Assembly (NCBI GenBank): GCA_017792345.1
Contig: CP051228.1
Location: forward strand, 992,001 to 1,056,000
DNA: 64,000 bases
DNA from: Mesoflavibacter sp.
GTDB taxonomy: Bacteria; Pseudomonadota; Alphaproteobacteria; UBA8366; Aestuariispiraceae
Reading direction: 5' to 3'
A model generated the notes under the pieces. That model saw only the letters and a list, made by a program, of their open reading frames with translations, was not told the DNA's origin and made no database searches. The translations under genes and the position numbers were made by a program. How positions within the stretch are numbered: the stretch's first letter is position 1; each line of letters starts with the position of its first letter. Of this stretch, positions 1-64,000 are shown piece after piece.

Positions 1-855
1 ATCCGGCTCCTCCCTGGCCAGCGCAACGCCGGACGGGGTTCCCGTGATCAGCATATCGCCGGTTTCGAGCCCGACCTGCGAGAAGTACGAAATCAGCTTT
101 CTTACCGGGAAGATCATATCGGCTGTGCTGGCCTGCTGCCGAACATCGCCGTCGACGTCCAATGCAAGGTCGAGGGACTGCGGATCGCCGACCGCATCCG
201 ATGTCGTCAGCCAAGGTCCCATCGGCGCGAACCGCGGAAAGTTCTTGGCCAGGGTAATGCCAATCTGCTGCTCCATCTCGCGGCGCTGGATCCCCCGCGC
301 CGCCAAGTCGTTGCAGATGCAGTACCCGACCACATGGTCCAGCGCCTCTTCCTCGCTGACATTCAGGGCGGGCTTGCCGATAACAACGGCCAGTTCGATC
401 TCATAGTCCAGATCGTCGATGCCGTTGGGAATGGCGACGGCATCGTACGGTCCGGTTAGGCTGCTCGCGAACTTCGCAAAGGCACTGGGATATTCAGGGA
501 TCTCGATTTTTCGCCCACGCTTCGCCCAGATCTCCTGCCCCTCACGCACGTGGTCCATGTAGTTTCGACCGACGGCGACAATCTTTCCTGGTCGCATGAC
601 CGGCGCAGCCAGACGACGGCCCAGCGCCTCCACCGACTGCGACAGCGCGGGGTCGCGGCTTTCATCGATGCGTCGAAGCCCGTCCATGATCGGTTCGCCC
701 AACCACGACACCGAAGCGGGGTCCAATAGGGCGGCGTCCAATTCCAAGCCGGTTTCCGCCATGGCGTCGTCGACCGTGGTGACACGGCCGTCGACCTCCG
801 CAAATGCAAGCGACAACCGGCCGCTTTCGGGATCAATGAGTGTTGCAATCCGCAT
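1..855 (-). CDS. Fumarylacetoacetate hydrolase (FAA) family protein, 3' end missing
   Basis: The frame is open from the ATG at 855 to the window edge (285 codons), so the C-terminus lies outside. The N-terminal part (about residues 1-75) is the variable cap. The catalytic FAA fold follows, with AVGRNYMDHVREG near residue 88, the acidic metal-binding stretch DDLDYEIELAVVIGK, VVGYCICNDLAARG, the FPRFAPMGPWL segment and TGDMLITGTPSGVAL near the cut. Family members are Mg- or Mn-dependent C-C bond hydrolases, decarboxylases or isomerases acting on acyl-pyruvate-like ring-cleavage products. The start overlaps the upstream bicupin stop in a TGATG junction, so the two are translationally coupled. 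The substrate cannot be named. The fold call is firm; the specific reaction is not. Confidence 0.9.
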   Translation of the reverse strand, partial: MRIATLIDPESGRLSLAFAEVDGRVTTVDDAMAETGLELDAALLDPASVSWLGEPIMDGLRRIDESRDPALSQSVEALGRRLAAPVMRPGKIVAVGRNYMDHVREGQEIWAKRGRKIEIPEYPSAFAKFASSLTGPYDAVAIPNGIDDLDYEIELAVVIGKPALNVSEEEALDHVVGYCICNDLAARGIQRREMEQQIGITLAKNFPRFAPMGPWLTTSDAVGDPQSLDLALDVDGDVRQQASTADMIFPVRKLISYFSQVGLETGDMLITGTPSGVALAREEPD

Positions 856-1724
856 CAGAACATCTCGAAAGGAACCTGCTCGCCGGTCGGGCTCCAGCCC
901 ACGAACAACAATGTCGCCTCCGACTTGGCGCAGAAAGCAGGTGCCTCCTCACCGGTCGGCAGGACGAAATAGGAAAGCCCGTCATAGGCCGCGTCGCTGA
1001 ACTCAACGTCGCCGGACAGAAGAAAGACCGCGCGGTGCCCAACCGGTACGGATTTCAGCAGTTCGGCGCCCGGCGACAGTTTTGCCATTTTCAGGTTCGG
1101 TCCGGTTTCGAAGAAGAAGGCCAAATGCTTGGTCGAAACGCCCGACAGGCTGGCATGGGCCTTCCAGGGAATCCCTTCCGTCTTCATCACGACATAGCTG
1201 TTCAGGCGCGGCTTCGGATATTCGATGCGCTCGCCGGTGATCTTTTCCAGGATCGCCTCATAGGCATCGCGCTTTCTGCCGTTTGGGAAGGTATAGACGC
1301 CTTCCTCAAAGGTTCCCTCACGCGCCAGTTCGCGTTGCGCATCCACAACGATGTCCGGTTCCGGATAGGGAATACCCGACGGGCCTTCAAACTGAATGTC
1401 GGCGAAATGCAGTTGCTCGCCATTGTCAACCGGCTTGATCGGTCCGTAATACGCACCTTCGGGAATGTACAGGCAATCCCCGGCCGAGTATGTCTCAGCA
1501 CCATACTTCATTTGACCGGAAAGAACGTAACGCACCTGCTGAAAGGTGTGACGGTGGCGTGGCGAATGATAGTAGGGCTCGGCATAAAGACTGCCGAGAC
1601 GCGCGCCGATATGGCGGTCCTGATCGAAGAACCCCTGATAGCGCTGATTGTATCCCGGCCGAACGCCAATATCGACCCATGGCAGATCCGCCTCGCGGAC
1701 GCCTGTTGCACCTTCGATGCTCAT
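855..1724 (-). CDS. Two-domain cupin protein (bicupin), substrate unknown
   Basis: A 289-residue soluble protein with two cupin barrels. The first (about 45-130) carries HSPRHRHTFQQVRYVLSG, with the clustered histidines and downstream Gln expected of a cupin metal site, then GDCLYIPEG. The second (about 190-285) has the cupin shape but fewer His ligands (VPVGHRAVFLLSGDVEF), so it may be structural. A strong Shine-Dalgarno GGGAGGAA precedes the ATG at 1724. It is the first gene of the operon with the FAA hydrolase and sits 56 bases behind a clear promoter. Bicupins include ring-cleaving dioxygenases and aminohydrolases; pairing with an FAA hydrolase fits oxidation or ring cleavage followed by hydrolysis, but that is inference. 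Confidence 0.8.
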   Translation of the reverse strand: MSIEGATGVREADLPWVDIGVRPGYNQRYQGFFDQDRHIGARLGSLYAEPYYHSPRHRHTFQQVRYVLSGQMKYGAETYSAGDCLYIPEGAYYGPIKPVDNGEQLHFADIQFEGPSGIPYPEPDIVVDAQRELAREGTFEEGVYTFPNGRKRDAYEAILEKITGERIEYPKPRLNSYVVMKTEGIPWKAHASLSGVSTKHLAFFFETGPNLKMAKLSPGAELLKSVPVGHRAVFLLSGDVEFSDAAYDGLSYFVLPTGEEAPAFCAKSEATLLFVGWSPTGEQVPFEMF

Positions 1725-1779
1725 TGTTCCTCCCGTTTCGGAAATCCGGCCCGTAAATGGCTCCTTGCATCACATCATT

Positions 1780-1807
1780 ATTATGATTGATAGTATCACA
1801 ATGTCAA
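1780..1807 (-). promoter_or_regulatory. Sigma-70-type promoter with GntR-like operator for the bicupin operon
   Basis: On the minus strand a perfect -35 TTGACA (1802-1807) lies 16 bases from -10 CATAAT (1780-1785). The spacer contains TTGTGATACTA (1791-1801), which fits the TNGTNNNACNA consensus of FCD-type GntR regulators and includes the dyad TGATA-C-TATCA. The same arrangement recurs at 7635-7662 ahead of the ABC transporter operon. Confidence 0.65.
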
Positions 1808-1828
1808 TTGTCCAAGGGTGAGTTTCCG

Positions 1829-2863
1829 GTGCTCCATATTGTGATTTCAACCGTCGCAACTCTAATTGTCGGCGGACTTGGTGGCGCGGCGGCTTCCTGG
1901 TTTGGCATTACCGGCGGTTGGTTGATCGGATCCTTGATTGCGGCATTCGCCGCCGGCTTAACCCCTCTGAATCTCGCCATCCCGAAGTTGGTTCGCAGCA
2001 TCGCCATGGGCTATGCGGGCCTCACTGTCGGCGCGACCATCAGCCACGAAACCCTACAATCGCTGCGCCTGCTTCCCTGGACGATTGCCGCCATGATCCT
2101 GTTCCTGGCGGCCATCGTTGCGGGTTCCTACCTCCTCCATCGGGGTGTCTGGAAAGCCGACCCGCCGACGGCAATCTCCTGCGTATGGCCCGGCAATGTC
2201 ATGCTGGCCTTTGCAGGGGCCGAAGCGATGAAGGCAGACATGGAACGCGTCACCATCGTTCAGACCGTCCGCCTGCTGGCCCTAGTCATGGTTCTGCCGC
2301 TTTCTGCCGCCGGAGGGTCAGGCGGCGGCGATCTTCTCCCCACCTTCAGTGGCGCGTTTCTCGTCGCCATTCTGTTCGCAACGGTGATGACGGCGGTCGC
2401 CATCCGCCTGCGCATGGTGGGGGGCGAACTGTTCCTGACCGCCGGTGCGGTCGGCGCGTTCGCGGCCTTTCTCGATACGCCAATCGAAGTTCCCACGCTG
2501 GCGACCCATGGCTTCCAGGTCGTTGTGGGCGCGTATATTGGGCTCGCCCTTGCCGCCTGCCGTGGCGGCGCGATCAGGCCGGCGATCGCCCCCGCGATAA
2601 GCGGCGCGGTTCTCGCCGCGGTCCTGACGCTCGCCGCCTCTGTCCCTGTCGGGTTGATCACCGGCCGGCCCGCCACCGAAATCGCGCTCGCCTTCGCACC
2701 CGGCGGCGCCGAGGCCATGATTCTACTGGCCGCCGTATTCGATGTGGATGCGGGATTTGTCGGCCTGCACCACACGGTGCGGCTTCTGGTGCTGACCCTG
2801 CTGTTCCCGATTGTCCTGCGCGCCTTTGCTTCCGCCGACTACCAGGACACAGGTAGGCGGTAG
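1829..2863 (+). CDS. AbrB-family (PF05145-like) integral membrane protein
   Basis: A very hydrophobic protein of about 344 residues with roughly ten membrane segments in two similar halves; each half has a GGxxAxxxGITGGWLIGSL-type or xxxAFAPGGAEAMI-type stretch, as in the duplicated AbrB membrane domain (once called putative ammonia monooxygenase). The frame extends to a TTG at 1787, but the GTG at 1829 has a good Shine-Dalgarno (AAGGGTGAG at 1814-1822) and starts just before the first membrane helix, so it is preferred. Family function is poorly known; proposed roles are transport-associated or regulatory. It is divergent from the bicupin operon and its 3' end overlaps the P450 3' end by 25 bases. 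Confidence 0.75.
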   Translation: MLHIVISTVATLIVGGLGGAAASWFGITGGWLIGSLIAAFAAGLTPLNLAIPKLVRSIAMGYAGLTVGATISHETLQSLRLLPWTIAAMILFLAAIVAGSYLLHRGVWKADPPTAISCVWPGNVMLAFAGAEAMKADMERVTIVQTVRLLALVMVLPLSAAGGSGGGDLLPTFSGAFLVAILFATVMTAVAIRLRMVGGELFLTAGAVGAFAAFLDTPIEVPTLATHGFQVVVGAYIGLALAACRGGAIRPAIAPAISGAVLAAVLTLAASVPVGLITGRPATEIALAFAPGGAEAMILLAAVFDVDAGFVGLHHTVRLLVLTLLFPIVLRAFASADYQDTGRR

Positions 2864-4065
2864 AGGCCATAGATCTGGGAATCGTACTTGAACGGCAGTG
2901 TTTCAACCGGTTCCGCGACCTTCAGGTTCGGGAAGCGTTTGAAGATCTTCTCGAACACGACATGCAACTCGATGCGGGCCAGTTGCTGTCCTAGGCATCG
3001 ATGAATGCCGTGGCCGAAGGCGACATGGTGGCTGGCATCCCGGCTGAGGTCCAACCGGTCGGGATCCTCGAACTCGTTGGGGTCGCGATTGGCCGAAGCC
3101 GAAACCGCAAAGACCCCGTCACCCTTTCTAATGGTTGAGCCGGACAACTCGACGTCTTCCAAGGCGACACGGCGCGGCGCGAATTGGACCGGCGACAGGA
3201 ATCGAAGCAATTCCTCCACCGCCCTCGGCACCAGATCCGGATCGTCCTTCAACTTGTTGAGCTCTTCCGGATGCTCAAGCAGAAGCAACGTTCCCAGCCC
3301 GATCATGTTGGTGGTCGTGTCGTGGCCGGCCCGAAGGATCATCGAACAGATGTTGGCGAGGTCGTCCCGGCTCAAGGCACCGGGTTTCACCTGGTCCTCG
3401 ATGACCCGGCTCAGCATGTCATCGGCCGGGTTCCGTTCTTTTTCATCGATCAGGGTTCGGCAGTAATCGACCAGGTCCTTCGCGCTTTGCGCTGCCTGAT
3501 CGACGGATTGGGACATCCCATGGCGCCCGGCCGCACATTTCGCAATGAACGTGTGATCTTCATAAGGCGAACCGAACAGGTCGCACATGACCAGTGCAGG
3601 GAGCTCGATCGCAAAATCGGCGATCAGGTCGGCCGGCGCCCCCTTCTCCTCCATTCGATCGAACAGGCCGTCTGTCAGTGCTTCGATCTGCGGCCGCAGC
3701 GCCAGCATGCGTTTGGTGGTGAATTCCTTGGTAAACATGCGCCGGTATTGACTGTGCCGCGGATTATCCATCCCGACGAAGGCGCGCTCCATCTTGTCGA
3801 TGGCCTTTCGCGCCTCGGTCACGGTGGGGAAATCGTCGCGCGCGAATTCACCGCTGAACCGTTCGTCCAGCAAGACGCTGCAATACTCCTGATATTTGGT
3901 CAGCAGCCAGGCGCGTTGCCCGTTCCACAAGGTCACGGGGGCGACGGGACAGCCCTCACGTGCAGCCTGGTATTCGTCCGGCAACTTGAACTGACTGTCC
4001 CGGGAAAAGGGAAATTTGGGCGGCCCGTTTGGGCCGGTAAAAGGACATTCGCCGTCCTGCGACAT
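2839..4065 (-). CDS. Cytochrome P450
   Basis: A complete bacterial class P450 of 408 residues. The haem-binding loop FGHGIHRCLGQQLARIEL places the thiolate ligand at Cys357; the I-helix has AGHDTT (246-251) with the acid-alcohol pair for O2 activation, and the K-helix ExxR is E285/R288. The N-terminal FPFSRDSQFKLPDEYQ style resembles CYP105/CYP55-like soluble enzymes. No ferredoxin or reductase gene lies nearby, so electrons must come from elsewhere. It is the last gene of the ABC transporter operon, 14 bases after the permease stop, suggesting it oxidises the imported compound. The intact AGHDTT argues for a monooxygenase rather than a P450nor-type NO reductase, which lacks that pair. Confidence 0.95.
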   Translation of the reverse strand: MSQDGECPFTGPNGPPKFPFSRDSQFKLPDEYQAAREGCPVAPVTLWNGQRAWLLTKYQEYCSVLLDERFSGEFARDDFPTVTEARKAIDKMERAFVGMDNPRHSQYRRMFTKEFTTKRMLALRPQIEALTDGLFDRMEEKGAPADLIADFAIELPALVMCDLFGSPYEDHTFIAKCAAGRHGMSQSVDQAAQSAKDLVDYCRTLIDEKERNPADDMLSRVIEDQVKPGALSRDDLANICSMILRAGHDTTTNMIGLGTLLLLEHPEELNKLKDDPDLVPRAVEELLRFLSPVQFAPRRVALEDVELSGSTIRKGDGVFAVSASANRDPNEFEDPDRLDLSRDASHHVAFGHGIHRCLGQQLARIELHVVFEKIFKRFPNLKVAEPVETLPFKYDSQIYGLYRLPVSW

Positions 4066-4079
4066 CCGTCGGTCTCCCG

Positions 4080-5594
4080 TTACTTATGGTGGATCGCGCG
4101 GTCGAGGGCGATCAGGCCCGTATTCACCGAAACGGCGAAGACCGCGATAAGAATTGTGACCGCCATCATCGTGGCAGTGTCGTTGACGTTGATGCTGTTC
4201 ATGATCAGGTGGCCCAGTCCGCGGACCGAGGCGAACATCTCGCCGATCATCACGCCCAACAGGGTGATTGAGAAACTAACGCGGATGCCGGTCACGATCT
4301 CCGGCACCGTGGCCGGAAGGATAATCGTCGTAATGGTTTGCACCCGGCTCAGCCGCATGACGCGGGCGGACTTCCGCAGCGCGGGATTCATGGAGCGTAT
4401 CGCGTTCATGGCCAACAGCGTCATCGGGATCATTCCATACATCGCCCCGAATACGACCTTGGAGCCCAGACCGACGCCGACGAACAATAGAACGACCGGA
4501 TACAACGTGACTTTCGGCATCGAATACAGCGTGACCAACATGGGTTCGCTGACCTCGCTGGAGGTCGGGTTGAGGCCAAGGAGGACGCCCAGGATCGTTC
4601 CGAAGACGCAGGAGACAATAATTGCCAGGCCAAGCGCCGTGCCGGTCTCGCCGATATGGCCCCAGAACCGCTCGGTTTGCAGCAATTGCCAAAGCTGGGC
4701 GAAGGTCGCTTCAGGACCCGCCAGCGCTTCACCGCTGACGAACAGGGTGGCGAATTTCCACGTGGCAAGGATGATCAACACAACGGCCAGGCCCGCCAAG
4801 GCGCGGGACCAAACCGAAGTTTGCGCGCCCCTATCCTTGTCGTTCGCGGGGCCCGACCGATGCTGTACCGACTTCTGCGCCCGATACATCAGAATTGTCA
4901 GCGCGGAAACGACCGTCAGCAGGAACAACAGCAACGCGTACATTCGTTGGTCTTCGAAATTGTTGTACGCGAAGGAGATCTGATACCCGAGGCCGCTGGT
5001 CGAAAGAATGAACTCCGATCCAAGGACCCCCGTAATCGAATAGCCGAAGGCCAGTTTCGCACCGGTGAACAGGTAGGGGGCCGCGGCGGGCAGCGAGATA
5101 AACAATGCCTGTTGCGTCGGACTTAACTGGCAGACCCGCCCGGTCCGGAAAAGCACCGCCGGAATTCGATCAAGCCCGTTCATGGTTCCAATCACCACCG
5201 CCATAACGGCATAGAGGAACCCGATCAGGATGATCGGCGTCTGGTTCATCCCCAGCAATACGATCAGAAGCGGATAGAGGACGAAAAATGGAAGGGCGTA
5301 GTAGCTTGCGATAAGCGGTTCCAGGGAATCCCTTATCCTGGGCAGCGCGTGCAACACCAGCGCCACCAGACACCCGATCACGATCGCCGAAACGAAGGCG
5401 ATGACAATCGACTTTGCGCTGATAAAGACCTGCGCCCAGAACTCGGAATTCTGAACCAATTCGTAGAGTTCCAGGACCATCTCGGTCGGCGGAACCATCA
5501 ATCCGGTTCGGATCACGCCGACACGGCACAAAAGCTCTAGAAGAACGACGACCGCCGCAACAATCAGGGTTCGAATCCAATTGGCGTAGCTCAC
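4080..5594 (-). CDS. ABC transporter permease, two permease domains fused in tandem
   Basis: A 504-residue membrane protein made of two SsuC/TauC-like permease units. Unit one covers about residues 1-245, with its EAA-type loop near ALFISLPAAAPYLFTGAKLA. A charged linker near 246-270 (GPANDKDRGAQ) follows. Unit two covers about 270-504, with its loop near TTIILPATVPEIVTGIRVS. In the usual NitT/TauT importers one such unit of about 250 residues forms a homodimer; here both halves are on one chain. It starts with GTG at 5594, overlapping the ATPase stop (GTGA), so the two are translationally coupled. It forms the channel for the ATPase and the binding protein encoded just upstream. Confidence 0.9.
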   Translation of the reverse strand: MSYANWIRTLIVAAVVVLLELLCRVGVIRTGLMVPPTEMVLELYELVQNSEFWAQVFISAKSIVIAFVSAIVIGCLVALVLHALPRIRDSLEPLIASYYALPFFVLYPLLIVLLGMNQTPIILIGFLYAVMAVVIGTMNGLDRIPAVLFRTGRVCQLSPTQQALFISLPAAAPYLFTGAKLAFGYSITGVLGSEFILSTSGLGYQISFAYNNFEDQRMYALLLFLLTVVSALTILMYRAQKSVQHRSGPANDKDRGAQTSVWSRALAGLAVVLIILATWKFATLFVSGEALAGPEATFAQLWQLLQTERFWGHIGETGTALGLAIIVSCVFGTILGVLLGLNPTSSEVSEPMLVTLYSMPKVTLYPVVLLFVGVGLGSKVVFGAMYGMIPMTLLAMNAIRSMNPALRKSARVMRLSRVQTITTIILPATVPEIVTGIRVSFSITLLGVMIGEMFASVRGLGHLIMNSINVNDTATMMAVTILIAVFAVSVNTGLIALDRAIHHK

Positions 5595-6451
5595 GGGCGC
5601 CCTCCCGTTTCGCCATTCATCGCCTTCATGGATTCGTCCCGCAGCTTTTCCCAGATGCGGGTCGTCACGCGGCCAAATTCCTCTTTCCCGGCAATCCTGC
5701 TATCGCGGTCGGCGGGCCAGCCGGTCTCCACAAAATCAATAAAGCAGCCCGGTCGTGCCGACATGACGCCGATACGATCCGCCAACATCGCCGCCTCATC
5801 GATTGCATGTGTAATCAGGACGACCGTGGCCCCCGTGGCGCGCCACAGCTTCAACAACTCGTCGCCCATCAGCAGCCGCGTTTGCTGATCCAGGGCGCCG
5901 AAGGGCTCGTCCAGCAGGATCAATCGCGGTTGCAGGACCAAGGTTCGCGCGATGCACATCCGTTGCCGCATCCCCCCGGACAGCTGGCTGGGGAAGGCGC
6001 CGGCAAAATCAGACAAGCCCATGAAATTGAGTGCGTCTCGAACGCGATCTTTGACTTCGGCGGCCGGCATTCCGCGGCGTCGAAGGCCGAACCCGATATT
6101 GCTTTCCACCGTCAGCCACGGGAAGGACGCGTCCTCCTGAAAGACGACGCCGACACCATCCGGCACGTTCCCATGAACCGGGGACCCTTCGAATGTTATC
6201 TCCCCTTCCGTCGGCGGATTGAGCCCGGCGAGAACGTCGAGAAGTGTTGATTTCCCACAGCCGGACGGCCCGACGACCGCGAAGAATTCATTGCGCCGAA
6301 GGTCCAGATCCACCGGACCCAAGGCGTGAATCGTCTCGCCATACACGCGCGAAACGCCTCTTAATCTGGCATGGATTTCAGTTGGATCGGAAAACGGCTT
6401 CGGTGCGGATGTTGCAGCGGCAGCGGCTTGTTTCATGAGGTCGATTTCCAT
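5591..6451 (-). CDS. ABC transporter ATP-binding protein (NitT/TauT type)
   Basis: A 286-residue nucleotide-binding subunit similar to SsuB, TauB and NrtD. It shows Walker A GPSGCGKST, Q-loop VFQEDASFPWLTV, signature LSGGMRQR, Walker B LILLDEPFGALD and the H-loop VVLITHAIDEA. An Ala-rich N-terminal tail of about 30 residues precedes the domain; a start at the internal Met6 is also possible. It sits between the binding protein gene (92-base gap) and the fused permease, with which it overlaps by four bases. It powers import of the ligand captured by the Tat-exported binding protein. Confidence 0.92.
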   Translation of the reverse strand: MEIDLMKQAAAAATSAPKPFSDPTEIHARLRGVSRVYGETIHALGPVDLDLRRNEFFAVVGPSGCGKSTLLDVLAGLNPPTEGEITFEGSPVHGNVPDGVGVVFQEDASFPWLTVESNIGFGLRRRGMPAAEVKDRVRDALNFMGLSDFAGAFPSQLSGGMRQRMCIARTLVLQPRLILLDEPFGALDQQTRLLMGDELLKLWRATGATVVLITHAIDEAAMLADRIGVMSARPGCFIDFVETGWPADRDSRIAGKEEFGRVTTRIWEKLRDESMKAMNGETGGRP

Positions 6452-6543
6452 ACGTCAAACTTTCGAAGGCGGCGGCTGCCGGATTGCAGCACACCGCACT
6501 TCGCCAGCTTGGACTGAAGATTGGCAAGAAACGGTCGGCGGAG

Positions 6544-7542
6544 TTAGTGCCGCATGCCTTCGGGCAGGAAGGATTCGTCGATCATCGATGCCCAGTTGGC
6601 TTCGCCTTCCCATTCTCCCTGCTGGCGCATCGTGTCGAGGAACAGTTCCAAGCCCTCCACGTCGATTTCGCCACGGCTCCAGTAATTGATATTGGCCATG
6701 TTGTTCACCGCCGACACCGCCACGTCAGGCGACAGCGTGTTCTCACCAAAGCGCTTCGACATCAGCATCGCCGCTGCGTCGGGGTCGCTATAGGTGAAAT
6801 CGGCGGATTTCGACCAACCGGTGACCAGATCACGCAGCACATCCGGCTGTTCATCGATCATCTGCTGCGTCGCGACGCCGACCATCTGCATCATCGGCGG
6901 AAATTCCTTCAGGGTGAAGGCGACCTGATACTTGTGCTTCAGCTTGCTCCAGATCGGTTCGAGAATCAGAGCGGCGTCCACACCGCCGGAATCCAATGCC
7001 GCCAGACCGGCACCCAACCCGCCAAGCGAAACCGGTTCGGCCTTTCCGATCATGTCGTGCTTTTTCAGCATCCAAAGAACCATGGTCTCGGAAATCGATT
7101 TCGGCTTGGTAAAGCCGATCTTCTTGCCTTCAAGATCCTGGATAGAATTGATCCCGCTGTCGGACCGCGAAACCCAGAACAGATCTTCCATCGTGCGAAT
7201 GACGCCATGGACGATTTTGACCTCGATCCCTTCGCGGATCGCCGTTACCGCAGCGGACGTGCCGACGATACCGTAGTCCAGCCCGCCACCGATCATGTTT
7301 CGGATCGCGGTGCCGCCCCCGATGGTGCTGACGACTTCTCCGACCTTAACATTGGGCGTTTCGTAGAAGCCTTTTTCCATCCCCACGGCGACGGGGGCTG
7401 TATTGGTCAGCGCGCCGTAATAGGCCACCAACATGTCCATTTCCGTGCTGGCGAACGCGGGCATCGGAAGCACGGATGCCCCCGCCAAACCGACGCCCAG
7501 GCCAAGTACTTTCCTCCGATCTATCCCGGTACCTTGAGACAT
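6544..7542 (-). CDS. ABC transporter substrate-binding protein, Tat-exported (NMT1/THI5-like)
   Basis: The N-terminus has a twin-arginine signal, DRRKVLGLGVGLAGASV, ending in an AFA-S cleavage site near residue 31, so the protein is exported folded to the periplasm. The mature part is an NMT1/SsuA-like binding protein with GGGTAIRNMIGGGLDYGIVGTSAA, EGKKIGFTKPKS and the second-lobe DAALILEPIWSKL. The ATG at 7542 is preferred over the GTG one codon upstream because GGGAGG lies six bases before it. Related proteins bind sulfonates, thiamine precursors, aromatic acids or pyrimidines; the ligand here is unknown. It is the first gene of the operon with the ATPase, fused permease and P450. Confidence 0.88.
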   Translation of the reverse strand: MSQGTGIDRRKVLGLGVGLAGASVLPMPAFASTEMDMLVAYYGALTNTAPVAVGMEKGFYETPNVKVGEVVSTIGGGTAIRNMIGGGLDYGIVGTSAAVTAIREGIEVKIVHGVIRTMEDLFWVSRSDSGINSIQDLEGKKIGFTKPKSISETMVLWMLKKHDMIGKAEPVSLGGLGAGLAALDSGGVDAALILEPIWSKLKHKYQVAFTLKEFPPMMQMVGVATQQMIDEQPDVLRDLVTGWSKSADFTYSDPDAAAMLMSKRFGENTLSPDVAVSAVNNMANINYWSRGEIDVEGLELFLDTMRQQGEWEGEANWASMIDESFLPEGMRH

Positions 7543-7634
7543 CACATTCCTCCCATTCCTCGGCCGATCCGTTCCGGAACTGACCTGTTTCTTGTTCCTT
7601 CATATGTCGCTGCGTGTTAAGCAAGACCATCATA

Positions 7635-7662
7635 ATTATGAAGAACTATATCACAATGTCAA
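7635..7662 (-). promoter_or_regulatory. Promoter for the ABC transporter-P450 operon, near copy of the bicupin promoter
   Basis: On the minus strand, -35 TTGACA (7657-7662) and -10 CATAAT (7635-7640) are separated by 16 bases. The first half of the spacer is TTGTGATA, as in the promoter at 1780-1807, and about 29 of 37 aligned positions of the two promoter regions agree although surrounding sequence does not. The operator half TTGTGATA is kept but the second half is degenerate. The rest of the 7543-7718 gap holds no gene that I can see. Confidence 0.6.
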
Positions 7663-7718
7663 TGATCACCAGATGGTCGGATACCATAACCGGAAAGGTT
7701 TCAGGCGGTGGAAAGGGA

Positions 7719-8609
7719 TTATGCCGGCCCGACCTTAACGCCGGCGATCGCCTCCATCGGCAGGATGACACTCGCGATGTCCTTGTCCGCATGTCCCAAA
7801 CCGACGGTTTCGACATAGCACTGCAGCGCACTGTTCGGGACGACCAGGCGGACGCCCAGCGCGCGCGCGGTATCGATCGCGCATTCCAGGTCCTTCTTCA
7901 CCGTCTCCACCGTTGCGGCCGCTTCGAAGTTCCGGGTCAGAAAATGATTGGGAACGACCCTCTCAAGGGTCCGGCTATATCCGGAACTGCTGTACAGCAC
8001 TTCGTAGAGCGCGCGCGGATCGAGACCCGCCTTTGTCCCAAGCACCATGGCTTCGGCGACCAGCGCGTGGGTGGTGATCGAAATCATGTTGTTGCACAGC
8101 TTCGCCATTACGCCCGCGCCGCTGTCCCCCAGATGGAAGACACGCTTCCCGACGGCATCGAACAACGGCCTTGCCGCATCGATCGCGTGCTGCGGTCCCC
8201 CGGCAATGATGCTCAACGTACCTGCCACCGCACCATCGGGACCGCCACTGACCGGCGCGTCGATATAGGGCATTCCGGCCTGTCCGAGTTCGGCAGCGAT
8301 TTGGCGAGAGGTCGCCGGATCGATCGTCGCGAAATCGATGCAGATCGTCCCTGCCTTGCCGTGCGACACGACACCGTCGTCTCCCAGAAACACCGCTTGC
8401 GAATGAGCGGGGGTGACCCGGCAAGAACAGAAGACATCCACTTCACGTGCGACCGCGGCGACATTGTCCAAGACGGTGCCGCCGGCAGCACGTACAGCCT
8501 CCGTTGCTGCCTGGTTGCCGCTGGAAACGAACAACGCGTTTCCCGCCGCAATCAACCGTTCGGCCATCGGCAGTCCCATCAATCCAAGCCCGACAAATCC
8601 AACCTTCAT
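7719..8609 (-). CDS. NAD(P)-dependent beta-hydroxyacid dehydrogenase (3-hydroxyisobutyrate dehydrogenase family)
   Basis: A 296-residue member of the 6-phosphogluconate/3-hydroxyisobutyrate dehydrogenase superfamily. It has the Rossmann motif GFVGLGLMGLPMAERL (4-19), the substrate-binding motif DAPVSGGPDGA (about 117) and the catalytic Lys in GAGVMAKLCNNMI (about 171). A strong GGGAGGAAG Shine-Dalgarno precedes the ATG at 8609. It is divergent from the old-yellow-enzyme gene, with an 83-base shared promoter region. The family oxidises short beta-hydroxyacids such as 3-hydroxyisobutyrate, tartronate semialdehyde or L-threonate; it probably handles a downstream catabolite of this region. Confidence 0.88.
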   Translation of the reverse strand: MKVGFVGLGLMGLPMAERLIAAGNALFVSSGNQAATEAVRAAGGTVLDNVAAVAREVDVFCSCRVTPAHSQAVFLGDDGVVSHGKAGTICIDFATIDPATSRQIAAELGQAGMPYIDAPVSGGPDGAVAGTLSIIAGGPQHAIDAARPLFDAVGKRVFHLGDSGAGVMAKLCNNMISITTHALVAEAMVLGTKAGLDPRALYEVLYSSSGYSRTLERVVPNHFLTRNFEAAATVETVKKDLECAIDTARALGVRLVVPNSALQCYVETVGLGHADKDIASVILPMEAIAGVKVGPA

Positions 8610-8692
8610 TTCTTCCTCCCTGGTCTGTGTTCTATGGCGCGAACCCTAGACCAAGTCGGAACGCACGCGAGCATTTTCTGGAAAGGACAGTT

Positions 8693-9835
8693 ATGAACAC
8701 AATTCGGAAAGACAAAAATTCCGTTCTTTTTCAGACCTTTGAATATGGTCCGCTGAGACTTCGGAACCGTGTTGCCATGGCGCCGATGACGCGAAAGCAG
8801 TCTCCGGGCGGCATTCCGACGGAGGACGTGGCACGGTATTACGAGCGCCGCGCCGCCGGCGGTGTGGGTCTGATTTTCAGCGAGGGAACCTTCATCGATC
8901 ATCCCAGCGCACAGGCGCATGAGCCTGATGCGTACGAGAACATCCCGTACTTCTTTGGCCGCGACTCCTTGAAGGGATGGGAAGCCGTCAGAAAAAAGGT
9001 GCACGCGTCCGGCGCCAAAATGATGCCGCAACTCTGGCATGTCGGAGAGGTCCGGAAGCTAGGTATGGCGCCGGATCCGACGGTTCCGGGATTCGGGCCC
9101 CGCGGCATCGAACAAGACGGCCGGCACGTCGTTAAGGCTATGGACGAAAAGGACATGGATGCCATCGCGCGGTCCTATGCGCGCGGCGCACTATTGGCAC
9201 GGGAGATCGGATTCGACGGCGTCGCCTTGCACGGGGCCCACGGATATCTGTTGGATCAGTTCCTATGGTCCGAAACCAACCTTCGCGGCGATGGCTATGG
9301 CGGTGACTTGGCCGCCCGGATGCGATTCCCCTGCGAAGTTGTGGCCCGAATGCGGGACTATGTCGGTCCGGATTTCCCAATCGTCTTTCGGTTCTCGCAA
9401 TGGAAGATGGGCGACTATCAGGCGAAGATCGTCGAGAATGCCGAGGCATTGGGCACATTGCTGTCGGGCCTTACAAATGCCGGGGTCGACATGTTCGACG
9501 TCAGCACTCGCCGTTTCGGGGATCCGGCCTTCGAAACCGGCCCGGAAAGCCTCGCCGCCTTGACCCGGAAACTATCCGGCAAACCGACAATCGCCGTAGG
9601 CAGCATCGGGCTCGACCAGCCGCACCAGTCGAAACACTACCGAAAGACGGCTTCAATCGATGCCAAAGTCACCGATCTGGTCGACGTCACGACGGCCATG
9701 CGCGGGGGCGAGTTCGATATTGCGTCGGTTGGCAGGGCGGTGCTGGCGGACCCGGAATGGGCCAATAAGGTAAGGGACGGCCGCACCGACGAAATCAAAC
9801 CCTTCGTTCGTGCGAACCTCGAAACCTATTGGTGA
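8693..9835 (+). CDS. NADH:flavin oxidoreductase, old yellow enzyme family
   Basis: A 380-residue FMN-dependent TIM-barrel enzyme. It shows the N-terminal NRVAMAPMTRKQS motif, GGVGLIFSEGTF, the active-site helix ALHGAHGYLLDQFLW with the paired histidines that bind the carbonyl substrate, and the phosphate-binding VGRAVLADPEWANK. The open frame extends upstream to 8447, but the ATG at 8693 has GGAAAGGA seven bases before it and matches the family N-terminus. Enzymes of this kind reduce activated C=C bonds of enones or nitro-compounds using NAD(P)H. Its stop abuts the stop of the convergent EthD-like gene (TGATCA). Confidence 0.93.
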   Translation: MNTIRKDKNSVLFQTFEYGPLRLRNRVAMAPMTRKQSPGGIPTEDVARYYERRAAGGVGLIFSEGTFIDHPSAQAHEPDAYENIPYFFGRDSLKGWEAVRKKVHASGAKMMPQLWHVGEVRKLGMAPDPTVPGFGPRGIEQDGRHVVKAMDEKDMDAIARSYARGALLAREIGFDGVALHGAHGYLLDQFLWSETNLRGDGYGGDLAARMRFPCEVVARMRDYVGPDFPIVFRFSQWKMGDYQAKIVENAEALGTLLSGLTNAGVDMFDVSTRRFGDPAFETGPESLAALTRKLSGKPTIAVGSIGLDQPHQSKHYRKTASIDAKVTDLVDVTTAMRGGEFDIASVGRAVLADPEWANKVRDGRTDEIKPFVRANLETYW

Positions 9836-10513
9836 TCAGGCACGGTGCAGTATTTCTGGCGCTGTCCAAACTGAGGAAAGCGAAGCAAAGCCTTCCGGGC
9901 ACCCAGCCAGGATCGGTTTAGTCGCCTTCGAAAAAGCGATCGGATCGGTGCAATCGAACTCTTCGACGAGGTCGCAATAGGGTCCGGTTGCTGCATCGGG
10001 AAAGTCGCTACGGGCGACATTCTGCGTGTAGGAAAACGCCACGGAGTTCTCCTGAAGCGCGGCAATCATCGGGCGCATCGTTTGATCGGTCCAGGCGGCA
10101 CTGAACCCGTCCTCAGGGCACTCCTTCGATCGACGGACGCGCAGGAAATACTTCCATGGGCCGATTTCTCCGTCCGCGCCGTCGCGTGAGTCGGACAGTA
10201 CAGAGACATCGCGCACCGGTTGGGCAAATGTCTCACGCTCGTCCGATTTCATGGTCGCGGACGCGACTTTGTCCCCGATATGGTTCAGACGCGCGTCTTC
10301 GGATCGGAACCGGACAATCGCGACCCCGTCACAGGACAAATCGGAAACCCCAGTGTCTGGGCCATCCACCCTGTCACATTGAACATACGACGAAACATTC
10401 CGCCATCGAGCCATGGACATGCCCAGGGCGCCGTGCTGACGCCACCGTTTCGCGAACCCGGTTTCCGAAAGCATGGGATGTCGAGAGGCAAAATAGAGAA
10501 GCCGAGGCACCAT
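9836..10513 (-). CDS. EthD-like dimeric alpha/beta-barrel protein
   Basis: A 225-residue soluble protein. Residues 1-110 resemble the EthD domain (VPRLLYFASRHPMLSETGFAKRWRQHG, similar to the family start in which a Tyr/Phe-rich strand is followed by a helix with WxxHG). Residues 113-222 look like a weaker second copy (GPWKYFLRVRRSKECPEDGFSAAWTD), so the chain may form a barrel by itself. EthD-type proteins accompany P450 systems and some act on polyketide or aromatic substrates. A stop codon lies just before the ATG in frame, which fixes the start, although no good Shine-Dalgarno is seen. The function is unassigned. Confidence 0.6.
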   Translation of the reverse strand: MVPRLLYFASRHPMLSETGFAKRWRQHGALGMSMARWRNVSSYVQCDRVDGPDTGVSDLSCDGVAIVRFRSEDARLNHIGDKVASATMKSDERETFAQPVRDVSVLSDSRDGADGEIGPWKYFLRVRRSKECPEDGFSAAWTDQTMRPMIAALQENSVAFSYTQNVARSDFPDAATGPYCDLVEEFDCTDPIAFSKATKPILAGCPEGFASLSSVWTAPEILHRA

Positions 10514-10723
10514 AAATCAAAAGCCCAATCCAAAGGTTAGGGAGGTTCATTCTGAAGGGCCGCCCGACGCAGCACAACAGCACCATCGGTCTGCCCATAG
10601 ACGGCTGCTTGGCTTCGCCGCCCAGCAACGCCCACCATCATAGGAAGGGATTGTCCGGACTTGGTTTCAGTGGGGGAAAACGGCGGCGGGCCTTAATGAT
10701 CGGATGGGGCGGTTCGTTTTGAC

Positions 10724-11437
10724 CTAGTGCCCCAGATAGGCTGTCCTGATCGCATCGTCTCCAAGAAGGTCCTTGCCGCTTCCTTCCAACACGATGCCGC
10801 CATTCTCCAGAACATAGGCGTAATCGGCAATAGACAGGGTTTTGGAAACATTCTGCTCCGCCAGTACCACCGTTAGCCCAAGGGCGGTCAGGTCAGGCAG
10901 TATCTTGAAAATCTGCTTGGCGATCCCGGGCGCCAGACCAAGCGTCGGTTCGTCCAGGAGCAGGAGTTTTGGGGCGGCCATCAACCCTCTACCAAGCGCC
11001 AGCATTTGCTGCTCGCCGCCCGACAAGGTCCCGCCTAGTTGACTCGATCGTTCCCTTAAGCGGGGAAACATTTCCATGACCGCTTGCAACGTTTCGTCTT
11101 TGACGGCACGCGCTCGGGGATTGATCGCCCCGACCCGCAGGTTTTCCAGCACCGTCATATCCGGAAAGATCCAGCGTCCTTCCGGCACCATGGAGATTCC
11201 ACCGGCCACCAGGCGTTCGGCGGACTGATCGGTCACATCCCGGCCCTCGAAAGAGACCGTGCCGGAACCGATCGGCACGATGCCGCACAGCGACCGCAAC
11301 AGGGTTGATTTGCCTGCGCCGTTCGATCCGATGACCGCAGTGATCCCGCCTTCAACCGCCGTCAGGGAGACACCGTGAAGCACGCGCACTTCGTCATAGC
11401 CGACATGGAGATCCCGGACCGAAAAGAAATCAGACAT
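10724..11437 (-). CDS. livF: Branched-chain amino acid-type ABC transporter ATPase, LivF subunit
   Basis: A 237-residue LivF-type nucleotide-binding protein with Walker A GSNGAGKSTLL, LivF-specific ISMVPEGRWIFPDMTVLENL, signature LSGGEQQMLALGR and Walker B LLLLDEPTLGLAP. The frame runs upstream to 11590, but the ATG at 11437 gives the normal N-terminus (MSDFFSVRDLHVGYDEV) and overlaps the livG stop by 8 bases; the extra residues are livG sequence read out of frame. With livG, livM, livH and the binding protein it makes a complete HAAT-family importer. The associated genes suggest the ligand is an aromatic or N-heterocyclic compound rather than an amino acid. Confidence 0.93.
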   Translation of the reverse strand: MSDFFSVRDLHVGYDEVRVLHGVSLTAVEGGITAVIGSNGAGKSTLLRSLCGIVPIGSGTVSFEGRDVTDQSAERLVAGGISMVPEGRWIFPDMTVLENLRVGAINPRARAVKDETLQAVMEMFPRLRERSSQLGGTLSGGEQQMLALGRGLMAAPKLLLLDEPTLGLAPGIAKQIFKILPDLTALGLTVVLAEQNVSKTLSIADYAYVLENGGIVLEGSGKDLLGDDAIRTAYLGH

Positions 11438-12182
11438 CGTCGTCCGACCCCGCATCGTCGTCTTCGCCGAAATAGGCGGACTGGACATCCTTGTTCTCCG
11501 CGATTTCCCGCGCGGTGCCTTCGGCAATCTTAACGCCATGATGCAAGACGGTGATACGGTCCGACAAATCGGACAGGGCGCTGACGACATGTTCGATGAT
11601 CAGCACCGTCAGGTCGTTGGCCTCCTTCACGCGCCGGATCGTCTGCATCATTTCGGTCACTTCCGTTGGCGTCAGTCCGGCCATGACCTCGTCCAACATC
11701 AGCAGTTTCGGCCCCGTCCCCAGGGCACGGGCGACCTCCAGCCGCTTCCGCCCGGAAAGCGTCAGGGTCGAGGCGGGTTTGTCGGCGGCGTCCGCCAGCC
11801 CGATCTCGGCCAGAATCCGATCCGCCTCACGTTCCGCGTCGGCCGTACCGACATGTTCCTGACGGCCATAGAGGATCGCGGTTTCGACATTTCGCCGGAC
11901 ACTCAGTCCCGGAAAGGGGCGGACGATCTGAAAGGTGCGTGCGATGCCCAGGCGGCAGATCGTGTCGGGCCGCCGGCCCTGGATAGGATCACCGTCGAAG
12001 AAGACGCGGCCGCTGGTCGGCTTCGTGTTGCCCGCGATGATGCTGAACAGGGTCGTCTTGCCCGCGCCGTTCGCCCCCATCAACCCGTGGATCGATCCGC
12101 GCTCTACAGCGAAGGACACGTCGCTCAGCGCCTTGAGGCCGCCGAAATTCTTGCAGAGCGCGTTGATGGCCAGGAGCGTCAT
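11430..12182 (-). CDS. livG: Branched-chain amino acid-type ABC transporter ATPase, LivG subunit
   Basis: A 250-residue LivG-type ATPase with Walker A GANGAGKTTLF, GIARTFQIVRPFPGLSVRRN, a signature LSGRKRLEVARAL (LSGR where LSGG or LSGGQ is usual, as in many LivG proteins) and Walker B LLMLDEVMAGL. It ends in an acidic tail, EDDDAGSDDDV. The start at 12182 is chosen because it overlaps the livM stop as ATGA and gives the family N-terminus MTLLAINALCKNFGGLKAL; the longer frame to 12254 is livM sequence. Confidence 0.93.
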   Translation of the reverse strand: MTLLAINALCKNFGGLKALSDVSFAVERGSIHGLMGANGAGKTTLFSIIAGNTKPTSGRVFFDGDPIQGRRPDTICRLGIARTFQIVRPFPGLSVRRNVETAILYGRQEHVGTADAEREADRILAEIGLADAADKPASTLTLSGRKRLEVARALGTGPKLLMLDEVMAGLTPTEVTEMMQTIRRVKEANDLTVLIIEHVVSALSDLSDRITVLHHGVKIAEGTAREIAENKDVQSAYFGEDDDAGSDDDV

Positions 12183-13090
12183 CGCGCGCCCCCTTTCCGG
12201 TGAAGCAGACCGACCAGCCCCGTCGGCAGAAAGAGGACACAGCCGATCAGGCATAGGCCCAACAGGATCAGATAGATTTGCGGCGAGGCATTTTGAAGGA
12301 CTTCCGACAGGCCGACCAGGAACAGCGCACCCAGGATCGGCCCCCGTGCGTCACCGGCACCGCCAATGATCGCGATCGTGACAATGGTGAATGAAATCGT
12401 CGGATTGAAGACCTGCAGCACCTCGAAATAGGTGGACCGCAGCGCCATGACGCCGCCGACCATCCCCGGAATAACCGCGGAGGCCGCATAGGCGAGCACC
12501 TTCAGGCGCACCACCGGGATACCGATCGTCTCGGCGGCGGTCTCATCCTCCCGGATTGCGTCCAGGCCGCGCCCGAATCGCGACCGGTGCACGGCATACA
12601 GGGCGACGGTCGCCGCGGCCGCGAGTCCGACCATGATCCATAGCAGCGTATCCGGCTTCGGCGCGCCGAACAGAAGGCGGCTCGACTTGCCGAGCCCGGT
12701 TTCGACATTCAGCAGGATGTATTTCACCAGCTCCGCCAAACCGAAGGTCAGGATCACGAAATAGGGCCCGCGCACCCGTAGGACCGGCAGCGCAACCATC
12801 AGCGCGAAAAGGCCCGCCGCCACCCCGGCCAGCGGGATCGACAGCCAGAGCGGCACGATCTTGAAACTGAACGCGACTACATAGGCGCCGATCCCATAGG
12901 CGACGACATGACCCAGCGAAATGTAGCCGGTCATGCCGCTGAACAGGCTCCAGCTCTGTGTCAGGGCGATCCACATGGCGAGGTTGAGCGCGACGATGGT
13001 CCAATAGGACCCGCTACCGAGACCGAAGACCATCAACGCGGCGGCACCGGCCAGGATCGCCGCGAGGGGAAGACCATGGGCGCGTATCAT
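12179..13090 (-). CDS. livM: Branched-chain amino acid-type ABC transporter permease, LivM subunit
   Basis: A 303-residue permease with about eight to nine membrane helices. Family features are LTQSWSLFSGMTGYISLGHVVAYGIGAY, LRVRGPYFVILTFGLAELVKY, and the cytoplasmic coupling loop AIREDETAAETIGIPVVRLKVLAYAASA. It overlaps livH by four bases and livG by four bases, so the four transport genes are tightly coupled. It forms one half of the membrane channel with LivH. Confidence 0.93.
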   Translation of the reverse strand: MIRAHGLPLAAILAGAAALMVFGLGSGSYWTIVALNLAMWIALTQSWSLFSGMTGYISLGHVVAYGIGAYVVAFSFKIVPLWLSIPLAGVAAGLFALMVALPVLRVRGPYFVILTFGLAELVKYILLNVETGLGKSSRLLFGAPKPDTLLWIMVGLAAAATVALYAVHRSRFGRGLDAIREDETAAETIGIPVVRLKVLAYAASAVIPGMVGGVMALRSTYFEVLQVFNPTISFTIVTIAIIGGAGDARGPILGALFLVGLSEVLQNASPQIYLILLGLCLIGCVLFLPTGLVGLLHRKGGAR

Positions 13091-13974
13091 GACCGGCGCG
13101 CCTTGCCGAGCAGCCCTTGCGGCCGCAACACCAGGATGCCGACGAAGATCCCATAGATCAGGATCGACCGGAAATTCGCGGATGTCAGCGCCACGGCATA
13201 AATCTCGATGAAGGCGAGAAGGAACCCGGCCATGATCCCGCCGACGATATTGCCCAGCCCGCCCATGATGATGACGACGAAGCTGGCGATGGTGAACGGA
13301 AAGCCCATGAAGGGAGAAATCTGCTCCGCCATGCTCACCAGTGCGCCGGCGATCCCGGCGATCCCGAAGCCGGCCAGGATGCTGACGGTCTGCACCCGGT
13401 CGACATTGATGCCGACGACCCGTGCGGCGTCGCGGTGCTGGATCAGCGCCTTCACGGCAAGTCCGTAGATGCTGCGATTGAGAAACAGCAGGACCGCGAC
13501 GAGAATGGCGACCGAAACGACCAGCGTCGCGATCCGGTTGCCGGTCATGGCAACGCCGCCGATTTGGTACACCGTATCCAGATGCTGATATGCGCGCGGG
13601 GTCGCGGTGAAGGCGAGGCTCGCAAGGTTCTGCATCACGATGGAGACGCCGAAGAAAAGGAGAAGCGAGCTTGCTTCCAGCTGTGCCACCGGCTTGTTGG
13701 CGGCGAGCTGCGCGCGGAACAGGGTGCCGTAGAGAAAAAGCCCGATCGCGCCAGTCAGGACGCCGACCACGGGCAGCGCCACGAGCGGCGACAGCCCCAG
13801 CAGCGAAAAGCCCCAGAAAGCGGCATAGGCACCGACCATCACGATCTCGCCATGGGCAATATTCAAGAGCCGCATCGTGCCATAGACGAGATTGAGGCCC
13901 AGTGCGATCACCGCATAGACCGATCCCAGGACGAGGGCCGCGAACAACAGCTGACCGGAAAGAAGGAAGTCCAC
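13087..13974 (-). CDS. livH: Branched-chain amino acid-type ABC transporter permease, LivH subunit
   Basis: A 295-residue permease with LivH motifs: LGLNLVYGTMRLLNIAHGEIVMVGAYAAF near the N-terminus, the coupling loop KALIQHRDAARVVGINVDRVQTVSILAGFGIAGIAG, and IIMGGLGNIVGGIMAGFLLA. It follows the binding protein gene after an 81-base gap occupied by a strong hairpin. It is the first of four overlapping transporter genes (livH-livM-livG-livF). Confidence 0.93.
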   Translation of the reverse strand: MDFLLSGQLLFAALVLGSVYAVIALGLNLVYGTMRLLNIAHGEIVMVGAYAAFWGFSLLGLSPLVALPVVGVLTGAIGLFLYGTLFRAQLAANKPVAQLEASSLLLFFGVSIVMQNLASLAFTATPRAYQHLDTVYQIGGVAMTGNRIATLVVSVAILVAVLLFLNRSIYGLAVKALIQHRDAARVVGINVDRVQTVSILAGFGIAGIAGALVSMAEQISPFMGFPFTIASFVVIIMGGLGNIVGGIMAGFLLAFIEIYAVALTSANFRSILIYGIFVGILVLRPQGLLGKARRS

Positions 13975-14002
13975 GAGAAGCCCTCGACTATGCTGATGGA
14001 AA

Positions 14003-14041
14003 CCGTCCGGCGGTCGGCGGCACGCACTGTCCGCCGGACGG
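14003..14041 (-). terminator. Intercistronic hairpin between binding protein gene and livH
   Basis: An 11-base-pair perfect stem (CCGTCCGGCGG at 14003-14013 with CCGCCGGACGG at 14031-14041) and a 17-base loop lies between the binding protein stop and the livH start. No long T-run follows on the minus strand, so it is more likely an mRNA-protecting or partly terminating element that keeps binding-protein levels above permease levels than a full terminator. Confidence 0.65.
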
Positions 14042-14055
14042 ATTCTTCGATTTTC

Positions 14056-15222
14056 TTACCGTTTCGCGATCGGTGCCGTCGCGATGTCCTTCGGCCAGAC
14101 GATCTGCATCGCCCCGTCCTGGATCTGGAGGAAGGCGGTCGGGGTGATCGCATTCTCCACACCGTCGAAGCGAACCGGACCGTTGATCGTATCAAAGGTC
14201 ATGGTCGAAATCGCCTCCCGCAGCTTGTCGTGATCCAGTCCGGCCTTGGCAACGGCCTGCTGCAGGATTTCACAGGACATATAGGCCAAGGCGGAGTCCA
14301 GATAGTCCGGCGCCGCACCGTATTTCGCCACATAGGCATCGAAGAACGGCTTCGCCCGCGGCCAATCCGTCTGGCTTTCCGCCCAGTGACCGACCGTGAT
14401 GACGCCGTCGGCGACCGGACCAAACGCGTCCTTAAAGGCGGCAATGGTCGGCCCTATCAGCAGGAACTGATACGGTGCGGAAATCCCCAACTCCTTAGCC
14501 TGCCCCATATAGAGGAACGCGTCGGACGGATAGGTCAGCGCCAGGACAGCATCGACATTCGCGGCCTTCAGCTGCGTCAGCAGCGGCGTCATATCCTTGA
14601 TGTCCGGCGGATAGCTTTCGTTCAGCTTGACCTCAATCCCGGCCGCTTTCAGGGCAGGCACGAGGAATTGCAGATTCTCCTGACTGAAGGGCAGGACGTT
14701 GGCCAGGATACCGACCGACTTGACCCCTTGCTCCTTCAACATGTCCGTCAGGGCCGGGCCGATCCGGTCCGGAATCGCGGAAGTCGGGAACCAGATATTG
14801 CCCGGCTGAACCTCGCGGATCGCGACGGAGGCCGCCGTGTTGCCGACCAACGGAAAGCCGTTCTGTTCGACCACACCCGCGACGTTCAGGTGATGCGGCG
14901 TACCCCAGGGGGCCAGCAGCAGATCGACCTTGTCGTCGTTGATCAGCTTCTCATAGATTTGCGCCGATTTGGCCGGGTCGGATTCGTCGTCATACCAGAC
15001 CAGTTCGACGGGGCGCTTCTCGCCCGCGACATCCAGGCCGCCGGCGGCATTCACCTGTTCGGCCCACAGATCGTAGGCCGTCATCTGCGAGGGCGCCGCT
15101 TTCGAGAAGAGACCGGTATTCGCGATGGAATATCCGACCTTCAGCGGTTCGGCAGCCTGCGCCGTAAACGGCAAGGCCATGACGGCCGCCGCCGCCAGAC
15201 TGTATGTAAGTTTCTTCAACAT
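14056..15222 (-). CDS. ABC transporter substrate-binding protein, LivK-like (type 1 periplasmic fold)
   Basis: A 388-residue Leu/Ile/Val-binding-like protein with a Sec signal peptide (MLKKLTYSLAAAAVMALPFTAQA, cleavage near residue 23). The mature start AEPLKVGYSIANTGLFSKAAPSQ is typical for HAAT binding proteins of aromatic ligands. The ATG at 15222 is preferred because GGGAG lies seven bases before it; another ATG two codons upstream is too close, and the long frame to 15387 lacks a leader. It leads the liv-type operon. The ligand is unknown; the neighbours suggest an N-heteroaromatic acid or a related compound. Confidence 0.92.
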   Translation of the reverse strand: MLKKLTYSLAAAAVMALPFTAQAAEPLKVGYSIANTGLFSKAAPSQMTAYDLWAEQVNAAGGLDVAGEKRPVELVWYDDESDPAKSAQIYEKLINDDKVDLLLAPWGTPHHLNVAGVVEQNGFPLVGNTAASVAIREVQPGNIWFPTSAIPDRIGPALTDMLKEQGVKSVGILANVLPFSQENLQFLVPALKAAGIEVKLNESYPPDIKDMTPLLTQLKAANVDAVLALTYPSDAFLYMGQAKELGISAPYQFLLIGPTIAAFKDAFGPVADGVITVGHWAESQTDWPRAKPFFDAYVAKYGAAPDYLDSALAYMSCEILQQAVAKAGLDHDKLREAISTMTFDTINGPVRFDGVENAITPTAFLQIQDGAMQIVWPKDIATAPIAKR

Positions 15223-15272
15223 CCCCATTCTCCCAGTAATCGGACCGGTGCGGTCCACATGTTGGATTTCCG

Positions 15273-16127
15273 TCAGCCGGTTTTCCCGATCTTTGACGGC
15301 GCGGATTGTTCGATAAAGGCAAGCGCGGTTCTTACCCAGACCCCGTCCGGGTCCCCGGATGCATAGCTGGCGCCGAGATGATTGCACCCTTCCAGCGGCA
15401 AGGTTTCGACAAGACCGCCATGACGCGACAAGGCCACGGCGAAATCCTCCGCCTGGCGGACCAGATGCGGAAAGTCTTCCGTCCCGAAGGCAACCAGAAA
15501 CGGTGGTGCCCCGTCCCGCAGATAGGAAACGGGAGAGGCCGACGCCTCGTTTTCCAACGCCGGATCGCCCAGGAAGCGCGGCCGCATCGACAGGCCGGAC
15601 CCCTCGCCGAACAAATATGTTCCGGAGATCGGCAGCGCCGATTTCACGACATCCGCCGGCAAGCCACGCGGCGCCTGCCAGTCCAGGCGCAGGGCGAGCA
15701 GCGAGGCCAGATGCCCCCCTGCGGAATGGCCGCCGACATGAATTCTGTCGGGATCGCCGCCATAGTCGGCAATATGGTCATGCACCCAGGCGAGGGCGTC
15801 GGCGCAATCGTCGAACTGCGCCGGAAACACGTTCCGTGGGGCCAGACGATAGCCGAAGGATACCACGGTCACGCCCCGCGCGGTCAGTGCGGGCGCCATG
15901 AACGCCATCCATTCCTTATAGCCGTTGGTCCAGCCGCCGCCATGGATCAGGCAAAGGACCTGACCGCTGGGCGCCGCGCTGCGATAGACCGCGACGGACC
16001 GATACGGATCCTCGCCGAGAGGGAAATCCTCGCCCTCGACGCCATCGGCAAGGCGCAACACCTCGTCATGGTATTGGGCGCCGATCGTGGTGAAGGGCTC
16101 CTGCGCGGGATAATCCTCAGGCCGCAT
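15273..16127 (-). CDS. Alpha/beta hydrolase, kynurenine formamidase-like
   Basis: A 284-residue alpha/beta hydrolase with the oxyanion-hole motif LIHGGGWTNG and nucleophile elbow VGGHSAGGHLASL. The acid and His of the triad probably lie in FGTEDFPHL and EGCNHLGA. This HGGG-type fold is shared by kynurenine formamidases, carboxylesterases and hormone-sensitive lipase relatives. It lies between the liv operon and the molybdenum hydroxylase genes; its start overlaps the large subunit stop by 11 bases. The ATG at 16127 is favoured over 16133 by GGAG spacing. In the known nicotinate pathway an alpha/beta hydrolase (NicD) removes formate from N-formylmaleamate after NicX, so an amide-hydrolysing role after ring cleavage is attractive but unproven. 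Confidence 0.82.
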   Translation of the reverse strand: MRPEDYPAQEPFTTIGAQYHDEVLRLADGVEGEDFPLGEDPYRSVAVYRSAAPSGQVLCLIHGGGWTNGYKEWMAFMAPALTARGVTVVSFGYRLAPRNVFPAQFDDCADALAWVHDHIADYGGDPDRIHVGGHSAGGHLASLLALRLDWQAPRGLPADVVKSALPISGTYLFGEGSGLSMRPRFLGDPALENEASASPVSYLRDGAPPFLVAFGTEDFPHLVRQAEDFAVALSRHGGLVETLPLEGCNHLGASYASGDPDGVWVRTALAFIEQSAPSKIGKTG

Positions 16128-18438
16128 CGTCATGCTCCGTCATCGCGCGGAAGACTTTTTCCGGTTTCATCGGCAGGCTGTGCAGCCGGTTCCCGATGGC
16201 GCTTGCGATCGCATTGGCGATGGCGGCGGGCACCGGGACGAGACCGATTTCGCCCGCACCCTTGGCACCGAACGGGCCGTCCGGTTCCGGCGCGTCGACA
16301 ATCGTCGTATGCATCCGGTAGGGCGCATCCAGCGTTGTGGGCACCTTGTAGTCGAGCAGGGTCGGATTCGCGAGTTTCGGACCGTCCCAGACCATCTCTT
16401 CACACAGCGCGAACCCCATGCCCTGAACGAAGCCGCCGTCCATCTGGCCGATGACCAGCGACGGATTGATCGCCTTTCCGACATCGACCCCGGTCCAGAC
16501 CTCGTCCACTTCGGTCTTACCGCTGACCTCGTCGGTCAGGGTGTCGACCACGGTGCAGATGAAGCTGTAGACGCCGATCTGCGGGAAGGGCAGGCCCTTG
16601 GCGATTGCCCGTTTCGGATCGACCGTCGGCTGATCGAAGACCAGTGTATGATGCCCGACGATCGGACCGCCCGCCCCCCAATGGGCGCGCAGCGAAATCT
16701 GATGGAAGCTGACTTCCTTGTCCGATCCGGTCACGCCGACCATGCCGCCCGGACGCAGCTCCAGATCTCCGACGGCGCATTCCAGCATTTGCGCCGCATG
16801 ATCCTTCAGCTGTTTCTCGACCTCCTTCGACGCGCCGACCACGGCACGGCCGGTCGTATAGGTCACCCGGCTTGCCGTCGTGCCCCAGTTATAGGGCGAC
16901 CCGTCCGTATCCGGGCTCGCCAGGCTGATCTTTTCGACCGGGACCTTCAGCGCCTCCGCGCACATCTGAACCAGGACCGTATCCGACCCCTGCCCGATAT
17001 CCACAGCGCCGGTATTGAGAGCGATGGACCCGTCTTCCAGCACCCGGACGATCGCGCCGGTGCCCAGCAGGCCGGAGATATGCGCCCCCAGCGCCACCCC
17101 GGTGCCCCGGCGCTTGCCCTTAGGGGCGGGCCGGGCCGTCCGGCTGTCCCAATCCGACGCCTTTCGCGCCGCCGCGATACAATCGGCGAGACCGTTCGAG
17201 GCAACCTTGCCCCCACCGAACCAGGCATCACCCGGCTGCAGCAGGTTCTTCTCCCGCAGGTCCAGCGGGTCCATGCCCAGCTTCGCCGCGATTTCGTCCA
17301 ACTGCTGTTCGGCGGCGAAGGAAACCTGCGGATTGCCGAAGCCGCGATAGGCCCCGAACCGTATCTTGTTGGTGTAAACCAGCTTCCCGTGGCACTTCAC
17401 ATTCGGAATGCGATAGGGCCCGCGCGACATCAGCAGGCTGTAGCCCAACACGCCGGGACTGTCGTCCCCGAAGGCGCCGCAATCCAGCAGCACATCCATC
17501 TCGCGCGCGACCAGGGTGCCGTCCTTCTTCGCCCCGGTGCGACAGCGGATCTTGAACGGATGCCGCGCACGGACGCATTCGAAATCTTCTTCCCGGTTCA
17601 GGATCAGTTTCACCGGCCGGCCCGTCACCTGGGTCAGGCGCACGACCAGCGGCTGGATATGCGGTTCCATCTTGTTGCCGAAGCCGCCGCCGATCCGCGG
17701 CGTCAGGCAGCGCAGCTTGCTCATCGGCAAGTTCAGGCTTTCGCAGACATTCGCCTGGACCCGGAACACGGACTGGTTCGCGGACCACAGCGTGATCCGA
17801 CCCTGACTGTCGATTTCCGCCAGGGCACCGACCGGCTCGATCGCCAGATGCGCCTGGGGCGCGGTCTCGAACTCGCCCTCGACGATCACATCGGCCTCGG
17901 CGAAACCGGCCTCGATGTCGCCTTCGCTCAGTTCGGTATAGGAGGCCATATTGCCGTCGCAGATCGCCGGGAAGACCTTGAGGTAACTTTCCAGCTCCTC
18001 ATGGATAATGGCGGCGTCCGGGGCGAGGCCCGCCTCCGGCGACAGGATCGCCGGCAATTCCTCATAGTCGACGACGACGAGCTTCGCCGCCGCGCGGGCG
18101 GTTTCCTCGTCTTCCGCCGCGACCACGGCAACGGGCTCGCCGAAATACCGGATCTTGTCTTTGGCGATGGCGTGTTCGTCCTTGATGAACGCCCCCATGC
18201 GCCCATCCGGGAAATCCGCCCCGGTCAGGATCGCAGAGACTCCAGGCACGGCCAGCGCCGCCGTCAGGTCGTAACCCAGGATGCGGGCATGGGCGACGTC
18301 GCTCTGTACGATGGCGGCGTGCAGCATGTTCGGACGGCTGAGGTCGGCGATATATTGCGCCGCGCCGGTCAGTTTCTCCGCCGATTCAAGTTTGGCAACA
18401 TTTGCGCCGACGGCGCCGAACGGGATCTCAACACTCAT
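16117..18438 (-). CDS. Molybdenum hydroxylase large subunit (xanthine dehydrogenase family, Moco-binding)
   Basis: A 773-residue molybdopterin-binding subunit. Seen are the N-terminal a/b hammerhead domain (AAQYIADLSRPNMLHAAIVQSDVAHARI), RIGGGFGNKMEPH, the substrate-channel motif FGAYRGFGNPQVSFAAEQQ, the Moco-binding GAVDIGQGSDTVLVQ and the catalytic Glu at about residue 730 in GAKGAGEIGLVPVPAAIANA. The start at 18438 overlaps the 2Fe-2S subunit stop as ATGA; the longer frame to 18498 is out-of-frame neighbour sequence. With the two following entries it forms the usual three-subunit enzyme that hydroxylates a ring carbon next to nitrogen using water. Carbon monoxide dehydrogenase is unlikely because the active-site loop with its Cys is not present in the AYRGFG region. 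The actual substrate is unknown. Confidence 0.92.
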   Translation of the reverse strand: MSVEIPFGAVGANVAKLESAEKLTGAAQYIADLSRPNMLHAAIVQSDVAHARILGYDLTAALAVPGVSAILTGADFPDGRMGAFIKDEHAIAKDKIRYFGEPVAVVAAEDEETARAAAKLVVVDYEELPAILSPEAGLAPDAAIIHEELESYLKVFPAICDGNMASYTELSEGDIEAGFAEADVIVEGEFETAPQAHLAIEPVGALAEIDSQGRITLWSANQSVFRVQANVCESLNLPMSKLRCLTPRIGGGFGNKMEPHIQPLVVRLTQVTGRPVKLILNREEDFECVRARHPFKIRCRTGAKKDGTLVAREMDVLLDCGAFGDDSPGVLGYSLLMSRGPYRIPNVKCHGKLVYTNKIRFGAYRGFGNPQVSFAAEQQLDEIAAKLGMDPLDLREKNLLQPGDAWFGGGKVASNGLADCIAAARKASDWDSRTARPAPKGKRRGTGVALGAHISGLLGTGAIVRVLEDGSIALNTGAVDIGQGSDTVLVQMCAEALKVPVEKISLASPDTDGSPYNWGTTASRVTYTTGRAVVGASKEVEKQLKDHAAQMLECAVGDLELRPGGMVGVTGSDKEVSFHQISLRAHWGAGGPIVGHHTLVFDQPTVDPKRAIAKGLPFPQIGVYSFICTVVDTLTDEVSGKTEVDEVWTGVDVGKAINPSLVIGQMDGGFVQGMGFALCEEMVWDGPKLANPTLLDYKVPTTLDAPYRMHTTIVDAPEPDGPFGAKGAGEIGLVPVPAAIANAIASAIGNRLHSLPMKPEKVFRAMTEHDDAA

Positions 18439-18914
18439 GCCGCCCCTCCCGTCGCCGCATCGATCACGGCATCGACCAGCGCGCGATAACCGGAGCAACG
18501 ACAGAGATTGCCCGACAACGCGTCCCGCACCTCCTCCACATCGGGGTCAGGACTACGCTGCAGGAGATCGTGCGCCACCATCACCATGCCGGAGGTGCAG
18601 AAGCCGCATTGCACCGCATTCTGTTTCAGCAAGCTTTCCTGAACGCGGGTCAGCTCGCCGCGCGGCGCCAGACCCTCGACCGTCGTCACCTCGGCCCCGT
18701 CCAGATTGGCGGCCAGGGTCAGGCAGGACCGCATGGGCCGCCCGTCGATCAGGACCGTACAGGCACCGCACACACCTTGATTGCAACCGCGCTTGGCACC
18801 GGTCAGCAACAGATCGTCGCGCAGCACCGTCAGCAGCGTCGTCGTGCCGGCGCAGGCGAGTGTCCGGGCCGCGCCGTTCACCGTCACGGTGACATCCTGA
18901 GTCTTTGTCGTCAT
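18435..18914 (-). CDS. Molybdenum hydroxylase small subunit, two [2Fe-2S] clusters
   Basis: A 159-residue iron-sulfur subunit. The plant-type cluster ligands are C44, C49, C52 and C64 (KRGCNQGVCGACTVLIDG then MRSC). The second cluster domain has C103, C106, C138 and C140 (QCGFCTSGM and GNLCRCSGY). It passes electrons from the molybdenum site to the FAD subunit. It overlaps both neighbours by four bases, which fixes the starts and indicates one transcript and balanced synthesis. Confidence 0.95.
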   Translation of the reverse strand: MTTKTQDVTVTVNGAARTLACAGTTTLLTVLRDDLLLTGAKRGCNQGVCGACTVLIDGRPMRSCLTLAANLDGAEVTTVEGLAPRGELTRVQESLLKQNAVQCGFCTSGMVMVAHDLLQRSPDPDVEEVRDALSGNLCRCSGYRALVDAVIDAATGGAA

Positions 18915-19783
18915 CGCGCGGGCTCCATTTCCGTCAGGGCTTCCTCAAACGCCTTGGCGATCAGGCGGGGAACGATCTGCAGGCGGTATTCGGCACTGCC
19001 GCGGCTGTCATCGACCGGATCCAGATCCTCAACCAGGCGCTCGGCGAGGGCGGCGATACGCTCCGCGCTCGGCACCGCGCCAACGACGAGGGCCTCCGCC
19101 TCCGGACAGCGGACCGGCCCGCCGCCGCAGCCGCCGACCGCGAGCCGCAGATGCGTGACGGTTCCGGCGCCATCCAGCGCCAGGACCAGGGCAACCGACG
19201 CAAGGGCGAAGTCGCCGGCGACCCGGCACAGTTTTTCATAATGGCCGACGGCCCGGTCCGGCGCGGGCGGCAGCAGAACCGCCGTCACGATCTCGCCCGG
19301 CTCGACCGCGGTCTCGTACCAGCCCAGGAAGAACTCCTCTGCCGGGACGAAGCGCCGGCCATCCGGACCGGCGATTTCAATCGTCGCATCCGCCGCAACC
19401 AGGGCGGGCGGATAATCCGCCGCCGGATCGGCGAAGGAGATCGACCCGCCGATCGTGCCCATATTGCGCACCGGCGGATTGGCGATTTGAGAGGCCGCCT
19501 TCGCGACAACCGCCTGCCCGCCAGCAAGATCGCTTTCGAAGGCGGTTTCCCGATGCCGGCGCATGGCGCCGATGCGCACCGTTCCGTCCGGCGCCCGACC
19601 AAAGTCCTTCAGCTCCGCGATGGCGGACAGACTGACCAGCACATCCGGTTCGACCAGTTTCGCATTCATCATGGCGACCAAGGTGGCGCCGCCGGAAATC
19701 GGGCGACCGCCCTCGCCCGCATCGGTCAGGACGCGGACGGCATCGTCGACCGTGGCCGGTTTGTGGAATGTTGCCGCCATCAT
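18911..19783 (-). CDS. Molybdenum hydroxylase medium subunit, FAD-binding
   Basis: A 290-residue FAD-binding PCMH-type subunit (xanthine dehydrogenase/CO dehydrogenase medium subunit family). FAD contacts are expected in PISGGATLVAMMNAKL (about 30-45) and NMGTIGGSISFADPAADYPPAL (about 105-125). The ATG at 19783 is chosen since GTGGGG precedes it by seven bases and it directly follows the SRPBCC gene stop (19788); the longer frame to 19864 is read through that gene. It accepts electrons from the 2Fe-2S subunit and passes them to an unknown acceptor. Confidence 0.93.
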   Translation of the reverse strand: MMAATFHKPATVDDAVRVLTDAGEGGRPISGGATLVAMMNAKLVEPDVLVSLSAIAELKDFGRAPDGTVRIGAMRRHRETAFESDLAGGQAVVAKAASQIANPPVRNMGTIGGSISFADPAADYPPALVAADATIEIAGPDGRRFVPAEEFFLGWYETAVEPGEIVTAVLLPPAPDRAVGHYEKLCRVAGDFALASVALVLALDGAGTVTHLRLAVGGCGGGPVRCPEAEALVVGAVPSAERIAALAERLVEDLDPVDDSRGSAEYRLQIVPRLIAKAFEEALTEMEPAR

Positions 19784-19787
19784 ACGG

Positions 19788-20249
19788 CTACCCCACGACC
19801 TCTTCCGGCGCCTCGGCGAGGGTCCGGAAGGATTCTTCGAATTTGCCGGCCAGTTTGGTGGCAATCTTTTTCATCATGCCGGCACCGTAGCGGCCGAGCC
19901 GCCCGCTGATCTCGACATCGGCGGAATAGGAAACCTCCGTCCCGTCGTCGACCGGGGCCAGGCGCATCTCGTTGACCGATTTCACCATGCTGGCGCGGGA
20001 CCCTTCTTCACCACGCGATTCCGTGCGGATGAAGGTCGGGGCCTGTTCCTCCGTGATCTCGATCACCAGGTTGAACCGCGCCTTGATCGGGCCGACCGAC
20101 ACCGTGACCTGCGCGGTGTAGGAGGTCTCGTCGATCTGCTCGATCCCGTCGCAGCCGGGGACGCAGCCGACCATGACCTGGGGGTCGCGGATCAGCGACC
20201 AGACACGGTCCGGCGGGGCGCCTACAGTAAAGGATTGCTCAATACGCAT
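19788..20249 (-). CDS. SRPBCC-fold protein, CoxG-like (carbon monoxide dehydrogenase subunit G family)
   Basis: A 153-residue START/SRPBCC protein (MRIEQSFTVGAPPDRVWSLIRDPQVMVGCVPGCDGIEQI) of the CoxG family, ending in GRLGRYGAGMMKKIATKLAGKFEESF, which is the typical amphipathic C-terminal segment. CoxG-like proteins are found next to molybdenum hydroxylase genes and are thought to anchor the enzyme to the membrane or aid assembly. It is 16 bases downstream of the NicX-like gene and 4 bases upstream of the FAD subunit gene. Confidence 0.88.
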   Translation of the reverse strand: MRIEQSFTVGAPPDRVWSLIRDPQVMVGCVPGCDGIEQIDETSYTAQVTVSVGPIKARFNLVIEITEEQAPTFIRTESRGEEGSRASMVKSVNEMRLAPVDDGTEVSYSADVEISGRLGRYGAGMMKKIATKLAGKFEESFRTLAEAPEEVVG

Positions 20250-20265
20250 CGGGGTCTCCGGCCAA

Positions 20266-21342
20266 TCAGCGCCGCACGCGCGGCACGATCATCTTCGGAT
20301 CGACCAAACGGCCCTCATCCACCACGACTGTCCCATCCAGGCTGATCGTGCAATCGCGCATCGGAACGTCATAGTGACCGCGCGTGGTTCGCTTGCCGCC
20401 GCCCTGAGTATTCGGCCCGGTCGAGAACAGGAAATTGCCGGGAAAACAGCGCGACGCGGCGCGGCTGCGCTCCGGCCCTTCGCCATAGAGCGCAATCGAA
20501 TCCCAGCGGCATTGCGGGTTGAGGCCCCAACCGAGATGGGAAACCGCATATGGGTCGGGGTCGCCGGCGAAATCCTCCCCGTCCTTCAGCCATTCGCGCA
20601 TCAAGGTCGCGTCCAGCCCGCCCTCGATCTTGGTAATATGCCCCGCCTCGATGGTCAGGTGGACCGGGTCCACGACATAGCGGCAATAGGGCAGAATGAT
20701 CACATCGCCCGGCTGCATGACGACCGTGCCATGGGCGCTTTCCTCATTCGGGAAAGTGTGGATCAGGCCGACACCCCAATGGTCGAAACGGCCCGGCTCG
20801 TCCGCCATGCCATACTGGCTCATCACCGGATATTCGCCGCAGCTGTAATGAAGGTCCGTTCCGGCCTTGCTGGTGACATGCACCGACTTGGTCTTTTCGT
20901 AGATGCCATGGGCATAAAGCACCGCCTCTTTCAAACCCGGCGGGGACTGCAACTGCTCCAGGTCGTCCGGCGCGTCGATGATCATCTGAACGCGGACGCC
21001 GTTATTCATCACCTGCTTCAGCCATTTGGCGAAGAGCGGGACATGGAAGATCAGCACCATGTCGCAGGCCATCAGCGCCTCCAGCGTCCCCTTGCACTGG
21101 CCGACGGTCGGCACGCCGACCTTGGTCCAACCCGGGATCTGATTCACGCACATTTCATAGATATCGGCGCCCAACTCATCCGCCGCCGCAAAGGCCGCCT
21201 GGATGTATTCCCGGCGCGTGCCGAGGTCGGAGACGATGGCGATGGTTTCGCCCTGTTTGATGTTGCACAGCTCGAACTGCTTGCGGAACAGCATCGCCAG
21301 CTTCGCTGGGTTGACTTCCATGCTGCGGATATCTGCCTGCAT
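20266..21342 (-). CDS. NicX-like 2,5-dihydroxypyridine 5,6-dioxygenase family protein
   Basis: A 358-residue protein that closely follows the recalled pattern of Pseudomonas putida NicX: VHVTSKAGTDLHYSCGEYP, QYGMADEPGRFDHWGVG, FPNEESAHGTVV, AVSHLGWGLNPQCRW, NFLFSTGPNTQGGGKRTT and HYDVPMRDCTISLDG. NicX binds Fe(II) through a His-His-Asp set; here H269, H323 and D325 lie in the matching motifs with nearly the same spacing. Family members open a dihydroxylated pyridine ring. The ATG at 21342 (GGAGA, seven bases upstream) is chosen over the adjacent ATG at 21345. It is the first gene of the run leading into coxG-like and molybdenum hydroxylase genes and is divergent from a TetR gene. The substrate may differ from 2,5-dihydroxypyridine since the other nic genes are absent. 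Confidence 0.85.
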   Translation of the reverse strand: MQADIRSMEVNPAKLAMLFRKQFELCNIKQGETIAIVSDLGTRREYIQAAFAAADELGADIYEMCVNQIPGWTKVGVPTVGQCKGTLEALMACDMVLIFHVPLFAKWLKQVMNNGVRVQMIIDAPDDLEQLQSPPGLKEAVLYAHGIYEKTKSVHVTSKAGTDLHYSCGEYPVMSQYGMADEPGRFDHWGVGLIHTFPNEESAHGTVVMQPGDVIILPYCRYVVDPVHLTIEAGHITKIEGGLDATLMREWLKDGEDFAGDPDPYAVSHLGWGLNPQCRWDSIALYGEGPERSRAASRCFPGNFLFSTGPNTQGGGKRTTRGHYDVPMRDCTISLDGTVVVDEGRLVDPKMIVPRVRR

Positions 21343-21345
21343 CAT

Positions 21346-21759
21346 TTGTCTCCATCCTCCACACCGAAGATCGGCATGCGTAAATCCCGACGGTGCGAAC
21401 ACCACCCCAATCACCTGGAATGAAGGATTCCCGACCGCGTCCGGCGCCCAGGCCGATGCCGTCGATTCGAAGGGGTGGCCTGAGACCGCCCGCCTTTCTT
21501 CCCATCCATTCCAGGCCGTCCGTTCCGGCGGACGGCTCCGCGTTCGTTAGGGAGAGAGTGCGCCCAGACATGAAGACTGTCAATACCGTTTGTTGTTCGT
21601 TTTTAAACGATATAATCACCATACACCAAACGGCACATATGATTTTTCCAGCTTTTTCCATTGATTTTTGAACAGATTGAAAGTTAATTACAAAAGCACG
21701 CCGTTCGGTTTTGTGCATTTTCAGGCGATTTTGGCACCGAAAGACGACTGCGAGGCGGG
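21346..21759. promoter_or_regulatory. Divergent control region between NicX-like gene and tetR
   Basis: This 414-base gap has no convincing gene. The part at 21570-21720 is strikingly AT-rich compared with its surroundings. It holds the palindrome TCGTTT-TT-AAACGA (21597-21610), an outer inverted pair CCGTTTG (21586-21592) and CAAACGG (21627-21633), and a perfect -10 TATAAT on the plus strand (21611-21616) suited to tetR transcription. These are the likely operators of the divergent TetR protein. The leader side (21515-21536) holds an 8-base-pair hairpin, GCCGTCCG/CGGACGGC, that would be in the 5' leader of the NicX-like transcript. Confidence 0.55.
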
Positions 21760-22350
21760 ATGGTTCAGGTAAAGAAGGCGGATGTGCGGGAGGCGATCCT
21801 CGCAAGCGCGTTTCAGCTTTTCTCGGAAAAGGATTATGCCTCCACCAGCCTGTCGCAGATTGCGAAGAAGGCCGGCGCCTCAACCTCGAACCTCTATTCG
21901 TATTTCCCGTCCAAGCTCGACCTGCTCTGGGCGGTGCTGCGGCCCTGGCTGTTCCGGCAAATCGATCAATTGGAAATGGAATTGCAGGGCATTCAGGACG
22001 GGCGTCAGCGGATCGAACGGATTCTCTTTGTCCTGTGGGGCGAGATTCCGGCGGCGGACAACAACCTGGCCATCAACCTGGTCCAGGGGGTCGCCCTGTC
22101 GAAGCCGGAAGACAATTACAGCCGCGACCTGCTGCTCTATCTCGAACAGCGTTTGACCGTCATGCTGAAGGACAGCCTACCCGAAGATCGCCAAGGTCTG
22201 CTTGGAGAGAACGATGCCTTTTCGCATCTGGCTTTCATGGCCTTCGACGGTTTCGTCCTCACAACGCGGGTAAAAGGCCGATCAAAACGCCTTGCCGAGA
22301 TCGTTCGCATCACAACCGACCTGCTGCTCAACGGCACCCCGCCCGACTAG
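21760..22350 (+). CDS. TetR-family transcriptional regulator
   Basis: A 196-residue repressor-type protein. Residues 5-52 form the TetR DNA-binding domain (ADVREAILASAFQLFSEKDY, then SLSQIAKKAGASTSNLYSYFPSKLDLL). The C-terminal helical part is the ligand-binding and dimer domain with no recognisable ligand signature. GAGGCGGG just upstream of ATG 21760 can act as a ribosome binding site. It is divergent from the NicX-like gene across an AT-rich region containing a palindrome, so autoregulation and control of the hydroxylase cluster are probable. Confidence 0.9.
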   Translation: MVQVKKADVREAILASAFQLFSEKDYASTSLSQIAKKAGASTSNLYSYFPSKLDLLWAVLRPWLFRQIDQLEMELQGIQDGRQRIERILFVLWGEIPAADNNLAINLVQGVALSKPEDNYSRDLLLYLEQRLTVMLKDSLPEDRQGLLGENDAFSHLAFMAFDGFVLTTRVKGRSKRLAEIVRITTDLLLNGTPPD

Positions 22351-22481
22351 ATCCGTCTCCGAAGTATGCGGCCACAGAGAATGGTGTGCGACCGGGGGGC
22401 TTTTTATTCTCCCACGGTGTCCGATTAAGGTCCGCATCTGAAGACCGACAATCCGGTCGTCGGTTCGTGCGGGAAGGAGAA

Positions 22482-22557
22482 TGGTGGGCCACGTAGGATT
22501 CGAACCTACGACCTGCCGATTAAGAGTCGGATGCTCTACCAACTGAGCTAGTGGCCC
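22482..22557 (-). tRNA. tRNA-Lys (CTT anticodon)
   Basis: The minus strand reads as a full 76-base cloverleaf: acceptor GGGCCAC paired with GTGGCCC, D-arm AGCTCAGTTGGTAGAGC, a 7-base anticodon loop CTCTTAA giving anticodon CTT, T-arm with GGTTCGAATCC, discriminator A and encoded CCA (22482-22484). It decodes AAG. Its 3' end faces the catabolic region to the left. The class I lysyl-tRNA synthetase gene is also in this window (48083). Confidence 0.96.
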
Positions 22558-22679
22558 GTCGCGAGTGCCTGGGCATTGCCGGGGCAACTGGCTCCCTCGT
22601 GAAGGTGCGCGGATTTAGCAGAGTAATTCCGGGCGGTCAATCGCCGATGGGGCACAAAATGAAGGGTGCGGCATGCTGC

Positions 22680-23834
22680 CTAGGATTGGCTGTCGCCCTG
22701 GCGGCCGATCCGCACGTCGCGATGGACGAAGACATTCATGATCAGGCCGAAACCGAACATAACGGCCAGCAACGCCGACCCGCCATGGCTGACCAGCGGC
22801 AGCGGCAGACCGACCACCGGAATGACCCCCATCACCATGGCGATGTTGATGAAGACATAGAAGGAGAAGGCAACGATGCAGCCCATGGCCAGCAAACGGC
22901 CGAACTGGCTGCGCGCTCGCAGTGCGATGCCGAAACCGTAGGCCATCAGCACCAGATAAAGCGCCATCAATCCGATACAGCCCAGCAGCCCGAATTCTTC
23001 CGCCAGCATGGTGAAGATGAAATCCGTCTGTTTCTCCGGCAGGAAGTTCAGGTGACTTTGCGAGCCCTTGGTGAAGCCGCGGCCGCTGATGCCCCCGGCC
23101 CCCATGGCAATCTTGGATTGGAGGATATGGTAGCCCTTGCCCAGCGGATCGGATTCCGGGTCGAACAGGACCATCACGCGCTGTTTCTGATAGGGATGCA
23201 TCATCCCCCAGATGAACGGACTGGCCGCGATCCCCGCGATCCCCACCAGGGCAAACTTCCACCAGCGTACGCCGGCCAGGATGAACATGCAGACGCCGCC
23301 GCCCGCCATCACGACCGCCGTGCCGAGATCCGGTTGCCGCAGAATCAGCACCATCGGCGCCGCCACCAGCAGGCTGGGCACGACCAGATAGCTCAAACGG
23401 CCGACATCCTCATAGGACAGTTTGTGGAAGTAGCGGGCCAGCGCCAGGATGAGTGTGAACTTCATCAGCTCCGACGGCTGGAAATTGAACAGGCCGAAGA
23501 CCGGCAGCCATCGTTCCGCCCCGCCGGCCATCGCGCCGTAGATCTCGACACCGACCAGCATCAGGAAGGAAAACCCATAGGCCACATAGGCATAACGCAG
23601 GACGATCCGGATATCGATCACGGCCAGGACCAGGATCGAGACGGCCGCGACCGAATAGATCACGAACTGCTTTTTCGCCCAAGGATCCCAGGACCCGTTC
23701 GCCGCCGAATATTGCATCGCGATGCCGATTGCGACACAGAGGCCGAGCAGGAGCCACATCGACCAGTTGATCTGCCAGATCTTCTGGGTCAGCGTCATTT
23801 CCGGTTGCCGAAGCTCACCATGCCGGATCGCCAT
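22680..23834 (-). CDS. rodA: Rod-shape determining protein RodA (SEDS glycosyltransferase)
   Basis: A 384-residue SEDS-family membrane protein with about ten helices. Family signs are RWLPVFGLFNFQPSELMKFTLILALARY, LRQPDLGTAVVMAGGG with the essential Asp, GSQSHLNFLPEKQTDFIF and the C-terminal GLPLPLVSHGGSALLAVMFGFGL. It polymerises peptidoglycan glycan strands for cell elongation, paired with PBP2. It overlaps the mrdA stop by one base (TGATG), completing the mreB-mreC-mreD-mrdA-rodA operon. Confidence 0.97.
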   Translation of the reverse strand: MAIRHGELRQPEMTLTQKIWQINWSMWLLLGLCVAIGIAMQYSAANGSWDPWAKKQFVIYSVAAVSILVLAVIDIRIVLRYAYVAYGFSFLMLVGVEIYGAMAGGAERWLPVFGLFNFQPSELMKFTLILALARYFHKLSYEDVGRLSYLVVPSLLVAAPMVLILRQPDLGTAVVMAGGGVCMFILAGVRWWKFALVGIAGIAASPFIWGMMHPYQKQRVMVLFDPESDPLGKGYHILQSKIAMGAGGISGRGFTKGSQSHLNFLPEKQTDFIFTMLAEEFGLLGCIGLMALYLVLMAYGFGIALRARSQFGRLLAMGCIVAFSFYVFINIAMVMGVIPVVGLPLPLVSHGGSALLAVMFGFGLIMNVFVHRDVRIGRQGDSQS

Positions 23835-25810
23835 CAGCCGGCCCCCCCGGTTTTGACGCCGACGCCGTCCGCCGTGACATAGCCCTGCAGACGCAACACT
23901 TCCTCCAGCAAGTCTCGCGCAATCGGTGCCGCGGCGCGCGACCCGCCTTCGGCATGTTCGACCACGACCGAAACGGCATAGCGCGGCGCATGGACCGGTG
24001 CGTAGCCGACGAACAGCGCATGGTCGCGCAGACGCCAGGCAATATCCTCACCCGACCGGATGCCGGCATCGCGTTCCGCTTGGGAAATCCGGCGCACCTG
24101 GCTGGTCCCGGTCTTGCCGCCCATGGCATAGTCGGCATAGCGCAGCGCCGATTTTCGGGCGGTTCCACGATCGCTGTTCACGACCGCGTTCATCGCGTCC
24201 AACAGCGACTTCAGATGATCCTGCCGGAACCCGAGCGTCTGGAAGTCGGGCGCGTTGCGGGTCGGTGACGGGCCGCCGGACGCAACGGCTTCCGCCGCTT
24301 CGGCAAGGGTCTCACCCGGCGGCATATCCTCGTTCTGGAGATCATTCACCACCGGCTGACCATTCTTGTCGAAACCGTCCAGCGGATAGGCGAGGCGCGG
24401 CGTCACCGCCTTGCCGCCATTGACCAGACGTGCCGTCATCACTGCCAATTGCAGCGGCGTGGACAGAACGAAGCCCTGTCCGATCCCGACCACCAGGGTC
24501 TCGCCCATATGCCAGGGCTGACCGCGCTTTTCCCGCTTCCAGGCCCGTGTCGGAATCAGGCCGCCGCGTTCGCCCAACAATTCGATCCCGGTCGTCTCAC
24601 CCAGGCCCAGCCGGTTGCAGACCGCCGCGATGCGGTCGACGCCGACCCGGCGCGCGACGTCGTAGAACCAGACATCGCAGGATTGCTCGATCGCGGAATG
24701 CATATCCATGGAGCCATGGCCATGACGCTTCCAGCAATGGAAGCGCCGGTCGCCCAATTCGACATGACCGGGACAGAAGACCGTGTGATCCGGTTGGATG
24801 CCGTTCTCCATCGCCGCCAGCGCCACCGCCATCTTGAACGTGGAGCCCGGCGAATACTGACCGGCGATCGCCTTGTTGGTGAGCGGGCCGTAGGGGTTTT
24901 TGACCAATGTCTGCCATTCGGCGGCACCGATTCCCTCACTGAACGCATTGGGATCGTAGGACGGGACCGAAACCAGGGCCAGGACGTCGCCGCTATGGAC
25001 ATCCATCACAACCGCAGAGGCCGCCTTCTCATCGCGGAGCCGCGCCCCGGCAAAATCCTGCAGCCGCATATCCAGCGTCAGCTTCACTTCGCGGCCCGGC
25101 TGACCTTCCTGGCGGTCGATCTCGCGAATGACCCGGCCCAGCGCGTTGACCTCGACCTTGCTGGTCCCCGAACTGCCGCGCAGGGCGAGATCGTAATGCT
25201 TCTCGATCCCGTTCTTTCCGATGCGAAATCCCGGAAGGTCCAGCAGCGGATCGCCGTTCTGTTCGGCTTCCGATACCGCCCCGACATAGCCGACCACATG
25301 GGCCATGTGCTCGGAATAGGGATAGTGGCGGGTCTGACCGACATCGATGCTCACCCCGGGCAGATCCGGTTGGTTGACGCCGATCCGGCTCACTTCTTGC
25401 CAGCTCAAATTCTCGGCCACGGTGATCGGCACGAAAGCACGCCGGCTTTCGGTTTCCCGCAGCACGCGGGCCATCGTGTGTTCGTTGATGTCGATCAGCT
25501 TAGCCAGTTTTTCCAGAACCGCCTGAACGCCGCCCGCATTCTTCGCCTGTTCCCGGACCAGGACGACGCGATAGTTCTGAACGTTGATCGCCAGATAATC
25601 GCCGTTACGGTCGGTGATGAAACCACGCGGCGGGGCGATCAGCCGGAAATTGATCCGGTTCTCTTCGGCAAGTGTCGCATAGCGCTCGGATTCGACGACC
25701 TGGAGGTAGTAGAGCCGCCCCCCGAGGCCGCCCATTACCAGGCATTGCCCCCCCATGAACAGCGCGGCGCGGCGACTGAAGACCTTGGTCCGTGTCTTTT
25801 CCGGATTCAC
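23834..25810 (-). CDS. mrdA: Penicillin-binding protein 2 (class B transpeptidase)
   Basis: A 658-residue class B PBP with one N-terminal membrane helix (about 14-36), a pedestal domain (RGFITDRNGDYLAINVQNYRVV) and a C-terminal transpeptidase domain. The active-site motifs are S323-T-F-K326 (PGSTFK), S377-C-D (EQSCDVWFYDV) and KTGTSQV near residue 586. It crosslinks the strands made by RodA during elongation. The gene lies 15 bases after mreD and overlaps rodA. Confidence 0.97.
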   Translation of the reverse strand: MNPEKTRTKVFSRRAALFMGGQCLVMGGLGGRLYYLQVVESERYATLAEENRINFRLIAPPRGFITDRNGDYLAINVQNYRVVLVREQAKNAGGVQAVLEKLAKLIDINEHTMARVLRETESRRAFVPITVAENLSWQEVSRIGVNQPDLPGVSIDVGQTRHYPYSEHMAHVVGYVGAVSEAEQNGDPLLDLPGFRIGKNGIEKHYDLALRGSSGTSKVEVNALGRVIREIDRQEGQPGREVKLTLDMRLQDFAGARLRDEKAASAVVMDVHSGDVLALVSVPSYDPNAFSEGIGAAEWQTLVKNPYGPLTNKAIAGQYSPGSTFKMAVALAAMENGIQPDHTVFCPGHVELGDRRFHCWKRHGHGSMDMHSAIEQSCDVWFYDVARRVGVDRIAAVCNRLGLGETTGIELLGERGGLIPTRAWKREKRGQPWHMGETLVVGIGQGFVLSTPLQLAVMTARLVNGGKAVTPRLAYPLDGFDKNGQPVVNDLQNEDMPPGETLAEAAEAVASGGPSPTRNAPDFQTLGFRQDHLKSLLDAMNAVVNSDRGTARKSALRYADYAMGGKTGTSQVRRISQAERDAGIRSGEDIAWRLRDHALFVGYAPVHAPRYAVSVVVEHAEGGSRAAAPIARDLLEEVLRLQGYVTADGVGVKTGGAG

Positions 25811-25825
25811 GTTGACCGCCCCCCG

Positions 25826-26350
25826 TCACGCATCCGCATCGCGGGCCGGCACAAGCTTGTGCGCCTGCGACAGCAGCGCCGCCAAAGGCGGGTACAGCAG
25901 AATGGTCAGCAGCAACCCGATCGCCGATCCGGTCGGATCGATCCAGCGGCCGGACAGGATGAAGTTGCACAGCCATGCCAGGATGGCGGCACCGATGGCG
26001 ACCAGCATGAACCCCCACCAGACGACGCTGAAACTTTTGCCGTGGAAGAAGCGGCGCTGCGAGACCACGACCAGATAGGCCAGCAACAGGACAAGTGACG
26101 TCACGCCGGGGGGCGCGCCGGTCAGAAGATCCTGCAACAGGCCCAACAACAGGATGAAGAACCCGTTCAACAGATCCGGCCTATAGATCGTCCAGTAATA
26201 GACCGCGATCAGGGTCAGCGACGGCGCCACCATCGCTGCCATGGGCAGGCGCAACGGCAGGGCGCTGAGCAGCACCACGCTCAACGTGCAGATCAACGGC
26301 AGCAATCCGCGCGCGAAATGGTCCAATCTGGAAAGGAATCCAGTTCTCAT
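25826..26350 (-). CDS. mreD: Rod-shape determining protein MreD
   Basis: A 174-residue membrane protein with about five helices. It has MreD-like features: YYWTIYRPDLLNGFFILLLGLLQDLLTGAPPGVTSLVLLLAYLV. It works with MreC and MreB as part of the elongasome. It lies between mreC (52-base gap) and mrdA. Confidence 0.92.
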   Translation of the reverse strand: MRTGFLSRLDHFARGLLPLICTLSVVLLSALPLRLPMAAMVAPSLTLIAVYYWTIYRPDLLNGFFILLLGLLQDLLTGAPPGVTSLVLLLAYLVVVSQRRFFHGKSFSVVWWGFMLVAIGAAILAWLCNFILSGRWIDPTGSAIGLLLTILLYPPLAALLSQAHKLVPARDADA

Positions 26351-26402
26351 CGTCCGTTCGATCCAATCGATCCGGCAATCCTGCCGAATGCTTCGCAGCC
26401 GC

Positions 26403-27248
26403 CTATTGCAGCACGCCTTCCAAGCCGAAATCCATCAGCCGGACAAGTTCCGGGCGCTCATCGGTCGCATAGGGCTGAACCCGTACGCCATTCTCGTCGG
26501 CGCTGGAAATCACACCAACCGGCAGCCCCGGTGGAAAGGCGCCGGCATCGCCGGAAGTCACAACCCGTTGCCCCGGCGTCAAATCGGAGTTTGCGGCACC
26601 GTAAATCAGGCGCGGGAAAGCGGTATTGTCCCCGGCCAGAATGGCGCGCGCACGGGAATTCTCAATCACCACCGGCACACGGCTGTTGAGGTCGGTGATC
26701 AGCAGAACGCGGGAGGAGCGTTGCCCGACTTCTGCGACCCGGCCGATCAGGCCGTCGCCGGTTACCGCGGCCTGCCCCTTTTGCGCACCGTCCGTCTGAC
26801 CGACATTCAGCACCAGGGAGCGAACGAAAGTGCCGCCCATGCCGATCACACGGCCGGTCACGAAGCGTTTCACGTCCTCGCGCTCAAATGCCAACAGATC
26901 GCGCATCTGGATGTTTTCGACTTCCAACCGGCGTGCGACCGCCTGCCATTGCTGCAGCCGCGCCACTTCCTGACGGAGGCGCGCATTCTCCTGGTGAAGC
27001 TGCGCCAGGTTCCGGGCCTCGCCGACAGCATTGTTCAGGGCGTCGACCGGGCGTGTCAGGGTTTCAAGGATCGGGGCGGCGGCGTCGGTGACCTGCGTAC
27101 GCGCACGCTCGAACGCTTCGGGATCCGATCGTCCCAGGACCATGAGGGCAATGGAACTGCCGAGGAAGAGCGCGAAGAGCAACCGCTGCGCCAAGGTGCG
27201 GAGCGGCTGCGCCGTTCTGATCTCAGGCCCTTTCGCGCGTTTTGCCAA
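26403..27248 (-). CDS. mreC: Cell shape protein MreC
   Basis: A 281-residue bitopic protein: short cytoplasmic N-terminus, one membrane helix (about 22-40), a coiled coil (ARNLAQLHQENARLRQEVARLQQ, about 78-110) and a periplasmic beta domain with VIGMGGTFVRSLVLNVGQTDGAQKGQAAVTGDGLIGRV. It links MreB to PBP2 in the periplasm. It ends in a short tail after MDFGLEGVLQ. Confidence 0.95.
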   Translation of the reverse strand: MAKRAKGPEIRTAQPLRTLAQRLLFALFLGSSIALMVLGRSDPEAFERARTQVTDAAAPILETLTRPVDALNNAVGEARNLAQLHQENARLRQEVARLQQWQAVARRLEVENIQMRDLLAFEREDVKRFVTGRVIGMGGTFVRSLVLNVGQTDGAQKGQAAVTGDGLIGRVAEVGQRSSRVLLITDLNSRVPVVIENSRARAILAGDNTAFPRLIYGAANSDLTPGQRVVTSGDAGAFPPGLPVGVISSADENGVRVQPYATDERPELVRLMDFGLEGVLQ

Positions 27249-27338
27249 GATGGCCCCCAGCCATTACCAAGACCAACCACCGCAGCGACCGGACCATGCC
27301 CTCGACGCGAAATCCGTCGGCCGGGGCATAGCCGCCGG

Positions 27339-28406
<1,068 letters not shown>

Positions 28407-28650
28407 CTAGCAATCCAGCCGCATGCCATGTCGCTATTCAGCTATTGGATGCGACGGCCCAACACCGCTGAAACCCGCGCGAAATGCAGCATTGCGGCGC
28501 ATTCGTATAAGCTTGTGACTTACGCCGATTCAGCCATTCCGGCAATTCTTTTCTCCTCGGCAAATCCGGCAAAAGTAAGGCATTTTCGGTTTATACGCGA
28601 TAACCGCCACTGCCGCGTTCAGGATTTGCGGATGATCGCGCGCGGTCGCC

Positions 28651-29253
28651 TCAGCTCTCGATCACCGGCACCGCCGGACGGTCATCGGTGCGCAGAATCC
28701 CGAATGTGTCGTGATCCTGCCATCGCCCGGCGATGCACAGATATTTCCGGGCCCGCCCTTCCAATTGAAAGCCCGACTTCAGAAGGAGATTCCGGCTGGC
28801 CTCATTATGGACCAGGCACGCGGCTTCGACGCGGTGAAGGTTTAATTTGCAGAACGCAAAATCGAGAAGCACTTGAATGGCTTCGCTCATATAGCCCCGA
28901 CGGGCGTGCTGTTCCGCGATCCAATAGCCGACATTGGCGGATTCGACGACGCCGCGACGGACATTGGCCAGGGTGATACCGCCCAGCAGATCGTCCGTTC
29001 CGTCGTCGACGATGAAGAATCCATAGCCGACACCCGAACGCCATTCCTGTTCGACTCGGTGCAAACGGCGGCGATACGCGCCGGGCGTCAGGGCGTCCCG
29101 GGGCCAGGCGGGCTCCCACGGTTCCAGGAACGCCTTGGACCGGTCCCGGACCGCCATCCAAGCGGCCTGGTCCGACACACGCGGCGGTCGTAACGCGATC
29201 CGCGGACCGGCATATCGACATCGCGGCAATGAGTGTCGAAAGAATTGAAGCAT
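28651..29253 (-). CDS. GNAT-family N-acetyltransferase, RimJ/RimL-like
   Basis: A 200-residue GNAT enzyme of the RimJ/RimL type that acetylates protein N-termini or small molecules. It has RIALRPPRVSDQAAWMAVRDRSKAFLEPWEP, LLGGITLANVRRGVVESANVGYWIAEQHARRGYMSEAIQVLLDFAF (acetyl-CoA site Q/RxxGxG/A variant RRGYMSEA) and EASRNLLLKSGFQLEGRARKYLCIAGRWQDHDTF. The ATG at 29253 gives the family N-terminus and comes 19 bases after the M16 peptidase stop; the frame continuing to 29448 is inside that peptidase. It ends the thrC-M16-GNAT group. Confidence 0.88.
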   Translation of the reverse strand: MLQFFRHSLPRCRYAGPRIALRPPRVSDQAAWMAVRDRSKAFLEPWEPAWPRDALTPGAYRRRLHRVEQEWRSGVGYGFFIVDDGTDDLLGGITLANVRRGVVESANVGYWIAEQHARRGYMSEAIQVLLDFAFCKLNLHRVEAACLVHNEASRNLLLKSGFQLEGRARKYLCIAGRWQDHDTFGILRTDDRPAVPVIES

Positions 29254-29272
29254 CAATCGCGGACTTGCTGTG

Positions 29273-30541
29273 TCAGGCTGCCCGCAAACGATCCGCGATC
29301 CGGTCGTAACTTTCAAGTCGCGACAACGGGCCGATGGCCGACAGGGTCGGCGTCGTGGCAAATATGCGGCGTGCCAGATCCTGCAACTCCGCCTTGCCGA
29401 CCCGTTCCACCGCCGCCACCTGCTCCGCCTCGTCGAGTGCCCGGCCATGCACCAGCATCTGGTTTCCCAATTGATCGCAACGCCCGCCGGAGCTTTCGCG
29501 CGACATCAACAGCGAGGCCTTGACCTGCGTGACCGCGCGGGTGATTTCCGCATCCGTCAGCGTGTCCGCCAGCCCCAAGATCTCGTCGGCCATGACCGGA
29601 ACCAGTTCGCTGACATCGTCCTCGCCGGTGCCGGCATAAATGCCGAACAGACCGGTGTCGGCGAAAGTCCAGGCGAAGGAATAGATGGAATAGACCAGTC
29701 CCCGTTCCTCTCGGATCGACTGGAACAGGCGCGACGACATGCCCCCGCCCAACAGGGCCGAGAGTACATTCGCCGTGTAGTATTCCGAACCGGCGAAGGA
29801 CGGCCCTTCGAATCCCAGCAGCAGATGGACCTGCTCGCTGTCCCGGTCCAATCGGTGTTCACCGCCCTGATAGTGCGCCTGTGGCACCTCGGAGTCCTGG
29901 ACCGCGCCCAGCGTTTGGAACTTCTCTTCGGCCAGGGCAAGAACGCTGTCGTGGTCGACGCCGCCCGCCGCGCAGAGGATCATGTTGCGCCCGGCATAGC
30001 GCTGGCGCATGAAGTCGCGAATGGAATCGCGCGGCATCCGGCGCACGGTGTCCGCGGTGCCCAGGACCGGGCGCCCCATGGACTGATCCGGATAGGCCAC
30101 TTCTTGGAAAAGGTCGAAGACCAGATCGTCGGGCGTATCGTGGCATTGCCCGATCTCCTGAAGAATGACGCCCCGCTCCCGCTCCAGTTCGACCTCGTCA
30201 AAGGTCGGGTTCTGAAGGATGTCGGACACGATATCGACCGCCAGGGGCAGATCTTCCGCAAGAACCTTCGCGTAATACGCCGTGTTCTCACGGGCGGTAT
30301 AGGCGTTCAGATAGCCGCCCGCCGCCTCGATCTCCTCCGCGATCTGTCGGGCGGACCGGGACTTCGTGCCCTTGAAGGCCATATGCTCCAGGAAATGGGC
30401 GACGCCATTGATCTCGGAAGGCTCTGCCCGGGTTCCCGTGCCGACCCAGACCCCGACGCTCGCCGTACGCGTACCCGGCATGGAATCCGTCGCAACCCGC
30501 AAGCCGTTCGACAGGGTATCGATCCGCACACTGCTCATCAT
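29273..30541 (-). CDS. M16-family zinc peptidase (mitochondrial processing peptidase-like)
   Basis: A 422-residue M16B peptidase. The inverted zinc motif HxxEH is H49-F-L-E-H53 in NGVAHFLEHMAFKGTK, and the third ligand Glu lies downstream in VELERERGVILQEIG. The second half is the inactive repeat, with a Gly-rich loop and LLGGGMSSRLFQSIREERGLVYSIYSF. It is homologous to the alphaproteobacterial ancestor of the beta subunit of mitochondrial processing peptidase. Its ATG overlaps the thrC stop (ATGA). Confidence 0.95.
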   Translation of the reverse strand: MMSSVRIDTLSNGLRVATDSMPGTRTASVGVWVGTGTRAEPSEINGVAHFLEHMAFKGTKSRSARQIAEEIEAAGGYLNAYTARENTAYYAKVLAEDLPLAVDIVSDILQNPTFDEVELERERGVILQEIGQCHDTPDDLVFDLFQEVAYPDQSMGRPVLGTADTVRRMPRDSIRDFMRQRYAGRNMILCAAGGVDHDSVLALAEEKFQTLGAVQDSEVPQAHYQGGEHRLDRDSEQVHLLLGFEGPSFAGSEYYTANVLSALLGGGMSSRLFQSIREERGLVYSIYSFAWTFADTGLFGIYAGTGEDDVSELVPVMADEILGLADTLTDAEITRAVTQVKASLLMSRESSGGRCDQLGNQMLVHGRALDEAEQVAAVERVGKAELQDLARRIFATTPTLSAIGPLSRLESYDRIADRLRAA

Positions 30542-31938
30542 GCACCCGCCTGGTTCGAACGCCGGACGAAATCCTGAATGGCGTTCAATGTGTTCGGCAG
30601 CCGCTCATACCGCTCCTCACGGTCGAACAGATCGTCCAGGCGGGGCGGCAATTGCGGGCGCACCCCCGTCGCCTCCTCCACCGAATCCGGGAACTTTGCG
30701 GGATGGGCCGTGGCCGCGACGACCAGAGGCACCGACGGATCCTGACGCCGCGTCCAGCCGGCGACCACGCCGATCGCGCTATGCGGATCGACCAGCTCGC
30801 CCGTGGATTCCAGAACCGCCTTCATCGCCGCGCGGCATTCCTCGTTCGACAGGCGGTGGGCGGAGAACAATTGAAGGGCCCGCTGCCACCGTTCCTCGTC
30901 CAGTCCCAGATTACCGGAGGCGCGGAAGGTCTGCATCAGATGGGCGACCGCCGGTCCGTCCCGGTCCATCAACTCAAACAACAGGCGTTCGAAATTGCTG
31001 GACACCTGAATGTCCATCGACGGCGACAAGGTCGGCACCACCGTCTGCATCGACATGTCATTGGCATTGAAGAACCGGGCCAGAATATCGTTCTCATTCG
31101 CGCCGACGATCAATTGTCCGATGGGCAGCCCCATCTGACGCGCGGCATAGGCAGCAAAAACATTGCCGAAATTGCCCGTCGGCACCGCAAAGGAGACCTC
31201 ACGGTCCGGCGCGCCGAGGGACAGGGCGGCGTGGGCGTAATACACGATCTGACACATGATCCGCGCCCAGTTGATCGAGTTCACCGCCGACAGGTGCATC
31301 TCGTCCCGGAAGGCCATGTCGTTGAACATCGCCTTCACCAGGTCCTGGCAGTCGTCGAACGTGCCGTCGACGGCGATGTTGTGGACATTCATCGCATGGA
31401 TCGTCGTCATCTGCCGACGCTGCACGTCCGAACAGCGCTGATAGGGATGCATGATGAAGATATCGATGGCGTCCCGATCGCGGCAGGCCTCGATCGCGGC
31501 CGATCCGGTGTCCCCGGAGGTCGCGCCAACGATGCAGATGCGCTCCCCGCGCCGGGTGAGCACATGGTCGAACATCCGCCCGACCAGCTGCAGCGCGTAA
31601 TCCTTGAAGCTGAGCGTCGGGCCGTGGAACAGTTCCATCACCCAGGTATCGGCACTCAGCTGTTTCAAAGGCGCGACGGCGTCATGGTCGAAGCCGCTAT
31701 AGGCGTCGGCGGCCATATCCGCGAAATCGTCCTCGTCGATCGCGTCGCCCAGATAGGGGGAACACACCCGCGCGGCCAGCTCGTCATAGGATAGGCCCCG
31801 CATCTCGCGCCATTCCGAGGCGGAGAATCGCGGCCAATCCGCAGGCACGTACAAGCCGCCGTCCCGGGCCAAGCCGGCCAACAGAACATCGTCGAAGCCC
31901 AGGTCGGGCGCCGAACCGCGCGTACTGATATAGCGCAT
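30538..31938 (-). CDS. thrC: Threonine synthase
   Basis: A 466-residue PLP enzyme converting O-phosphohomoserine to threonine. The N-terminal MRYISTRGSAPDLGFDDVLLAGLARDGGLYVP and the Schiff-base Lys112 in HGPTLSFKDYALQLVGRM are typical, as are VGATSGDTGSAAIEA and VPTGNFGNVFAAY. It is the long form of threonine synthase found in proteobacteria and fungi. It lies 9 bases after mscS and overlaps the M16 peptidase gene, an arrangement well known in Alphaproteobacteria. Confidence 0.97.
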   Translation of the reverse strand: MRYISTRGSAPDLGFDDVLLAGLARDGGLYVPADWPRFSASEWREMRGLSYDELAARVCSPYLGDAIDEDDFADMAADAYSGFDHDAVAPLKQLSADTWVMELFHGPTLSFKDYALQLVGRMFDHVLTRRGERICIVGATSGDTGSAAIEACRDRDAIDIFIMHPYQRCSDVQRRQMTTIHAMNVHNIAVDGTFDDCQDLVKAMFNDMAFRDEMHLSAVNSINWARIMCQIVYYAHAALSLGAPDREVSFAVPTGNFGNVFAAYAARQMGLPIGQLIVGANENDILARFFNANDMSMQTVVPTLSPSMDIQVSSNFERLLFELMDRDGPAVAHLMQTFRASGNLGLDEERWQRALQLFSAHRLSNEECRAAMKAVLESTGELVDPHSAIGVVAGWTRRQDPSVPLVVAATAHPAKFPDSVEEATGVRPQLPPRLDDLFDREERYERLPNTLNAIQDFVRRSNQAGA

Positions 31939-31947
31939 ATGCGTTCC

Positions 31948-32790
31948 TTATTTCTCGGTCGGTGCGGGGATCATGTGAACGTCGCGCTGCGGGAACGGAA
32001 TGCTCAGCCCGCTTTCTTCGACCTTCTCCTTGGACCAGCGCGTCATGTCCCATTTCAGGGCCCAGAAATCCGCGCTTGCCGCCCACATCCGCATGGTCAG
32101 GTTGACCGAGCTGTCGCCCAAGGTGGTGACCATGCATTGCGGCGCCGGATCCTTCAGCACCCGGTCGTCCTTCTGCATCAGCCCCATCAGGATGTCCACG
32201 GCCTTGCCGATATCGTCCTCATAGGAGATGCCGACAACCAGGTCCATCCGGCGTTTGTTGTTCCGGGAATAGTTGGTGATCTTCGAGTTCCATAGGCTGG
32301 AATTCGGGCAGGACACATAGATCCCGTCGACCGTCGTGAACTGCGAAGTGAACAGGCCGATCTCGTCAACCGTGGCGGATACCGGACCTGCATCGATGAA
32401 ATCGCCGACGCGGAAAGGTCGCAGGATCAGCAACATGATGCCGGCCGCGATGTTCTGCAGCGTTCCCTGCAATGCCAGACCGATCGCCAAACCGGCCGCA
32501 CCGAGAACGGCGATGATGCTGGCGGTCTGAACCCCGAATTGGCTCAAAATCGCAATGATCGTAATGATTACGATCGTGTAGCGCACCAGGCTGGCGAACA
32601 GCGGCTTCAACGTGCCGTCGATGCGCTTGTACTTGTCCAACGTGCGCCGCGTCGCACCGGACAGCCATGCGGCAAGCCAGAGACCGACGATCAGGATGAT
32701 CAACGCTTCCAGAATGTTGCTGCCGTATTCCAGTGCGTTGGGGACTACCCATTCCCAAACTTCCTGCATCTGCTTCGCGGTGTCTTCCAT
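31948..32790 (-). CDS. Small-conductance mechanosensitive channel, MscS family
   Basis: A 280-residue MscS-type protein with about three membrane helices. The pore helix TM3 is ASIIAVLGAAGLAIGLALQGTLQNIAAGIMLLILRPFRVGDFI, with the Ala/Gly packing of the family, followed by the beta domain (TVDEIGLFTSQFTTVDGIYVSCPNSSLW) and the C-terminal cage. It opens on membrane stretch to relieve osmotic downshock. It lies three bases downstream of the M32 peptidase gene and nine bases before thrC. Confidence 0.93.
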   Translation of the reverse strand: MEDTAKQMQEVWEWVVPNALEYGSNILEALIILIVGLWLAAWLSGATRRTLDKYKRIDGTLKPLFASLVRYTIVIITIIAILSQFGVQTASIIAVLGAAGLAIGLALQGTLQNIAAGIMLLILRPFRVGDFIDAGPVSATVDEIGLFTSQFTTVDGIYVSCPNSSLWNSKITNYSRNNKRRMDLVVGISYEDDIGKAVDILMGLMQKDDRVLKDPAPQCMVTTLGDSSVNLTMRMWAASADFWALKWDMTRWSKEKVEESGLSIPFPQRDVHMIPAPTEK

Positions 32791-32793
32791 TTC

Positions 32794-34293
32794 CTATTCT
32801 CCTAGATAGCGATGCCGAAGGTGCCGTTTGAAGGCGGCAGCATTCAGCGGATGCCCCGATGCACTTTGGATCAAGTCGCTTGACGAATTGAAACAGCCCT
32901 TGGAATGAATGGCACTGCGTAACCATGCCATCAAGGGTGAAAAGTCCCCATTTGCCAGGGCCCCGGGTATTTCGGGGTTGGCTTGGGCCGCGGCTTGCGC
33001 CAATTGGGCGGCAAGCATGGCGCCGAGCGTATAAGTCGGAAAATATCCGATCGCGCCGTCATACCAGTGAATATCCTGCAGACAGCCGCGCCGGTCGTCC
33101 GGCACATCGATCCCCAACAGCGCCCGCATGCCTTCATTCCAGGCGCCCGGCAGGTCGGCCAACGGCAAATCGCCGGACAGCATCGCGCGTTCCAGGCGGG
33201 TGCGCAGGATGACATGGGCCGGATAGGTCACTTCGTCGGCGTCGACGCGGATAAAGTCCGGCTTCACCCATTGTTGCAGGCGGCGGAAGTTGCGCGGCTC
33301 GTAAGCAGGATCGTCGCCCAGAATTGCGGCCGCCTGCCCGGCCAGCCAGGTCAGAAAGCCGTCCGACCGGCTGGCCTGCATTTCAATGCTGAGCGATTGG
33401 CTTTCATGGACGACCATGCCCAACGATTGTCCGACCGGCTGGCGCGCCCATTCGGCGGGCAGACCGGCCTCATACGCCGCATGGCCGCATTCATGCAGTG
33501 CCGCCATGACGGCGAACATCGGGTCCTGCTCGTCATAGCTTACCGTTATGCGCTGATCGCCGGGATAGCCGGTTGAGAAGGGATGCGCGCTGACATCGAT
33601 CCGGCCATGGGCGAAATCGAAACCGGTCGCCGCAGCCAACGCTTCGACCAGGGCCCTTTGCCGATCGACCGGCACGGGCCGCGGCGCAACCGGCTGGCCC
33701 TCGCGCGCCTGTCGGTCCAGCACCAACTGCAGAAATTCCGGCAGAAACACGGCGTAGTCGTCGAATATCGGATCGAAATCGGCGCTGCGGGTTCCCGGCG
33801 CATAGGTTTCGACCAGCGCGTCATACGGGGACAGGTCGAAGACCCCCGCATAGGCCGCCGCCGTCTCCCGGGTCAGATCCACGACATTCTGCAACAAGGG
33901 CAGCACGGCAGCGAAATCGGATCTTGCCCGTGCGTCGCGCCAGGCATGTTCGCAGGCGCTGGTCGCTTTGCTGAATGCTTCGACCAACTTGTCGTCCAAC
34001 GCAGTCGCCAGGCGGTAGTCGCGGCGCATCTCACGCAGATTGGCGGACTGCCATTCCGACAGGGACGGCGCCGACGCTTCCGCATCGTCCAGCAAGGCGC
34101 CGATCGCGGGATCGGTGATTGCCTTGTGGCGCAGCAGCTTCATGTCGGCCAGTTGATCGCTGCGCGCATCCGCGCCGCCATTCGGCATGGTCGTCGCGGC
34201 ATCCCAATGCAGGATGGTCGTGACCTCGCCCAGCACGGCGATGCGCCGGAACCGCGCCTCCAATTCCAGGTACGCGCCCATAGGATCACTCAT
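32794..34293 (-). CDS. M32-family metallocarboxypeptidase (thermostable carboxypeptidase 1 type)
   Basis: A 499-residue M32 carboxypeptidase. The zinc motif is H267-E-C-G-H271 in AALHECGHAAYEAGLP, with the partner Glu expected in GMVVHESQSLSIEMQ. The N-terminal helical part (LHWDAATTMPNGGADARSDQLA) and the C-terminal IHWYDGAIGYFPTYTLGAMLAAQL are family hallmarks. It removes C-terminal residues from peptides in the cytosol. The start at 34293 overlaps the SURF1 stop as ATGA; the longer frame to 34407 runs through SURF1 sequence. Confidence 0.95.
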   Translation of the reverse strand: MSDPMGAYLELEARFRRIAVLGEVTTILHWDAATTMPNGGADARSDQLADMKLLRHKAITDPAIGALLDDAEASAPSLSEWQSANLREMRRDYRLATALDDKLVEAFSKATSACEHAWRDARARSDFAAVLPLLQNVVDLTRETAAAYAGVFDLSPYDALVETYAPGTRSADFDPIFDDYAVFLPEFLQLVLDRQAREGQPVAPRPVPVDRQRALVEALAAATGFDFAHGRIDVSAHPFSTGYPGDQRITVSYDEQDPMFAVMAALHECGHAAYEAGLPAEWARQPVGQSLGMVVHESQSLSIEMQASRSDGFLTWLAGQAAAILGDDPAYEPRNFRRLQQWVKPDFIRVDADEVTYPAHVILRTRLERAMLSGDLPLADLPGAWNEGMRALLGIDVPDDRRGCLQDIHWYDGAIGYFPTYTLGAMLAAQLAQAAAQANPEIPGALANGDFSPLMAWLRSAIHSKGCFNSSSDLIQSASGHPLNAAAFKRHLRHRYLGE

Positions 34294-35009
34294 TCCGACG
34301 GACCGCCGCGCCGGTGATAGACGAGAAAGATCACCACCAGGGCCCCCGCCAGCAGGAACCAGGTCAACGCATACTGGAAATGGTCGTTTCGGATATCCAG
34401 GATCCATTGCTTGCCCAGCGGATAGGTGCCAGGCACATCGGTATTCCCGTCGACGACATAGAAGTTGGTCAGCGTCAGCGCCGCATCGGCTTCGATCTGC
34501 GCCTGATCGACCGAATACCAGATATTGTTCGACGGTTCGTTCTCGGGCAGGAAAACCCGCTGCAGCCCGGTGATCGGACGTTGGAACCGAACGATGCCTT
34601 CCACCGTCACCGGCCCTTCGACCAGACCGTTCGGTCGAGAGGCGGCCTCCTTCAATTCGAACGGGACCCAGCCGCGATTGACCAGGACGGTCGGCGCGCC
34701 CGGCACGTCCGTCCGGCGCAGCGGCGTGAGAATATGCAGGCCCGGATTGCCGTTGAGGGACCGGTTCAGCAGATGAACCTCGTGGTCGTGCAGAAACTCG
34801 CCGGTCAGCGTGACGCGCTGAAACTCCCAGGCGTCGATCTCCAGATCTCCGGACGGCAACGCCACGGCCTCAGCGGATGCGCGGGTATGCAGCCGGTCGA
34901 TCAGCGTTTCCTTCCACTCCAATCGCTGCAACTGCCAGACACCCAACCAGATTAAGGCAATCAAGGCGGGCAGCGTGAAAAGGGTCGGGATCAATTTGGG
35001 TCGTATCAT
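34290..35009 (-). CDS. SURF1-family cytochrome oxidase biogenesis protein
   Basis: A 239-residue protein with two membrane helices (about 8-26 and 214-232) and a periplasmic domain between them, as in SURF1. Family motifs are LGVWQLQRLEWKETLIDRL, LVNRGWVPFE and NFYVVDG. It helps insert haem a into subunit I of the oxidase. The ATG at 35009 is five bases after the DUF983 stop; the frame to 35186 is antisense noise through DUF983. It belongs to the cox operon. Confidence 0.92.
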   Translation of the reverse strand: MIRPKLIPTLFTLPALIALIWLGVWQLQRLEWKETLIDRLHTRASAEAVALPSGDLEIDAWEFQRVTLTGEFLHDHEVHLLNRSLNGNPGLHILTPLRRTDVPGAPTVLVNRGWVPFELKEAASRPNGLVEGPVTVEGIVRFQRPITGLQRVFLPENEPSNNIWYSVDQAQIEADAALTLTNFYVVDGNTDVPGTYPLGKQWILDIRNDHFQYALTWFLLAGALVVIFLVYHRRGGPSE

Positions 35010-35014
35010 GGGGA

Positions 35015-35386
35015 TCAAAGCTCGTCGTAACTGTCGGTGCCGGTATCGCTGGCCTGGTTTACGTATTGCAGCGCGATCAGCAAACCCTTGGTTTTCGGCA
35101 ACAGGATGAGGGTCAGCACGCTGACCACGGGAACCGCAACCAGGATCGGGACCCAGACGGCGGTGCCAAAGGCCAGCATGACCCATGCCCCCAGGCCGAC
35201 ACCGATCCCGCCGATGATCAGGATCAGGAAGGGTACGGCGCCGTCACCGGCATTCTCGAACCCGTATTTCAGGCCGCAATAGCCGCAGCCATCGGCGATC
35301 TTCAGAAAACTGGAATACAGACGGCCTTCGCCGCATCGCGGGCATTTGCCGCGAAAGCCGGTCTGCCAGGGGGACAAGGGTTCCAT
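35015..35386 (-). CDS. DUF983 family zinc-ribbon membrane protein
   Basis: A 123-residue protein with a zinc-ribbon start (KCPRCGEGRLYSSFLKIADGCGYCGLKYG) and two membrane helices (about 53-72 and 78-97). DUF983 proteins are found in alphaproteobacterial cox operons, next to coxC and SURF1; their exact role is not established, though oxidase assembly or metal handling is suspected. AAGGGAG seven bases upstream supports the ATG at 35386. Confidence 0.9.
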   Translation of the reverse strand: MEPLSPWQTGFRGKCPRCGEGRLYSSFLKIADGCGYCGLKYGFENAGDGAVPFLILIIGGIGVGLGAWVMLAFGTAVWVPILVAVPVVSVLTLILLPKTKGLLIALQYVNQASDTGTDSYDEL

Positions 35387-35457
35387 CGCGCAACTCCCTT
35401 TCGGTCGGCCTCCCCACAGGTCGCGGGACCGCCTTGGTTCCTCCCCCAGAAACCGAA

Positions 35458-35483
35458 CGGGCCGCCTGTCACCAAGCGGCCCG
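35458..35483 (-). terminator. Hairpin after coxC
   Basis: An 8-base-pair stem, CGGGCCGC (35458-35465) and GCGGCCCG (35476-35483), with a 10-base loop sits 21 bases past the coxC stop. Only a weak T-rich stretch follows on the minus strand, so partial termination or mRNA end protection is more likely than full termination. Confidence 0.5.
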
Positions 35484-35503
35484 CGTGAGCAAAGTCAGGC
35501 CGA

Positions 35504-36343
35504 TCAGCCGCCCCACCAATAGACGCAGACGAACAGGAACAGCCAGACGACGTCAACGAAGTGCCAATACCAGGCCGCCGCTTCGAAGCCGAAATGCTTG
35601 CTCGGCGAGAAATGGCCGCGCGAGGCACGCACCAGGCAGACCAGCAGGAACAGCGTTCCGACGATGACGTGGAAGCCGTGGAAACCGGTCGCCATGTAGA
35701 AGGTCGACGAGTAGATCCCTTCGGTGAAGCCGAAGGCCGCATGGCCGTATTCGTAGGCCTGAAGCGCCGTGAAACAAGCGCCCAGGATGACCGTAAGGGC
35801 CAGGCCTTGGATCAGCTCCTTACGCTTGCCTTCGCGCAGGGCGTGGTGCGCCCAGGTCACGGTGCAGCCGGACAGCAGCAGGATCATCGTGTTCATCAGC
35901 GGCAGGTGGAACGGATCGAAGGTTTCGATATGCGCCGGCGGCCATTGCCCGCCATTGGCTTCCGTCCGCCAGAACTGGATCTCTTCGGTCGCGAAGATGC
36001 TGGCGTCGAAGAAGGCCCAGAAGAAGGCCGCGAAGAACATCACCTCGGAGGCGATGAACAGCGACATGCCATAGCGCAGGCCGAGCTGCACCACCGGCTT
36101 GTGGTCGCCGCCGATCGATTCCCGAACAACGTCACGCCACCAGAAATACATGGTGCACAGAACCATGATCAGACCGATGACCGAACCGGCGAGGCCGATC
36201 GAGAAATCGCCCAACATGGTCGGATGCATGTACCAAACCGTCCCGAATGCCAGCACGAAGCCGCTCAGCGCGCCAAATGCCGGCCACGGGCTCGGATTAA
36301 CCAAGTGATAGTCGTGGTCGACCGCGTGATGATCGCCTGCCAT
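35504..36343 (-). CDS. coxC: Cytochrome c oxidase subunit III
   Basis: A 279-residue protein with seven membrane helices. It shows HDYHLVNPSPWPAFGALSGF at the start, GLRYGMSLFIASEVMFFAAFFWAFFDAS, TMILLLSGCTVTWAHHAL, GFTEGIYSSTFYMATGFHGFHVIVGTLFLLVCLVRA and AAWYWHFVDVVWLFLFVCVYWWGG. It stabilises subunit I of the aa3 oxidase. It lies 107 bases after ctaG. Confidence 0.98.
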   Translation of the reverse strand: MAGDHHAVDHDYHLVNPSPWPAFGALSGFVLAFGTVWYMHPTMLGDFSIGLAGSVIGLIMVLCTMYFWWRDVVRESIGGDHKPVVQLGLRYGMSLFIASEVMFFAAFFWAFFDASIFATEEIQFWRTEANGGQWPPAHIETFDPFHLPLMNTMILLLSGCTVTWAHHALREGKRKELIQGLALTVILGACFTALQAYEYGHAAFGFTEGIYSSTFYMATGFHGFHVIVGTLFLLVCLVRASRGHFSPSKHFGFEAAAWYWHFVDVVWLFLFVCVYWWGG

Positions 36344-36450
36344 GGCTTACCCCCGTCTTTGAGGCCCCGAAACCGTTCCGGCGCCGTCGTCACTATACCC
36401 TATAACTCCATCCCGGTCCGGCCCGGCCGTCCCGGATGTTCCGCGCGGCC

Positions 36451-37047
36451 TCAGTTGACCGGCGCGGGCTGGCCCAACGCGGCGGTGTCGCCGGTCGGGG
36501 AAACGTCTTCCTCACCTTCCATCGGAAAGAAGGTATAGGACAAGGTGATCGTGTCCACATTGTCCATATTGCGGTCGTCGACAAGCGCCGGATCGACATA
36601 GAAGCTGACCGGCATATCGACATTCTGACCCGGCTCCAACGCCTGTTCGGTGAAGCAGAAGCACTGGGTCTTGGTGAAATACTGGCCCGCCTTCAACGGT
36701 GTGACGTTGAAGGTGGCGGTGCCGACCGTGCGCCGGTCGGACCGGCTTTCGGCGACATAGAACGCCATCGCGGTTTCGCCGACGCGCACATCGACGCTGC
36801 GCTGTTCTGGGCTGAACACCCAGGGCAGGGCGGCATTGGTCGACGCGTCGAACCGGATCGTGATGACACGGTCGAGGACTTCGTCCGGGACTTCTGTGCT
36901 GACCTGCGTGGTCCCGGCGAACCCCGTGACCCGGCAGAACAGGTCATATAGCGGCACGGCGGCGAAGCTGAGCCCGACCATGAAGCACACGGCCAGGACA
37001 CAGCCGGCCATGATGCGCTTGTTCTTACGGGCGAGATCCGGATCCAT
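36451..37047 (-). CDS. ctaG: Cytochrome c oxidase assembly protein CtaG (Cox11 type)
   Basis: A 198-residue protein with one N-terminal membrane helix (about 12-34) and a periplasmic immunoglobulin-like domain. The copper-binding motif CFCF is present (TKTQCFCFTEQALEPGQ), as is the upstream Cys in LFCRVTGFAGTTQ. It delivers copper to CuB of subunit I. It follows the CoxF-like gene by 10 bases. Confidence 0.97.
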   Translation of the reverse strand: MDPDLARKNKRIMAGCVLAVCFMVGLSFAAVPLYDLFCRVTGFAGTTQVSTEVPDEVLDRVITIRFDASTNAALPWVFSPEQRSVDVRVGETAMAFYVAESRSDRRTVGTATFNVTPLKAGQYFTKTQCFCFTEQALEPGQNVDMPVSFYVDPALVDDRNMDNVDTITLSYTFFPMEGEEDVSPTGDTAALGQPAPVN

Positions 37048-37057
37048 GGCCTTTTCC

Positions 37058-37228
37058 TCAGCCGCCCATCGAGGCCTGGATACCGTCCTGAATGCGGACG
37101 ATGGTCACACAGAAAACGATCACGACGAAGGCGCCGACGGCGAGCGCGACCGCGATGTTGCGGCTGCGCTGGCGGCGCCGGATTTCGTCATCCGTCATCG
37201 ACAGCTCGTTCTGATGTTTCGCACCCAT
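37058..37228 (-). CDS. Small CoxF-like cytochrome oxidase operon protein
   Basis: A 56-residue single-pass membrane protein: a hydrophilic start (MGAKHQNELSMTDDEIRRRQRSRN), a helix (IAVALAVGAFVVIVFCVTIV) and a short tail. Short proteins of this shape lie between ctaB and ctaG in many alphaproteobacterial cox clusters and are called CoxF. The frame allows a start at 37249, but AAGGAGG ends five bases before the ATG at 37228, which is therefore chosen. Its role is presumed to be oxidase assembly. Confidence 0.8.
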   Translation of the reverse strand: MGAKHQNELSMTDDEIRRRQRSRNIAVALAVGAFVVIVFCVTIVRIQDGIQASMGG

Positions 37229-37253
37229 GCGGGCCTCCTTCGAAGCCATAGCC

Positions 37254-38165
37254 TTATCCGGCCATGCCCGCGCCGGCGTCGAGCATCATCGCCCCGAACA
37301 GCGCGAACAGATAGAAAATTGAATAGCCGAACATCCGCTTGGCCGATTTGTCCGTCGTATCGAACCAGACCGCGACCGCGGACAGCGTGAACAGCGCGCC
37401 CAGAACCGCCGCCGCCGCACCGTAAAGCGGCCCGGCGATGCCCAGCCAGTAGGGCGCGACCGCGAGGGGCAGCAGCAGGATCGTGTAGATCAGCATCTGC
37501 AGCTTGGTTACCCGGACTCCGGCGACAACCGGCAACATCGGCACGCCGGCCTCGGCATAGTCACCGCGCCGATACAGGGCCAGCGCCCAGAAATGGGGCG
37601 GCGTCCAGAAGAAGATCAGGCTGAACAGGACAAGGGATTCGACCGAAATGCCCCCGGTCACCGCGGCCCAGCCGATCATTGGCGGAAACGCACCGGCAGC
37701 CCCGCCGATGACGATATTCTGGGGCGTCGAACGCTTCAGCCACATCGTGTAGACGAAGACATAGAACAGGATCGCCGCCGCCAGGATACCGGCGGCCATG
37801 AAGTTCACGGCCAGGGCCATCAGGAAGACCGACCCGGTGGCCAGAACCGTGCCGAAGGCCAGCGCATCGTCCGCGGCGATCCGGCCGCGCGGAATCGGCC
37901 GACCGCGCGTGCGGGTCATCACCGCATCTATATCGCGGTCGTACCACATGTTGATCGCACCGGCGGCACCGGACCCGACGGCGATGCACAAGACTGCCAC
38001 GGCGGCCAGAACCGGATGCAGATCGCCCGGCGCCAGAACCAACCCGGCGAATCCGGAAAATACGACGAGCGACATCACCCGGGGCTTCAGCAGGCGGATA
38101 TAGTCGCGGACCTCCGCGCCTTTGGAATCCGCGGCCAGGCCGTCTTGCAATGCAGTATCGCTCAC
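37254..38165 (-). CDS. ctaB: Protohaem IX farnesyltransferase (haem O synthase)
   Basis: A 303-residue UbiA-family prenyltransferase with about nine membrane helices. It has the first Asp-rich motif in [23 protein letters not shown] and the second region [30 protein letters not shown]. It attaches a farnesyl chain to haem b, giving haem O for the oxidase. It follows coxA after a 90-base gap containing a strong hairpin. Confidence 0.97.
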
Positions 38166-38208
38166 GTCCCTAGAACCTCAGTCAAGCAAACAAGCCGAAT
38201 GTCGGGAT

Positions 38209-38249
38209 CGCCGCCGCGCCATCGGGAATCGTCCCAGGGCGCGGCGGCG
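38209..38249 (-). terminator. Strong hairpin after coxA
   Basis: A 12-base-pair perfect stem (CGCCGCCGCGCC at 38209-38220, GGCGCGGCGGCG at 38238-38249) begins seven bases beyond the coxA stop; the 17-base loop contains a further small stem GGGA/TCCC. There is no proper T-run, so an attenuating or 3'-end-protecting role is likely, keeping coxA above ctaB and the assembly genes. Confidence 0.6.
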
Positions 38250-38255
38250 TGCCGA

Positions 38256-39918
<1,663 letters not shown>

Positions 39919-39932
39919 ACTCCTGCCCCGAT

Positions 39933-40811
39933 TTACTGCGCGGCGCCAACCGGCGACACGGCCACTTCCGGACCCGTGCCGGGCTTATGCGCCTGCTCGA
40001 CAATGTCGTATTTCTCGCGCGCTTCGGCGGCCCAGGCTTCGAACTCTTCCTTCGGCACGACCCGAACGTGGATCGGCATGAAGGCGTGATCGGTGCCGCA
40101 CAGTTCCGAGCAGAAACCATAATAATCGCCCGGCTTCTCGACAGGGCTCAGCGGGAATTCGTTCAAGCGACCCGGGACAGTGTCCATGCGCACGCCGAAA
40201 TCGCTGAGCGACCAGTTGTGCAGCACATCGGCGGAGGTCATCTGCAGGCGAATCTTCGTATTCGCCGGCAGCACGATCACCTCGTCCGTCTCCATCAGCC
40301 GCTTCACGCCCTGCTGCTCCGCCTCTTCATGGGTGCGGGCCGCGATATAGGCGTCGATCTTGAAGTTGCCGTGATCGGGATACTGATATTCCCAGTACCA
40401 CTGATGACCGACGATCTTCAGGGTCATTTCAGAGTCCTCGAAATCGTCGGTGGCATAAAGCAGCGACAATGACGGGAAGGCGAGAACGACCAGGATCACC
40501 ACCGGAATGCCGGTCCAAAGCACCTCCAGCAAGGCGTTGTGGGTCGTCTTCGACGGGACCGGATTGGCGCTTTCGCGGAACCGCCAGCAAACATAGAGCA
40601 GCAGCAGCAGCACGAAGACCGTGATCACCGTGATAATCGGCATCAGCCAGTAGGTATGGAAATTGTCCATGTCGCGGGCCAATTGCGTAACCGGCTCGGG
40701 CAGGCCCAACTGCCAGGGTTCGGCCTGCGCGGCCAACGCTTGACCGGCAGTCGCCACGGCGCCAACCGCCAATGCGCTCAGTCCCGAAAGGATGGTGAAG
40801 AGCTTGCGCAC
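39933..40811 (-). CDS. coxB: Cytochrome c oxidase subunit II
   Basis: A 292-residue protein with a signal sequence (RKLFTILSGLSALAVGAVATAGQALA), two membrane helices (about 50-75 and 95-115) and a periplasmic CuA domain. The CuA ligands are in YGFCSELCGTDHAFMPIHV (two Cys, Glu, His and Met) with the upstream His in DVLHNWSL. It receives electrons from cytochrome c. It leads the cox operon, and a promoter is visible at 40937-40964. Confidence 0.98.
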   Translation of the reverse strand: MRKLFTILSGLSALAVGAVATAGQALAAQAEPWQLGLPEPVTQLARDMDNFHTYWLMPIITVITVFVLLLLLYVCWRFRESANPVPSKTTHNALLEVLWTGIPVVILVVLAFPSLSLLYATDDFEDSEMTLKIVGHQWYWEYQYPDHGNFKIDAYIAARTHEEAEQQGVKRLMETDEVIVLPANTKIRLQMTSADVLHNWSLSDFGVRMDTVPGRLNEFPLSPVEKPGDYYGFCSELCGTDHAFMPIHVRVVPKEEFEAWAAEAREKYDIVEQAHKPGTGPEVAVSPVGAAQ

Positions 40812-41147
40812 CCTATTTCTCCCGTTTTAACCCCCGCGCCCGCGAACACGCCGGCGCGATGCAAACCTTGTCGCTTCGGACCGTGAAATGACCGCCACCA
40901 GGCGGCCCCTCCATTACGGCTTTCCGAACATCCCGTATTCTACCTCGCTACGCGCCTCGTTCAAGGCGACGCCGGGTAGGGACATTCCATCGAACGCCCC
41001 TCCGGTAGCTCCGCGCGTTAAACACCAGCATCGCCCGCAAATCAACGGAATTCAGGGACTTGCGAAGAATTCTCATTTCAATCCTAAAGACCTGCGGTCA
41101 GCCTCAGCGACAGATTGTAGCACCTGCGATGCGTGGCTGGAATCGCG
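40812..41147 (-). promoter_or_regulatory. cox operon control region with sigma-70-type promoter
   Basis: This 336-base gap has no convincing gene. On the minus strand, -35 TTGAAC (40959-40964) and -10 TAGAAT (40937-40942), spaced by 16 bases, form a good promoter about 125 bases ahead of coxB. Farther upstream, near 41113-41122, an extended -10 TGCTACAAT is also visible. One short Arg-rich reading frame (about 41 codons, just upstream of the promoter) looks accidental. Confidence 0.55.
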
Positions 41148-42536
41148 TCATACGTCCCGATCCAGGCGCTTGCGGACGCGATGCAGGCCCGACCAGACCG
41201 CAATGGCGACCAGCGGGACCGCCGCGCCGATAACGTAAGGGGGATAGACGGGCAGCCCCATTTCCGACAGGGCCTTGGCGCCATAACCGATCAAACCGAC
41301 CGTATAATAGGTTATGGCGGCAACCGAGAGCCCCTCGACCGTCTGCTGCAGGCGCAATTGCAGGCGGGCCCGCCGATCCATCGAACTCAGAAGCCCCTGA
41401 TTCTGCTTCTCCAGCATGAAATCGACCCGCGTGCGCAGCAGATTCGCCGCCCGCGTCGCCCGGCGCGACAAATCCGCCATCCGCAGCTCGACCGATTCGC
41501 AAGTTCGGCGCGCCGGCGCCAGGCGGCGGTCGAGGAACTCCCGTATCGTTTGATAGCCCTCGTGCCGTTCCTCGCGCAATTCGTCCAACCGGGCATCGAC
41601 CAGGGCAAAATAGGCCCGCGCGGCCGAGAAACGGTAGCTGTGTCCGGAGTTCATCCGCTCGATCTCGGCCGAAATCTGCATCAACTGGGTCAGAAGCTCC
41701 GATTCGCGGCGTGTGCCGTCACCATTGCCCTGCTCCACGATCTGCGCCATTTCGCCGGTCAGGGAGGCGAGACCGCGGTCGATCCGCGTCAGTTCCGGCC
41801 CGACCATCCGCGCGACGGGCAGCGCAAGAAGCGCCAGATTGCGATAGGCGACGATTTCCAGCAGCCGCTGCACCACGCGCCCCGCCTTGGCCGGCGGCAG
41901 ATCGTAGGGTTTCAGCAGAATACGGTTATGGCCGTCGCCGTGAATCCGCAGATCGGACCAGACCCGGGCCGCAGAACCGGAAAGAGTGCTGGTCACCAGG
42001 CTCTCCGGCACGAACATCTCGGACAGCGTTTGCACATCCGGTTCTTCGCCGTCGACCGGCAGCACCGCCAGATTCGTCGCCACCAGAACCTCGCCCGGCA
42101 GGTCGGCCAGCCAATCCTTCGGCAGATACTGCGCGGCGCTGGCAGCGAAGGGCCGGTCGAACCGGCCATGCCGCAGGACCGTATAGGTCGCGAATTCCGT
42201 ATGCCGTTCGAACCGCAGGCGGAACGGACCGAAATCCGCGGAAAAATGGTTCATGTCCTCGGTCGGCGGGTTGACCCCGTGCCGGTCGCAAAGGTCCTTG
42301 AGGTGACCATGGACGCCGGAATCCTGCCCTTCTGCCAGCATGGTGGCGTACATGCTGATCCGGACCGGCGGCTCCAGCATCTCGAAGGGCCGCGCGTGCA
42401 ATTCGTTGGTCAGCGCATAGCGCAGCCGGTGCTCCCTGGCGAAAAGTCCGGCGCGCGGTGCGCCGGATGCGGCCGCGGTCGGCGCGTCTGCCGGCGGGGC
42501 GGGCTGCGTGTCGATTGTACCTTGGGTCTTGCCCAT
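41148..42536 (-). CDS. DUF3422 family membrane-anchored protein
   Basis: A protein of about 462 residues matching the DUF3422 family as I know it: LRYALTNELHARPFEMLEPPVRIS near the start, then HFSADFGPFRLRFERHTEFATYTV, and a long helical middle part. It ends with two membrane helices, the second VYPPYVIGAAVPLVAIAVWSGL. The family is common in Alphaproteobacteria and has no assigned function; the architecture suggests a cytosolic domain held at the inner membrane by the C-terminus. The ATG at 42536 is one option; the frame also allows 42596, and neither has a clear ribosome site. Confidence 0.82.
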   Translation of the reverse strand: MGKTQGTIDTQPAPPADAPTAAASGAPRAGLFAREHRLRYALTNELHARPFEMLEPPVRISMYATMLAEGQDSGVHGHLKDLCDRHGVNPPTEDMNHFSADFGPFRLRFERHTEFATYTVLRHGRFDRPFAASAAQYLPKDWLADLPGEVLVATNLAVLPVDGEEPDVQTLSEMFVPESLVTSTLSGSAARVWSDLRIHGDGHNRILLKPYDLPPAKAGRVVQRLLEIVAYRNLALLALPVARMVGPELTRIDRGLASLTGEMAQIVEQGNGDGTRRESELLTQLMQISAEIERMNSGHSYRFSAARAYFALVDARLDELREERHEGYQTIREFLDRRLAPARRTCESVELRMADLSRRATRAANLLRTRVDFMLEKQNQGLLSSMDRRARLQLRLQQTVEGLSVAAITYYTVGLIGYGAKALSEMGLPVYPPYVIGAAVPLVAIAVWSGLHRVRKRLDRDV

Positions 42537-42704
42537 AACGGTGGCGTCCCTATCTGCGGTTCCTAGGATCGATTCACGCCGGGATGGGGCTTGCATAACC
42601 CGAACTGGCGAAGGACGCTACGGGACATTTTGCCGTAAGGTCCGGAAACCCGGCACAGTCATTCGGCGCGGCCCATGCCGTCCGCGCCTTCGGAAGGAGA
42701 GTTC

Positions 42705-44138
42705 ATGTCCGATATCGCCATCACCGACGGCCTGTTCTACGGCCGGACCGAACTGGAACAGGACCGGGTCGCGTCCCTGGTCGCCGACAGCCTGCACGGC
42801 GCGGAAGACGGCGAACTGTACCTGGAATATGTGCAGAGCGAGAGCCTGCTGCTGGAAGACGGCAAGATCAAAAGCGCCAGTTTCGATACGTCTCAGGGCT
42901 TCGGTCTGCGCTCCGTCGTCGGGGAGGTTTCCGGCTACGCCCATTCCGGCGAATTGAGCGAAGCCGCCATCAAACGGGCGGCGGACGCGGTGCGCGCCGT
43001 TCATGGCGGCCATGGCGGAACTCTGGCCGGCGGCCCGCCGAAGACCAACATGGCGCTGTATTCCGACATCAATCCGCTGGAGACGATGAGCTTCGACGCC
43101 AAGGTCGCGCTGTTGGGCGAGATCGACGCGTATGCCCGCGCCAAGGACCCGCGCGTCAAGCAGGTATCCGCCCGATTGGGCGCCGAATGGGCCGCGGTTC
43201 AGATCGTGCGGCCGGACGGTGAGCGCACGGCGGATATCCGACCCCTGGTACAGATTTATGTCAGCGTCGTCGTGGAACAGGACGGCCGCATGGAAACCGG
43301 ATCCCAAGGCTGCGGCGGGCGATTGGACTTCGCGGGCTTCGTGACGCCGGACCGTTGGCAGGCCCAGGTCGACGAGGCGCTGCGGCAGGCCCTGATCAAT
43401 CTGGAAGCCGTACCGGCCCCGGCTGGGGAAATGCCGGTCGTGCTGGGTCCGGGCTGGCCCGGCATCCTGCTGCATGAAGCGGTCGGGCATGGGCTGGAAG
43501 GCGATTTCAACCGCAAGAAAACCTCGGCCTTCGCCGGGTTGCTGGGCCAGCGCGTCGCCGCGCCGGGTGTCACGGTCGTCGACAATGGCACACTGAAGGA
43601 CCGGCGCGGATCGCTGACCGTGGACGACGAAGGCACACCGACAAGCGAAACCGTCCTGATCGAGGACGGCGTACTGAAAGGTTATATGCAGGACCGCATG
43701 AATGCCCGCCTGATGGGCGTGAAGTCGACCGGCAACGGACGCCGGCAATCCTATGCCCATTGCCCGATGGTACGGATGACCAACACCTACATGCTGGGCG
43801 GCGACAAGGATCCGGGCGAAATCCTGTCGTCGGTCGACAAGGGCATCTACGCGGTCAATTTCGGCGGCGGGCAGGTCGACATCACCAACGGCAAGTTCGT
43901 GTTTTCCTGCACCGAGGCCTATCGTATCGAAAACGGCAAGATCGGCGCACCGCTGAAAGGCGCGACCCTGATTGGAAATGGCGCGGATGCGTTGACGAAA
44001 GTGTCCATGATCGGCAACGATCTGAAACTGGACGATGGCGTGGGCACCTGCGGCAAGGAAGGCCAGGGGGTGCCGGTCGGCGTCGGCCAGCCGACCTTGC
44101 GCCTGGACGGCCTGACCGTCGGCGGCACGTCGGCCTAG
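42705..44138 (+). CDS. tldD: Metalloprotease TldD
   Basis: A 477-residue TldD/PmbA-family protease subunit. The zinc motif HExxxH is H257-E-A-V-G-H262 in GILLHEAVGHGLEGDFNRKK. TldD works with TldE (PmbA) to cleave unstructured peptides through a tunnel, for example in microcin maturation and antitoxin turnover. GGAAGGAGAG precedes the ATG at 42705. No tldE is present in the window, so the partner must be elsewhere. It is divergent from the DUF3422 gene. Confidence 0.96.
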   Translation: MSDIAITDGLFYGRTELEQDRVASLVADSLHGAEDGELYLEYVQSESLLLEDGKIKSASFDTSQGFGLRSVVGEVSGYAHSGELSEAAIKRAADAVRAVHGGHGGTLAGGPPKTNMALYSDINPLETMSFDAKVALLGEIDAYARAKDPRVKQVSARLGAEWAAVQIVRPDGERTADIRPLVQIYVSVVVEQDGRMETGSQGCGGRLDFAGFVTPDRWQAQVDEALRQALINLEAVPAPAGEMPVVLGPGWPGILLHEAVGHGLEGDFNRKKTSAFAGLLGQRVAAPGVTVVDNGTLKDRRGSLTVDDEGTPTSETVLIEDGVLKGYMQDRMNARLMGVKSTGNGRRQSYAHCPMVRMTNTYMLGGDKDPGEILSSVDKGIYAVNFGGGQVDITNGKFVFSCTEAYRIENGKIGAPLKGATLIGNGADALTKVSMIGNDLKLDDGVGTCGKEGQGVPVGVGQPTLRLDGLTVGGTSA

Positions 44139-44202
44139 ACCGCATCGGCATCGGGTTCGATTGCGCGTGACGAGTGACCGGGCGGTTCGGAGGACCCATG
44201 GA

Positions 44203-44799
44203 ATGACGCGGTGGCAGGGAATAGCGGCGATCATGCTGGCCGCCGCCTTTATGTCCGGCTGTGACGATCAGGACAGTGCGAATAGCGGCAATACCGACGC
44301 CCTGTCCGCCCTGGCCCCGGCTGCGGGAACGTCCGGCGACGATGGCGCGCGCGCTGAAACGCAACCCGTCGACAAGATCGTCGATATCGTCACGGCGGAA
44401 GTCAGCACCGCCTGTCTGCGGGAATTGCCGGAGCCCTCCGTCGCTTCCGCGACGCCGGCGCGTCTCACCCTGACACTCGAAAACTTCACCTATTCCTTCG
44501 AAGAGGGCCGGCACCGCTTCACCCATGACCGGCGGTTCAAGGAAACCTCGGGCATCGGCCTCCACATCTATCGCGGCAAGGTCTGCGTCGAGGATGCCCA
44601 GGTCTGCGCAGATGCCTGCGTGCGCTACCGGGTGGAGCCGGGCGGCAGCCTGACCCAGCGCGGCCATCACATCGCGACCCCGGTCGATCCGGACCGGATG
44701 ACGCTGCAATATTGGGCCCGCGACGATGCCGGGAATGCGTTCACCATCTTCCGGGAAATTCGGACGGATGGAGAAACCATCAAAGTCTCCGAGAACTGA
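44203..44799 (+). CDS. Putative lipoprotein of unknown function
   Basis: A 198-residue exported protein with a lipobox: MTRWQGIAAIMLAAAFMSGC, where the Cys at residue 20 would be lipidated. The next residues are Asp-Asp, an inner-membrane retention type signal by the E. coli rule. A low-complexity spacer (to about residue 60) precedes a domain with four cysteines in KVCVEDAQVCADACVRY and STACLRELPEP that could form disulfides. No family is recognised. It follows tldD by 64 bases on the same strand. Confidence 0.7.
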   Translation: MTRWQGIAAIMLAAAFMSGCDDQDSANSGNTDALSALAPAAGTSGDDGARAETQPVDKIVDIVTAEVSTACLRELPEPSVASATPARLTLTLENFTYSFEEGRHRFTHDRRFKETSGIGLHIYRGKVCVEDAQVCADACVRYRVEPGGSLTQRGHHIATPVDPDRMTLQYWARDDAGNAFTIFREIRTDGETIKVSEN

Positions 44800-44812
44800 C
44801 TAGCCCAAAAGG

Positions 44813-45568
44813 TCAGGCGTCCCGCCGGCCCTTCCAATATTTGTAGGCAACCGGGATCAACGACAGCAACGCCAGCCCCGCCAGGGCCAGCACCACGTCG
44901 GGTGTCAGCACGCCGGATAGGCTGAGCGTTCCGCCCGACGCGATCACGCTGTCGAAACCGGCACCGACCTGGGCGTAAACGAAGGTGCCCGGCACGATGC
45001 CGATCAGCGTCGCCAGGACATAGACGCGCAGCCGCACATCGGCGAATGCGGGCGCGACATTAACGACGAAGAACGGGAACAGCGGCACCAGGCGCAGCAC
45101 CAGAAGATAGCTGAACGCGTTATCGCGGAATCCGTCCAACAGCCGCTCGACCCGCCGTCCCGCCTTCTGCCGCAAGGCATCGCCGAAGGCCGAGCGGGCG
45201 ATCAAGAAAATGACGGTCGCACCGATGGTGGCCGCAACGACGGTGTAGGCCGTGCCCAACAGACTGCCGAACAACAGCCCGCCCGTCACCGTGAACAAGG
45301 TCGCGCCGGGCAGCGATGCCGCGACCATCAACGCATAAACCGCCATGTAGATCAGAACAGCGACCACCGCATGGGCGGCGACAAAGCCCTGCAGCTCCGC
45401 GCGGTGCGCCTGCAACGCCTCGAGACTGACGAACCGGTCCAAGCCAGCCGCGAAAAATCCGACAAACAGCCCCCCCAGGACAAACAAGGGCAGCAATCTG
45501 CGCCACAGCGGCTTGGCGGCGGGCGTCGCGGAAGATGTGGGGGGCGGGGTCGCCATGCTCTCACTCAT
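44813..45568 (-). CDS. TVP38/TMEM64 family (VTT domain) membrane protein
   Basis: A 251-residue membrane protein with the VTT/SNARE-associated domain: ASLPGATLFTVTGGLLFGSLLGTAYTVVAATIGATVIFLIAR, FRDNAFSYLLVLRLVPLFPFFVVNVAPAFADVRLRVYVLATLIGIVPGTFVYAQVG. Related DedA/TVP38 proteins act in lipid scrambling or membrane homeostasis. The frame continues upstream to 45640, but the stretch before 45568 is not family-like. Its 3' end faces the lipoprotein gene; both stop codons lie in a small inverted repeat, CTGAC/GTCAG (44796-44816). Confidence 0.88.
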   Translation of the reverse strand: MSESMATPPPTSSATPAAKPLWRRLLPLFVLGGLFVGFFAAGLDRFVSLEALQAHRAELQGFVAAHAVVAVLIYMAVYALMVAASLPGATLFTVTGGLLFGSLLGTAYTVVAATIGATVIFLIARSAFGDALRQKAGRRVERLLDGFRDNAFSYLLVLRLVPLFPFFVVNVAPAFADVRLRVYVLATLIGIVPGTFVYAQVGAGFDSVIASGGTLSLSGVLTPDVVLALAGLALLSLIPVAYKYWKGRRDA

Positions 45569-45664
45569 CAGGGTCTGACCATACTTGATAGACGGTATGG
45601 GGCGGAATGTACGTTCAATTCCGCCCCGCGCCATTGACAAGTCATGACATTCCCGTGAGGGCGA

Positions 45665-46156
45665 TCAGGCCGCGCGGGACATGATCGGACGTCCCAGAAC
45701 GGCATCGAGAGCCCCTGCCGCCTCCCTGCCCTTGGTGACAAAGTGATCGGCGAAGAACTCCGTATGGACCGCGTGCTCATGGAAATGATGCGGCGTCAGC
45801 ACGACGGAAAGAACGGGCGCCCCTTCGTCCAATTGCACCCGCATCAGCCCGTCGATCACCGCCGACGCGACGAAATCGTGACGATAAATGCCGCCGTCGA
45901 CGACGAAGGCAAAGGCAACAACCGCATCCACCTCGCCCGAACGAAGCAGACGCTGCGCCATAAGCGGTATCTCGAAGGCGCCGGGCACATCATAGGTCCG
46001 GATCCGCTCCGCCTCGATCCCGTTTTCACCGGCGGCTTCCACAAAGGCCGTGTGGGCGCGGTCGACAATATCCGCATGCCAGCGCGCGCGGATGGCCGCA
46101 ATAACCGGTTCTTTCTGACTGACTTGGCTCGACTGGTTGTCGGTCCGCTGATTCAT
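45665..46156 (-). CDS. ribH: 6,7-dimethyl-8-ribityllumazine synthase, RibH2 type
   Basis: A 163-residue lumazine synthase. It has ARWHADIVDRAHTAFVEAAGENG, DVPGAFEIPLMAQRLL, FVVDGGIYRHDFVASAVIDGLMRVQLDEGAPVLSVVLTPHHFHE, closely matching Brucella RibH2, the decameric type, rather than RibH1. It condenses 5-amino-6-ribitylamino-uracil with 3,4-dihydroxy-2-butanone 4-phosphate. The ATG at 46156 is preceded by GGAAGGAACGAGAG; the longer frame to 46390 is the riboswitch leader. Expression should be switched off by FMN through the riboswitch. Confidence 0.96.
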   Translation of the reverse strand: MNQRTDNQSSQVSQKEPVIAAIRARWHADIVDRAHTAFVEAAGENGIEAERIRTYDVPGAFEIPLMAQRLLRSGEVDAVVAFAFVVDGGIYRHDFVASAVIDGLMRVQLDEGAPVLSVVLTPHHFHEHAVHTEFFADHFVTKGREAAGALDAVLGRPIMSRAA

Positions 46157-46251
46157 CTCTCGTTCCTTCCAATAGGACGTTTCAGAATCAGGGCGCACGG
46201 GTCGACGCACGCCTCGTGCGGCCGACACAAGGCCACACGCTGCGCCATCTA

Positions 46252-46404
46252 CCGTCCTCTTCCATCCGGACTGTGACCGTCGGCTTCGGAATCGCACCGA
46301 ATCTGCTGACCCTTCCGGCCCGACGGACGGAAGGCGCTCGCGGGCTTCGGACGGATCGCTCCGCCCGTTACCGCCGGTGGGGACTTCCACCCCGCCCCGA
46401 GAAC
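46252..46404 (-). ncRNA. FMN riboswitch (RFN element)
   Basis: The minus strand contains the RFN hallmarks in order: TCTCGGGGCGGGGTGGAA, CCCACCGGCGGTAA, AGCCCGCGAGCGC, GGGTCAGCAGAT, GGTGCGATTCCG, GCCGACGGTCACAGTCCGGA and a closing GAAGAGGA. About 95 bases then separate it from ribH; a hairpin CGCACG-CCT-CGTGCG (46206-46220) there may belong to the expression platform. FMN binding would lower ribH expression. It starts only 11 bases after the desaturase stop, so its promoter must lie within the desaturase 3' end or it is co-transcribed. Confidence 0.95.
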
Positions 46405-46415
46405 AGGCGAGCAGT

Positions 46416-47384
46416 CTAGTCGGAAACGGGTGACGCGCTCAATCCGCGAATGAAGTGCCGGTGGAACGGCAGATATCCCGGCGAGATCGTCTCGATTCGA
46501 TTACGCAGCAGCCGGTGCGCATCGGGCAGGCGGTGGAAGGGCACGGCCATGAAGGCGTGATGTTCGCAATGATAGGGCATGTTCCAGGCCAGGAACCTCA
46601 CAATGCCCAGTGTTAGGGTCGTCCTGGTATTGCGGAACATATCCGCGACCTGCGGGCACAGATTGTGTTCGGCCAAAAGGTAGAAGCGCAGGAAAGGCTG
46701 CCCCAACAGCACCGGAACCAGCCAATAGGTCAGCACCGCCGCGCTGCCCATCGCGACCGAAACGGCGGCGACCGTGGCATAGAAGGCCAGATAGAGCCTT
46801 GCCTCCGTCACGACGGCGGGCGCGATCCGGTCCGTCAGGAAAGGTTCCGACGTCCGGCCCAGCGCCCGACCCGTCAGACCGGCCACAGCCGCGCGCCAAT
46901 AGGGCAACCCGCTGAGATACAGGGCGTAACCGGCAAATCCTGAAATCGGCTTTCCGGTAAGTTCGGGGTCTTGTCCCGGAATTTGCGTATACCGGTGATG
47001 GGCCAGATGAAAGGCCCGGAAATACTGCGGCGGCAGGATCAATACCGCCCCCGCGACCAGGGCCAGCGCATCGTTCAACCGGCGGCTCGCGAGGGCGGTG
47101 CGATGGATCGTCTCGTGCAGCGGGGCGAAGAGAAAGACCAGGAACACCCCAAGGACCGCCTGAAAGGGCAATGCCGCCCAAGGACCCCAGGCGCGTTGCG
47201 AGGCATAGACCGCGGCGGCAGCGAGCGCGATCAGCCCGGCATGCCCGGCCAGTTGCCGCAGACCGGCAACGTCGGACGGTGCCGAAAGCGCCTTCAAGGC
47301 GTTCCGGGTTTCCCGGTCCAATGTCCCGGCCCCGGCCCCGGCCCCGGCCCCGGCCCCGGAAGGAGGCATGACGGTATCGGCCAT
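46416..47384 (-). CDS. Fatty acid desaturase family protein
   Basis: A 322-residue membrane di-iron desaturase/hydroxylase. The three histidine boxes are HETIHRT, HLAHHR (with the QDPE motif shortly after) and HCEHHAF. It has about four to five membrane helices. The N-terminus holds a run of alternating Gly and Ala encoded by a hexanucleotide repeat. The ATG at 47384 has GGGAG five bases upstream; the frame itself extends to a TTG at 47396. Members desaturate fatty acids or hydroxylate carotenoids or sphingolipid-like chains; the substrate is unknown here. Confidence 0.88.
   Translation of the reverse strand: MADTVMPPSGAGAGAGAGAGTLDRETRNALKALSAPSDVAGLRQLAGHAGLIALAAAAVYASQRAWGPWAALPFQAVLGVFLVFLFAPLHETIHRTALASRRLNDALALVAGAVLILPPQYFRAFHLAHHRYTQIPGQDPELTGKPISGFAGYALYLSGLPYWRAAVAGLTGRALGRTSEPFLTDRIAPAVVTEARLYLAFYATVAAVSVAMGSAAVLTYWLVPVLLGQPFLRFYLLAEHNLCPQVADMFRNTRTTLTLGIVRFLAWNMPYHCEHHAFMAVPFHRLPDAHRLLRNRIETISPGYLPFHRHFIRGLSASPVSD
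47325..47359. repeat. CCCGGC hexanucleotide tandem repeat inside the desaturase gene
   Basis: Five full CCCGGC units and a partial sixth follow each other without mismatch. The length is a multiple of three per unit, so copy changes alter the Gly-Ala run of the desaturase by two residues each without shifting the frame. Confidence 0.9.
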
Positions 47385-47453
47385 AGAAACTCCCAAAATT
47401 GCCCATGGCGCACGCGGCGCAGACCTGTAGACTAATCACGGGAGAACGCCCTT

Positions 47454-47966
47454 ATGAAGCAAGAATTCAGCGCCGCGATCCAACCGGCCTATGATCTGTG
47501 GAACAGTCTACGGGCCGATCGCCCCTATCCCAAATTCTCGGATCTGGAGCCGGAAACCTTGGGGAAACTCGCCGAGCACGCGATCCTTCTGACCGTGCTG
47601 GACAATGATGATGACCAGGAACCGGACTTTCTTTTCCTGGCGGTGGGATCGCATCTGGCCGAACGGTTCGGTCCCGGCCTGTACCGCAGCCGGGTTTCGC
47701 AATTGGACGATTTGGTACTGCGGAAAACCCTGCTGACCCGCTACCGCAAGGTAATCGCATCGGGTGAACCCGTTTACGGCAAGGGCGACCGCGAACTGGA
47801 CAAACTCCCCTACAGCTACGAGGCGTTGACCATGCCTCTGGGTAACGCCGAAACGGGGCAGGTGACCCATCTTCTCGGCGTCGCCATCTATTATACGCTT
47901 CAGCAGTACCGGGCCCTTTTCGGCAAGGACCGGGTGGGTGACAACGAAACCCAGGCACCGCAGTAA
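47454..47966 (+). CDS. PAS-domain protein (PAS_5 type), single domain
   Basis: A 170-residue protein that fits the PAS_5 family common in Alphaproteobacteria: [41 protein letters not shown], then [15 protein letters not shown] and a regulator-like end, [26 protein letters not shown]. It has no effector domain, so it probably senses or binds a partner. It is divergent from the desaturase gene (69-base gap) and upstream of lysK. Confidence 0.78.
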
Positions 47967-48082
47967 CATTCCAAGAATCCACATCCATGCGCATTGCCGC
48001 GTCACCGCCGCAGTTGACGCGAACACGGGCCGCGCCTAGTTTCCGGCCCGTTTTTAACCTTTACCTGAAACGAGACAGTGTG

Positions 48083-49669
48083 ATGACCAATCTGCGCGAC
48101 CTAGCCCTGAATGCCCGAGCCTGGCCTTTCGAAGAGGCGCGCAAGGTCCTGAAACGCTATGAGAACAAGGTTCCGGAGAAAGGTTACGTCCTGTTCGAAA
48201 CCGGCTATGGCCCGTCGGGCCTGCCGCATATCGGGACCTTCGGCGAAGTCCTGCGCACCACCATGGTCCGCCGCGCCTTCGAACTGATGAGCGACATTCC
48301 GACCAAGCTGATCGCCTTTTCGGACGATATGGACGGCCTGCGCAAGGTGCCGACCAACGTGCCGAACCAGGAAATGCTGACCGCCGCCCTGAACAAGCGC
48401 CTGACCAAGGTGCCCGATCCGTTCGGCACGCATCCCAGCTTCGGCGAGCATAACAACGCCCGCCTGCGGGATTTCCTGGACAGTTTCGGCTTCGAATACG
48501 AATTCGCGTCGTCCACGGACTATTACTTCTCCGGCAAATTCGACGACGCCCTGATCCGCGTCCTGGAATGCTATGAGCAGATCCAGAAGATCATGCTGCC
48601 GTCCCTGCGCGACGAACGCCGGGCGACCTATTCGCCGTTCCTGCCGGTCGATCCCGAGACCGACGAAGTCTACCAGGCACCGGTGATCGCGACGGACGCC
48701 AAAAACGGCACCATCGTCTATCGCCGCGAGGACGGTCAGGAAATCGAGACGCCCGTCACCGGCGGCCGCTGCAAGCTTCAATGGAAGCCCGATTGGGGCA
48801 TGCGCTGGTACGCGCTGGGCGTCGATTTCGAAATGTCCGGCAAGGATCTGATCGACTCCGTCAAGTTGTCGAGCCGGATCTGTGAGGCCCTTGGCGCACC
48901 GAAGCCGGAAACCCTGACCTATGAGCTGTTCCTGGACGAGGAAGGCCAGAAAATCTCCAAGTCGAAGGGCAACGGCCTGTCGATGGAGGAATGGCTGACC
49001 TATGCCCCCAATGAGAGCCTGGGTCTCTTCATGTTCCAGAAGCCGAAAACGGCGAAGCGGCTGTATTTCGACGTCATCCCGAAGGCGGTGGACGAGTATT
49101 ACACCCACCTGTCCAAGTTCGACGACGAAGACCTGGAAAAGCGGCTGGAGAACCCGATCTGGCACATCCATCGCGGCCAGCCCCCGCATGGCGCGCCGCC
49201 GGTCAGCTTCGGTCTGCTGCTGAACCTGGCGTCGGTCTGCAATACCGAGGACAAGTCGGTGCTGTGGGGTTTCATCAGCCGCTATGTCCCCGACGCCTCG
49301 CCCGAGGCAACGCCGGAACTGGACAAGCTGGTCGGTTACGCCATCCGCTACTACCAGGATTTCGTGAAGCCGGAGAAGGCGTTCAAGGCACCGGACGAAA
49401 CCGACCGGGCGGCCCTGGCGGATCTGCGCGCGGCCCTGGCCGGCATGGCGGAAGATACCTCTGCGGAAGATATCCAGACCCAGGTCTACGAGATTGGCAA
49501 ACAGCACCCGTATGACAATCTGCGCGACTGGTTCAAGGCGCTGTACCAGGTCCTGCTGGGCCAGGAACAGGGCCCTCGGATCGGCTCCTTCTTTGCCCTT
49601 TACGGCTTGAAGGAAACTATCGCCTTGATCGATCGGGCGCTGGCGGGCGAAGATTTGTCCGCGGCGTAA
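48083..49669 (+). CDS. lysK: Lysyl-tRNA synthetase, class I
   Basis: A 528-residue class I LysRS, the archaeal and alphaproteobacterial form unrelated to class II LysS. The HIGH motif is H49-I-G-T ([22 protein letters not shown]) and the KMSKS motif is K290-ISKSKG. The middle has [17 protein letters not shown]. The ATG at 48083 begins the family N-terminus [20 protein letters not shown]; the extra 32 codons in the longer frame are leader. It charges tRNA-Lys such as the one at 22482. Confidence 0.97.
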
Positions 49670-49681
49670 GGAAGGGACACG

Positions 49682-49951
49682 ATGCGCACCGATCTGTCGA
49701 AAGTAATGGCGACCCTGCTGAAGCTGGCGGTGATCAGCTTCGTTGTCGGCTGGCTGCTGGTTCAGTTCGACATCACGCCGGAAACCATCTTCGACAATTT
49801 CGGCGAAACGGTTCGCAAGATTTACGATTTCGCGCGCGGCGCCATTGAATGGAGCGCGGGCTATATCGTGATCGGTGCCGTCATCGTCATTCCGATCTGG
49901 TTGATCTCCGTGGTGCTGGGCATGCTGAAGGGCCGGCGCCGCAGCGAATAG
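49682..49951 (+). CDS. Small two-helix membrane protein, DUF6460-like
   Basis: An 89-residue protein with membrane helices at about 10-28 and 61-81 and a short soluble stretch between (DITPETIFDNFGETVRKIYDFARG). It resembles the small alphaproteobacterial DUF6460 family, though I cannot confirm the assignment. It follows lysK by 12 bases and precedes another tiny membrane protein by 11 bases, so the three are probably co-transcribed. Confidence 0.7.
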   Translation: MRTDLSKVMATLLKLAVISFVVGWLLVQFDITPETIFDNFGETVRKIYDFARGAIEWSAGYIVIGAVIVIPIWLISVVLGMLKGRRRSE

Positions 49952-49962
49952 GGAGTGCGTTC

Positions 49963-50136
49963 ATGGGGCTTCTCGGGCTGATTTTCGTATTGGCCGGCAT
50001 TCTGCTATGCGGGTCCGGTATCGGGTTTATCTTCGGCATTCCCTGCATCTTGCTGGGCGTGCTTCTGTGGATCCTCGCCATCATCAAAGGCGGCGTGTCC
50101 GCCCTGTTCAGCCTGGGCGGCGGCAAGAAGGACTGA
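49963..50136 (+). CDS. Tiny hydrophobic membrane protein, unknown
   Basis: A 57-residue protein with two close hydrophobic helices (LLGLIFVLAGILLCGSGIGF and FGIPCILLGVLLWILAII) and a Lys-rich end. GGGAG eight bases before the ATG at 49963 supports translation. It lies in the small-gene run between lysK and the cupin gene. No family is recognised. Confidence 0.65.
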   Translation: MGLLGLIFVLAGILLCGSGIGFIFGIPCILLGVLLWILAIIKGGVSALFSLGGGKKD

Positions 50137-50140
50137 TGCC

Positions 50141-50512
50141 ATGACCGACAAAGCCGAAACCCTGTTCAACCTGAACGATGTCACTCAGGGCATTCAGCGC
50201 CAATTGGCCGACGGCATCGCGGCCCGGATCTTTCCGGGCGATCAGGCCATGCTGTCCGTGGTGACCCTGGCGCCGAACGCGACCGGAACCCTGCACAGCC
50301 ATCCTCAGGAACAATGGGGCGTGCTGCTGGAGGGCGAAGCCGTTCGGGTTCAGGACGGTGAGGAATTCGCGGTCAAGACCGGCGATTTCTGGCGTACGCC
50401 GGGTGGTGTCGAACACACCGTGAAGGCCGGCCCGAACGGCGCGCGCATCCTGGACGTCTTCGCCCCGCCGCGGGACGAATACCGCAAGCCGGGAAGCGGT
50501 TTCGGGACCTGA
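50141..50512 (+). CDS. Single-domain cupin protein
   Basis: A 123-residue cupin: LAPNATGTLHSHPQEQWGVLLEGEAVRVQDGEEFAVKTGDFWRTPGGVEHTV, with the histidines (H-S-H, Glu/Gln, and the later H) of motif 1 and motif 2. It is probably a metal-binding small-molecule enzyme or sensor; the substrate is unknown. It overlaps the next gene by one base (TGATG) and begins four bases after the previous one. Confidence 0.85.
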   Translation: MTDKAETLFNLNDVTQGIQRQLADGIAARIFPGDQAMLSVVTLAPNATGTLHSHPQEQWGVLLEGEAVRVQDGEEFAVKTGDFWRTPGGVEHTVKAGPNGARILDVFAPPRDEYRKPGSGFGT

Positions 50513-51132
50513 TGAGGCGGCTGTCCGCCCTTGCCGGACTGCTGTTTCTGACCGCCTGCGCCGGGTTTCCAGCCCTGCCTTACACCGCACCGACCTACTT
50601 CGCCTATCGCTGTGATGCGGGGACTTTCGATCTGCGCCTCGGGGATGAGGCCGCCCTGGTCCTATGGAACGGGCACCAGATCGCCCTGCCCCAGGTGCCC
50701 GCCGCGTCCGGCACACAGTACCGGAACGAGGACGGTTACCTGCTCTGGCTCAAGGGCGACGCGGCCCGGTTCGAAACGCCGGATTTCCAATGGTCCGGCT
50801 GCCGGGGCGAATGGGTCGACACGCCTTGGCGCGCCGCCGCCATTCGCGGCGTCTCCTTCCGCGCGATCGGAAACGAGCCCGGCTGGCTGGTGGAAATCCA
50901 TCCCGAATTCGGCGGCCAGATCGCGCTGGACACCGGAACTGTCGTCCTGCCGCTGACGCAGAAGCAAGGCACGGCGTTTCCGGCCCCGATGACCGTTGCC
51001 AGACGCCAGATCGATTTTGTCATTGCCGACAAAGGCTGCCGAGACACGATGAGCGGGGAGTATTCACCGCTTACGGTGACGATGACCGTAGACGGCGAAT
51101 CCTATTCCGGTTGCGGACGCCGCTTCGATTAG
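50512..51132 (+). CDS. Lipoprotein with MliC-like domain plus COG3650-type domain
   Basis: A 206-residue exported protein with a lipobox-containing signal (MRRLSALAGLLFLTAC, Cys16 lipidated). Residues 30-100 resemble the MliC lysozyme-inhibitor fold (AYRCDAGTFDLRLGDEAALVLWNGHQIALPQVPAASGTQYRNEDGYLLWLKGDAARFE). Residues 110-206 look like the COG3650 domain (FRAIGNEPGWLVEIHP and CRDTMSGEYSPLTVTMTVDG). It may guard peptidoglycan against C-type lysozyme. The assignment is from recalled motifs. Its 3' end overlaps the convergent PPOX gene by four bases. Confidence 0.75.
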   Translation: MRRLSALAGLLFLTACAGFPALPYTAPTYFAYRCDAGTFDLRLGDEAALVLWNGHQIALPQVPAASGTQYRNEDGYLLWLKGDAARFETPDFQWSGCRGEWVDTPWRAAAIRGVSFRAIGNEPGWLVEIHPEFGGQIALDTGTVVLPLTQKQGTAFPAPMTVARRQIDFVIADKGCRDTMSGEYSPLTVTMTVDGESYSGCGRRFD

Positions 51133-52130
51133 CCCCAGCGCCCAGTCCGCGCTATCTGCGGGGCGGGTTCGGGGTCGCTCCAGGCAAAGGGGATGCGGCC
51201 TGGAAAGACCCGTCCCTCGTCGACAACGAAGCGAACCATCCGGATCGCCCCGTCGAAGGCTTCGATGGCCGGGTCATCCCACAGAATCTCCGCCCGCCCG
51301 GCGAGGCTGAGAACCGTGCCATCCTCGAAATCCGGGAACAGCAGGCCGGCGCGCGGATTCACCGCGATATTGCCGAAGGTATTGAACGCCCGATTGCCGT
51401 TGAAATCCGGGAAGGTCAGAACCGTGCCGTCCGGGCCGTCCTCGACCCGCACGAATCCCGGCCGACCGCCGCGATGGCTGACATCGACGCCTTCCACCGG
51501 GTCCGCGCCGCCCGCGCCCGGGGAGGCACTGGCAATGAACAATGTGTCGGCCCGCGCGATCCGGTCGCGGCCTTCCGAATCGAGAACCGTCCCCAACCTC
51601 ACCGTGTCTTGCGCCGGTGCTTCGGCGCGATACCGGGGATTGCGGGCCTGGATGTATTGCGGGCAGTTGCCGAAACTCTGGTCCACCTGAATGGTGAAAC
51701 CCGTATCGTTCACCGATGCCACCTTCCCCGTCATACGGTTGCGGCGCCGGGTGTGGAATTCGACCCCGATCACCGCGACGGGCGCGCCGGGCAGGATGCC
51801 CTGCCGGGCAGGATCGTCCAGCCCCGGCAAGGCGCCGACCTGCAACAGTTTCGGATCGGGACTGTGCAGGAACCCGGCGGGGCCGGTCAGGACGGACGCC
51901 CAAGGCTGCCCTGTCCTGTCCAATGCCCCAACGAAGAGGGTCGGCAGGGTGGCGAAGAAAGTCCGGTGCTGATCGGGCATATGATCCCGGATCATGCGCC
52001 GTCCCATCCGTTCGGCCAGATTGGCGGTCCCGTCCTGGATCTGCATGGCCAGTTCGCCCGCATGATAGGGGCTGGTCAGCAAGGGCCACCCCTGGGAAGA
52101 CGCACGGCCGGTTTCGGGATCGCTTGTCAT
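51129..52130 (-). CDS. Pyridoxamine 5'-phosphate oxidase-related FMN-binding protein
   Basis: A 333-residue protein with split-barrel PPOX features in two halves: FFATLPTLFVGALDRTGQPWASVLTGPAGFLHSPDP and RADTLFIASASPGAGGADPVEGVDVSHRGGRPGFVRVE followed by FNTFGNIAVNPRAGLLFPDFEDG. Such proteins bind FMN or F420-like cofactors and reduce small molecules. It precedes nothing on its strand apart from the unrelated 3' junction and starts 9 bases after the GST stop, so it is probably co-transcribed with the GST gene. Confidence 0.85.
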   Translation of the reverse strand: MTSDPETGRASSQGWPLLTSPYHAGELAMQIQDGTANLAERMGRRMIRDHMPDQHRTFFATLPTLFVGALDRTGQPWASVLTGPAGFLHSPDPKLLQVGALPGLDDPARQGILPGAPVAVIGVEFHTRRRNRMTGKVASVNDTGFTIQVDQSFGNCPQYIQARNPRYRAEAPAQDTVRLGTVLDSEGRDRIARADTLFIASASPGAGGADPVEGVDVSHRGGRPGFVRVEDGPDGTVLTFPDFNGNRAFNTFGNIAVNPRAGLLFPDFEDGTVLSLAGRAEILWDDPAIEAFDGAIRMVRFVVDEGRVFPGRIPFAWSDPEPAPQIARTGRWG

Positions 52131-52139
52131 GCCGGCCTC

Positions 52140-52763
52140 CTACGCCGCCAACGGGGTTGCGCGCATGGCAACGTAACCGGGCAGCGCCTCGATGCGCGCG
52201 ATCCAGTCCCGGATCGCCGGATACGGGTCGAGCGATACACCGCCTTCGGGCGCATGGGCGGTATAGGAGAACAGCGCCACATCGGCGATGGTCGGCGCCT
52301 CGCCGACCAGGAAGGCGCGATTGGTCAAATGGGTGTTCATGAATTCCAGCAAGGTGGCCGCGATGGCCTTCGCCTTGTCCGCGTCAGCCTTTACACCGAA
52401 GACGGTGATGATGCGCGCCAGGGCCGGACCGGCAGCCAGGGGGCCGGCAGCGAGGGACAACCAGCGCTGAACCGCGGCTGCCGCTTCCGGATCGGACGGA
52501 TACCAGCGGCCCGACGGATCGTATTTCCGGGCCAGGTAGACCAGGATTGCATTGCTGTCGGCCAAGGTCACGGCCGCGTCCTGGATGACGGGCACCTGCC
52601 CCAGCGGATTGATTGCCAGGAAGTCCGGCGCCTTGTGTGCGCCGGACGCCAAGTCGACCTCGATCAGGTCCGTTTCCAGCCCGAGAAGCGACAACATCAG
52701 CTCCGCGCGATGGGCATGACCCGACAGCGGGTGGCGGTAAAGTCGGATGGGGGAGGTGGTCAT
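52140..52763 (-). CDS. Glutathione S-transferase
   Basis: A 207-residue GST with the N-terminal thioredoxin-like domain (IRLYRHPLSGHAHRAELMLSLLGLETDLIEVDL, Ser near residue 14 as likely catalytic position; then GQVPVIQDAAVTLADSNAILVYLARKY) and the C-terminal all-helical domain (NRAFLVGEAPTIADVALFSYT). AGGAG lies six bases before the ATG at 52763. It is divergent from a LysR gene and leads the GST-PPOX pair, so it is probably induced by that regulator. Confidence 0.9.
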   Translation of the reverse strand: MTTSPIRLYRHPLSGHAHRAELMLSLLGLETDLIEVDLASGAHKAPDFLAINPLGQVPVIQDAAVTLADSNAILVYLARKYDPSGRWYPSDPEAAAAVQRWLSLAAGPLAAGPALARIITVFGVKADADKAKAIAATLLEFMNTHLTNRAFLVGEAPTIADVALFSYTAHAPEGGVSLDPYPAIRDWIARIEALPGYVAMRATPLAA

Positions 52764-52822
52764 GTTTTTCTCCTGAGCGTCGATGGGACGGTCGGAAGAT
52801 AGTTGCGCCTCCTAGAAGAAAT

Positions 52823-52848
52823 AATATCCTCCTTCTGAAAACGATATT
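52823..52848. promoter_or_regulatory. Inverted repeat, candidate LysR operator
   Basis: In the 103-base region between the GST gene and the divergent lysR gene, AATATC (52823-52828) and GATATT (52843-52848) form a perfect 6-base inverted pair with a 14-base centre. The region is much more AT-rich than its surroundings, as expected for the shared promoters. Confidence 0.5.
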
Positions 52849-52866
52849 TCCGGAATTTGGAATAAT

Positions 52867-53766
52867 ATGGATCTCTTGAAGGCCATGCGCACCCTGGTGG
52901 CGGTCGCCGATAGTGGCGGATTTTCCGCTGCGGCGCGGACGCTGGGACAGTCGCCGCCCTCCGTCACGCGTGAGATCGCCGCCCTGGAAGAACGGTTCGG
53001 CTGCAAATTGCTGGCCCGGACGACGCGCCAAGTCCGGCTGACGGAGGCGGGTGCCCGGTATCTGGCCGATGCGCGGCGTATCCTGGCCGAAGTGTCTGAG
53101 GCGGAGGCCGCGGTGGCCGGGGTTCATGGTGAGTTGCGCGGCCCGATTACGGTGACGGCCCCGGCGGCTTTCGGGCGTCTGCATGTCGCGCGCCGCATCA
53201 CCGCCTTTGCGCTGCGCCACCCCCGTATCCGGTTCACGACGCTGTTTCTCGACCGGATGGTCAATCTGGTCGACGAAGGCGTGGATGTCGCGCTGCGCAT
53301 CGCGCAATTGCCGGATTCCTCGGCGACCGCGATCCGCGTCGGCAGCGTCCGCCAGGTGCTTTGCGCCGCACCGGATTATCTGGAACGGGTCGGCCCGATC
53401 CGGGAGCCAGCTGATCTGCAACGGGTCGAGGGCATCTACACCGCAACCTTTCAGGGCCCCTGGACCCTGATCCGCGAGGGCAAACCGTCCCTGGTCAAAC
53501 CGCCGTCACGGTTCATTTCCAACACGATCGACGGCGCCCATGAAGCGGCACGGGCGGGAATCGGAATCGCGCGGCTGTTATCCTATCAGGTGGCGGACGC
53601 CATTGCGGAAGGAAGCCTGGTGCCACTGCTGCAGGAGTTCGAACCCGATCCGGTGCCGGTTCATGTGGTCCATCTGGAAGGCCGGAACTCACCGATGCGG
53701 ATCCGATCCTTCATCGACTATCTGGTCGAGGAATTGCGTCAGGAGGCGGTCCTGCGCAATGACTGA
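52867..53766 (+). CDS. LysR-family transcriptional regulator
   Basis: A 299-residue LysR protein. Residues 3-60 form the winged HTH (LLKAMRTLVAVADSGGFSAAARTLGQSPPSVTREIAALEERFG); residues 90-295 form the effector-binding domain (GPITVTAPAAFGRLHVARRITAFALRHPRIRF). It belongs to the group that typically controls divergent GST or oxidoreductase genes. The start has only a weak ribosome site (GGAA). It is divergent from the GST gene and its stop lies in a palindrome shared with the csaA-like gene. Confidence 0.93.
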   Translation: MDLLKAMRTLVAVADSGGFSAAARTLGQSPPSVTREIAALEERFGCKLLARTTRQVRLTEAGARYLADARRILAEVSEAEAAVAGVHGELRGPITVTAPAAFGRLHVARRITAFALRHPRIRFTTLFLDRMVNLVDEGVDVALRIAQLPDSSATAIRVGSVRQVLCAAPDYLERVGPIREPADLQRVEGIYTATFQGPWTLIREGKPSLVKPPSRFISNTIDGAHEAARAGIGIARLLSYQVADAIAEGSLVPLLQEFEPDPVPVHVVHLEGRNSPMRIRSFIDYLVEELRQEAVLRND

Positions 53767-53779
53767 CCGTCCGGTCAGT
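53762..53779. terminator. Bidirectional palindrome at lysR/csaA-like convergent ends
   Basis: The perfect 18-base palindrome ACTGACCG-TC-CGGTCAGT includes the lysR stop (53764-53766) and, in its other arm, the stop of the convergent csaA-like gene (53775-53777). A hairpin could form from either transcript. No T-run is present, so it may act as a weak terminator or 3' stabiliser. Confidence 0.5.
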
Positions 53780-54116
53780 ACATCCGGCCGCCATTGGGCA
53801 CATCGAGGTCGGGCCGCAGCAGGACCACTTCGCCCTCTTCGTCCGGCACACCCAGAACCAGAACCTCCGACATGAACTTGCCGATCTGCTTCGGCGGGAA
53901 GTTCACCACACCGACCACTTTCCGGCCCGGCAGGGTTTCAATGTCGTAATGCTTGGTGATCTGGGCGGACGTTTTGCGTTCGCCGATCTCCGGTCCGAAA
54001 TCGACCCACAGTTTGAAGGCCGGACGGCGCGCCTCCGGGTAGGGTTCGGCTCGCAGAATGGTGCCGACGCGGATATCGACTTTCAGAAAATCGTCAAAGG
54101 AAAGCGGCTCGGACAT
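53775..54116 (-). CDS. CsaA-like tRNA-binding domain protein
   Basis: A 113-residue single-domain OB-fold protein: FDDFLKVDIRVGTILRAEPYPEARRPAFKLWVDFGPEIGERKTSAQITKHY, then VVGVVNFPPKQIGKFMSEVLVLGVPDEEGEVVLLRPD. It matches CsaA, a homodimeric tRNA-binding and export-related chaperone-like protein related to the MetRS C-terminal domain. The ATG at 54116 begins the family sequence; the longer frame to 54227 is noise crossing the phasin terminator region. Confidence 0.92.
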   Translation of the reverse strand: MSEPLSFDDFLKVDIRVGTILRAEPYPEARRPAFKLWVDFGPEIGERKTSAQITKHYDIETLPGRKVVGVVNFPPKQIGKFMSEVLVLGVPDEEGEVVLLRPDLDVPNGGRMY

Positions 54117-54190
54117 TGGGGCTCCCGTCTCTCTGTCGGTGATCTTGGCGACAGGGTATCCGGTTTGCCCGGGAAGGAAAGGCCGCCCAA

Positions 54191-54223
54191 AGCAAAACGC
54201 CCCGGCGCGACGGCCGGGGCGTT
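54191..54223 (-). terminator. Rho-independent terminator of the phasin gene
   Basis: A perfect stem AACGCCCCGGC/GCCGGGGCGTT (11 base pairs, 54196-54223) with a 6-base loop lies 24 bases beyond the phasin stop; on the minus strand it is followed by TTTTGCTTT, a proper terminator tail. Confidence 0.85.
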
Positions 54224-54246
54224 CCAAAACCGCTTTGACGCGGGCG

Positions 54247-54744
54247 TTACTTCGGCAGCTTGGACAGCGTGTCCTTCAGCTCGTCCAGGCTTTCGACGAA
54301 GCGCTTGTTGACGATATCGAAGGCTTCGGCCTGCGACTTCGCCATCATTTCGGACAGCTCACGCATGTTCGACACGGCGGATTCGATGGTCGACTTGACC
54401 TGATCGATCTGCGCGGACGCGTCCGGCGCGCCCACCGACTTGCCCTGCAGTTCCTGCAGCGCCGCATTGGCCTCGTCCATCGTGTTCTTCAGGATTTCGC
54501 TCTGGCGCTGGAACACGGCCTGCACGCCTTCGGCGGCGGTCTTGTTCGCGGCGCTCAGCGCTTCCATGTTTTTGCGCTGGGCATCGGTGATCCCTTTCAG
54601 GTCCGGCGCCTCAACACCCTGGAAGTACTTCGTGAAGTCGGCTTTCAAGAACGGGTTCTTTTCCGGATCCAGGAACGGATTGTTCTTCGGGTCCAGGAAC
54701 GGATTGTTCAGCGGGTCAAACGCCGAGGACGGTTTCTTCGCCAT
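54247..54744 (-). CDS. Phasin family protein with N-terminal NPFLDP repeats
   Basis: A 165-residue phasin-like protein (residues 40-160: KGITDAQRKNMEALSAANKTAAEGVQAVFQRQSEIL and a long amphipathic helix with DQVKSTIESAVSNMRELSEMMAKSQAEAFDIVNKRF). Phasins coat polyhydroxyalkanoate granules. Residues 12-36 hold three near copies of an eight-residue unit (NNPFLDPK, NNPFLDPE, KNPFLKAD), unusual for the family and encoded by 24-base repeats (54637-54708). The gene has its own terminator and candidate PhaR operators upstream. Confidence 0.85.
   Translation of the reverse strand: MAKKPSSAFDPLNNPFLDPKNNPFLDPEKNPFLKADFTKYFQGVEAPDLKGITDAQRKNMEALSAANKTAAEGVQAVFQRQSEILKNTMDEANAALQELQGKSVGAPDASAQIDQVKSTIESAVSNMRELSEMMAKSQAEAFDIVNKRFVESLDELKDTLSKLPK
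54637..54708 (-). repeat. Three 24-base tandem repeats in the phasin gene
   Basis: The units encode NNPFLDPK, NNPFLDPE and KNPFLKAD. The first two DNA units are nearly identical; the third is diverged. The repeat begins at residue 13 of the phasin, before the helical core. Confidence 0.85.
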
Positions 54745-54811
54745 GGGGGTACTCCTCCATTCGATCGGTTAGATGGGGTCATCGTTCCGCTCCCCATCGC
54801 GTAAAGATTGA

Positions 54812-54885
54812 TGCTGCACCGCAGCAACATCCCAACACATGATGCTAAACCATGCAACGGTCAAGGATTTTTGTGCAGTGCAATA
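54812..54885. promoter_or_regulatory. Two candidate PhaR operators upstream of the phasin gene
   Basis: Site 1 is the palindrome TGCTGC-ACC-GCAGCA (54812-54826), an exact fit to the CTGC-N3-GCAG core described for PhaR of Paracoccus. Site 2 is TTGTGCAGTGCAATA (54871-54885), a weaker TGCA-N-TGCA dyad. Both lie 68-141 bases ahead of the phasin start; the 240-base region separates it from the divergent nupC. PhaR releases these sites when PHB accumulates. Confidence 0.6.
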
Positions 54886-54984
54886 AAAATGTCGCGCCGC
54901 ACCAAAATCGGGCAAGTCGGCGGTTGGCTTAAGGCCCTACAGCATGTCACATTAATTTTGGGGAATACAGGGGGAGAGCGTTCC

Positions 54985-56262
54985 ATGGAAAACCTGCAGG
55001 CGGCCGCGGGCTTCGCGGCGCTCCTCGCATGCGCCTGGGTTTTGAGCGACAGCAAGCGCAGGTTTCCGATGCGCCTGACACTGTTATGCATCCTGCTACA
55101 GGTCGGACTGGCGGCGGTCTTCCTCTATCTGCCCGGCATGGCGTCTTTTCTTTCCGGCCTGAACGACGGGGTCACCGCCCTGGGCGAAGCGACCCGTGCG
55201 GGAACCTCTTTCGTCTTCGGCTATGCTGGCGGCGGCCCTGCCCCGTTCGAAGGCGGCGGTGGCGCAACGAGCTTCATCCTGGCCTTCCAGGCATTGCCGG
55301 TCGTGCTGGTGATCAGTGCCCTGACCGCGCTGTTGTTTCACTGGGGCATCATCCAGGCCGTGGTCCGCCTGTGCGCCTGGGCTCTGCGCCGGACTCTCGG
55401 GATCGGCGGGGCGGAAGCTGTCAGTGCCGCCGCCAATGTCTTCATCGGCATGGTCGAGGCACCGATCCTCGTCGCGCCCTATCTGAAACGTCTGGACCGG
55501 TCCGGGCTGTTCCTGATCATGACCGTCGGCATGGCGACCATCGCCGGAACCGTTTTCGGGATCTATGCCGGGTTCCTGTCCGGCGTCATCCCCGGCGCGG
55601 CCGGACATCTCTTCGCCGCCTCGCTAATCAGTCTGCCCGCAGCCATCATGATCGCCCGGATCATGGTTCCCGTCCCACCCGAAGTGGTCCAGAACGAACA
55701 CCTGGACGTCGAACTGTCCTTTGGCGGCGAGGCGGACGGTCTGCAAGCCAGCAACATGATGGACGCGATCTCCCGCGGGACCGCAGCAGGCGTCAAACTG
55801 CTGATCTCAATCATCGCCTTGCTTCTGGTGCTGGTCGCACTGGTATCGCTCGCAGACATGATAATGGCCGCGATCCTGCCGGACATCGCCGGCGCGCCAC
55901 TATCCATCGAACGTATTTTTGCCTGGATCTTCGCGCCGATCGCCTATGCGATGGGCATTCCCTGGACGGAAGCCGGGACCGCCGGTGCGTTGTTGGGCAC
56001 CAAGACGGCGCTGAACGAATTATTGGCCTATCTGGCGCTGTCGCAATTGCCGCCGGACGCGCTGGCGCCCCGGTCGGAACTGATCCTGACCTACGCGTTG
56101 TGCGGCTTCGCCAATTTCGGAAGTCTGGGGATCATGCTGGGCGGATTGACCGCCATGGTGCCGGAGCGCCGCGCCGATTTGGTGCGTCTGGCGCCCCGCA
56201 GCCTGATATCCGGGACCCTGGCGACCTGCCTTACCGGCGCGACCGTCGGGATCCTGGTCTGA
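54985..56262 (+). CDS. Concentrative nucleoside transporter (NupC/CNT family)
   Basis: A 425-residue CNT-type symporter with about ten membrane segments. Family motifs are the Gly-rich FVFGYAGGGPAPFEGGGGATSFILAF (where cognates have a similar glycine loop), AALAANVFIGMVEAPILVAPYLKRLDRSGLF with the conserved Glu-Ala-Pro, and MTVGMATIAGTVFGIYAGFL. The ATG at 54985 has GGGGGAG nine bases upstream; the longer frame to 54808 covers the promoter region. It imports nucleosides with H+ or Na+. It is divergent from the phasin gene. Confidence 0.9.
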   Translation: MENLQAAAGFAALLACAWVLSDSKRRFPMRLTLLCILLQVGLAAVFLYLPGMASFLSGLNDGVTALGEATRAGTSFVFGYAGGGPAPFEGGGGATSFILAFQALPVVLVISALTALLFHWGIIQAVVRLCAWALRRTLGIGGAEAVSAAANVFIGMVEAPILVAPYLKRLDRSGLFLIMTVGMATIAGTVFGIYAGFLSGVIPGAAGHLFAASLISLPAAIMIARIMVPVPPEVVQNEHLDVELSFGGEADGLQASNMMDAISRGTAAGVKLLISIIALLLVLVALVSLADMIMAAILPDIAGAPLSIERIFAWIFAPIAYAMGIPWTEAGTAGALLGTKTALNELLAYLALSQLPPDALAPRSELILTYALCGFANFGSLGIMLGGLTAMVPERRADLVRLAPRSLISGTLATCLTGATVGILV

Positions 56263-56541
56263 TCAATCGCCGATCGCGTCCAGCAGCACGAAGGTGCGGA
56301 TCGCGCTGGACAGGTTACCCGTGCGTTGGCGGTCGATATCGGTAACCAGTTGGTTGACCGAGATACCCTTTTCGACCGCGATGGTGCGGAGCGCTTCCCA
56401 AAAGACGTTCTCCAGCGAAATGCTGGTGCGGTGGCCGGAGATCACGACAGAGCGCTTTTTGATCTCGGCCGGGTCTTCCGCGTTCTTAATCCGCGCCCGA
56501 CGGGCGCTTCCGCGTGTCATGAGCATACTGATATCGTTCAT
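56263..56541 (-). CDS. Ribbon-helix-helix domain protein (RHH_4-like)
   Basis: A 92-residue protein with a C-terminal half that fits the ribbon-helix-helix fold: KKRSVVISGHRTSISLENVFWEALRTIAVEKGISVNQLVTDIDRQR, as in the alphaproteobacterial RHH_4 family. It probably binds DNA as a dimer. The ATG at 56541 gives the shorter protein; a TTG start at 56562 would add seven residues. It abuts the convergent nupC stop without a gap. Confidence 0.82.
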   Translation of the reverse strand: MNDISMLMTRGSARRARIKNAEDPAEIKKRSVVISGHRTSISLENVFWEALRTIAVEKGISVNQLVTDIDRQRTGNLSSAIRTFVLLDAIGD

Positions 56542-56640
56542 GTTGCAGACCTTCGGTCCCAATGAGGCCGGACGGCGACGTCCGACATGCCCTGCAGTCT
56601 ACGGTTCAGTTCTTAAGGAATACTTACCGCTTCCGTAATA

Positions 56641-57294
56641 TCAGAGGCGTTCTAAAAAAGCCTGGATTTCCGCGCCGGCCTCGTCCAAGGCCTGGGCGTG
56701 GCTTCGTCCGGATGCCTTACGCGGTTTCAGGTCGTGGTCGCCATCCTCCGCCCAGAAAACAGTTGCCGCTTTTGGCAGAGTGTAACCGGCGACATCGTCG
56801 CGGGTGCCGAACGGGTCGCGTGTCCCCTGAACCATCAGGACCGGCAACCGCAGCGCGGCGAAGTGATCCGTGCGCAGGCGGTCCGGCTTGCCCGGCGGAT
56901 GGAAGGGATAGCCCAAGGTCACCACCGCATGGACAATGTCCGGGCAATCCGGCTCCGCCGCCAGCAAGGTCGCCATACGGCCGCCCATGGACTTCCCTCC
57001 GATCGCCAACCGCGCGGACGGATATTGGGCCTGCGCTGCGCGGATCGCCTCGCGCCAAGCCTCGATCAGAATTGGCGCGCGGTCGGGCGGCTTGCGGCGG
57101 CCCTCCGTCCGGCGCAGGGCCATATAAGGGAACTCGAAGCGCAGAACGCCGATACCGCGCCCGGCGATATCCTCCGCAATGGCATTCATGAAGTCGCTGT
57201 CCATCGGCGCACCGGCGCCATGGGCCAGGATCAGCCGCCAGGCCGCATCGGACGGGCCGTCGGCCAGGAAAGGAATTTCCACAATCTCGGTCAT
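56641..57294 (-). CDS. Alpha/beta hydrolase, KANL3/Tex30-like
   Basis: A 217-residue alpha/beta hydrolase: LILAHGAGAPMDSDFMNAIAEDIAGRGIGVLRFEFPYM, nucleophile elbow IGGKSMGGRMATLL, LPVLMVQGTRDPFGTRDDV (acid) and WAEDGDHDLKPRK (His). This is the KANL3/Tex30 group of the dienelactone hydrolase superfamily; the substrate is unknown. It is divergent from the CheW-globin gene, 163 bases apart. Confidence 0.88.
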   Translation of the reverse strand: MTEIVEIPFLADGPSDAAWRLILAHGAGAPMDSDFMNAIAEDIAGRGIGVLRFEFPYMALRRTEGRRKPPDRAPILIEAWREAIRAAQAQYPSARLAIGGKSMGGRMATLLAAEPDCPDIVHAVVTLGYPFHPPGKPDRLRTDHFAALRLPVLMVQGTRDPFGTRDDVAGYTLPKAATVFWAEDGDHDLKPRKASGRSHAQALDEAGAEIQAFLERL

Positions 57295-57457
57295 GGATCG
57301 AACGAACGAAATCGCCGGTCCAGCGTCAAGAGGTTGTTAACTTTCTTATGCAAAGACTTGAGTGTCAGGGACCGCGTAATAGGGTACCGTATGGCGGCTA
57401 GGGGGGACGCGAAGGTTCCGCCGAGGGGCGCCAAAGATCAATGAGGGACGGATCAGC

Positions 57458-58483
57458 ATGTCGGATTTGGCGATTGCGGGGATTTCCAGCCTGACCGCGG
57501 GCGACGAGGAACAGCTCGTCACGATGACGGTCGACAATCAGTTGTTCGGGATCCCGATCCTGCGCGTTCAGGACATCGTGGAACCGGTGCAGATCACGCC
57601 GATCCCGCTCGCTTCCTCTGCGGTGGCGGGTGTTCTGAACCTGCGCGGGCGAATCGTGACGGTCATCGACCTGCGTGTCTGCCTGGGCGCGGAACCGAAA
57701 GATCTGGACGACCGGCCGATGTCCGTGACGGTCGAACACAAGGGCGACCTCTATACGATCCTGGTCGATTCCATCGGTGACGTCCGGTCGCTGCCGCGCC
57801 GGGATCTGGACAAGCCGCCGCAGACCCTGGACCAGCGCATGCGCAAGCTGTGCTCCGGCGTGTTCCGGCTGCAGGACGATCTGCTGGCGGTACTGGACGT
57901 CGAACGTGTCCTGGACCCGACCACGATCGCCGAAGCGCCGAAGCGCCGCCCCTTGAAGCGCCACAAGACGGCGAAGAAGACCGGGCCGGGCGCCGCCCCG
58001 CGCAAGGCGGACAAGAAACCCGCGTCAAACGACGATGCGGAGCCTGGCCAAGGAAAAAAGTCTAAGGCCGCCGCGGCGCCCAAGGCCGAGGCGGCAAAGA
58101 AACCGGCAGCCGGACAGCCCAGCCTGTTCGAAAAGCTGGGCGGCGAGTTGGGCATCGACGCGGTGGTCGACATGCTGATCGCGAAGCTGGAGGCGGATTC
58201 CCGCCTCAGCCCCTTCCTGCAGGGCGCGGACGGCGCAACCCAGGCCAAACACGCGAAGGCTTACCTGACCCAGACTTTCGGCGGTCCGTCGAACTATAAG
58301 GGCCCGGACCTGTCCAAGCTGCACCGCCATCTGGTGCAGGACATGGAAATGGATGACGGCCACCTGATCGCCGTCGCCGGCTATCTGGCCGATTGTCTGA
58401 ACCAGATGAGCGTCCCGGCGGAATTGATCGACGACGTCATGGCCGCCATCGAAGAGATCCGCGACGGGGTCATGGGCCGCTGA
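57458..58483 (+). CDS. CheW-truncated haemoglobin fusion protein
   Basis: A 341-residue protein with two recognisable domains. Residues 18-155 form a CheW/SH3-like coupling domain: EEQLVTMTVDNQLFGIPILRVQDIVEP, the conserved NLRGRIVTVIDLR (61-73) and ILVDSIGDVRSLP. Residues 156-220 are a charged Lys/Ala/Pro linker. Residues 221-341 form a group 1 truncated haemoglobin: SLFEKLGGELGIDAVVDMLI, KHAKAYLTQTFGGPSNYKG, LSKLHRHLVQ and VPAELIDDVMAAIEEIRDGVM. H289 matches the proximal haem ligand and H265 the E-helix His of cyanobacterial GlbN; the usual B10 Tyr is Ile here. No other che gene lies nearby. It probably reports a haem ligand such as O2 or NO to a chemoreceptor-CheA complex. Confidence 0.9.
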   Translation: MSDLAIAGISSLTAGDEEQLVTMTVDNQLFGIPILRVQDIVEPVQITPIPLASSAVAGVLNLRGRIVTVIDLRVCLGAEPKDLDDRPMSVTVEHKGDLYTILVDSIGDVRSLPRRDLDKPPQTLDQRMRKLCSGVFRLQDDLLAVLDVERVLDPTTIAEAPKRRPLKRHKTAKKTGPGAAPRKADKKPASNDDAEPGQGKKSKAAAAPKAEAAKKPAAGQPSLFEKLGGELGIDAVVDMLIAKLEADSRLSPFLQGADGATQAKHAKAYLTQTFGGPSNYKGPDLSKLHRHLVQDMEMDDGHLIAVAGYLADCLNQMSVPAELIDDVMAAIEEIRDGVMGR

Positions 58484-58545
58484 CCGCGGCTTTCATCGCA
58501 ATTCGCCGCCGCGGCCTTTCCGGCTTCCCATTCGAGCATCCGATT

Positions 58546-58567
58546 CCGGACTGAATCCTCAGTCCGG
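58546..58567. terminator. Bidirectional hairpin between CheW-globin and fumarase genes
   Basis: The perfect stem CCGGACTGA/TCAGTCCGG (9 base pairs) with loop ATCC lies 63 bases beyond the CheW-globin stop; the fumarase stop codon (58559-58561) is built into the right arm. No T-run follows on either strand, so it may act as a weak terminator or transcript end protector. Confidence 0.55.
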
Positions 58568-60181
58568 CATCATGCCTTGGAAGAAGTCGTTGCCCTTGTC
58601 GTCCACGACGATGAAGGCCGGAAAGTTCTCGACCTCGATGCGCCAGATCGCTTCCATGCCCAGCTCGGGATATTCGATGCATTCGACCTTCTTGATGCAG
58701 TCCTGGGCCAGACGCGCCGCCGGGCCGCCGATGGACCCCAGATAGAAGCCGCCATGCTTCTCGCAGGCCTTGCGGACAACCGGCGACCGGTTGCCCTTGG
58801 CCAGCATGATCATGGACCCGCCTGCCGCCTGGAACTGATCGACGAAACTGTCCATCCGGCCGGCCGTCGTAGGGCCGAAGGAACCGGAGGCATAGCCTTC
58901 CGGCGTCTTGGCCGGGCCGGCGTAATAGATCGGGTGGTTCTTGAAATAGTCAGGCAGCGGCTCGCCCGCGTCCAGCTTCGCCCGCAGCTTGCTGTGCGCC
59001 GCGTCGCGCGCGACGATGATCGTCCCGGTCAGCGACAGGCGTGTTTTGATCGGATGCTTGGTCAGGGTCGCCAATATATCCTTCATCGGCATGGACAGGT
59101 CGATCTGGACCACCTCGCCCTCGAAGGCCTGATCGGTGATGTCGGGCAGGAACTTCGCCGGATCGCGCTCCAGCTCCTCCAGGAAAATCCCATCCTTGGT
59201 GATCTTGCCCAGCGCCTGACGGTCGGCCGAACAGGAAACCCCGATGCCGATCGGCAGGCTGGCGCCATGGCGCGGCAAGCGGATGACGCGAACGTCGTGA
59301 CAGAAATATTTGCCGCCGAACTGCGCGCCGATGCCCATATTGCGGCTCAGTTCATGCACGACCTTTTCCATTTCCAGGTCGCGATAGCCGGTACCGTGTT
59401 CGCTGCCTTCCGTCGGCAGGTTGTCCAGATAGCGCGTACTGGCCAGCTTCACGGTCTTCAGGTTGAATTCCGCCGATGTCCCGCCGATCACGACCGCCAG
59501 GTGATAGGGCGGACAGGCCGCGGTCCCCAGCGTGCGGATCTTCTCGTCCAGGAACTTGATCAGGCGTTCGCGCTCCAGCAGCGACGGCGTGCCCTGGAAC
59601 AGGAAGGATTTGTTGGCCGACCCGCCGCCCTTGGCGATGAATAGGAACTTATAGGCGTCTTCCTGCCCTTCGGCGTAGATCTCGATCTGACCCGGCAGGT
59701 TGTTGCGGGTGTTCTTCTCTTCGAACATCGAGATCGGCGACACCTGGCTGTAGCGCAGATTGTTGCGCTCATAGGCGTCCAGAACGCCGGTCGACAGCGC
59801 CGCCTTGTCCTGACCGTTGGTCCAGACGCGCCGGCCCTTCTTGCCCATGACGATGGCGGTGCCGGTATCCTGACACATGGGCAGGACGCCCCCCGCCGCG
59901 ATATTCGCGTTCTTCAATAGGTCATAGGCGACGAACCGGTCGTTATCCGACGCTTCCGGGTCCTTCAGGATATTCGCCAGCTGCTCCAAATGGCCGGGGC
60001 GCAGCAGATGGTTGATGTCGCGGAACGCCTCTTCCGACAACAGCCGGATGCCTTCCGGATCGACCATCAGCATTTCCTCGCCGTTGAAGTCGGCGGTGGA
60101 AACGTAACGATCCGTCAGTTTGCGGTATTTGGTCTGGTCCGGACCGAGGGGAAGCATGTCCAGAAAGGCGGCGTCGACCAT
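58559..60181 (-). CDS. Fumarate hydratase, class I (iron-sulfur)
   Basis: A 540-residue class I fumarase in one chain, like E. coli FumA. The 4Fe-4S ligands are expected at C103 ([11 protein letters not shown]), C223 (TAACPPYH) and C317 (IGVSCSADR), with spacing like C105, C224 and C318 of FumA. Other family blocks are [21 protein letters not shown] and [19 protein letters not shown]. It interconverts fumarate and malate in the TCA cycle; the cluster makes it oxygen-sensitive. It is convergent with the CheW-globin gene. Confidence 0.96.
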
Positions 60182-60245
60182 TGGGGCGGCTCCTACTTTG
60201 GCGGTTTGCTAAGCGCGGCGGCCGAATTCGCGAAGATCGGTCGCG

Positions 60246-60779
60246 CTATTTCTTGCGGGTGAAATCCAGGGTCACAACGTTGTCGGTGCGGGTGTCGTCA
60301 TCACCTTCCGGCGGATCCTCGTCCGGATCGTTATCGGTCGTCCCGGCATCCATTTGCGCCTGGGTCGGTCCCTTTTCGTCCGACGCCGCTTCCGGATGTT
60401 CGGTGGCGATCGCGTCCTCTTCCACCTCGACATGGAACTGCAGGCCGAAATTGACCGACGGGTCGGCAAAGGTGATCAGCGCGGCGTAAGGAATGCGCAG
60501 ATGTTCATGCTGGCGATTGAAGCTCAGCTCGACATCGAAGCCCTCGTCATCGGGCTGCAGCCCCCAGAACTGGTGCTGCAGCACGATGGTCATCTCTTCC
60601 GGGTACTGGTCGCCCAGACGGTTCGGGATCATGACGTCGGGATGATCGGTCTTGAACGTGATGTAAAAATGATGATTGCCCGGCAAACCGCCCTTGGCAG
60701 CCCGTTCCAGCGCCTTGCGCACCACGGAGCGCATGGCCTGTTCCACCATCTCGTTATAACCGAGCAGATCCTCGTTCAT
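60246..60779 (-). CDS. sspB: SspB-family ClpXP adaptor (alphaproteobacterial type)
   Basis: A 177-residue protein resembling SspB-alpha: LGYNEMVEQAMRSVVRKALERAAKGGLPGNHHFYITFKTDHPDVMIPNRLGDQYPEEMTIVLQHQFWGL, then ELSFNRQHEHLRIPYAALITFADPSVNFGLQF. A very acidic linker (about 125-165) leads to a short basic/hydrophobic tail (NVVTLDFTRKK) that is the likely ClpX-binding peptide. It tethers ssrA-tagged and other substrates to ClpXP. Confidence 0.93.
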   Translation of the reverse strand: MNEDLLGYNEMVEQAMRSVVRKALERAAKGGLPGNHHFYITFKTDHPDVMIPNRLGDQYPEEMTIVLQHQFWGLQPDDEGFDVELSFNRQHEHLRIPYAALITFADPSVNFGLQFHVEVEEDAIATEHPEAASDEKGPTQAQMDAGTTDNDPDEDPPEGDDDTRTDNVVTLDFTRKK

Positions 60780-60895
60780 ACCCTATCCATCGGAATGTCG
60801 TCGCGCACCCCCGGCGCATACCCCCGGGCGCCGCGAACCGAACCAAGCCTAGCGGGAAATCCGGCGAGGTCAAAGGCGAATTCCCGGAGCCGAAA

Positions 60896-61600
60896 TCAGC
60901 GTTTGAGAATGGGCCAATCCCCCGGCAGGTAGCCGCCCTTGGAAAGCCGGTCGTTGCGCTCGCGTTGAACATTCTGCTCTTCCGTCGCGTCTGCGATCCA
61001 TTGCCGCATCAGCGGGTGGTCCAGAATGGCGTCGGTATAGGCCTTGGCCACGTCCGACACCGGCAGGCAGAAAGTATAGATTCGCGCCGCGACCGGGGCA
61101 AAGAAGGCATCGACCGCACCGAACGCGCCGAACAGGAACGGCCCACCGGACCGCAGCAGGCACGGTTCCCACATCGCCTCCAGCTTGGCGACATCGGCCA
61201 GCACGGCGTCCGAAGGTTTGAAATCGGGGAAGCGGTTCGACAGGTTCATCGGGCATTCGCGGCGCAGATCGGTGAAACCGGCATGCATTCGCGCGGCCAG
61301 GGAACGGGCTTCGGCCCGGTCCAGTGCATCCGCCGGCCAGAGGCCCGCATCCGGTGCGGCCTCGGCCGCATATTCCGCGACGGCCATGCTTTCGGAGATG
61401 ACGCGGCTGCCGACGCGGAGGGTCGGCACGGTGCCAATCCCGCCGGTCGCGGCCAGCAGGCCTTCGCGGTAACCCGGCTCATCCAGCCAGAACATTTCTT
61501 CTTCGAACGGCAGGCCGGATTGAGCGAGGAACAGCCAGCCGCGCAGCGACCAGCTTGAATAGGTGCGGTTTCCCAGAACGAGCGTCAGCGTATCCGTCAT
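60896..61600 (-). CDS. Glutathione S-transferase family protein
   Basis: A 234-residue GST. N-terminal domain: LTLVLGNRTYSSWSLRGWLFLAQSGLPFEEEMFWL (Ser cluster near residue 15 as candidate catalytic residues), TVPTLRVGSRVISESMAVAEYAAEA. C-terminal domain: SLAARMHAGFTDLRRECPMNLSNRF, then FGAFGAVDAFFAPVAARIYTF. AAGGGG nine bases before the ATG at 61600 supports that start; the frame to 61648 adds 16 unrelated residues. Substrate unknown. Confidence 0.9.
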   Translation of the reverse strand: MTDTLTLVLGNRTYSSWSLRGWLFLAQSGLPFEEEMFWLDEPGYREGLLAATGGIGTVPTLRVGSRVISESMAVAEYAAEAAPDAGLWPADALDRAEARSLAARMHAGFTDLRRECPMNLSNRFPDFKPSDAVLADVAKLEAMWEPCLLRSGGPFLFGAFGAVDAFFAPVAARIYTFCLPVSDVAKAYTDAILDHPLMRQWIADATEEQNVQRERNDRLSKGGYLPGDWPILKR

Positions 61601-61719
61601 GATCTTGACCCCTTCGGTGAAATGGCGCGGCGAGACCTTTTCGCACAATTCGCCCGTCGGACAAGTCCCGACTTGCGAACCCTCTTGCCGTTGCCCGGCA
61701 CGGGGCGTACATCGCCCCC

Positions 61720-63540
61720 ATGGCGCGACAATTGCTCACCCTGGACGATATCCACCTGACCTTCGGCGGGCATCCCCTGCTGGCCGGCGCCGGCATTTCG
61801 GTCGGACCGGGGGAACGGCTTTGCCTGGTCGGGCGAAACGGGTCCGGCAAGTCGACCCTGCTGAAAATCGCGGCCGGACAGATCGATCCGGACAGCGGCG
61901 ACCGCTGGGTCCATCCCGGCATCACCATCCGCTATCTGCCGCAGGAACCGGATCTGAGCGGGTTCGAGACGGTCCTGGCCTATGCCGAGGACGGGCTGGA
62001 CCCGGTAACCGGACAGCACCGCGCCGAATATCTGCTGAACCGCCTGGGCCTGACCGGCAGGGAAGATCCCAAGACCCTGTCGGGCGGCGAGGCGCGGCGG
62101 GCCGCCCTGGCGCGGGTACTGGCGCCGGAGCCGGATATTCTGTTGCTGGACGAGCCGACGAACCATCTGGACCTGACCGCCATCGAATGGCTGGAAGACG
62201 AGATCCAGAGCCTGAAATCGGCCATGGTCCTGATCAGCCACGACCGCCGCTTCCTGACGCGGCTGACCAATGCCACGGTCTGGATCGATCGCGGCACGGC
62301 GCGGCGGATGGACGAGGGTTTCGGCGGCTTCGAGGCATGGCGCGACCGGGTGCTGGAAGAGGAAGAGCGCGACCAGCACAAGCTGGACCGCAAGATCGCA
62401 ATGGAAGAGGACTGGCTGCGCTATGGCGTCACCGCCCGCCGTAAACGCAACCAGAAACGCCTGGGCAATCTGATCGCCCTGCGTCAGCAGCGCAAAGACC
62501 ACCGCCGCGCCCAGGGCAATGTCACCATGAGCGCCGGTGACGCCAGCGCGTCGGGCAAGCGCGTGATGGAGGCGGAGGCCCTCAACAAATCCTTCGGCGA
62601 CCGCCGGATCGTGCGCGATCTGTCCTTACGCGTCCTGCGCGGCGATCGGGTCGGGATCATCGGCCCCAACGGCGCGGGCAAGACGACGCTGCTGAAACTT
62701 CTGACCGGCGAGCTGGAACCGGATTCCGGCACCGCCATCCAGGGCAGCAATCTTCAGATCGCATCCCTGGACCAGCGGCGCGCGTCGCTGGACCCGACGA
62801 CCAGCCTGCAGGACGCCCTAACCGGCGGCGGGAACGACAAGGTCATCGTCAACGGCCAACCGCGCCATGTCATCGGCTACATGAAGGATTTCCTGTTCAC
62901 GCCGGAACAGGCGCGCCAGCCGATCGGCCGTTTGTCCGGCGGGGAGCGCGGTCGGCTGATGCTGGCCCGGGCCCTGACCCTGCCGTCCAATCTGCTGATC
63001 CTGGACGAACCGACCAACGATCTGGATCTGGAAACGCTGGATCTGCTGCAGGAATTGATCGCCGATTATCCGGGCACGGTCATCCTGGTCAGCCATGACC
63101 GCGACTTCCTGGACCGTGTCGCGACCACCGTCCTGGTCGCGGAAGGCGACGGGGTCTGGCAGGACTATGCCGGCGGATATTCCGATATGGTGTCCCAGCG
63201 CGGCGGCGCGCCGACCCGCAAGCTGGCCGATCCCACCCAGAAGGCGAAGAAGGCGGACACTGCGAAGCCCGTGCCACCGAAGGCACCACCGGCCGATGCC
63301 AAACGGAAACTGTCGCTGAAAGAGCGCGAGGCGCTGAAAACCCTGCCGGACCAGATGGAAAAGCTGCGCGTCCAGAAAGAAAAGCTGGAAGCCGCGATGG
63401 CCGACCCGGCCTTCTTCACCAAGGACCGCGCGGCCGCCGACCGCACGGCCAAGGCGCTGGATTCGACCCTGTCCGCCCTGGCCCTGGCCGAGGAACGCTG
63501 GCTGGAACTGGAAATCCTGCGCGAGGAGCTGGAGGGCTGA
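61720..63540 (+). CDS. uup: ABC-F family ATPase, Uup-like
   Basis: A 606-residue soluble protein with two ABC domains. Domain 1 has Walker A GRNGSGKST and signature LSGGEARRA; domain 2 has GPNGAGKTT and LSGGERGR, with Walker B sequences LLLDEPTN and LILDEPTN. The region between them holds the ABC-F linker (WRDRVLEEEERDQHKLDRKIAMEEDWLRYGVTARRKRNQKRL). A coiled coil follows (residues about 530-605), as in Uup. It acts on ribosomes or branched DNA rather than in transport. Confidence 0.95.
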   Translation: MARQLLTLDDIHLTFGGHPLLAGAGISVGPGERLCLVGRNGSGKSTLLKIAAGQIDPDSGDRWVHPGITIRYLPQEPDLSGFETVLAYAEDGLDPVTGQHRAEYLLNRLGLTGREDPKTLSGGEARRAALARVLAPEPDILLLDEPTNHLDLTAIEWLEDEIQSLKSAMVLISHDRRFLTRLTNATVWIDRGTARRMDEGFGGFEAWRDRVLEEEERDQHKLDRKIAMEEDWLRYGVTARRKRNQKRLGNLIALRQQRKDHRRAQGNVTMSAGDASASGKRVMEAEALNKSFGDRRIVRDLSLRVLRGDRVGIIGPNGAGKTTLLKLLTGELEPDSGTAIQGSNLQIASLDQRRASLDPTTSLQDALTGGGNDKVIVNGQPRHVIGYMKDFLFTPEQARQPIGRLSGGERGRLMLARALTLPSNLLILDEPTNDLDLETLDLLQELIADYPGTVILVSHDRDFLDRVATTVLVAEGDGVWQDYAGGYSDMVSQRGGAPTRKLADPTQKAKKADTAKPVPPKAPPADAKRKLSLKEREALKTLPDQMEKLRVQKEKLEAAMADPAFFTKDRAAADRTAKALDSTLSALALAEERWLELEILREELEG

Positions 63541-63551
63541 TCAGCCCTCCA
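63530..63551. terminator. Perfect 22-base palindrome spanning convergent stops of uup and pyc
   Basis: TGGAGGGCTGA followed directly by its exact reverse complement is centred on the junction of the two stop codons (63538-63540 and 63541-63543). Either transcript can form the hairpin. Both proteins thereby end in Glu-Gly. Confidence 0.6.
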
Positions 63552-64000
63552 CCACCGCCAGCAGATCCTTCGCGTCGACCTGGGTGCCCGCTTTCACCGC
63601 GATCCGCGTGACCTTGCCCGCGCGCGGCGTGGTGATCGACGTTTCCATCTTCATCGCCTCCAGGGTCATCAGGACGTCGCCTGCCTGAACCGTCTGCCCC
63701 TCGCTGACGACCATGGTCGACACGACGCCCGGCATCGGCGCGGGCACATGGCTTGAATTGCCGATATCCGCCTTCTCATTGGCCGGGGCGCTGGGCGCGA
63801 CCGCCTTGTCGGCGACCCGGATGACGCGCGGCTGACCGTTCAATTCGAAGAAGACCTCGCGCTCGCCCTTCTGATCGGCCTCCCCCACGGTCATCAGTCG
63901 GATGACCAGGGTCTTGCCCGGATCGATGTCGACCGAAACCTCGTCGCCCGGCTTCATGCCATAGAAGAAGACCGGCGTCGGCAGCACGTCCACCCGGCCG
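63541..64000 (-). CDS. pyc: Pyruvate carboxylase, C-terminal part (window-cut)
   Basis: The frame is open to the window edge. The visible end (about 153 codons) starts GRVDVLPTPVFFYGMKPGDEVSVDIDPGKTLVIRLMTVG, which marks the end of the pyruvate carboxylase tetramerisation and PC-type linker region, and ends with the biotinyl domain HVPAPMPGVVSTMVVSEGQTVQAGDVLMTLEAMKMETSI, with the biotin-carrying Lys in EAMKM. The N-terminal biotin carboxylase and transferase parts are beyond the window. It makes oxaloacetate from pyruvate. Confidence 0.95.
   Translation of the reverse strand, partial: GRVDVLPTPVFFYGMKPGDEVSVDIDPGKTLVIRLMTVGEADQKGEREVFFELNGQPRVIRVADKAVAPSAPANEKADIGNSSHVPAPMPGVVSTMVVSEGQTVQAGDVLMTLEAMKMETSITTPRAGKVTRIAVKAGTQVDAKDLLAVVEG

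Follow-up and report, generated by a model that had tools for sequence, protein, structure and literature searches.

The window, by which we mean the whole 64,000-nucleotide stretch of DNA analyzed here, contains an open reading frame in which a CheW domain is joined through a linker to a group 1 truncated globin (trHb1) domain (Table 1). An earlier note made from the sequence alone had read the encoded 341-aa protein as a full CheW with an NLRGR segment fused to a truncated haemoglobin, and had proposed a domain search with the CheW and Bac_globin families and a structure prediction as checks; both bear this reading out. In Pfam, the CheW domain scores 109.5 bits against a curated cut-off of 23.5 (E = 1.3e-31) and spans profile positions 1 to 135 of 138, the C-terminal domain does score as a globin (46.3 bits against a curated cut-off of 21; E = 5.8e-12), and no third family matches the protein at E ≤ 1. 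A sequence search of the PDB recovered structures of CheW and of group 1 truncated haemoglobins. The AlphaFold model, built with 15 aligned rows (mean pLDDT, 71.6), has a well-predicted CheW part, a linker that is disordered at residues 167 to 219, and a helical C-terminal half of moderate confidence (block means of 56 to 85 over residues 221 to 340). Foldseek searches of the PDB with this model matched, on a single chain, both CheW (2ch4_Y; 1.2e-11) and the trHb1 6cii (1.1e-7; TM-score on target, 0.89; rmsd, 1.7), and the predicted globin half has TM-scores on target of 0.88 to 0.89 to 6cii, 3aq7, 1dlw, and 1dly. The gene is flanked by two minus-strand frames, by eye a hydrolase and a fumarate hydratase. 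A promoter and terminator scan found no sigma-70-like site, and its two terminator-like sites, against 1.4 expected, are both on the minus strand.

Table 1. Features of the CheW-globin gene, in positions of the window
Feature	Position	Strand	Evidence or remark
CheW-linker-globin gene	57458..58483	+	341 aa; open frame, Pfam, relatives
CheW domain, residues 19-153, NLRGR at residues 61-65	57512..57916	+	PF01584, 1.3e-31; Foldseek 2ch4, 6s1k
Lys/Ala/Pro-rich linker, residues 156-219	57923..58114	+	pLDDT <50 at 167-219; dN 0.19 and 0.59 vs two relatives
Group 1 truncated globin domain, residues 222-336	58121..58465	+	PF01152, 5.8e-12; Foldseek 6cii, 1dly, 1dlw
Ile241 = B10	58178..58180	+	Tyr in 35/41 stand-alone relatives
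Leu254 = CD1	58217..58219	+	Phe in 39/41 stand-alone relatives
His265, E helix	58250..58252	+	opposite E10 His46 of cyanoglobin 1s69
His289 = F8 (proximal)	58322..58324	+	kept by the window copy alone among 11 family copies
D300, H302, I304, start of G-helix region	58355..58369	+	commonest residue in 10/11, 11/11, and 9/11 family copies

Pfam finds three CheW domains in the genome, namely that of the window gene and two inside one CheA frame. No stand-alone CheW besides the window gene turned up, a point absent from the earlier note. The genome encodes one CheA, with Hpt, dimerisation, ATPase, two CheW, and receiver domains and with neither a P2/CheY-binding domain nor a Bac_globin match in Pfam, and 20 MCP signal domains, so that a kinase and receptors to couple are present. 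The earlier note is strictly correct that no cheA accompanies the gene, but one is found on the same contig at a distance of about 2.6 Mb, in a che cluster with a histidine phosphotransferase-like (HPTransfase) gene and CheY-, CheB-, and CheR-like frames (the last three by eye), where Pfam found no CheW. As the sole stand-alone CheW found, and with its globin sitting on the coupling protein itself, the CheW-globin could act on whole arrays. This sole status is not family-wide, as three family members (G008, G009, and G010) carry further plain CheW matches, each with a second, more distant CheA. The one other Bac_globin match in the genome is a short, separate gene with a weak score (L129:2205-2669; 30.7 bits).

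Relatives of the gene and the state of the haem pocket

A search for the same two-domain order, also proposed in the earlier note, recovered the fusion in 22 of 43 genomes of the order that were compared, distributed over the window's own family (f1; 11 genomes) and two others (f2 and f3; 4 and 7 genomes, respectively). Since numerous related genomes have the fusion in open frames, some of them with shared neighboring genes, it is neither a chance event nor an assembly error. Named carriers include Pacificispira spongiicola and Marivibrio halodurans, both placed by NCBI in the Aestuariispiraceae, Rhodospirillales, as well as Hwanghaeella grinnelliae, Curvivirga aplysinae, and Aestuariispira insulae. 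In seven genomes (f4), CheW ends in a long tail, truncated in some of them by the end of the contig, where the globin profiles found no globin; the G028 frame is cut before the expected globin start. Of the remaining 13 genomes, nine gave no match to the query, one (G002) has a plain CheW, two (G017 and G041) have broken pieces, and one (G024) has weak matches. A stretch like RRPVxERWQEVLEEKAR is common to several of the f4 tails (L024, L026-L029). In the same genus, G002 (G002:C147; L033, L154) has its plain short CheW beside a more distant CheA, and G004 and G005 gave no match to the CheW-globin or CheA queries at the limits used. Among the matches listed in a class search of 385 genomes, none outside the order was a CheW-globin; 14 of 80 named loci carry one, 13 of them apparently records of order genomes, and the other (L040) groups with f3 in the tree. 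In a comparison of 20 loci (L047 and L132 being from the same genome), the hydrolase gene adjoins the CheW-globin gene in 8/8 f1 genomes, 3/3 f2 loci, and 0/5 f3-type loci, while the fumarase gene is in view, not always adjacent, in 3/8, 3/3, and 4/5, respectively.

Alignment with cyanoglobin 1s69 places His289 and His265 against the histidines at chain positions 70 and 46 and sets Ile241 and Leu254 opposite Tyr22 and Phe35, sites that we take to be F8, E10, B10, and CD1, respectively; E10 His46 is the second haem ligand of cyanoglobin. This confirms the proximal His, the E-helix His, and the B10 Ile described in the earlier note and adds the loss of the CD1 Phe, which it lacked. The window copy has the proximal F8 His, an E7 Gln, and an E10 His, and it lacks the CD1 Phe and the B10 Tyr.

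We compared these sites across 94 trHb1 domains, each 105 aa or longer (repeats, partial matches, and the 92-aa row L220 removed), comprising 41 stand-alone domains, 23 on CheW (22 from order genomes plus L040), 26 in the P2 place of CheA, 2 in a CheA P5 domain, and 2 on receptor-type proteins. The F8 His is present in 41/41 stand-alone domains, an upper estimate since these rows are mostly better-scoring matches and so favor intact haem residues, in 12/23 CheW-fused domains, in 9/26 domains in the P2 place (4 of the 26 being gaps), and in 2/2 of each of the two smaller classes. The full set of B10 Y/F, CD1 F/Y/W, and F8 His is found in 35/41, 11/23, 9/26, 2/2, and 2/2, respectively. Within the window's family, F8 is His in the window copy only (1/11), Ser in its 81%-identical sister, and Tyr (5), Leu (3), or Val (1) in the other nine. 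On the tree, a minimum of six changes accounts for the F8 states. Most f2 and f3 copies keep B10, CD1, and F8, which makes haem binding by them plausible as judged from their residues. As the pocket is retained in f3 and some f2 copies, and the full residue set is retained in part of the CheW-fused and P2-place domains and in all P5 and receptor-type domains, the globin domain very likely entered the array able to bind haem.

The CheW part, the linker, and the globin part have dN/dS values of 0.03, 0.28, and 0.17 when compared with the 81%-identical sister and of 0.05, 0.26, and 0.48 when compared with a 69%-identical relative; dS in these comparisons is 0.7 to 2.3, near saturation. Because of the value of 0.48 and of this near saturation, constraint on the globin part may be moderate. 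The residues most consistently kept in the family are H302 and R335 (11/11) and D300, L292, and L314 (10/11), while F8, CD1, and B10 vary. As most of the former are also common in stand-alone globins (H302, 31/41; R335, 28/41; D300, 28/41; L314, 38/41), they may only hold the fold. The clearest family-specific change is I304 (9/11), which in stand-alone globins is mostly Asp (32/41). In the window's family the pocket decays while a recognizable globin domain persists.

Globin domains in CheA and in receptors

Among 68 distinct CheA frames spanning Hpt to kinase, drawn from the class sample of 385 genomes and the named loci, our own profile finds 26 (two of them from one genome, G267) with a trHb1 domain at the P2 place, flanked by the Hpt and dimerisation domains; this proportion is not a frequency, as the loci were partly chosen for the globin and the profile was partly trained on such copies. 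The degenerate copies were first detected with a profile built without them. Pfam, run on 11 of these frames, places Bac_globin over the cut-off in nine (L124, L127, L194, L195, L196, L199, L200, L201, and L208) and only below it in two (L204 and L065). Frames with an F8 His include L124:2713-5814, L127:2149-3510, L194, L196, L199, and L200. The F8-less insert of the Kordiimonas sediminis CheA, folded separately, gave a pLDDT of 85.1, and truncated globins head the list of its PDB matches, 1dlw being the best and the sole match at ≤0.001 (E = 4.1e-4). A CheA with a truncated globin between its Hpt and dimerisation domains may be an undescribed architecture.

Other placements were also recovered. 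In two families (G101 and G123; L194:1354-4953 and L195:2-2620), a second globin apparently lies inside the first P5 (CheW-like) domain. The G327 frame (L125:3471-6329) starts with a truncated globin, followed by a PAS match, and ends in an MCP signal domain; the G235 frame (L128:2516-3532) starts in the same way and is then cut by the contig end, and by its likeness to the former it is probably receptor-type. Relatives of the globin-bearing CheA P0002 on Azospirillum plasmids cover 82% of it, and the uncovered part is taken to be the globin. Among the matches listed for a phylum sample of 398 genomes are loci (e.g., G615:C275, G556:C219, and G593:C32) with adjacent trHb1 genes or with two globins in one frame (G615 and G506), many of them in family f191.

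In the locus pairs read, the globin is never in both CheW and CheA. All 15 CheA frames that span Hpt to kinase in CheW-globin genomes of the order lack a globin; a profile search found none either in a 16th (G022) that fails the span filter, and two profiles at an independent E of <0.05 found no cryptic globin in CheA of the window's order. Reciprocally, none of 22 stand-alone CheW frames (≥130 aa) sharing a locus with a globin-bearing CheA carries a globin, the other 4 of the 26 CheA frames having no such CheW in view. These counts, which are clumped by lineage and on the CheW side refer to same-locus frames rather than whole genomes, lend support, though no proof, to the view that a single globin suffices for each array core; the pattern may also be history. 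We claim neither a hop of the domain from CheA to CheW nor a single origin: 44 of the 91 inner branches in the tree of 94 domains stay open, and AU tests reject neither a single CheW clade (p = 0.578) nor a single CheA-P2 clade (p = 0.522). That G345 is the only genome of 11 in its order with a match in a CheA-size frame hints that globin insertions recur.

Possible reuse of a globin in the chemotaxis array

The earlier note had proposed that O2, NO, or redox state acts through the globin on the coupling of receptors to kinase across a whole array. The part of this proposal that concerns location stands, as the globin is on the coupling protein and no other stand-alone CheW was found; direct haem input to the window copy is, however, doubtful, because F8 is lost in 10 of the 11 family copies, including the closest one, and because the B10 Tyr and the CD1 Phe are gone here. 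The F8 His, E7 Gln, and E10 His of the window copy speak against that doubt. Haem sensing on CheW, by which His289, perhaps with His265, would bind haem and the ligand or redox state of the iron would alter CheA coupling array-wide, draws on these same three residues, on the complete residue sets elsewhere among the fused domains, and on a precedent for sensing through a CheW-fused domain, CheWS (PMC10653840). Weighed against the lost pocket residues and the F8 loss in the other family copies, it appears rather unlikely for the window copy and is likelier in f2 and f3.

That the globin half is instead a decaying passenger, a remnant of an older sensor that no longer matters, would fit its fast divergence, with a dN about eight times that of CheW against both relatives, the long f4 tails without a globin, and the gaps within the domain in some copies (e.g., L017 and L006). 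Yet the frames are open through the globin domain in 23/23 CheW-fused copies compared, the globin dN/dS against the sister is 0.17 (though 0.48 against the next relative), and some positions are kept in 10/11 or 11/11 family copies, which leaves this account improbable. Certain other globin-like sensor domains that lack haem have been reported to bind non-haem ligands, and an emptied pocket that binds another small molecule would agree with the frequent loss of F8 in fused copies and with the globin fold predicted for the F8-less Kordiimonas sediminis insert; the columns kept in at least 9/11 family copies are not B10, CD1, E11, or F8, though, and no ligand is known, so that we regard such a sensor as very improbable.

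Our favored reading, to which we give about even chances, is that the globin domain descends from a haem-binding group 1 truncated globin and now serves the chemotaxis array mainly as a module that does not depend on haem; rather than an independent oxygen sensor, it appears to be a globin reused as an array part. This reading is favored because the genome has one CheA, with no P2 by Pfam, and 20 MCP domains beside its only stand-alone CheW found, because the fusion recurs in about half of the order genomes compared (22/43) with the F8 His lost in many fused copies, because other lineages have a homologous domain in the P2 place of CheA, because the globin has a low dN/dS against the sister (0.17) and H302, R335, and D300 are kept in the family, because an F8-less insert is still predicted as a globin, and because CheW and CheA never both carry the domain in the locus pairs read. 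It is countered by the F8, E7, and E10 residues of the window copy, by the dN/dS of 0.48 with dS near saturation, by the frequency of the kept residues in stand-alone globins, and by the further CheW genes of other family members. Mechanistically, the CheW half would enter the CheA-P5/CheW rings, and the tether of about 60 residues would hang a globin domain beneath each CheW, where it could touch CheA (P1 or P4) or dock a response regulator. There the globin might take the role of P2, a domain for which Pfam has no match in this CheA, and thereby tune kinase output or array packing. If the window copy still binds haem, with His289 and His265 as ligands, the haem would serve as an additional modulator.

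More tentatively, and on balance with some doubt, the alphaproteobacterial array core might repeatedly capture a trHb1 domain, be it in the CheW tail, in the P2 place or the P5 domain of CheA, or on receptors, with one core component per array affected, then discard the haem and turn the fold into a baseplate substitute for P2, the window protein being late in this conversion. If so, a classic haem protein would have been turned into a chemotaxis array part in more than one core component, and the occupant of the missing P2 place in some alphaproteobacterial CheA proteins would be identified. The mostly intact f2 and f3 copies, the decaying family of the window, and the Kordiimonas CheA, where the haem residues are gone, would then form a natural series from a gas sensor to a structural or regulatory module.

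Comparison with known systems

HemAT-type proteins carry an N-terminal globin on a receptor-like signaling domain (PMC13401364). Both they and the CheW-globin join a globin to chemotaxis machinery, but the latter has a group 1 truncated globin, C-terminal and on CheW, and so is no globin-coupled sensor of the HemAT kind, which pairs an N-terminal sensor globin with a receptor or enzyme output domain; the Pfam domain order here upholds the earlier note's contrast between a globin on the coupling protein and one on a receptor. A likeness in architecture is offered by CheWS of Treponema denticola, a CheW with a C-terminal CheR-like SAM sensor that is modeled below the array rings, occupies those rings beside classical CheW, and is termed the first reported characterized CheW-fused sensor in its description, which also proposes CheW as a "hub" able to take inputs (PMC10653840). 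The two share a CheW with an extra C-terminal domain, and they differ in that domain, CheR-like versus globin, and in the presence of classical CheW alongside versus a sole stand-alone CheW in the genome. Figure S10 of that paper shows 30 undescribed CheW architectures, and the CheW-globin could be among them. A CheA survey reports that more than half of CheA proteins are without P2, and the word "globin" occurs 0 times in its main text (PMC10782961). Among the papers brought up by literature searches, we recognized none that describes a CheW-globin or CheA-globin. A C-terminal addition to CheW as such is already known. New as far as these searches show are the globin on CheW, the repeated loss of haem ligands, and the parallel globins in CheA.

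With group 1 truncated haemoglobins such as cyanoglobin and THB1, the window globin shares the sequence family, the predicted fold, and the F8 His, and it differs from them in being fused and in lacking the B10 Tyr and the CD1 Phe, while the other 10 family copies lack the F8 His. The alphaproteobacterial globins in the P2 place of CheA have in common with it the globin family, the kind of array, and the frequent loss of haem residues, but they sit on the kinase, between the Hpt and dimerisation domains. RsbR provides stressosomes with a globin-fold domain without haem in a large signaling complex; it and the CheW-globin are both globin folds in large complexes, in RsbR a different complex and another globin class.
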